This document shows, piece after piece, positions 1 to 64,000 of a stretch of 64,000 nt of DNA. Positions within the stretch are counted from its first letter, which is position 1. Each line of letters starts with the position of its first letter. A program made the position numbers and the translations under genes. The notes beneath the pieces are model-generated. The model was not told the origin of the DNA and ran no database searches. It saw only the letters and a program-made list of their open reading frames with translations. Source of the DNA: Norana najaformis (taxonomy: Eukaryota > Annelida > Clitellata > Crassiclitellata > Hormogastridae); NCBI GenBank assembly GCA_964023275.1, contig OZ029925.1, forward strand, positions 11,102,184 through 11,166,183, written 5' to 3'.

Positions 1-2
1 GG

Positions 3-809
3 CAGGTGCTGAGAAGCTACGGGGTTCCGGAAGAACTGGTGGAGTTGCTGGAAGATCTGTACAGCAGGTCGCTTAGTGCAGTGAGGGTGGATGGGGAACT
101 AACAGAACGGTTTAAGAAGGAGGTGGGAGTAAGACAAGGCCGTGGACTGTCGCCGTATCTATTCAACCTGCTGCTGGAGGCAGTTATGAGCCTCGCACTG
201 AGATATACCGAGGCCGGGGTCATGATGAATGGGCGGCTCCTGAACAACCTACGCTTCGCGGATGACATAGACCTGGTCGCGGAGGAACCGGCCCATCTTC
301 AGGAGCTGACGGACAGAGTGGAAGAGAGCAGCAAAAGACTGGGCCTCAAAATCAATGCGCAAAAGACCAAAACAATGACAATTGGGAAAAGGCAGGAGAA
401 CCTGGAGGTCAAACTGGAGAGTGGGACCCTGGAACAAGTGACAGAATTCGTATATCTGGGGAGCGTTATAACGGAGGACGGACGATGTACAAGAGACATC
501 ACACGCAGGATTGGCTTGGCGTGCGCGATGTTCGGCAGACTAAGCAAGATACGGAGAAGCAAAGAGATATCAATAAGAACTAAGAAAAAGCTATACGAAT
601 CATTCGTCATCCCAGTGTTGCTGTACGGAGCAGAATGCTGGTGCCTGCGCAGGGAGGACGAGAGGAGACTGCTGGTGGCAGAAATGGCCTGGCTGAGGAG
701 AATGCTGGGCAAAAGCAGGAGAGACAGGATCTGAAACGAGGTAATACGCAGGGAGCTCGGGCTGACGGATACAGTAGTGGACAGGGTCAGGAAAAAAAGG
801 CTCTCATAG
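3..809 (+). pseudogene. RTE-type LINE reverse transcriptase, 5' part of an interrupted copy
   Basis: The reading frame is open from the window edge and encodes a reverse transcriptase palm and C-terminal region: a GVRQG motif, the catalytic box RFADDIDLV (FADD form), a VYLGSVI block and a VLLYGAECW block, all in the order seen in RTE-clade LINEs. The usual '[10 protein letters not shown]' is changed to a form with R-G in place of the C-I pair. The frame is broken by TGA at 732-734 (likely a CGA to TGA change) and again by TAG at 807-809, where a TGG would give the family's LSWFGHV motif. The frame then stops at a transposon insertion and resumes at about 3160. The 5' end lies outside the window. 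A dead copy; confident on family, less so on clade. Confidence 0.85.
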
Positions 810-811
810 CT

Positions 812-920
812 CACTGGTCAACATAGAAATCGTTACTGACTGGAAAAGGCCCTAATGTGTAGCATCTTGGTGTGCTGAACACGAATATAACCATAAAAAA
901 TTTTTATTGGCTCTCGTTTT
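812..920 (+). repeat. 5' terminal inverted repeat of the element
   Basis: Imperfect inverted partner of 3042-3159. Three blocks match (12, 15 and about 14 bp). They are separated by diverged spacers of 50 versus 59 bp and 18 versus 18 bp, so the two arms have decayed by substitution and small indels. Confidence 0.75.
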
Positions 921-1111
921 GAAAATATTTCATATAGTTCATTTTTTATGTTTCACCATGTAAATTTATGCAGTAGGACTGCGACAATATCCTAAATAAG
1001 TCTAGAATGATGTAATATTCCACCTCATTGCATAATCCCATCATGGACACATCATGCACAGTTGATTACGTCATTTTCTGATGCAATGTAAAACTACAGC
1101 CAGTCGGCTGC

Positions 1112-1146
1112 TGACGTAAGATGACGTCAGCAGTGTACTATATAAA
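1112..1146 (+). promoter_or_regulatory. Core promoter of the element ORF: CRE-like sites and TATA box
   Basis: A half-site TGACGTAA (1112-1119) is followed by the palindromic CRE TGACGTCA (1122-1129) and a TATATAAA box (1139-1146). The ATG of the 564-codon ORF is 116 bp past the TATA box, so a start site about 30 bp downstream of TATA would give a short leader of around 90 bases. Transcription is inferred from the sequence only. Confidence 0.55.
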
Positions 1147-1261
1147 GCGAGTCGGAACGGTTGAGCATTTACAATATTACAGACTTTGTGCGAGACAGTT
1201 TAAGTTACTGTTTTATAAAACTATTATTACTTTATCCATTTAGATACAATACAGAACAGTA

Positions 1262-2956
1262 ATGCCTCGGAAGTGCGTAAATACTGTGGACAACTTTTGT
1301 TACATTTGTGGGGAAGTGACATTTGCCAACCAGAAGAAAAGTATCACTTATCAAGTCAAGAAGGCATATCATGCTTACTTCGAATGCAAGGATGGTGACC
1401 AAGACAAGCCATGGGCCCCGCATTTATGCTGTGCTACATGTACAACACAGCTTTCACAGTGGTTGAATGGCAAAAGACCATCAATGCCGTTTGCAGTTCC
1501 CATGGTGTGGAGAGAGCAAAGCAACCACGTAGATGACTGTTACTTCTGCTTGGTTCCTCCTCTTTCCGGTGGAATAACGAAGCAAAAGAAGTCGACAATA
1601 GTCTACCCAAACATTCCGTCAGCATTGAGACCAGTTCCACATGGTGATGGACTTCCTATTCCAGAACCTCCAGCAGAATATATTTTCCTTGATTCATCTG
1701 ATGAGGACAAGGGTGAGCCGACATGTTCTTCTCCTGGTCCGTCAGCGTGCAGTGATCCCGATTTTCACTGTGGTGCATCATCAACCCCACACAGAATAAC
1801 ACAGGAAGAACTAAATGACCCTGTTCGTGATTTGGACTTATCCAAAAACAAGGCAGAATTGCTAGGATCAAGACTCCAACAATGGAATCTTCTAGAAGAT
1901 GTCACAATTACTTCATATAGAAAGCGCCATCAGCAGTTGGAACCTTTCTTTATGAAGGAAGGTAATCTGGTATTCTGTTCCAATATTGACGACCTCATGA
2001 ATGCCTTACAGATCACTCATGACCCACAAGAATGGAGACTCTTTGTAGACTCTTCAACACTGAGTCTTAAGGCTGTGCTTTTGCACAATGGAAACCGTCT
2101 TCCATCTATTCTATTAGCGCATGCTGTCCACATGAAAGAGACATACGATAACCTAAAACAGCTACTGCATTCCATTGACTATAACAGGTACAAATGGCAC
2201 CTGTGTGGTGATTTGAAGGTAGTTGCCATTTTAATGGGACTGCAGCAAGGATATACAAAACATATGTGTTTCTTGTGTGAGTGGGATAGCCGAGCAAGAG
2301 AGTTGCACTACGTGCGGAAGGAATGGACTCCCAGACAAAACATGGCAGTTGGACAGAAGAATATCCAGCACCCAGCTCTGGTCGAGGCTCACAAAATCCT
2401 ACTACCACTCCTTCACATCAAACTAGGTTTGGTGAAGAACTTCGTGAAAGCCACGGACCGCACTTCGCCAGCTTTCCGATACCTGCATGAAAAATTCCCT
2501 CGACTCAGCGAAGCAAAGATTAAAGAGGGAGTTTTTGTGGGTCCTCAGATTAGAGAACTCTTCAAAGATGACCGCTTCAACAACTTGCTGGAGGGTGATG
2601 CGAAACAAGCATGGAATGCTTTTCGTCTAGTGTCTACAGACTTTCTGGGGAATGTTAGGGCAGAAAACTACAAGGAACTAGTAGAAGACATGCTCAAGCA
2701 GTACCAGAAATTTCGCTGCAATATGTCTCTGAAGATGCATTTCCTTCATTCCCATCTGGATTTCTTCCCTGACAACTGTGGTATGGTTAGTGACGAACAT
2801 GGCGAACGTTTTCATCAAGATATCGCAACAATGGAGCAAAGGTACCAGAGAAAATGGTCCACTACAATGTTGGCTGACTACTGCTGGACACTCCGCAGAG
2901 ATGCTCCCGAACAGCTGTACAAGAGACAGGCAAAAAATCTAAGAACTAGTCTATGA
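1262..2956 (+). CDS. Uncharacterised 564-aa zinc-binding, transposase-like protein
   Basis: A single uninterrupted ORF with no introns. The N-terminus has cysteine pairs C13-x2-C16, C56/C57-x2-C60 and C93-x2-C96, consistent with zinc binding. Residues 140-180 are an acidic and serine-rich linker. The C-terminal two thirds are conserved in an unnamed multi-copy animal family as I remember it. Candidate acidic residues for an RNase H-like fold are D263 (FVDSS), D317 (CGDLK, followed by C336-x2-C339) and E512 or E515 (DEHGERFHQ). That D-D-E reading is inference. The flanking inverted repeats and the dedicated promoter make a transposase the simplest role. It is intact although its host retroelement is dead, so insertion looks younger than the RTE copy. 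It could instead be a captured host gene. Confidence 0.7.
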   Translation: MPRKCVNTVDNFCYICGEVTFANQKKSITYQVKKAYHAYFECKDGDQDKPWAPHLCCATCTTQLSQWLNGKRPSMPFAVPMVWREQSNHVDDCYFCLVPPLSGGITKQKKSTIVYPNIPSALRPVPHGDGLPIPEPPAEYIFLDSSDEDKGEPTCSSPGPSACSDPDFHCGASSTPHRITQEELNDPVRDLDLSKNKAELLGSRLQQWNLLEDVTITSYRKRHQQLEPFFMKEGNLVFCSNIDDLMNALQITHDPQEWRLFVDSSTLSLKAVLLHNGNRLPSILLAHAVHMKETYDNLKQLLHSIDYNRYKWHLCGDLKVVAILMGLQQGYTKHMCFLCEWDSRARELHYVRKEWTPRQNMAVGQKNIQHPALVEAHKILLPLLHIKLGLVKNFVKATDRTSPAFRYLHEKFPRLSEAKIKEGVFVGPQIRELFKDDRFNNLLEGDAKQAWNAFRLVSTDFLGNVRAENYKELVEDMLKQYQKFRCNMSLKMHFLHSHLDFFPDNCGMVSDEHGERFHQDIATMEQRYQRKWSTTMLADYCWTLRRDAPEQLYKRQAKNLRTSL

Positions 2957-3041
2957 CCTGGTTTTTAAAAATATTAACTGTAAGTGTATCACTATTGGCA
3001 TGCATTGTGCGATATAAAATTACTTCATTTCAGATTACAAA

Positions 3042-3159
3042 AAAACTAGAGCCAATTCGGCATTTTCACTGTCATATTCGTGTTCAGCATAACAAATTGA
3101 TAAGAACTGACTAATTTCATTTCAGTAACATGACTTTTGTAAAAATTTGTTGTCCAGTG
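3042..3159 (-). repeat. 3' terminal inverted repeat of the element
   Basis: Inverted partner of 812-920; see the element entry for the matching blocks. It ends in CCAGTG, directly followed by TATAG and the resumed RTE frame. Confidence 0.75.
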
Positions 3160-3420
3160 TATAGTTTGGGCATGTATCAAGAATGGACGACAGGAGACTT
3201 CTGGCTAAGGCGATGTATGGTTATGTAGAAGGTACAAGAAGCCTTGGAAGACAACCAAAAACTTGGATGGATAACATAAGGGAGGATCTGAAGGCGTGGA
3301 ACATGGATATGAGAGAAGCGGTGGACAAAACCAGAGACAGAAGTGCCTGGAGACGACAAGTTGAGGCCTCATCGTTGGCCTGACGGAGGAGAATAAAAGA
3401 AGAAGAAGTAATGATTTATA
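3160..3420 (+). pseudogene. RTE-type LINE reverse transcriptase, 3' part of the interrupted copy
   Basis: From 3165 the sequence encodes FGHVSRMDD and then a GRQPKTWMDNI block and the C-terminal tryptophan-rich helix, ending in TGA at 3381-3383. A GAAGAAGAAG tail follows at about 3397-3410. It is the exact continuation of the ORF lost at 809, so these 3' codons are not a separate small gene. Confidence 0.8.
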
Positions 3421-3465
3421 TATTTACTTGTATTCACAGTAATTATTTATGTATTTATTTTTCAG

Positions 3466-6400
3466 TCACTAAATGGACAAAGCATAATGAGCAGTTCTGG
3501 CAAGCTGTTCATCGAATATTCACTGCGTCAAGCAGTTACTGTAACGCATAATAATGAATACTGCAGGGATTTCACGAATCTCAATATCCCTTGGAACAGT
3601 TCTACAGTTTGTGACAACCCAGATTCAGGTAATAATGATTGCTTCCTATCTTTCATGCTACATTCCACTGGAATCGTTTTGACTTAGTATTTTTGGCTGT
3701 AGTTCATTTGAGTCATTTCTGGTAAAGTTCTGATTCTTTTAGCATATTTCAAAATTATGAGACTGACTTTCTGGATAAATACTGGTAGATGAAATGTTAT
3801 TGACTTTGTTTACTTAGCCTTGGTATGTCAGAGCAGGTGCCTTGCTTCCTGATTCTCCCTTAGACAATGCACAGTACACATTTTATTGCTGAACTCACTG
3901 GAACATATATCTTGAACTGTCATTGTATCCTGGCTGGGATTTCAACCCTGACCTCTTGGTTGGCAAAACATGAACTAACCACTACTGTATCAAACTTAAT
4001 GGTGTAATAATTAGCAGTTACTTTATCTTACTTTTAAAATTTGTTTACTGTGTTTTTTAGGGTGTCCAGTAAGAAAACGGGGGTTGTTGCCTGATCCTGT
4101 CATTGGGTATGATGACAGCTCTGCACCACTATCACGTCACTTGTGTTAGTCATGTTTTATTGATTTATTTATTAATTATTTCTTTTTACATTGCTGATAA
4201 TTGAGTAATTGTGTGTTGATTTTTGTGCAGTTCTTGGCTGAATTGTTGAACAGTCATATTGTTGAACGATTAGCTTATTGAATAATTATTGATTGAATTC
4301 TTAAGCGATTATAAATTGGTTGAATTACTGAATGATTATAGGTTCCATTACTAATTGATGTATGGAGTGAAATTGGAATTATTAGGAACTAGTTGACTGA
4401 ACTTGAATTATTGAGGAATTGCAAGTGATAATTGATAGAATTACTTTTGATTGATTGACTGATTGAATGAAGTTTTTTGTTTGCATTTTAGATTAACATG
4501 CTTTACTTAACTCTGGTATTTCCTTGTTTTTCAGTTAGAAGTGAAAAGTTGCTATACACAAACCCCTTCTATGCCGCTGTGGGACATCTGTCAAGTTCAG
4601 CGGTTGTCACTTTGGCTGATTCTTGGAGTGAACGCAACCCAATCAGCCCTGCAATAAATCAGGACAAAGGGGTAAGAACCTTAGATTCCGTCCATGTTTC
4701 CCTTTCAGAGAAATGGTAAGAGCCTCAGATTCCATCCATGTTTCACTTTCAGAGAAATGGTAAAACACCAGATTCCATCCATGTTTCCCTTTCAGAGCAA
4801 TAGTAGGAACCTCAGATTCCATCCGTGTTTCCCTTTCAGAGAAATGGTAAGAACCTCAGATTCCATCCGTTTCCCTTTCAGAGCAATGGTGCTTTAATAA
4901 CATGTTACTCTGTTCATTAGTATCTGCTGTTTCCAGATGTTGGCTAGATGTTATAGAAGAGCTTAAAAAAGATTTGGGGTTATAAAAATCTGAGCTGGTC
5001 AAGGTTTAAAAACTGTATTAAAAGTTGACAATTATGTAGACTCAACAATTTATTGTGGCTATAATTTTGTCGGAAACGTCGGGTGCTACGCAGAGCTCTG
5101 ACACAGTTCTTTACAATCTGGACCAGATGCGTCACATTGTTTTTCTCGACCTGGACAATGATCCGAAGTTCTTCGAAATGCTGCCGGCCATTCTGCCAGA
5201 AACTTTTATGCTAGGTTTCTTCGGTGGAACAAATAATTGGAAGGAGCCAGTAAAGTATGACATTCAGTTTGCTATTATAATAGTTTATTGCTGGTTGAAA
5301 ATAACTCTGCATTGCCAGTATTCAAGCATTTTCATTTTATTGTGCTACAATCCTTTTAAGGCTTTTAGAAATGAACATATGCATGTATATATAAAAAAAC
5401 TTAATATAGCACCTTTCTAGCACCCCTAAAACACTGCAGCATACACAGTGCCTATGAATTTCAGGTACATACAAACAAAGATCTACTGAAGTAATGTGAT
5501 GTAGAATAGTACTGATACTGGTCCTTTGTGCCAGTAGTTCTGTGAATGGCATCAGAGTGGTTTTTGAGGCTCTTCCTCATTGTTATCAATATCTGCTTAC
5601 CAATTATGTTTACCTATAATAATTACTAATCTAATGTGCATCATGTCAAAGTAGTCATTTGCGTTCTGCATAACTGCCATGAATACAGTGCACACAGACA
5701 CCCGTCACAAGGCTCTGCTGATAAGTTTACCTGCATACACATTGCACCTGGAAGCAGACTGCATTCCTGCATTGTGGAGTTTGGATGTAGCTCAGGCTGA
5801 GGAGTCAACAATCAAGAAAAGGGTGCATTTTGAGTGGACTGATGAATGCCAGAGTGTTTTACACTCTTAAGGGATGTCTTATTAAAGCCGATGTTTTTGT
5901 ATTTGCTCAACAAAAATAGACACTTCACTTTCTTTGTCTTTTAACAGTTGTCCTGTTTACCAAGAGATCAGACAGAACGGGCAGGTGTACATCAATAAGC
6001 GTAGCGGAAGGAAAAAAAACGCTAGCGATTTTGCCATCTGTATTATGGTATGTTTCCATATGTTTATCTGTTACATATTGTACTGCAGTTCATACGTATT
6101 ACAATGGGCTACAGCAAACAGGTAATGTTCACTGTGAGTTATACCTGCTATATAAGATTAGTCTTCTGTGTACGAAAAAAAAACATTACAAGAAGATGCA
6201 GTTTCATGAGACAGGGCCCTGTCTAATTCGAAACCATTTAATATGGAATATCCCAAGGTATCCTTGGTCATCTGCTATTTTTAGAAATATTTGAATAATC
6301 AAATTCATCCAATCTATTTAACTTTATTTTATGCACTGACGATACAAATTACTTTTTACCTAACAAATCAAATGGATGTGCGTTTAGTTTGTAACCAATG

Positions 6401-7354
6401 AACTGTTGCCATCTGCATTGTTATTAGGTGGCCCTAATTAAGGGGGATCGTTGCTCCTTCTGGGTCATTTGTACTCCACTAACCTGTTTACTTCATGCTA
6501 AACTTGTATCCTTATCAGTTTTTTTGGATAAAAAAGCAAAGACGAATGAAAAAATTAATGAGTATCAGCTCCTTAAAAACCTCAGAAGGCAGCCTGGGGT
6601 TAGCAACTTTGTACTGAGATCACCTTGCATCATATGAAATTAAATTCATTGCTAAACGTTGCAAGTTTCATAAATGTTATTATTATGATCTGATTACCAA
6701 TAATGTTTACCTATAATAATGACTAATCGAATGTATCAATGGTCATTCCGTTCAGCATAACTGCCACGAATATAATGCACTCAGAAGCAGCTTGTGATTG
6801 TTTTCAGCGGGCACGCTTGGCTGAACGGCTTCCCAAGTACGTCCTATTCACAATAGCGTCAGCCGACCATGATTTTTTAGACGCCGAAAAGCAGTTTCTG
6901 GGTGTTCAGCGAAAAGTCGTTCTGACCTCACCTCAAAGTTGCGACAAGGAACGGCTCTACATGCTTTTGAAGTACATGGCTGACAGTCATGTCAAGTGTT
7001 GCAACCTTATTTTGGTCATATTTTTTGTTGTTGCAGACCTGGTCTCTTATTATTATGTCAGTTCTTGCCAAGTAATGCATTCCGATACATTTGCAGGACC
7101 TCCAAAACATCCGATACTGAAGCCATGTCTTTTTCCAAAAATTTAGCATCGATTATTATTTACAGGATGAGTGTGTAAAAAAACTAGTCAGAATTTGTAT
7201 GTTTTATTTTACTTTGCTTTTTCCTGTTAGAACAAAAGATTTGCCTGTGTAGAAGGTGCAAAATACATGGCACCCAAAGATGGCATTCACTAGATCTAAG
7301 CCAACTGAACATTTTCAAACCAGAACCATGCCTCAGAGGACTTGACGTAGGCAG
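3466..7354 (+). CDS. ZNF451-like protein, 3' exons with PIN-like domain
   Basis: Candidate exons with matching phases are 3466-3628, 4535-4671, 5094-5254 (or from 5040), 5948-6047 and 6808-6990. A last exon probably starts at 7231. An optional exon 4061-4135 also fits the phase. The three central exons spell a conserved block: FLDLDN, GFFGGTNNWKEP, KKNASDFAICIM, then FTIASADHDFLDAEKQF. That order matches the C-terminal PIN-like domain of ZNF451 as I recall it, including the DFAICMH and LSGDQGFLELE equivalents. The final exon is unsure: one frame stops at 7288-7290, another (CLCRRC) runs to a donor at 7354. Upstream exons are outside the window or removed by the 1-3420 transposon block. Whether the gene still works is unknown. 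Confidence 0.6.
3815..3990 (-). repeat. tRNA-derived SINE remnant
   Basis: Read on the minus strand, TAGTGGTTAG (3984-3975) is a good Pol III A box. About 26 bp later GGGTTGAAATCCC (3948-3936) is a B box, with the CCAAGAGGTC stretch between them typical of tRNA heads in SINEs. The body should extend toward lower coordinates; its end is not visible to me. Confidence 0.55.
4672..4889 (+). repeat. Intronic 44-bp tandem repeat, five copies, each with splice-site motifs
   Basis: Five units of about 44 bp, each containing GATTCCATCC, a pyrimidine tract TTTCCCTTTCAG and then AGAAATGGTAAG or a close variant. The first unit begins exactly at the donor of exon 4535-4671. Every unit therefore carries a polypyrimidine-AG acceptor and, 7 bp later, a GTAAG-like donor. 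Confidence 0.8.
5094..5254 (+). CDS. Exon encoding the first half of the PIN-like domain
   Basis: Encodes SSDTVLYNLDQMRHIVFLD onward. The acidic pair in FLDLDN is the expected start of a PIN-type fold. The donor is AA|GTATGA after residue 53. The two leftover bases join T at 5948 to give N, reproducing the NWKxPxNC pattern of ZNF451. The acceptor is either CAG at 5091-5093 or TAG at 5037-5039; both keep the frame and neither has a strong pyrimidine tract. Confidence 0.6.
5591..5698 (+). repeat. Direct repeat copy 1 (partner 6687-6786)
   Basis: Shares TACCAAT(A)ATGTTTACC, CTATAATAATxACTAATC and CATAACTGCCAxGAATA blocks in the same order with 6687-6786. Both lie in introns of the ZNF451-like gene, about 1.1 kb apart. 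Confidence 0.7.
6687..6786 (+). repeat. Direct repeat copy 2 (partner 5591-5698)
   Basis: See the partner. This copy ends about 20 bp before the acceptor of the exon at 6808. Confidence 0.7.
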
Positions 7355-7437
7355 GTAAGAAATCTCCCACAGTCTTACCTTAAACTTTGTTCTTTGTGTT
7401 ATGGCAACAACCCAATGTATTTCTGGAAAATTCCATC

Positions 7438-7762
7438 AGTGTCACAACTTGTGACACGCTTTGTACTAAATGTCTAACATTTTCAAAAAAGCTTCTTTTC
7501 TATTTGGTTTTGTGTCACTCACTGAAATTTTACACGATACAGCTACTTCGAATTCCTGAATCCGAAATGAAAGCAGTCATGGAAACCTGTTGGTTGGGTT
7601 CAGCAAGTGACATGCTTTGTAGTAATGTTTATGCCCAACATTTGCCTGACATTTGCAAAAAGCTTCTTTTCTGTTTGATTTTCTGTCACTTACTGAAATC
7701 TTACAGCCTACTCTGAATTCCTGAGGCCAACATGAAAGCAGTCATGGAAACCTGCTCCCTTG
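7438..7762 (+). repeat. Two tandem copies of a ~160-bp unit
   Basis: Each copy contains GTGACA-GCTTTGTA, AAAAAGCTTCTTTTCT, TCTGTCAC-like, GAATTCCTGA and GAAAGCAGTCATGGAAACCTG. The copies start near 7438 and 7598 and are clearly related but diverged. No protein homology is seen. Confidence 0.7.
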
Positions 7763-7901
7763 GTGTATTACTCAATGAAGAATGTCACAAGATCACATAA
7801 CGTCAAAAGAGCCCATTAACATTCATGAAAGCACTAACTCCACTTGAATACCATCTACTTCAAAAAAGAACTTGCAGTATATTGGCTGAATTTACTTTGA
7901 A

Positions 7902-10110
7902 GATCTACAAAGAAAATGTTGTGATCCTTTTTCAAGACATACTAAGGCTGTTCGAAGTAAACTGACTTCCACTGACACAGAAACAGCTGAAAGTTTAAGT
8001 GCAGTTTACAGCTGCGAAATTTTACTAGGTCGGAACCTCTGCTCACACTGCTTATCACAAGCTAAAGTCAAGCATGAAATGCTGGTTGCAGAAGAACCCA
8101 ATTCCTCACCAAGTCATAACAGTGATGATCCAGATTTTGCTGTTGATGCAATGGAATGTGCCAACCAAAGCTTAGAACAAATAGCCTGTTCACCTTTTAA
8201 GCTTGCCCAAGTACCCAGGGAATGCTGCATCTCATATGCCAAAAGCTAACTTCAAATGGCAAGCACTACACTTCAGCATAAAGTACCTGCAGCATTAGAA
8301 GTACCACCATCTGCTTTGTCATTAGAGCCTATTAGTATGCCCAAATGCTCATACTGAGTAGATATTGAGTCACTGGTACGAGATTTGAAAGCAAAGTGTA
8401 TCCAGTAAAGCTGAAATCACACAAATGTTGACTGTTGCACCAAGAAGTTGGACAATTGAACGAATATGCAAAGAATTTGGTGTTTCTGAGTACCTTGTCA
8501 GAAAGACACATTCCATCCATGATGCAGAAGGAATTCTTGCAAAGCCTTGTCATAAACAGGGTAATCGATTGCCATCTGATGTACAGAAATCGGTCATTGA
8601 ATTTTATGAAAATGATGAGGTCAGCAGAATTTGTCCTGGAAAGAAGACTGTGCTTCAGTCAAATTATCTGGTCAGAAACAGCAAATGCAGAAACGCTTAC
8701 TCCTTTGCAATCAGAATGAACTTTATCAACGATTTATTATCAAGACAGGCATGAAAATTGGGATATCAAAGTTCTGTGAACTGCGTCCTAAGCTGCATAA
8801 CAGTTGGCGCTTCTGGAACACACTCTGTTTGTGTGAGCACCATTCACCAAAATTTCAAGCTAATGCTAGCAGCTCTCAACAAGAGTCTTGACTACCATGA
8901 GTGTGTGATGAAACATCAAAACAATGCATGATTCATTGCTATGACAGCTGTCCTATAACTCAGCATTTGTGCGAATTTTTGTTGAGACACTAACCGAAAA
9001 AGACTACGATCCTGATGATAAAATAACTTCCAAACAATGGATGACAACAGATAGGACTACTCTGATTGCACAGCAAAATTCCATAGAAGATTTCATTGAC
9101 AATCTTTTGGAAATGGCAGACAATCTGACTACCCATCATTACATAACAAAACACTAGAGTGCCTATCTATCAACTATGAAGAAAAATTCTTGACTTTGCA
9201 GAGAATTATTCTTTTATTGTGCAAGATGCTGCTCAGGGATTTCACTGGGATAACATCCAAGTTACTTTGCACTCATTTTCTGTTTATACACTGACAATAC
9301 TTTTGGTGAACTGCAAACAATGAGCTTGTGGGTTATTAGTGGCCACATGAAACACGATACTATTACAGTTCATTCATTCCAAACTATTGTCTTGAAATAC
9401 TTGAAAGAAGCTATTCCAAAACTCAACAAGGTTATCTACTTCAGTGATGGAGCTGTGTCCCAGCACAAAAACCTCAAAAACTTTGCCAACGTGCTTCACC
9501 ATACCAATGATTTTGGACTGAATGCTGAATGGAACTTTTTCGGTACAAGTCATTGGAAGAACACGTGTGATGGGATAGGGGCACTGTAAAACGCTTAGGG
9601 GCCAGGGCGAGTCGTCAAAGGATGCTTGGTGATTACACAGCGACTCCCCAAGAGTTGTTCGACTGGTGTAGGGAGAATATCAAAGGAATAACTTTCTTCT
9701 TTGTTCCTTCAGCTACAGAATTGGAAGAGTCAACAGTAATGTCTAAACGCTTTGCACAATACAAACCCATTCCCGGAACTATCGAAAACCACCAGTTTGT
9801 GCCTTTATCTCAGTGTCGGCTAAAGCCGGCCAGAGTATCTGGAGATTCACTCTACTAATATGAACTCTGCTGCATATTCACATCTACAGTCACTGCACCA
9901 GTCTTGAAACCGGGTCAATATGCTGCATGCATGAGCAAAGATGGTATTTCAGAACAATCATACAGTATGAAGAAGAGCATGATGATTCTGAAATCAAGTT
10001 TATGCACCCAAGTGGGCCTTGCCAAAAGTAAAAAGGCTATGATTTGTCACACAGAGAGTGAACTATATGCAGATAACAGAAATGTAAAAAATTTGCAATA
10101 CTTATTGTAG
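7902..10110 (+). pseudogene. Frameshifted copy of a second high-copy uncharacterised animal gene family
   Basis: Conserved blocks follow one another across frameshifts and stops. An open stretch 7902-8247 has KCCDPF and LCSHC cysteine motifs. At 8425-8640 there is an SWTIERICKEFGVSEY helix-turn-helix-like part and DEVSRICPGKK. At 8640-8890 there is a KIGISKFCELRPK block. At 9320-9589 there are YFSDGAVSQHKN and AEWNFFGTSHWK, and at 9590-9858 LFDWCRENIKGITFFF. At 9907 PGQYAAC starts a C-terminal fragment. I recognise the SDGAxxQxKN...AEWxFFxTSH order as an unnamed family often annotated as hypothetical in arthropods and cnidarians. Role unknown, possibly a transposon protein. At least four breaks make this copy non-functional. 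Confidence 0.65.
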
Positions 10111-11283
10111 TATTCACTGCTACAATGCCATGAATATTGCAGTTTTAAACTAGCAACTGATTTTTTGGCCTCTTTTACACCCATATCAGTGGGAAACTAT
10201 TTGTTTCAATTCAGAATGATTTACTGAATCAGAAAGTACACAAAAAGTTGTACAAAATCACCAAATTTTACAAACCTAAGTGCAAACGTTCCTGAGATGC
10301 TGGGCTCTGAACATGTCACTACTTAAGTTCAAACACATCACAAGTGCTTCATACTCCTTTCCGTATCCGTCAGCCATACAAAGCAGACACATGGTGATAG
10401 ACTTTTGAGATAGGTCACTTACACGGTATTTCGCATATTTGATGATTTCACATGGATTGACCCTAATCTAACAAGGTGTTTAGAAACTATCATCTAAACT
10501 GGTCATCAACCACTGAAAAACCAAGGCAGAGAATAGCATATACAATAAGTAAAATGTGGTAGAAAATGTTACTGGTACTTAAAAGAGAAAAGTGTAGCCT
10601 TCCATGATAATAAAGGTTAAACATACAGGTAAAATGCAGCTGACATGTTGCATATTCACCAAAATGGAATTAGGGTGCACATACAGGTGGTCTGATGGCT
10701 GCATTTTCGGGTTCACCCAGCTTTCTCTGTATCATTCTTCATACTTGAGTATGAGACTCCTGTCTAAATCCAGACCAATCTCTTTTTTCTACGACAATGG
10801 CCATACTCCCACCTAAGCAGGTGGACTGTTCTACTTAGCCACGCAGAAAGTTCGACTCCCAATGGGAAAAGAATAATACCATCCACATTGGTGACCAGAG
10901 TGCATTCATGGGCTACAACTGGTGTAGACAGCCCCTCTTTCAAGGGACTATACACCAGTGTTTCAGATCTACAGTACACAATATCTAGTTACATCACATA
11001 GCAGCAGTATTAAAAAGTGTAAGCTAAGCTGACGTTAGTCTATTGAAATGAGCATTGATGGCATACCTGGCGGTCTTAGCATGAGATGGGTAGAGAAGTT
11101 GCTTGCAGTAGTAAGGTAGGGGATGGTTTTACTTCACTGCTGACAAGCCACAGGCTGTTTCTGCTCACAAGCCAAATGATGATGAGTTTTAATTTTTCCT
11201 CCTAGGTACAAAGTCAACAACTAAGCAAATTTGATTGCTTTACATCTGTTCAGCTGGGTGGCTAACTTAGTAACCATACTAAA
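10111..11283 (+). other. Intergenic, no gene seen
   Basis: AT-rich sequence with many stops in every frame. A B-box-like AAGTTCGACTCCC at about 10846-10858 may mark an old SINE. Nothing else can be supported. Confidence 0.5.
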
Positions 11284-11882
11284 TGTACCTGCAGTTTTGG
11301 AGTGGTGTTTGATTCCACCATGTCATTTTCTAATCATGTTCAGGCCATATGCAGATCAGTCCAATTTCACATATGGGATTTTCTAAGAATCAGATCTCTT
11401 TTGACTCACACTGTGTTAATCCAACTAGCTAACGCATTGGTTTCAAACAGAAATTACTACTGTAGGTAATCCGCTTATTTCTATCACTGGGGAGAAAAAA
11501 GTTAACTGCACAAACTACAAATCATTTTAAACTCTCTGGCCAGCAAACTAAGCCAATATCACATTCACTGTACTGGTTGCCCATAGAGGATTTACCAGTA
11601 GATAGTTACTCAGTAACTTCTGTGGGGCCTGTGTCTAATGCACAAGACATCAACCAACAAGTAAGCCGAGAACGAAAAAACACAAGTGACCGAACAAAAT
11701 GGTCTCTTTTGCCACTCCAAACACCATCTACCATAGCTGTCTGTCTGTTTGTCTACCTGCCTGACGTTAGGAACTGGACTTGGAACCGAACATGATCATA
11801 CCTGCCTCACCAATTTTGTTCCTGATTAAGCATCTGTGAATAAGCTTGTTCCAGTAACTTTATTTTCAGATGCTGAATAAAT
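11284..11882 (+). pseudogene. CR1/L2-like LINE 3' fragment
   Basis: The frame GVVFDSTMSFSNHVQAICRS followed by FLRIRSLLTHTV matches the region just after the reverse transcriptase domain in CR1/L2/Jockey-type LINEs. It decays at a TAA near 11468. Further on, an LYWLPIEDLP block and the 3' tail CTTGGAACCGAAC...GCATCTGTGAATAAGCTTGTTCC are shared with the LINE at 53.5-55.1 kb, so the two are copies of one family. Confidence 0.6.
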
Positions 11883-12366
11883 CCAGAGATTACGATTACA
11901 ATTATGATCCACTGAGATTTTAATCAAGTCTCTGATCGAAAATGTCCATACCACCAAGGGACTGAGGCCTGTACAATACTGTCTCTATGGAAACCAGCAG
12001 AAAAGCTTTGATTTCTAAGACAACGCACTGGCAGAAAATCGAGCAACTTTCCTGTGTTTCACGATGGGCATGGCAGCTTGATTTACAGAAGGATTCAGAA
12101 GGCCAATCTGGCCATGTGCCGATTAGATTTGGAGGGACACCACTGAGTTACTCCAAAACTGTGTTGGGTTAGAGCTTGAGAGGCACTCAACGTTTACCTT
12201 TCAACTTGTACATTGTAATGCATGTGTGTTTGTCATATTCTACTAAAAGCTACTTACTTATTTTTCCCCTTTGGTCAGTAATATATAGACCTATAAAACC
12301 TGAAGTACACATTATGTACAAATAAAGACTAAACATCAATAACCTATTATAAAAATGTAACTTCCG

Positions 12367-12600
12367 GTGAGTGGAGAATTATATCTACGTAGGCGTTTCA
12401 ACATGCAAGGAACAGTTCCGGGAGCAAGAGCAAGAGGAAGACCAAGGAAGAGGTGGATGGACAACATCAGCGAATGGTCCGGTATAGCCACAGAGAAGTT
12501 GCTGAGAGGAACCGAGGATAGGAGTGGATGGAAAAGAATCGTCTACAATGCGACCAACCCTCGTACCGAGGACGGTTGAAAAGAAGAAGGCGTTTTCATG
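12367..12600 (+). pseudogene. RTE-type LINE C-terminal tail
   Basis: Encodes GRPRKRWMDNI and a terminal DRSGWKRIV block, the last part of RTE reverse transcriptase ORFs, then TGA and an AAAAGAAGAAGG tail. It is severely 5'-truncated. The sequence differs from both other RTE-like copies in the window. Confidence 0.7.
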
Positions 12601-15528
<2,928 letters not shown>

Positions 15529-18500
15529 ATGAATGAAGATGAGTCGGGCGCAGGCGGCGGATCAGTTTTTGTGGCAAGGGAGGACTTGGTGCAGGCACTG
15601 GTCAGCCTAGGAGTTACAAGAAATGCTGCATTACGCGTGAGTCAATTTTGGCACACTGTAAATTATGCATTACATTACATTGCATTTCCTGTGCTGCTTG
15701 TTATTTCAAATCTTTTAGGTGTTGAAACAAATAAAGAAGGTGATGTTTTTATTCTTCAATTTTATAAATAAAAAAATTAATTCTTAACCTTTTCTATTTT
15801 TGTGAAGAAAGGAAATGAGTGTTCGTTGTTGATCGAGTACTGGTACTGTGCAAATAGAAGGGAATTTTAAAAGAAAATTAGTAAAATTATTTATTTGTTT
15901 TATCCATTTATTTATATGTCTGATTTACATAATTTTATTTTAGAATTACATAACTTTATTTTTTGCAAATATCTTATTTTAATTTAAATCATTTTATATT
16001 TATTGTTGCAGGCTCTTTACTACACAGGAAACTACAATGCTGATCTGGCAGCAGCCTGGATCTTTGAAAACCAGGACAAAAATTTGGATGCTCCGCTGAC
16101 AGAGGTGACAAATAGAAAAAGACTTAAGAATTTAACAATTATGTGTTTTATTACTGTTATTTATTGATTTTCATTCCTATAATATTTTATAACATTACTA
16201 CTACAAACGTTTTTTAATATTATTATTGTTATTAGTATTAGTTTATTTTGGTTTCTTTTTTATTTATATTTGTTTAGGTTGTATTGTTCAAGATGCATGA
16301 TTTGTGCAACTAACATATTCAGTTGTAAAAATTCTTATGTCTGTAAGTTATTGTTGTTGATGATTCAATAAACAGCTCAGTCAATTAAAGATTGGATAGT
16401 ATCTTGTTGATTAGATTAGATTAGATTAGCACTGGATTTAATTAACAGTTACATTAAAACTGTGTTTGGTTAACATTTGCAGTTAGTCTGTATTTTATTA
16501 ACGTTTCCTTGTAGCAGTCTCTGGAGTTGGATGAAAGCAGTTCAGATGAAGATGTAGTTGAGGAATTTCTCGGTTTGGGAACGGCATGCAAGATGGTGTT
16601 TGTGGTCAACGGGGAACTCGCAATGGGGGTGGGCAAAACCGCGGGGCAGGTGGCACACGCAGCAGTGGGACTTTACCGAGTGATGATGGAGAAACAACAG
16701 CAGTATGCAGATCTGCTCATAAGCTGGGAACAAATGGGGTTAGTATTGGTTTAGTTAATCTTCTGCTTCTTATTTTAACATATGTAGTTTGTGCCAAGCC
16801 AGTTGCAAGTGTCATCACCAACAAGATGAAGAAGCAACTGCCCGCCACTGAAACGTGTTTGTGGACACCCATCAACAATCTGCACCAAAGCCTGAGCTGT
16901 GAAAGCTTGTGAAGGATAAGTGGATAAGTGGACCCAGCAACCCTGGCCCACGTGAAATTAGTTCAGTGCAGACCAGTCATCAAGGCAAGTTGAAGCCTGG
17001 AGAACAGACTGGCAGCTCTGCAATGATCGGTGGCTAGTAACATTCATTGCAGCCTAATGAGTGTCGCTAACCACTATTTGTTTACTGATAACGATGTAAT
17101 TTTTCATTCGTGAGAGATTGTTCCTTTCTTGGCTTCACATACAGCTGGCATCATTGAGACAGACTTACATTATGTCATTTTGCTGATTCTTCATATTCTT
17201 GTCCAGAAACAAGCGACAGATACGACGTTCTACTATATCTATGACTTGCATAACTAGTAATACTCCTAGTTCTAGTACTGCTACTACTACTTCTATTACT
17301 ATTACAAATAATAATAGTAATAATGATAATAATTATAAAATTTTAAATTTAATTGCTCGATTGCTTTTAAACCGGTCTTATGTTCCTAAATAGTAGAGTA
17401 ATAATTTAGAAAAATGTAATAAATTTTTACAAAATCTGGATGGATAATTTATCACCTTGTCACCTTGTGCTGTCAGCTCTTTGAGCTCTAGCGACCGTCA
17501 TGATCAATCTTCTCCATTTCTTTCTTTCCAGTGTCGCGTCCCTTAGTTGTGCCAAGTTCATTCCAGTTGCTTCGTGTATCTTGTCCATCCATTTTTTCCT
17601 TGGTCTCCCTTGTTTTCTCTTTCCCTCTCCACAAGCCAGCATCATTTCTTTTTCCAATCCATCTGATCTCATAACATGTCCAAAGAACCTCAGCTTTGAT
17701 TTTAGCACTGTTTGTTGTAACGTCTCATCTTGCTCAATTCCAATCGCCTTGCGTACCCATTCATTAGTCCTTTTCTCCGTCCATGATGTTCTCAGCATCT
17801 TCCTCCATATCCACATTTCACAAGCATTGATTTTTTTCTCTATTTTCTTGGTCATTGTCCACGTCTCACTGCCGTATGTTACTGTTGGTATAATCAAGGC
17901 CCTCACCAATCTTTTTTTCGTGTCTGTGCTCACATGTTTGTCTTTCCATATTTTTTCTAGTCCATTCATTGCGGCTTTTCCAATCGCCACCCTTCGGTTT
18001 ATTTCCATATCGCACTTTCCTTCTCTTTCTACTACTGATCCCAAGAATGTAAAGCTTGTTACCGTCTCTAATTCCTCTCCATCCACCATAAAACTGCCCT
18101 CCTCAGCTGTTGTCATGATCTTCGTTTTCTTTATATTGAAGTATAGTCCTGCTTTCTCGCTCTCTCTCTTCAGCCTTCTTATCAGTTCTACCAGATCTGT
18201 TTTTTTACCTGCTAATAGTGTTGTGTCATCTGCGTATCTCAGATTATTCAGTGTTCTTCCCGCTATCTTTACTCCCTCTTTTGCTCCATCCATTTCCGCC
18301 ATCCTCATTATCCTTTCTGCATATAGGTTAAATAAGAATGGGGACAGAATGCATCCCTGCCTCACTCCTTTCTTTATTTTGATTTTGATAATTTATACTT
18401 CAGGTAAATAGCTAAGAGAATGATAGTAATTATAATGACATCTACTGCTAACTTTGTATATAACTTAATATCCATGAAACAAATGCAGTTTGATTTTGCA

Positions 18501-19682
18501 ATAATGCTACTCTAAATATTGGGACTAACTTGGTTCTGCTAAGTTTTCACTGTAACATCCAACATTAGGCTTACGTGATTGTATTGTCGTTAAAACTGCT
18601 GATGATCAATAAAGTTTTGTTCAGTACCTGAGTTCAAAACTCCATTTCATGTTCTTTTGTTGCATTCATTTTGTTGTACGGTTGTACAGGGAAACAAAGA
18701 TTGTTGTCAAGGGACAAAACACCGCACATCTGACGGAACTCGCATCGAAAGCGTCAACCCTGGGCCTCCCTTTCTACACCGTTCATGACGCAGGCAAAAC
18801 ACAGGTATGCTAGGTGTTGCCTGGTGACAGTTTCCTAGCAACAGTTTCACGGTTGATGTTGCTTTTCCCGTTTCCTGGTAATGATTCCATGGTAACTCTC
18901 TGTTATAAACTGTCTCTTAACACCTTTTTGTTACTTATGAATTTACGTATATTACTGTCTCTTGGCAACTATGTCTTAGGAGCTGTTTGGTACATATGAA
19001 ATGTGTGTACTTAGATACCTGGGCATTTACATTGTGTCTTTCAGAGTTGCTTGAACGGTATAAACTGAATTTTCTCTTACAAACTGTGTGATTGGCTACC
19101 AGCAGTTGACTGTTTCTTTGCACTGCCAGTGTTACTCGCAGCTGTTCCTTAGCGTGTGTTTCTTGTGTTCTGTTGGTTCTTTAATGTCATTCAGGTGTAA
19201 ATTAAGACTTTTCATTGTCAAGTTGTTTACCCATCGTAACCCGAGTTCTGGTTTCCCGGATGCGTCGGGCTAGACTTCTCTGTTGGAATACAGTTTCTAA
19301 CTATGGTGGTGTAACTTGAAGCGATTGTTGATTGATGCCTTATGCATTCATAACGGTTCTACAGAAGTCAGTAAATTAGAGAACCTATCATACATATTTT
19401 GACTGGCGTTGTGCAACGGTTTGTGATTTTTTACTACAGTGGTTTCACTTGAAGCGACTGTTGAGCATTGCCTTGTGCATTATGATAATGTCGCTATATA
19501 AATTAATAGATCATGTTAAATTGCTTCTGAAATGTTGCTTAACGACTGTTGCTTATGGGTCATTGTAAACAAATGCCTGTCTCTTGCATTGCCAGGTTGC
19601 ATCCGGGTCTCTGACGGTGCTAGGCATCATGGGAAAGGTCGACGTCGTCAACCAAGTAACCGGACAGCTACAGTTGTTGTGA
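15529..19682 (+). CDS. PTRH2: Peptidyl-tRNA hydrolase 2 with N-terminal UBA domain
   Basis: Five exons: 15529-15636, 16012-16104, 16515-16738, 18690-18804 and 19596-19682. Phases all agree and give 208 aa. Residues about 12-60 are a UBA domain ([17 protein letters not shown] joined to [19 protein letters not shown]). Residues 92-208 are the Pth2 domain: KMVFVVN, then [18 protein letters not shown] with the conserved H115, and HDAGKTQ plus the [11 protein letters not shown] loop. Pth2 enzymes release tRNA from peptidyl-tRNA that drops off the ribosome. The UBA domain suggests a link to ubiquitin or the proteasome, as in the invertebrate 'probable peptidyl-tRNA hydrolase 2' proteins. There is no clear mitochondrial signal or membrane anchor. 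Intron 3 hosts an antisense RTE fragment. Confidence 0.9.
17450..18395 (-). mobile_element. 5'-truncated RTE-type LINE in PTRH2 intron 3, antisense
   Basis: A 301-codon open frame (18365 to 17460) starts within the MRQGCILSP motif and includes the catalytic RYADD box, the FLGSVV block, [17 protein letters not shown] and [11 protein letters not shown]. It ends with TGA and a tail containing two copies of ACAAGGTG near 17450. The upstream two thirds of the element are missing, as is usual for LINE 5' truncation. The remaining frame has no stops, so the insertion is rather young. It is a different lineage from the copy at 1-3420. Confidence 0.85.
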
Positions 19683-19896
19683 CCTTTTGACCCCTGACAC
19701 GTCGTCGCTCATTTCTGTTCTTGTCTTCTATAATGTAGAGACACATTTTCACGATGGGCTGTGGTTATGTGATAAATGTACAACGTTGTTCCGTTGTAGC
19801 TTGCTCCCGGCAGCCGCGTTGCTTTTATCAATTGATGCTATTCGTTGCTTATGGTCTTTGTGGAGAAAATAATTTTTAATGAAGTTAAAAATAGAG

Positions 19897-19902
19897 AATA
19901 AA
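19897..19902 (+). terminator. Poly(A) signal of the PTRH2 gene
   Basis: AATAAA 215 bp after the stop codon; the only good candidate before the next intergenic stretch. Confidence 0.6.
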
Positions 19903-22692
19903 ATGGTTAAACGGTTGTAATGAAGCCTAAATTCCTCTCAGATTTCTCCACGATGTTCTTTAGCTTTCTGTCGTACTGATGTTTTACTGAGTCTTTGATC
20001 TGTGGCAGCTTTCCTTCAATCTTGGGGATTTTCTCCTCACTCTATGGCATTATTCTTTTGATCTTTGGAACTTTTCTCATCCTTGTTTGAAGGCATAACT
20101 TCTACAATCCTGGGCAAGTTTCAATGATTGGACAAATTTTCTTTGATCATGAATAACTTCTACAATCTCTATTGTCTTTTAGTGTTAATAAATTGTTTGT
20201 GTGATGTTCTTTACGTTACTTATTTTTGTTCTTTATGAGGGCGCTGTAGAAGTCTATTCATGACGCAAGTCGAAAATGCAAACTGGATGGATTTTTTGCC
20301 TCTGCATGTGGTTCGAATCCCAGTGTGTTACGTGAAATTGGCAGTTTGTTGTTGAGGAATGAAACCAGCATGGAAACGTTGCCCAGTTGTTGGATTGCTG
20401 TTGTTGTGTTTGCGTAACTTGAGAGATCCTTCAAGCCGTGCGGACCACTTTAGAGACTTGTGTTGTTAGAGAACTTAGAGGGTTAGTGGCTTGTAATAAA
20501 TGTGAGACTACCCTATAGTGTAGGCCCCTTTTAGAAGCAGTGACTGGAAACAGCAGACACTAATGTATCAAAAAATGCTCATGGACATCATGATTTTGTC
20601 TTGTAATAAAGCACAAGCAATGTGGTATACAATTCTCAAAGGCAATGAGACATTAATGTAGCCAGAACTATGAATAAGCATGAACTGGATTGTAATTAAG
20701 CACGGTCAGTGTGGCCTATAGCCAGACGTTATTGCAGTATCTCGTAGTAATTAGACAACGTTAACTGTTCTTTAACACCAGACAGTCTATGATTAAATAC
20801 AACATTCTAGGCACACTAGTGTCTGCTTTTAGCAGACACTGCTATGGAGACTAAACTTGAAAAGATAACATTCTTGCTTGGTTTGGCTAAAAATAACATA
20901 TCTCAGTACTTCCACGATTCAGCGCGTTTAGTGGGTTATGGTACAACAGCTTAACCTTTGACCCCTTCCCTCCTTAAGACAGCTTACATATACAAGTACA
21001 GATTTATATAAAATGCATCACAAGCTAGTGCTATTACAACACATCTTCAACTAGAAAACGCGTCTCTCTTCTAGTGAGTATACATACAATAATATAATAG
21101 ATTTATATAATACACTACATAAGCAAAAGCTACGTATAACTGGGATGTATCTGAAATGTAAATAGCGCCTTTCAGGGGAATTTCTGAAAGGCAGGTACGA
21201 CCAATTGGCAATTGGGACCAAAGCTCTCGCCAGAAGGAAGAGCTATTTGTGTCCAGGTTAGTCTGCACGTTGTTCATGTGATTATTTATGATCTGTGTAT
21301 GTACACATTTCTGGTATTAGGCCTAGTTACCAGAATTTTGGTTAATAAGTTACTGAACTGTGCCAAAATTTTCTTAACAATAAAAATCCTGTTAAACTTT
21401 TCCACTGCGCAATAAGTGATGAATATTTATTAGCGTTGAATATTAATATACGGTCACGAGCCCAATTGGTTGGGCCGACGTACCGGCAAACGTCTACTGA
21501 ACCAACAGTTACGCCCCGATTAATATTCTGCATAATTACACATATTTGCTAGCTTCATGCCCTGCTATATACAAACTTTAAAATAATAATACTATATAGT
21601 TATTTTTTTATAATAAGTAATCTGAATCGGCAGGAAAAACCGTGTTTTTTGTTTTTAAGTACCGTTTCGTTTTCATTCCAGTTTCGGTCACAGGTGAACA
21701 TTTAATGCATAAAAATATTTATCCGAAGAAAATATAATTTTCATACAAAAGTTGCAAATTATACATGTGAATGTCGGAAAATTGTCGACAACTAAACAAC
21801 ATTGACCTACAGTTGCGGGAGGGTTTGGTATGACCAAGTGAGCTTAGCCGGTGGGCGTTGCGAACACGCGTAATATTTATAATTTCTTGTGAAACAGTCG
21901 GGTCATTCTGTCAGTCACATTGTGAATAAATTATCCTGCGATCGAGTATAATTTTTGGACACCCGATACGGAATTTTCTGGTCATGTGAGACGAAAGTTT
22001 ACACCGAAGACTGGCCAAAAACGGGGTAGCCATTGGGATCAACGATCACGGTTATTCAAAGATAGGACACATTGGCAAACATTGCGCCGTCTTCCGACTG
22101 GTTTCAGGAAATTAATTATCGTTCAGAGGTTGGCCTTTATTTCGTATTTTTCCATAGAGTAAATTGAATTTGAACGAGACTGGATGCTGATTGATATTTT
22201 GCAGACCAGTAAGTAAGATCTTTAAAGGCGTATATCGGGGTTTATTCTCGTTGACAACGCTTCTATTTGGTAACACAGGATGAAATAATCAATTCAGATC
22301 ACGTCTACCGAACCTTTACTGCGGAAAAGTACTAATACAATCTTAGAACTTGAACTCCAGAAGGCGAGTCTAAACGATGTATTTGCACGGGTCTCTACTG
22401 CGTAGCCCTTAGTCGATATACATTTATTATATTTAAACCTGACTGCGCGAAAGTAATTTGCCGAGTCAGCAAGGCGGAAAATGGGGCCGTTGCTAGGGGG
22501 CGGTAGACGGGGCGGTGCTAAAGTGACGAAATCGATGCCGAATTTATACGCGGGCCTATGTGAATTTATACGCGGACCTGGGTTTTAATGACGTAACGGG
22601 GGCGTGATTTTATCTCTCAGTTCGTGTTCTATTAGAACAGATGCTCGATTTTGACGGGATCTACATGTGACAGAGTTCGACGTAATTGTGGA

Positions 22693-22737
<45 letters not shown>

Positions 22738-22966
22738 ATAATTTTTTATATAAATAAATGTATAATCATCATTATCGTCGTCGTCTTTTTAATGCGAATA
22801 TTAATTGCCAAGGAATGTAGTAGCCCTACGTGACCATGAAATTTATAAATTTGCTTTAAACATTGGTATTCATTATAATTTCTTTTATGAGTTACTGTTA
22901 ATTTTTCTTACATAAATAATATAATTGAATTTGTGTAACTATGAAGGGCGAACGAAAAATGAGACG
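19903..22966 (+). other. Intergenic and probable 5' region of the ABC transporter
   Basis: No gene recognised. A B-box-like GGTTCGAATCC at 20310-20320 suggests a tRNA-derived SINE. Before the ABC gene there is a short direct repeat GAATTTATACGCGG (about 22540 and 22562) and an ATT microsatellite. Confidence 0.5.
22693..22736 (+). repeat. (ATT)n microsatellite
   Basis: About 14 units, 230 bp upstream of the ABC transporter start codon. Confidence 0.95.
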
Positions 22967-41001
<18,035 letters not shown>

Positions 41002-42016
41002 CAGTCGGAGTTCACTGTAGTTCGAAGTTAACCTGTCCTATGTGTTTCAAATTAATTACACTTTAGTCAACACTTATATTTCAACGGTAGAATGTATGGG
41101 CCTATTTGCTTGAAGTTTACTGTGTTTCACCTGTTTCACCCGCTTCCTAAACAGAAATTAGTACGCTGTACCAGTTACATATTTAAACACAAATGACGTA
41201 ACTTTTGACCCAGTTAATTATTTTATAAACAAATTAAGCTTCATCCGAAGTGCATGGGGAAAATGTGATAAAGTTTTTCTGTGCAATTTACATAGCATAG
41301 TGAGGCTTTTACGCTGGCGTCAAGTAGATTTTGGCATGATTGCATTTATTTATATTACGCGATCGTTTGCATATGAATAGTTGGTCTAGTTTCATGTTCA
41401 TGTGCTCTAATTACATATTTAGAAGATACCCAAATCTGAGTCGGTTTCGAGTTGAAATGTAACTCCAAATTGTAAAGAAGTCCCACCTTTTTTCGACATG
41501 ATTTCAGTGTTGTCTTGCACACGACTCTCGTTATGATATTATATTGCGATCTTGTATCATTTTTAAAGATTATTGCTAGCAGTATTGTTAATTTCTCGTC
41601 AATTCTAGTGGATTTTCCTAGCAATAGGCCTAATGTTGACGATTATAGGATGAAGAGTTAAAACATCAAATCATTTGTTTAATTTTAAAAGCCGGTCTGT
41701 TCTGTGCCTCCAGGTTTGATTACGTGTAACTGTATTTAATATGCTGGCGCTGTTTTTAGATCATTATTTTTAATACATGGTAAAATATTTTAGTGTGTTT
41801 TAACAGTGTTTCAGATCATTATTTGAATACATGTTAAACTATAGTGTTTTATTTTATGATAATGTTTTAATCTGTCTGTAAACTATAGTGTTTTATTTTA
41901 TGATTGTATTTTTATCTGTCACTAAACTATAGTGTTTTAATCTGTGGGCAGTTTCAGAACTAAACAATTTGCCGTTTACCATCTCAGATTAAGAGTTATC
42001 TTGCAGATTTATGCAA

Positions 42017-42050
42017 AATAAATTCGATAGAAATTACAATATTTAATAAA
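42017..42050 (+). terminator. Poly(A) signals of the ABC transporter gene
   Basis: AATAAA at 42017-42022 and again at 42045-42050, about 1.0 kb after the stop codon. The 3' UTR is AT-rich and has three near-repeats of AAACTATAGTGTTTTA (41830-41940). Confidence 0.5.
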
Positions 42051-42128
42051 TATTTTCGTAAGCACTTTTCTAACTTTGGCTGTCGTGTTTCGTTCGCTAT
42101 AAGAACTTAGGGCTCTAACAGAAGCGAG

Positions 42129-42134
42129 TTTATT
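42129..42134 (-). terminator. Poly(A) signal of the myosin light chain gene
   Basis: AATAAA on the minus strand, 135 bp past the stop codon at 42269. It lies only about 80 bp from the forward signals of the ABC gene, so the two convergent transcripts probably end close together or overlap. Confidence 0.5.
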
Positions 42135-42268
42135 TCGTCTCCATCTGTGTAGCATTTCGGCATCTGATGGCTCTCAGTCTGTTTATTTAAGATAGTTAAA
42201 TTTGAAAGATAAGATTGGAGTCGTATGTCTGATAAAGAAAAGCAGCCGAACGATGGAAATCAGTCTCG

Positions 42269-47400
<5,132 letters not shown>

Positions 47401-48589
47401 TGCGAGATCCTGATGTTAAGTTCTGCTGTGATTCAGAGCAAAAGACCAAAAGACAGCTCCGTCTGCGGTGCCAGAGCGATTGCAGCGCTCTTATATGCCA
47501 CTCTCTTGTAAGTAAGTAAGCACATACGTACGTATATATGCATGCTTGTATGTGAATACCCTATTCCTCCTCCTACTTCTGGCTCCGTTCTCCTCTCCGA
47601 CTTCTTCCTAATCCTCCTGCTTCTCTTACTCCTCCTCCTCCTAATACTCCTCTTCTTCTCTTTCTCCTTTTCATACTTCTCTTCCTCTTTTTTCTCATCT
47701 TCCTCGTCATCTTCTTCCTCTTCTTTCTCCTCCTCCTCTTTTTCCTTTTCTTCCCTTTCTGTCTTCTCTTCCTACTCCTCTTCCATCTATATCTCTTCCT
47801 TTTCCTTATCTTCCAGTTCCTTCTCCTCTTCCTGCTCCTTGTCCATTCCATCCACGAACTGCCTTATAAATCATTCATTCTCAGTCGCCTTCCGTCCGTC
47901 CACGCTGGCATCGCAGGCTGCAGGACTGTCGCACCAAGTACTGTAAGGTTCCTGTTTTTTTCTTTTCAGTCTTAGGCGAGTTCCAGGTTTCGGTTTCTGC
48001 GCTTACACAGCGGCGCATATTTCAGCATATAATGATTGGAACTATCCGATATGTAGAGAGAAATTAGATGACTGATTCATCTCCCGTTAGAGAAAAATTT
48101 TCCCATTTTATTTTTCTCCTGCTGATATGTCTCCTCCTGTAATACCCTACACCCCTTATGCGCAATGTTTGTAAATAACTGCTGTAACGAAACCTGCTTC
48201 GTAGATTTCATTTTTAACTAAACGCATGTGAGTAGCCTAGTCCTCCAACAGTGCATGTTTTTGCGCTGAAGAACTGAGATTACAATTGCAATTACATGGC
48301 TCACCGATTCTGTTTTGGAATGAGAAATCTACTTGCTTACGGTTACAGTTACGATACAAACATTGAAATGCGCAATGTTCGCAACCGCAAACACGAAAAC
48401 CGGAATCTTACCAGACCCGGAGCTGCCGTTCGGACATCGACCTGCCTCAGCCGCAAGCCGGGCCAACGTGTCAGGCGCGCTACCAGACATTGCCTGGGTC
48501 CTGCCGGCTGAAAAGGGACGTCGCCTGCCTGCAATTCGGTGTCCGTCCAGCAGCTCTCGAGCCACGACAAACAGCTGCATTTTCTGGGC

Positions 48590-48805
48590 TGAGCCCGGAA
48601 TGGGTCGATTGGCGATGGTGGCTGGGTGGATTGGTTCGAGTTCGATGCTAGTAGATCCGGGTTCGATTCTGGGTCGCGTTATTGTTTTCGTCAGGAAAAT
48701 CTGCTGACCAGCACGTGCCTTTGGGATTCGGTGCGTGCAGGATCGTCGGTTATTGTGCTTCGCAATTGGACGGACGGCATTGGCGCTATACAAATTAATT
48801 CATTG
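48590..48805 (+). repeat. tRNA-derived SINE
   Basis: An A-box-like TGGCTGGGTGGATTGG (48619-48634) is followed by a B box GGGTTCGATTC (48659-48669). The 3' tail GGCATTGGCGCTATACAAAT (48777-48796) is the same GGCGCTATAxAAAT end that recurs across the window. It is the most complete SINE here. Confidence 0.65.
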
Positions 48806-50090
48806 GATATCGTCGCTACGCGTCTGAAATTTTGCGGAAGGGAGCTACATAAATTATCAGCGATTCATAAACGATATCTCCTCTCGGCGGAAAAAGAGTA
48901 AGTTTGAATCTATGGCTTTTGTTGTGAACGAATGAATGAATGAATAATTAAAAATAAATAAGTAAGTTAATTAATATTAATAGCAAGTATCTGCGTCTAT
49001 CCGCCCTATGAACATGTATGTGTTCCGTCTGTCACACGTCTCTCGCTTCGTTTCCGTGTGTAGGACTTAAGCCTCACACGCACATGATTCATGCAATACA
49101 ACTTGCGGATTAAATTTTCGTACCCGGGTTCTGTGTTGACAGTTCTCAACGCGTTTAACGAATTCTGCTTCGAAAGATATACAGCTGAAGCGGTTTCTGA
49201 ATCGGGCAGCGAGGGTTACGGTTGAGATTTTCCCGCTTTGGTTTCGTCTCTTTGGTACTTGGACAGAATCGTTCCCATAACGGCACCTAGGAGGGATTAA
49301 TTCCAGCCAGAAGAAGGAGAGTTTCCATAACGGCACCCGGTAAGTAACTTTAGTGTTACCCCTTTGTTTTGCATAGACCTGTGTAGTTGCGTATTCGCTT
49401 CACACTACCGAGGGTGGGGTAAGCTTCCGAAATATGACCTATTTATTTTACTCAGACAGTTTTGCAGATTACACATTTCGGGCAGACTAACTCTCCGTGT
49501 GGAAAATATGTGTTTTCTCTGAGTTTCGCTGTAACTCTTGTCTCTCCGCTCTCTGGAATAAGCCTATCTTGCGACCTCGCAACAGGGTGGTCCCATACCA
49601 TAAAATGTCATCCGTTGAGGTGGTATCTGAATCAGACAGCAGACATTTTGGATATGACTTACTTATTATACCACTGCGTTATTCAGTGGTGTGCACCTTA
49701 AAATGTGGCTTGGCCGACGCTACTAGTATTCCGCACTACTTAATTGGTATCGTGTGAAATATCTCGTCCGACGAGATAGCTCGCGCGTAAGGAACCCTTA
49801 ATGCTAGTTCAGATTTGTTATAAGGGCGGCCAAAACTTAGACTGTGTTGGGCTACTGCGAGTGTCCGCGTCTGTTTGATCGAGCCGCGTCACAGGCGCAT
49901 AATTATTGGACTGGTAAACTGCGGGGAATCAACTTTTAAATCAAATTAATAAACTAAATCAGTAAAATATCAGATATAAACTAAAACGAACCGAAGAACT
50001 CAAATATCAGTCTATAATACGAATAGAATATTAATCAAATAAAATATTTAGTTCATAAAACCTACCTATAACTTTGTCGCCTGTCCGCCA

Positions 50091-50091
<1 letters not shown>

Positions 50092-50154
<63 letters not shown>

Positions 50155-50155
50155 T
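50092..50155 (+). repeat. (AAT)n microsatellite
   Basis: About 20 units. Confidence 0.95.
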
Positions 50156-50636
50156 TTATTATTATCTGGAATCCCAGCGTGAGGACAGTAGCAATTCGAC
50201 GTCTTGTGGCTGAACATCCGCCCTATATATATCGCAGAAAATAAATAAATGAATATAGACTAATTATTCTGATGCTTTTGGCAAGAGTCGCTGGGTTAGT
50301 AAGAAATTCTCCTAAATAAACTAGAAATCAATGAGTAAACTCAAAAAGATAATCTTTTGATAAGGCATCTAATTAGTAAACGGAAAATTATGTTTGAAGC
50401 TTTGTATTTTATTAAATCTAGTCGGTCAGAAATTTTGTTGACTCAGTGAAAATTTTATGATATTTACTAGAACTGAAAGTGCTATATAAATTCTTGATGT
50501 GTTACTTTATATTCGCTGTAAGTCTACTTCTGTTTATAAATTGCTATTGTTGTTTGAAGATTTGGCAATTCTGCGACTTTTGCTGGAAATTCACCACAAA
50601 ACAAAGTAAACAAATTAGCGCCATGACCTGGGCTTG

Positions 50637-50724
50637 GACTAGGCTATGAGGGTGGAGCCAGGCTCTGAAGAGCGGAATTTGACTAGGCTATGAGGGTGGA
50701 TCCAGGCTCTGAAGAGCGGAATTT
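50637..50724 (+). repeat. 44-bp tandem duplication
   Basis: Two head-to-tail copies starting GACTAGGCTATGAGGGTGGA that differ at one base (GAGCC versus GATCC). Confidence 0.9.
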
Positions 50725-50831
50725 GACTACTTAATCTGTGAACCCGCATCTTGTAGTAAAAATTCTACTCATTCCACACTGTATACATTCTAAAAGGTGT
50801 GATAGTTACGTAAGAGCTGAAGATGCTATCG

Positions 50832-51024
50832 GTTGCGGCAGATGTTAATATTGTCGAGTTTTTCAAGTTGAAGGAGCTAAAGAAGCTTTCATTGTGGGCG
50901 AAACTTAAGAATGCCATTGGTTTCATTAGAGCTTGCGTCGGATTTGTTGTAACGGATATGAATACTATCGAGTTATTGAAGTTGAAGGAGTTTGAAAAAC
51001 CTTGTCATCTTGGGTGGAGCTTAA
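50832..51024 (+). repeat. Imperfect ~77-bp direct duplication upstream of UNC93-like start
   Basis: Copy 1 at 50832-50908 and copy 2 at 50946-51024 share GTTG, TATYGAGTT, AAGTTGAAGGAG and GTGG-CTTA blocks. Both lie in one open frame (50823-51029) giving repeated VE..KLKE-like peptides. I regard this as a DNA duplication in the 5' UTR or promoter, not a gene. Confidence 0.6.
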
Positions 51025-51127
51025 CAACGTAGCATAACTTTCGTCCAATTTTCGAGGATCGGCGTTCACAGTAGGCGGAACCACTGATGCGACTGGCACA
51101 GCAGACGCTCTAGACTCCGCCCCTATT

Positions 51128-54100
51128 ATGTCGCTATCGCCATGGGACCTATCGGGCAACGTTGGCTTCGACCTGTCGACCTATCAACCGCGTCGACCGA
51201 GCTACGTCTTCGCCACGACGCAGGTAACACGGCAGCGGAGCGGCAGCTATCAGCACGCCACCGAATCCCCGGACCACGCATCCCCCGATCAGCCGGACTT
51301 CCCGCGGCTCAAGCGGAAGGGCAGCTACCGAGAGGCCACGGATGCTGAAGACGACGACGAAGAGGAAGAAGAGGACGAGGACGAGGACGAAGACGAAGGG
51401 ACGCGGAACTTCCGACTCCCTGACAGAACCTCCGAAGTCCATATCACCGTTCCAAACCACGTCGACTCGATCCACAGCGTCGTCGACGACCAAGACGACT
51501 CCCACCATGACCGGCAGATTGACGAAGGTCTCGAATTTCGGTCCAGCTCGGAGACGACTCCGCGTCGTCCTGGTCAGTCGCTGGAGACTGTCTACCCGGG
51601 CGGCAGCTGCTCTGGCGCGGCTAAGGACCAGGACGTCGACGCGGACGAGTTGGGTAACACAAGATGGCGTTACATAAAGAACCTGGTCGTGCTGTCGCTG
51701 AGTTTCATACTCGTCTTCTCCGCCTTCCGTTCCATCCAGAACCTCCAGTCGAGTCTGAACCAAACCGGACGGCTTGGGGTCGTCGCGATGTGTTGCGTTC
51801 ACGGGACGATGTGTCTCAGCTGTCTCTTCTCGCCGGTCCTCACTACACGCATCTCGCCCAAGTGGACTATCGTCGTTGGTCTCGTCTTCTACCTGTTCTG
51901 GATCGTAGCCAACTTCTTCCCGCATCTCTATACCCTAGTGCCGACCTCAATTGGCGTCGGATTTGGGCAGAGCCTGGCCTGGGGTGCGCAGGTGGCCTAT
52001 ATCGAACGGCTCGCGACAGAGTACGCGCAGATGACCAGGGCGCTCACGCGACAGGAAGTCTACCGGTCGAACGGGATCTTTCTCGCCTGTTTTCAGACAT
52101 CGCACGTCTGGGGAAATCTCGTTTCGTCGCTGATGCTCAGCGCAGACCGGCTGCCGGGACAGACGCTGAACAACCTGACGGATGAACCGGTGAATGACTG
52201 GGACACCGGAATGCACTGCGGGGTCTACGAGCGGTGCAAGGAACAGTCTTCCGTCTGGACCAGTCCGGGATCCGGTAAGAACAAGGTGAAGTGTAAGTGG
52301 TAAAGGTTTATGGTCTTGAAGATTCTTGGATCCATTAAAAACATGGCAAAGTGTAAGCAATAGGGGCTTGATTAGTCTGGATAAAACGAGGCGCAATGCA
52401 GTTGGTAAAGGTCTAAGGTCTAGCGGAGTTCTTGATCCGGAAAAACTAAGGCGACATTGAAGTGGTAAAGGTACAAAAACTCAGAGTCCTGGATATGGTA
52501 TGAAACAGGTGAAGTGTATATAGCAAGGGTGTAAGGCGTTGAACAGTTCTTTATCAGTTAAGAATCCAAATAGTAGTCGATCTTTTAAAATAAGTCTGCA
52601 TGTGGTGTTTGCTGTTTTCTTCAGTGGTGCTTGCTTCCAAGACCGTCTTGAAGATGATGGGCTCCTACCTTGTCTTTGCCTTCACTGGCTTTCTGCTGAT
52701 TCTCATCTTTCTTGAGAAACTCGGAACAAGCACCGGACCTAAACCACCCTGCCTTAAGGTGCGTGCTCAAATACTCTAAAAACTAAGGCACGGAAGATCA
52801 TTTCTTGCGGTTTTCGAACACCCTAAGCTCAGGGCTAGATAAAGTATGGTGCAAGGGTGGTAAGATAAAAGTAAGATGAGGTGAGGGCGGTTAAAGTAAG
52901 ACAAAATAAGGTATCAGATAAGGTAAGGTATGATATGTTACGGTAGGGTAAAGTAAGGCAAGATAAGGTTAGGTGTTATAAGGTAGGGTTCGGTAAGCTA
53001 GGACAAGGTAAGGTGAAATAAAAATAATACTAGGCAAGATAAGGTGAAATTAAGGCAAGTTAGAGAAAAGTAATATAAATCAGAGTCCTTTTACGCAACG
53101 GCCTGTTAAGGTCTGTAGTAGGCCTACACTAAACTGCATACTTTTCAGGCGGTCGTTGTAAACTTACGACATCTGGTGTCGAATCGCACATATCGCCTTC
53201 TCATTCCGCTCCTCGTGTTCAACGGTTTCGAACAGGGCTTTGTTTATTCCGACTACACCAAAGTAGGATTGACTGCTGTTTCACTTACAGATTGATTGAT
53301 TAACTAATTAATTGATTGAGTGAGTGGCTGACGACTGATTGATTTTATTGATTGATTGGTTGATTGAATGATTGATAGATTGATTCATTCATGACTGCTT
53401 GATTCAATATCTGATATATATCATTCGCCTTTTCCGCTCTTCCTTTATGCATGTCCGTGTCCTTTGCAGAATACACCTTATGCTTGACTTCAAAACTGCA
53501 TCTATCATCGCCACATCCATAGTCCATGCAATACTCGAGTACTGCAATTCACTTTTCCTCAAAATAGATACCACTCAAATAAACAGCCTTCAAGCTATCC
53601 AGAACGCTCTCGCTCGTGCTGTCACCAAAACTCCCAAACACTATCACATCACTCCTGTTCTCAAATCACTTCATTGGCTTAAAATATCTAAACGCATAGA
53701 GTATAAAGACCTTTCGCTTACATATAACATAATTCGGTAACAGGACAATAACCCGCCGGACAATAACCCCCCTGGACGATAACCCCTGGACAATAACCCC
53801 CATGCAAAAAAAACCCGGATAATAACTTCCCGGACAATAACCCTATACTGATACAGTACACAAGTATATTGATACACATAAAAGACTTACCATACATCAA
53901 AAACTAAATATTAGACAATTATTAGACATTTGGATTTATTCAAAGAGGACAAGCGTTACAGCAAGTTCACTGCAGCCAATTTCTGGCTTGTCACCCATCA
54001 CAACCTCCTAGGAAGAAGTAGGCTGACTCCAGTGCATGGCTTCTGACCGTCATTAGCAACCACAATGAGCGCAATGTTCTTGACTATTACGTGGAATAGC

Positions 54101-57100
54101 TCACAACCTTTCTTTTTAAGTTCAAAAAACTAATCAACAATAAACATCGTTTTCTGTTCCAAGTTTAATTTCATGGTTCTCTAATACATGTCTAATAGAT
54201 TAGCATATAAACTTTATGATTAATATACATTATTTGTATATTTATATAATTATTATGTCATTACAGGGGTTACGATCCGGGTTTCTTTGCATGGGGGTTA
54301 CTGTCCGGGGGTTACTGTCCGGGGGTTACTGTCCGGGGGTTATTGTCCGGGGGTTACTGTCCGGGGGTTACTGTCCGGGGGTTACTGTCCGGGGGTTACT
54401 GTCCGGGGGTTACTGTCCGGGGGTTACTGTCCGGGGGTTACTGTCCGGGGGTTACTGTCCGGGGGTTACTGTCCGGGGGTTACTGTCCGGGGGTTACTGT
54501 CCGGGGGTTACTGTCCGGGGGTTACTGTCCGGGGGTTATTGTCCGAGGGTTATTGTCCGAGGGTTATTGTCCGGGGGGTAATTGTCCTAGAACCCATAAT
54601 TCGATTCTCCCAACCCTCTTACCTTCGTCAGTTATTTACAATTCAACCACTCCGTTCAACCCGATCCTCTTCTGTCCTAACATTTCTTCGCCCTCCCATC
54701 ATCTCATCCTTACAATTTGGAGGTCGCTCCATACTCATAGTTGCTCCACCCCTCTGGATTAAACTCCAGCCAGAATTACGACAATTATCTGGCCCATCAT
54801 ACGAACTCACCAACACTTCATCTCTTTCAGTTTCTGCGCTGGTCTTTCACTCAAAACTGAAAACAATACTTCTCCGAAAATCTTATCCTGATTCTTATTC
54901 CCCTTATCCCTCTTCCCGCTCCAATTTCAAACACCATCCGTCGTAGCCGTCCGACTGTCTGCCTGCCCGACTTCTGGACCTTGACCTGGAACCGAACCCT
55001 TTCTGCCTATCGATTTTGTTTTGTCTGAGCGCCTGTGAATACGCTGGTTCCCGCGACTTAGAAATCTGAAGAAATCTGTAGAAATCTCGAGATTTCGATA
55101 ACGATCGATTCAGTAATTGTTTGACTTATTTATTTAATTTCTCAAATGTGCATTAAACGAGTGCGGATGCCCATATATAGGGGACATGCGATTATTTTAT
55201 TTGGCTTGTAGTCAATATCTAATGCGCAATAGGCAAATAAAAATAATTGCTTGTTCCTATATATGGGCTTCGCTAAGTGAGCCACAAAGTGACGCGTTGT
55301 TTGAAGTCCTTTTGCAGGGATACCCGTTGCACCGTAAAAATATGTGGCTACATTAGGAGAAATGGCTATAAATTTGCCCGTAAATATCTGGAATTTATTA
55401 GCCTTATTATCCTTTTGCAGTGCTAAATGTTAAACTGCACTAATGTAAACCATTTGCTAAAATTGACATTATCCATCCATTATCCATCCATCCACATTCA
55501 GCCCATCCATCTAACCATGAAACCACCCATATATCCATTTATCTATCCAACCATGCACCGATCAACGCACCAACCAAACCATCCAAAATCTCCGTACTTT
55601 ACTTTTGAACAAATCTCTAGTAAAATCAGATTTGGAATCTGATCCCATCTTTACAGAAGTTACTTTCAAACGGTTCTCCGCAAAAACGCCTACGTGCAAA
55701 CGCCATTCTACAGCGGGTAATAATTTCCAATCTATATACAGTCATCCTCCTCGTCCTCTTTCAGCCCCACCTCCCATCCTCTTTAATCCCCTCCTTCTTC
55801 TTCTCATCTCCTCCTTCTCTTTCTCTTTCTCATCCTCCTCCTTCGCCAAGGACACGACAACGGTCACATCAAGGCTTTTAACGGCCGGTGTGACGTCATT
55901 AGGGGTCACGCGTTGACCTCTGTGCGCGTCATCGTTGCAAGGTGCCCGCTGCATTTCCCGCGTCATAGATGACAGTCGCTGAAAAACCAGACATTCTAGG
56001 TCTATGTGTATCTACAGGCGCATATGTATATCTACTGAATCGCCACATTGTTCATTCTGCACTATTTTATGCGTACAGTTGAAAATACATTAGTATATAT
56101 GATCGTATATATGTATATATAAAATGAGTAAACATATATATGTATTTTTAATACTAAGATCCTTGCCTTTACGTTTTGCATTGTGTGCCTCGGATATTGT
56201 AAATTCTTTTGTTCTTATAGAATTCAGAAGGAAAAATGGAAGAAAGGAAGGAAAAGGCACTTCAGAGAAAGTAAAGAAGGAAGGAAAGATGGAAGGAGGG
56301 AAGGAGGGAAGGAGGGAAGAAAGAAAGGCACTTCACGTAAGAAAGGAAGTAAATAAGGAAAATAGGTAGTCACGAAAGAAGGAAGGAAGGAAGGTACGAA
56401 GGCAGGAAGGAAGTAAATAAGGAAGTAAGGATGAATATATGGAGAAATGTGTCAATAAATGCATAAACTAATTTCGAAATAATTGTTCCACAGTCATTTA
56501 CAATTAACACACCTACATATAGATAATATATATATATATACATATATACACACTTGATTATATATGACGATATATACATATACAAGCCACACAGAACGAA
56601 TATTAACATCCACCCAACTATTTTCGGACATATATGTCTGTATATATATATGTGTATTATAGAATGGATATATTTGACACACATGCATAAGTCCGTCACA
56701 GACGATGTCTATATTTATATTACTGCAAGCATGTATTATATATGTTATATATATTATATATGTTTTATATATGTTATATATATAAAACTATGGTCAGAAG
56801 CAGAATAAGGGAAAATCAATAGTCAGTCGGTTTCTGTTACTGGTCGTCGGACAGAACGCGCTGTCTCTTGGTCCTGCTTCTGCTTCTCCTCCTCCTCCTC
56901 CTCCTCCTCCTCCTCCTCCTCCTTCCCTCCTCCTTTTCCTCCTCGTCCTCTGCCTCCGCTGTATCAGCTCCTCCGCTGCCTCTGTACCCGGCCTCGCATC
57001 TTCGTCCGACTATAAACGTTCGTGACTCGCGGAAGCCGTAAAACCGGTCGGAACCAGCTGTAACCGGCGTCGGCCGGTATTAGTCCGGACGGCTTCGAGG

Positions 57101-57143
57101 CACATTGGCAGACAGACATAGAGACAGACATAGAGACAGACAT

Positions 57144-57180
<37 letters not shown>

Positions 57181-57407
57181 TTGACAAAACTGACAGAGGA
57201 AAAGAGGGAAGGTTGGAGGGTGAGATTAAATTGTATACAGTTTAACGATGATGATGACGACGACGACGACGATGATGATGATGATAATAATAATAATGAT
57301 AATGATAATGATGATAATAGTGATAACAATAATAAATATAATGATAATGATGATAATAGTGATGATGACGACGACGACGATGATGATGCTGATGATGATG
57401 ATGATGC

Positions 57408-57465
<58 letters not shown>

Positions 57466-58924
57466 AAGCACCAAACACCTCGGCTATCGCCTTGCACAGA
57501 TATCGTTAGGCCCACAAGTTTCTTCTTTTACAAAATGCGATAAGATCATCGTAATCGTTGGAATTTACAAATCATTGTCCTTCACAGCAGCAACATCTCG
57601 CTAGATATATTTGTAAGACCTATCTGTACCGTCTTGAGTTTGTTGTATGACCGCTGTGATTCATCCACGGCTGCTCAGCCGATGGACAACACATGGCGTG
57701 TCAACAAATGTCTTAGTTACTTACTTACATACTTCGTGTTATTGCTTTGCTCTGCGCAGTCATACATCAGCTGTACGATCGGAGTCCAGTACGTTGGATA
57801 CAACATGATTACGCTTGGCTTGACCAACTCCATCTTCTCCGTCCTGGTTGGCTTTGCGGCCAAACACGTCGCCCGGGAGGCCATCGTGGGCATAGGAAGC
57901 GTCCTCCACGTCGGGATCGTCGTCTTCCTACTCGTCTGGATTCCGGATCGAAATCTCGTGGCCATTTTCTTCGTCATATCAGCGCTCTGGGGCGTGTGCG
58001 ACGCCATCTGGCAGACGCAGTGCAATAGTGAGTAGAGCTCTACGTCCGCGGAGTATTGATTATCGGTGACGTCACGCTGGAAACTGCGGCGCCGTGTTTT
58101 AGGCGCCGCATGTAAACAAATTTTGAGGGAATATTTTTGGAAATAAATAGCGAGGCAATTTAAAAGCGCTTCTAAATTAATTTTGAGCTTTAGATATTTC
58201 TGCGAGTGCCTCGTACAGTGTAATGTTATGAAGTGTGTCAACACGTTTCTGAGACTCAGGGACTGATGGACGCCCTTTCAACATAATGTGACAATTTGTA
58301 TCGCGTTTAATGTAGGCCTAATTTAGTTCAGGACAATTTATATTTCATGCAATAATAATGTTAAATGATTCTCTGGGATTTAAAAAGCACATATTCAACG
58401 TTCAATCAGGCACGAAGAGCCTTCTAAGTATTCCCTCTCGACATAAAAAATCTCAGGAGAGTGAAGAAAATAATTTTTATATACTGTAGTATAAATATAT
58501 ATTAGGACCTATATTTACCAACACCATAACCAATTCAGCAAATAAATACTGCTAATAGGCCTCCTACTACTACTGTCATTATCATTGTTACTATTTACTA
58601 CTGGTATTGCTGCTGCTGCTAGTGCTACTGCTAGTACCACTGCTAGTGCCACTGCTACTGTTTGTAGCTTTGGTGAACCTAAGCTGTGCCAACGGACACG
58701 AGGTCGCATTCCAGAACTTTCGGATGCTTCAGGGTTTTGGTGCTACGTTCGCCTTCTTCCTCAGTACCTTCACGTGCGTCTCTGTCAAGTTGTACATCCT
58801 CACAAGCCTCCTTAGCCTCTCCGTTCTCTTCTACGTCCTCGTCGAGTACCAGCTGCGTCGTCAGGAGACCTCCGACCCAACTTCCGGTCTCGAAACACCG
58901 GACCAGAACCGGTCTACGACATAA
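51128..58924 (+). CDS. UNC93A: UNC93-like multi-pass membrane protein
   Basis: Five exons: 51128-52274, 52625-52758, 53149-53262, 57760-58027, 58668-58924; phases agree and give 639 aa. Residues 1-178 are a hydrophilic extension with a run of D and E around 74-90. Membrane helices start at about residue 179 (RWRYIKNLVVLSLSF). UNC93 hallmarks are NLQSSLN, PTSIGVGFGQSLAWGAQVAY, SHVWGNLVSSL, then FNGFEQGFVYSDYTKS, CTIGVQYVGYNMI and WGVCDAIWQTQCN. UNC93 proteins resemble major facilitator transporters; family members regulate a potassium channel in worms (UNC-93) or traffic Toll-like receptors (UNC93B1). This one is closest to UNC93A as I recall it. Intron 3 holds a LINE with a nested fold-back element. 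Confidence 0.9.
53736..54594 (+). mobile_element. Non-autonomous fold-back element with minisatellite arms, nested in the LINE
   Basis: Ends are inverted: GGTAACAGGACAATAACC at the left and, reversed, GGTTCTAGGACAATTACC at the right. CATAATTC occurs on both sides (53728-53735 and 54595-54602), a perfect 8-bp target duplication (9 bp if the next G is counted). The left arm (to about 53845) has about five units of GGACAATAACCC type. The right arm has about 20 units of the complement. A spacer CATGCAAAxAAACCCGGAT is inverted in the two arms. The core (53846-54264) is AT-rich and noncoding. Length about 859 bp. An 8-bp duplication would suit a hAT-like transposase in trans, which is inference. 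Confidence 0.8.
54292..54580 (+). repeat. 14-bp minisatellite (GGGGGTTACTGTCC), ~20 copies
   Basis: Near-perfect tandem array. The outermost three or four units change to GGGTTATTGTCCGA, as does one near the start. Since 14 is not a multiple of three, it reads as the same 14-residue peptide (GGYCPGVTVRGLLS) in all forward frames, which explains the long false frames here. Confidence 0.9.
55111..57759 (+). other. Rest of UNC93 intron 3: simple repeats
   Basis: Includes ATCC/CCATC-rich DNA (55460-55590), a purine tract (56220-56440), TA-rich DNA (56520-56790), (CTC)n at 56888-56925, (ACAG)n at 57107-57180 and (GAT)n at 57246-57467. No coding sequence. Confidence 0.7.
57246..57467 (+). repeat. 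(GAT)n trinucleotide repeat with GAC and AAT interruptions
   Basis: About 220 bp; gives poly-Asp, poly-Met and poly-His/Ile frames that are not genes. Confidence 0.95.
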
Positions 58925-59071
58925 CACAGCGGAAGGATCGTCGTACCTGACTGAACGTTGGAAAAGACGTCACGCATGATCGAATTCCTTGGCAGATGAA
59001 ACAGGTGACATGCCTCTACGAGTCATTGGAAATAGAATGGTCAACCTGCAAGCCCGAAACCTGGAAAAGCG

Positions 59072-59427
59072 AAATTAGAATTGTATGGAGGAACGATTTT
59101 GAAGAGACTGGAATTTGAGAACATAACCGAAACACTACGAAATACATGTCATATTGACGTCATTTCGGTAACCTGGCAACGTAGACGCAATGGTTATTAG
59201 AACGGTGTCGGTTTCGGCAAGTGACATAAGTTTAAACATGTGCCGCTGATTTTTGTGAGAGTTCCCATTTTGAAGCGAAAAGCTGGTCCTAGATGTGGTT
59301 TGGATTCTGCGATGTTTCTTAGTGAAAGGGAACATTGAAGAAGCTGCGTCGTTTTCGCCTACTACGCGATACCATTGATCTCTTGTTGAAACAACAGCAG
59401 CTTTGGTTGCTTTTGGAAATTTGTATC
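59072..59427 (+). repeat. ~360-bp direct duplication, copy A
   Basis: Begins AAATTAGAATTGTATGGAGG and ends GGAAATTTGTATCGGTA. It shares long near-identical blocks (for example CGTCATTTCGGTAACCTGGC) with 61174-61531 in the same orientation. It lies in the putative 3' UTR of the UNC93-like gene. Confidence 0.85.
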
Positions 59428-59791
59428 GGTATTGCACACAATTTTCGTGGCATGGCAGCCGATTTTAGCTGATGTTACAATAGAGTTCTGTTGTCATCGC
59501 AATTATTTGTTGGCATGGCAGTGGAATTTTTACTCGGCATGGCAATTGATTTTATGCAATATAGAGGCCGGAATGGAAAGAGAGATATTATTCGTAGTGT
59601 CTTGGAGACACCTTCCAGTTTGTTGTTTTTAGCCATTCAGTGCCAAACGACGCAGACTGAGTTTGTTATCCGTGTAGTGTATAGTTCGAAGTTCATAGAT
59701 AGTTGATGTTCGTAAGACTACACACAGTCAAAATGTGTGAGCTTGTACAGTATCCATGTAATACGACTTCCCGAAGCGCCTATGTTGTTTT

Positions 59792-59797
59792 AATAAA
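59792..59797 (+). terminator. Candidate poly(A) signal of the UNC93-like gene
   Basis: AATAAA 870 bp after the stop codon; no better signal is seen nearer. If used, the 3' UTR includes copy A of the 360-bp duplication. Confidence 0.35.
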
Positions 59798-59899
59798 AAC
59801 TGTAACTAGTGTTGGTGTAATAGGTCTATATGTCATTCATGCGTTTTCCTGTTCATTGTTTATTACCACATAAGATCATTTATGTTCGTAATATCTGAC

Positions 59900-59901
59900 G
59901 A

Positions 59902-59936
<35 letters not shown>

Positions 59937-59941
59937 GTCTT
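59900..59941 (+). repeat. (CTGT)n microsatellite
   Basis: About ten units. Confidence 0.9.
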
Positions 59942-60159
59942 GCTATCATACTTCTGTTCAGCGATTTTGAAGTTTCAAAAGGCGCAATATAAATGTTAAG
60001 ATACATACAGACATTGATACATATATTCATATACACAATTACCATTGCCTTTGTGAAGTCCTTAGAAGGCGCTGTATAAATAGCCGGATATAGATAATTG
60101 TCTATATATATATGTATATATATATATGTGTGTGTATGTATGTATGTGCATGTGTGCGG

Positions 60160-60245
60160 TTTCGTTTGAAGCGACCATCGACTGATGCCTTGTGCATTAT
60201 GGTAATCATTCTATGAAAGTCTATATATCATTAGGAATTTATCTG
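60160..60245 (+). repeat. Dispersed repeat tail
   Basis: TTTGAAGCGACCATCGACTG (60166-60185) and ATGCCTTGTGCATTATG recur, in either orientation, at 19441-19500, 27800-27840, 38217-38255 and 43858-43890. Confidence 0.6.
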
Positions 60246-61173
60246 AATTTCAACGGCGCTGGAGAAGTCATTAGAGTTATTTTGAATCCTAATTAGAACT
60301 CAATCCGTATAGTCTTTGAGTAGTGTAACAGTACACCGTCATATTAAGAATTTATTTGCGTAATGTTACGATAGCAAACGCACAGTCGGGAGAGAAACTG
60401 TTTACAAATACGATGTATCTTTCAAAGATACGACAGAGGTTCCTCGATATCAACGTCACGCTTCAGTGCATTGTTACATATCATTTCAGTTCGCTTCTCA
60501 TTACTATAATAATCACACGCAGAGAAATCTAAGCAGTAGAAGACACGTATCGTTGAGCAAATCAGAAAGTCATTCACGATACAATACGAAACAAGGCGCA
60601 GTAGCAAGCGACACCTAGTAACCTTAGTTGCACATTTATATAGCGCCTCTTTAAAAAAATTAAAAACTCGGAGTTACTTCTTACCTGACAGCAGAAGAAT
60701 CTGCACATAATAAAAGAACAAAGCAGAACAGACCAAATAATAGATTCGATAACGTGCAAGTGTTCGCATTGATCGCTGGGGAGATGTTCTACCTTACGAC
60801 TCTTTCGAGGTGCTATACACTTTTAAAGTAATGTCTGAAAACAGCAGACTCTAGAGTAGCCTTAACGCTCATAGACAAATGTCTGGTAATAAAACAACCT
60901 ATTTCGCCTATAACCAAACAGTAACGCGGCCCCTTAAAAGTAATTAGGCGAAACTGTTTCGACATTGAACGAGATCTGTCACCAGTCAGCTTATGTCTAC
61001 AAGAATTCTAGTCAGGTAAATCTTTAAAGCATCAAAATATATTAAAACTATGCAAACCCAGAGACAGCTAACAACATTTCTGATGAATAAAATTCTTCAA
61101 CGCTTTGCAATAGCTCTAGTGTTAACGCAAAAAAACATATACGTACAAGTCTACGTTTAGTCATTTAAAGGCA

Positions 61174-61531
61174 AAATTAGAATTATGTGAAGAAACGATT
61201 TTTAAGAGACTGGAATTTGAGAACCTAAACGAAACACTACGAAATACATGTCGTATTGACGTCATTTCGGTAACCTGGCAACGTAGACGCAATGGTTATT
61301 AGAACAGTGTTGGTTTCCTCAAGTGACATAAATTTAAACATATGCTGCCGATTTTTGTGAGAATACCCATTTTGAAGCGAAAAGCTGGTCCTAGACGTGA
61401 TTTGGATTCTGTGATGTTTCATGGTGAGAGGCAAAATTGAAGAAGCTGTGTCGTTTCCACCTACTAAGCGATACCATTGATCTCTTGTTGAAACAACAGT
61501 TGCTATGGTTGCCTGTGGAAATTTGTATTGT
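61174..61531 (+). repeat. ~360-bp direct duplication, copy B
   Basis: Partner of 59072-59427, same strand, 2.1 kb apart. Differences are scattered substitutions and 1-2 bp indels. Confidence 0.85.
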
Positions 61532-64000
61532 AACGCACCCGTACTCGAAAAGTAGCTGGTTAATACAGGCGAAAAAGCAAAAAGCTTTCCCTGGTTAAAA
61601 CAGGCGAAAGTGTTGGCTGCTTCTTTTTTATTGATTTAAAAGACAGGTTTGCAGGACTACTTTTCAAAAACCTCAAAGAATTTGTCTCATAAAATTGTGT
61701 TTACCACAAAATGTAGATAAGAACTTTTAAACTAGTTATTCTTTGAAAAACCTTCAAATTATTTTTATCTAAGAAAACTTCACCAAATCGGACACGGAAC
61801 TTATTCAATAAGTTTTTTCCGATGAACTTGTAAAAATCCTTCAAATTATGTCATAGAAAATCAAGAGCTAATCTATATACTGATAGAAATAGATCCACCA
61901 AAGATCAACAGTTACATAGTACATTGTTACGAATAATACACACAATAAGATAATGAATGTATTACACACACTCAGGAATTAATCCGAGAACTGTTGTCTG
62001 ATTTTGCCGTCACTTTCCTGTTTACGTGGCTTCGGTTGAAGACATCAGCCTATGAAATTCAGCGAATGTTTTGCTTAGTAAAAGCACAGATTACGAGGTA
62101 ACACACAAAATGCAGAAAACATATCACACCAAAGGCAATAGTATAATAGTCATCAGGAAACAGCGCGAATATCATAAGGACACCATATTGAAATCCATTT
62201 ACAGGCATTGTATGTATGATTGACTATCACCCACGCTGAATCTTTCCAGGCTAGTCAAAGTCAAAAGTTTAAGTCATCCCTAGCGATGTTCTTACATCTT
62301 GTAATAGCCAACTTCCGCTTTACAACGACGACACACATACAGGCTTACGCTACAGCTAGCGACGCACATACGTAGCCGTAATCATAATCGAGAATTTATA
62401 AAACGCCAATTGGAGAAGAACGCCTCGCAGACGAGTTAATATCGTCAGTATAACTTTCCGACGTGTGAAGTTCTCATGTAGTACAAGTGAAAGACACAGA
62501 AGATAAACGTTGCCTGGATTAAGTGATACAATCTCAGAGATAAATCAGCATACTTTGATGAAAAAGACACACCGGAACCATGAGGTCACTCGAAAACTTG
62601 GGTGGAACCATGGCAGCCGTGGCCCTTTGCATCCACCCTCATTCAGAACCTCTTTAAACCAAGAGTAATTATAACGCAGATTCAGATGTTTAGTGCATTC
62701 GAATGCATAGATCCAAATTGAGCTGAACTCCAGAATAGTGAACAGTTTCGTGTCCTGAAATTAGCTTTTAAGTAGCGCCTTAAGAAGTTTCGATTGTACG
62801 AATATGACCTCATTAAAACGCAACCTCACTATAAGTGGGCTACCAGCGGTAGCGTCTCAAGAAAGTTCCGGCTTAACTGCGAAAAAAGCATACACGATAG
62901 CCATTCAAACTCAACGTCAAATAAACTAACAATTTCTTTGCATTACTCCATAGCATTTTCTATACGTTACTCACTGGTATGTCTACTTGGCCTAATAAAA
63001 AATAGGAAAAAGAACAATACATTCACTTGTGTAATTATCAAAGATCGTCAGCTGCCTAAAACTGTTGTGCGAAAAAATTCACCAGTGATTTTTTGCAGTG
63101 TACACGCATTATTAGTAAAATGTTATCGATTAGATTTTGCAATAAGGTAAACGTGGAGCAACAAAAGGCACTGCGGCTCAGCTTTTCCAGGAAACGCAGG
63201 ATAATTAGCTAATACAATAATTTTTAAAACTAAGTTAGTTACTCAACTCTGATACTAGCCATCGCTACAACAGCGGGAAAAATGCCAAAACATGACGAGA
63301 TTAACATTGAAAATTCATAATTCACTTTATCCAAATTTCTGCACTCATTATACATAAATTAGACAACAAATGACCAACTTGGACATTTATATAGCACCTT
63401 TTTGACGTCTCAAAGACGCTGATTAATGCAACAATTTTAGTTTTCAAAGGAAATCTCAATAGAATAGTTATTATAATAGTACGCATCTAGCTACACATCT
63501 AAAGGATACTGGTATAAGAAACACATTCTGCACATATACTTGCACGTTTGGTAAAACTGTAGATATATATGTAAATATACATACATACTTAGAAAGACGT
63601 CTATGAAATCAACCTCGGAAGTTTTTGAGGAAACACCAATACTAAGATTCACATCAAAACGGCTTTCCATAATTAATCACTCTTAATCAAACATCAAGGA
63701 TAATCTTAATGTAAATGAGCTCGGAGAAATTCGCTTCATAAGCAATGTCGGAAAAGACAAAACCGGTTGGTGTATATTCGCATCACAGGAGAGCCAGTGA
63801 TAAAATTCTACCATCACTGTGTCGGAGAAGTGGATTCTGACGCCAAAAATTATCATGAACCAGACGACGTGGAGAAACAACCAGAAGTTGAAATTTGACT
63901 AGATTTTCTGGAACATGTTGGGAATGTAGCTCGTTTCTTCCAGTAAAACGAATGAATTCGTAAACTTGCTGATATTGTTCAATACGGCGAATAGACCAAT
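61532..64000 (+). other. Right end of window, no gene recognised
   Basis: AT-rich. Three short GCGC-type repeat tails occur near 60633, 62387 and 63383. On the minus strand, 64000 to 63680 reads almost open with a hydrophobic, plausibly membrane-like peptide (SKFTNSFVLLEETSYIPNMF, one TAG, then a tryptophan-rich segment). It may be an edge exon or a remnant. I cannot identify it. Confidence 0.4.

Follow-up and report, generated by a model that had tools for sequence, protein, structure and literature searches.

The locus raises the question of what kind of element lies at positions 812 to 3159 of the window, that is, of the whole 64,000-nt stretch of DNA analysed here, where a long open reading frame is enclosed by inverted repeats within the remains of a retrotransposon. 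The original prediction was that of a complete cut-and-paste DNA transposon whose protein belongs to a multicopy family listed as 'uncharacterised', possibly the representative of a new transposon group; the ends, the copies and the intact ORF bear out the complete transposon, and the supposed new group is withdrawn, since the hallmarks of Chapaev3 given in the available sections of PMC4079192 fit. This is a real, well preserved transposon of an already known kind, very probably a recently active, autonomous Chapaev3 element (CMC/CMCT group), with the window copy lying in a decayed retrotransposon.

The interrupted retrotransposon is a dead non-LTR element, the 5′ part of which (1..811, + strand) corresponds to the C-terminal region of the reverse transcriptase and is recognized by in-frame stops, by genomic paralogs and by a Pfam RVT_1 match (E 2.7e-8) on its ORF at 186-731, whereas the 3′ part (3160..3383, + strand), recognized by the resumption of the frame and by paralogs, runs from the target-site copy to the stop codon. 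With positions 812-3166 removed, i.e., the element plus 7 bases, the RT frame reads on as ...KKRLS*LGHVSRMDDRRLL..., in agreement with the predicted resumption at the far end, and stops are already present in the frame flanking the element. At least 39 matches to the flanks besides the window were listed in the genome (40 of 182 candidates scored), and in all 29 paralogs that were extracted the flanks adjoin each other without the element, indicating that the element is a real insertion. The empty site reads CTCTC-TTG-GTTYGG in 26 of these 29, where one flank letter may vary, and the three variants are L049 (CTCTCATGGTTTGGG), L054 (with GAG) and L065 (CTTTCTTGATTTGGG), the first of which is the nearest to the CTCTCATAG..TTTGGG of the window. 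The window junctions are CTCTCATAG-CT[element]TA-TAGTTTGGG, which confirms the shared ATAG; TAG is preceded by A and followed by T, and two extra bases flank the element at either end. The duplication is not flush because CT and TA separate the element from the shared ATAG. Compared with the 29 uninterrupted paralogs, the left junction (806..811, + strand) may thus be read as ATAG, the target-site copy, followed by CT as two extra bases. The window alone had pointed to a duplication of 7 bp (CATAGCT/TATAGTT, five of seven matching), a reading that was dropped, as the other copies show 3 bp. The window copy jumped into an already decayed retrotransposon.

The complete element (812..3159, + strand) is 2348 bp long, and 31 further copies extend over 1-2348 and one, with an altered left tip, over 8-2348. 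The left terminal inverted repeat (812..920, + strand) carries the tip CACTGGTCAACA at 812-823 and the inner blocks TGCTGAACACGAATAT at about 873-888 and ATTGGCTCT at about 906-914, and the right one occupies 3042..3159 (− strand). The repeats are long and imperfect, with tips of the form CACTGG[T/A]CAACA in an element that runs from CACTGG to CCAGTG; their local alignment score is 74, against 27.8 ± 4.6 and a maximum of 49 in 500 dinucleotide shuffles, and the ungapped core (860-920/3042-3102) is 74% complementary. The CRE-like TGACGTCA (1122-1129) together with TATATAAA (1139-1146), both on the + strand and recognized by sequence match, is the probable promoter. Elsewhere, the window contains tandem repeats of about 44 bp (4671-4890), a direct repeat of 362 bp with 90% identity (59065-59426 and 61167-61528) and a 421-aa stop-to-stop frame (51038-52303, + strand) that is exceeded in length by one other frame of the window.

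The genome searched comprises 608 Mb in 17 contigs, and many second copies sharing both ends were found, as the earlier proposal of a mobile element would have it. The search with the element gave at least 44 rows (40 of 1131 candidates scored), of which at least 31 besides the window span 1-2348 with 98-99% identity; exact left tips number 902 (504 + 398), and an internal 28-base segment of the ORF, allowing at most one mismatch, occurs 1057 times (510 + 547, with 0 in both for the reversed control). On contig C1, 36 of 50 sampled left ends have a right end at the full-length distance. The 33 aligned copies (32 full or nearly full, plus the window) show a mean pairwise identity of 99.4% and a minimum of 98.7%, and CACTGG...CCAGTG is shared by the window copy and 31 of the 32 others, L012 being the one with the altered left tip; of 36 further right ends, 33 retain the final G. 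In 28 of the 32 copies other than the window's, the frame stays open over at least 566 codons, and 26 of these share one start motif. Protein matches from 6536 candidates, ranked so that the best are favoured, are free of stops in 65 of the top 77. The expansion of the element is probably recent and ongoing. Two copies about 33 kb apart on one contig, L037 and L038 (G000:C5), share an unusual length of 2344 bp, as after a local hop, and differ in the extra bases at the right junction (A and AA, respectively).

The transposase is encoded by a single exon of 564 aa (1262..2956, + strand), the uninterrupted frame of the original prediction, which is also supported by homologs. Its assignment to a multicopy family lacking a functional name likewise stands, with at least 1783 homologs at E<=0.001 (7993 candidates scored) in a large family that has no Pfam name; most of the 120 homologs listed per search sit on contigs of about 2-3 kb, i.e., element-sized, and the named ones among those listed come from moth, firefly and frog. 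The RAG1/Transib-like catalytic core (aa 176-563; 1787..2950, + strand) contains D263, D317, C336/C339, L384-H385, H493/H498 and E512 or E515, all of them, including both glutamates, invariant in the 111 alignment rows. The predicted core superposes on RAG1/Transib, and it is most similar in structure to RAG1, to ProtoRAG and to a single HzTransib entry, with lower HzTransib scores also present, in line with the RNase H fold and the DDE-type acidic residues suspected at the outset; on the conserved residues and the model, the protein is a predicted DDE/RNase H-type transposase, in which E512 or E515 would be the catalytic glutamate. For the window protein, Pfam gave nothing beyond a Retrotrans_gag match below threshold (E 0.11), and for the family members weak single-member matches, with RAG1_imp_bd in 2 of 30 (best E 0.32), all taken as chance, and no model was above its cut-off in the family members shown in full. 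Sequence searches of the PDB returned nothing meaningful with the window protein, the A2 profile, P0113 or the N-terminal 100 aa, and with HMMER the A2 profile found no RAG1/Transib chain at E<=10. Among the viral structures of BFVD there was no match at E<=0.001; in viral contigs the single protein gave no pattern match and the alignment 44, with no confirmed relative, and a search of genome contigs for related loci gave 47 pattern matches, none confirmed.

The N-terminal part (aa 1-140; 1262..1681, + strand), originally described as zinc-ribbon-like, is indeed a candidate zinc domain, with C13, C16, C57 and C60, and with H89, C93, C96 and H127 also conserved, but seems better described as ZAD-like. 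The AF2 model of these residues (pLDDT 93.3) has ZADs, at weak similarity, as its only listed structural matches in the PDB, and the best Pfam zf-AD score in the family (P0113, E 0.0017, 19 bits) is below the cut-off of 28; zf-AD appears at E<=0.1 in 7 of 62 family members, the window protein not among them, and a zf-AD search of the whole genome gave no match in the 150 of 1294 candidates scored, as was also the case in all 14 control genomes, so that this negative carries no weight. The likeness to the ZAD (zf-AD, PF07776) of insect C2H2 proteins lies, weakly, in the predicted fold and in the CxxC..CxxC pattern; in ZAD proteins, C2H2 fingers follow the domain, whereas here the transposase core follows it, and zf-AD stays below the Pfam cut-off. 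The ZAD-like N-terminus of a transposase, as seen in the model, may be a new detail. A tentative and rather doubtful extension is that the N-terminal domain of Chapaev3 is a true ZAD, and that a Chapaev3 transposase either gave rise to the insect ZAD or captured it. The THAP and BED domains, which relate to the P-element and hAT transposases, offer a parallel, and we know of no account of the origin of the ZAD of insect regulators; should the ZAD-like N-terminus prove real, it would become possible to test where this greatly expanded domain came from. In the portions of the literature accessible to our search, neither a published name for the family nor a link between ZAD and transposases was found, and one ZAD paper mentions THAP and the P element.

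Both junctions could be read in 69 of the 83 copies examined, the other 14 being without a right end where expected. A flush identical 3-mer is present in 37 of the 69 (38 by the count of the control), against 15.6 ± 2.9 for re-paired flanks, with a maximum of 26 in 2000 re-pairings. In these 37 copies, which include L012, whose CACTGG tip is missing and whose flank was extrapolated, the duplication is TWA in 30 (TTA in 19, TAA in 11), with A before it in 27 and T after it in 30. No flush duplication is seen in the remaining 32, the window's included: in 21 the left 3-mer is found again at the right end, set off from it by 1-4 extra bases (AA in 8, A in 3, TA in 3, four others once each, and a changed terminal G in 3), and in 11, the window's among them, there is no clear duplication. 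A two-base right offset was observed in 14 of the 69 copies, against 6.4 ± 1.9 after re-pairing (maximum 14 of 2000), whereas right offsets of 1, 3, 4 and 5 (5, 7, 2 and 4 observed, against 3.3, 4.2, 3.0 and 3.4) and left offsets of 1-4 (2, 5, 5 and 3, against 2.0, 5.1, 3.6 and 2.6) are not above the control. Since only the two-base right offset exceeds the control, two extra right-end bases look real in some copies, and those at the remaining offsets may reflect chance in AT-rich flanks. No clear grouping of the extra-base copies into a common lineage emerged from the 8 informative columns. These data suggest that the right end is sometimes cleaved imprecisely, outside the tip, with the extra bases, mostly two, carried between element and duplication; the extra two bases at the right junction may be a new detail.

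A mechanism consistent with these features is one in which the transposase would bind and pair both long inverted ends and the DDE site would cut at the CACTGG tips, probably via hairpins on the flanking DNA by analogy with RAG and Transib, which cleave through hairpinned flanks. The element would then be joined to a 3-bp staggered cut in A-TWA-T, and a right cut falling at times outside the tip would leave two extra bases. The ZAD-like domain, presumably binding zinc, may serve dimer formation, and the element may be active at present.

Other explanations are far less probable than a Chapaev3 element. The long intact ORF could belong to a host gene, a domesticated transposase lying by chance between inverted repeats, but for the window copy this is refuted by about a thousand dispersed copies of the ends and of the ORF segment together with the 29 of 29 target paralogs without the insert. 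Equally slight is the probability of a Transib or ProtoRAG element proper, from RAG1's own lineage, to which the structural ranking of RAG1, ProtoRAG and HzTransib and the CAC at the start of the ends would point; the target duplication of Transib is 5 bp, against the 3-bp signal here, and the A2 profile finds no RAG1/Transib chain by sequence at E<=10. A new CMCT-type lineage beside Chapaev3, with the same ends and motifs and a separate descent, is somewhat less remote and still very unlikely: the Chapaev3 assignment is one by features, neither of two homolog searches has the name Chapaev among its 120 listed entries, and 32 of 69 copies are without a flush duplication, but TWA between A and T, the C(2)C, LH and H(4)H motifs, the size and the single exon all match published Chapaev3 elements. 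On the Chapaev3 reading, the proteins of a very large family listed as 'uncharacterised' can probably be called Chapaev3 transposases, and the high-confidence model predicts that a transposase of the Chapaev type has a core like that of RAG1. Its copies, about a thousand, near-identical and, where examined, mostly intact, make the element well suited to a transposition assay.

Among known systems, RAG1, ProtoRAG and Transib resemble the element in the catalytic fold, in the large helical insertion between the second D and E, and in the C2 and H2 motif, and the spacings of RAG1, with 19 and 22 residues from D to the two cysteines and 5 between the histidines, are those found here; Transib and RAG1 differ in the 5-bp duplication, in another N-terminus and in the absence of sequence similarity by HMMER. 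As to Spongebob CACTA elements, also considered, CCC ends and 2-bp duplications (in the text available of PMC4298943) do not fit. For the CMCT clade, the parts of Kojima 2025 at hand (PMC12730594) give C(2)C and H(3-4)H between the second D and E, CA..TG ends and 2-5 bp duplications, all shared by the element, which within the clade fits Chapaev3 by its features. The available sections of Zhang et al. 2014 (PMC4079192) describe Chapaev ends as CAC..GTG, the transposase motifs as C(2)C, LH and H(4)H, and the Chapaev3 duplications as TWA between A and T in all elements examined; here, the CAC...GTG termini with TIRs are present, DDE and the three motifs occur in 111 of 111 rows, and TWA is found in 30 of 37 flush copies, though the window copy and 31 others depart from the flush duplication. 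The size is likewise that of Chapaev3 (about 2.3-2.5 kb and 556-562 aa), with 2348 bp and 564 aa against 2289 bp and 556 aa for Garfield_BM and 2451 bp and 562 aa for Merrow_PMa; these two have two exons, whereas the element has one, as do most other Chapaev3, for which small deleted derivatives also exist (same sections of PMC4079192). Two Chapaev3 families are listed among the repeats of the fly Calliphora in the excerpt of PMC3630058, and Chapaev3 relatives, like those of the element, occur in insects and a vertebrate. The element thus resembles Garfield_BM and Merrow_PMa in ends, target, length, transposase size and motifs, and differs from them in its single exon, its very high and very recent copy number, and its excess of two-base right junctions.
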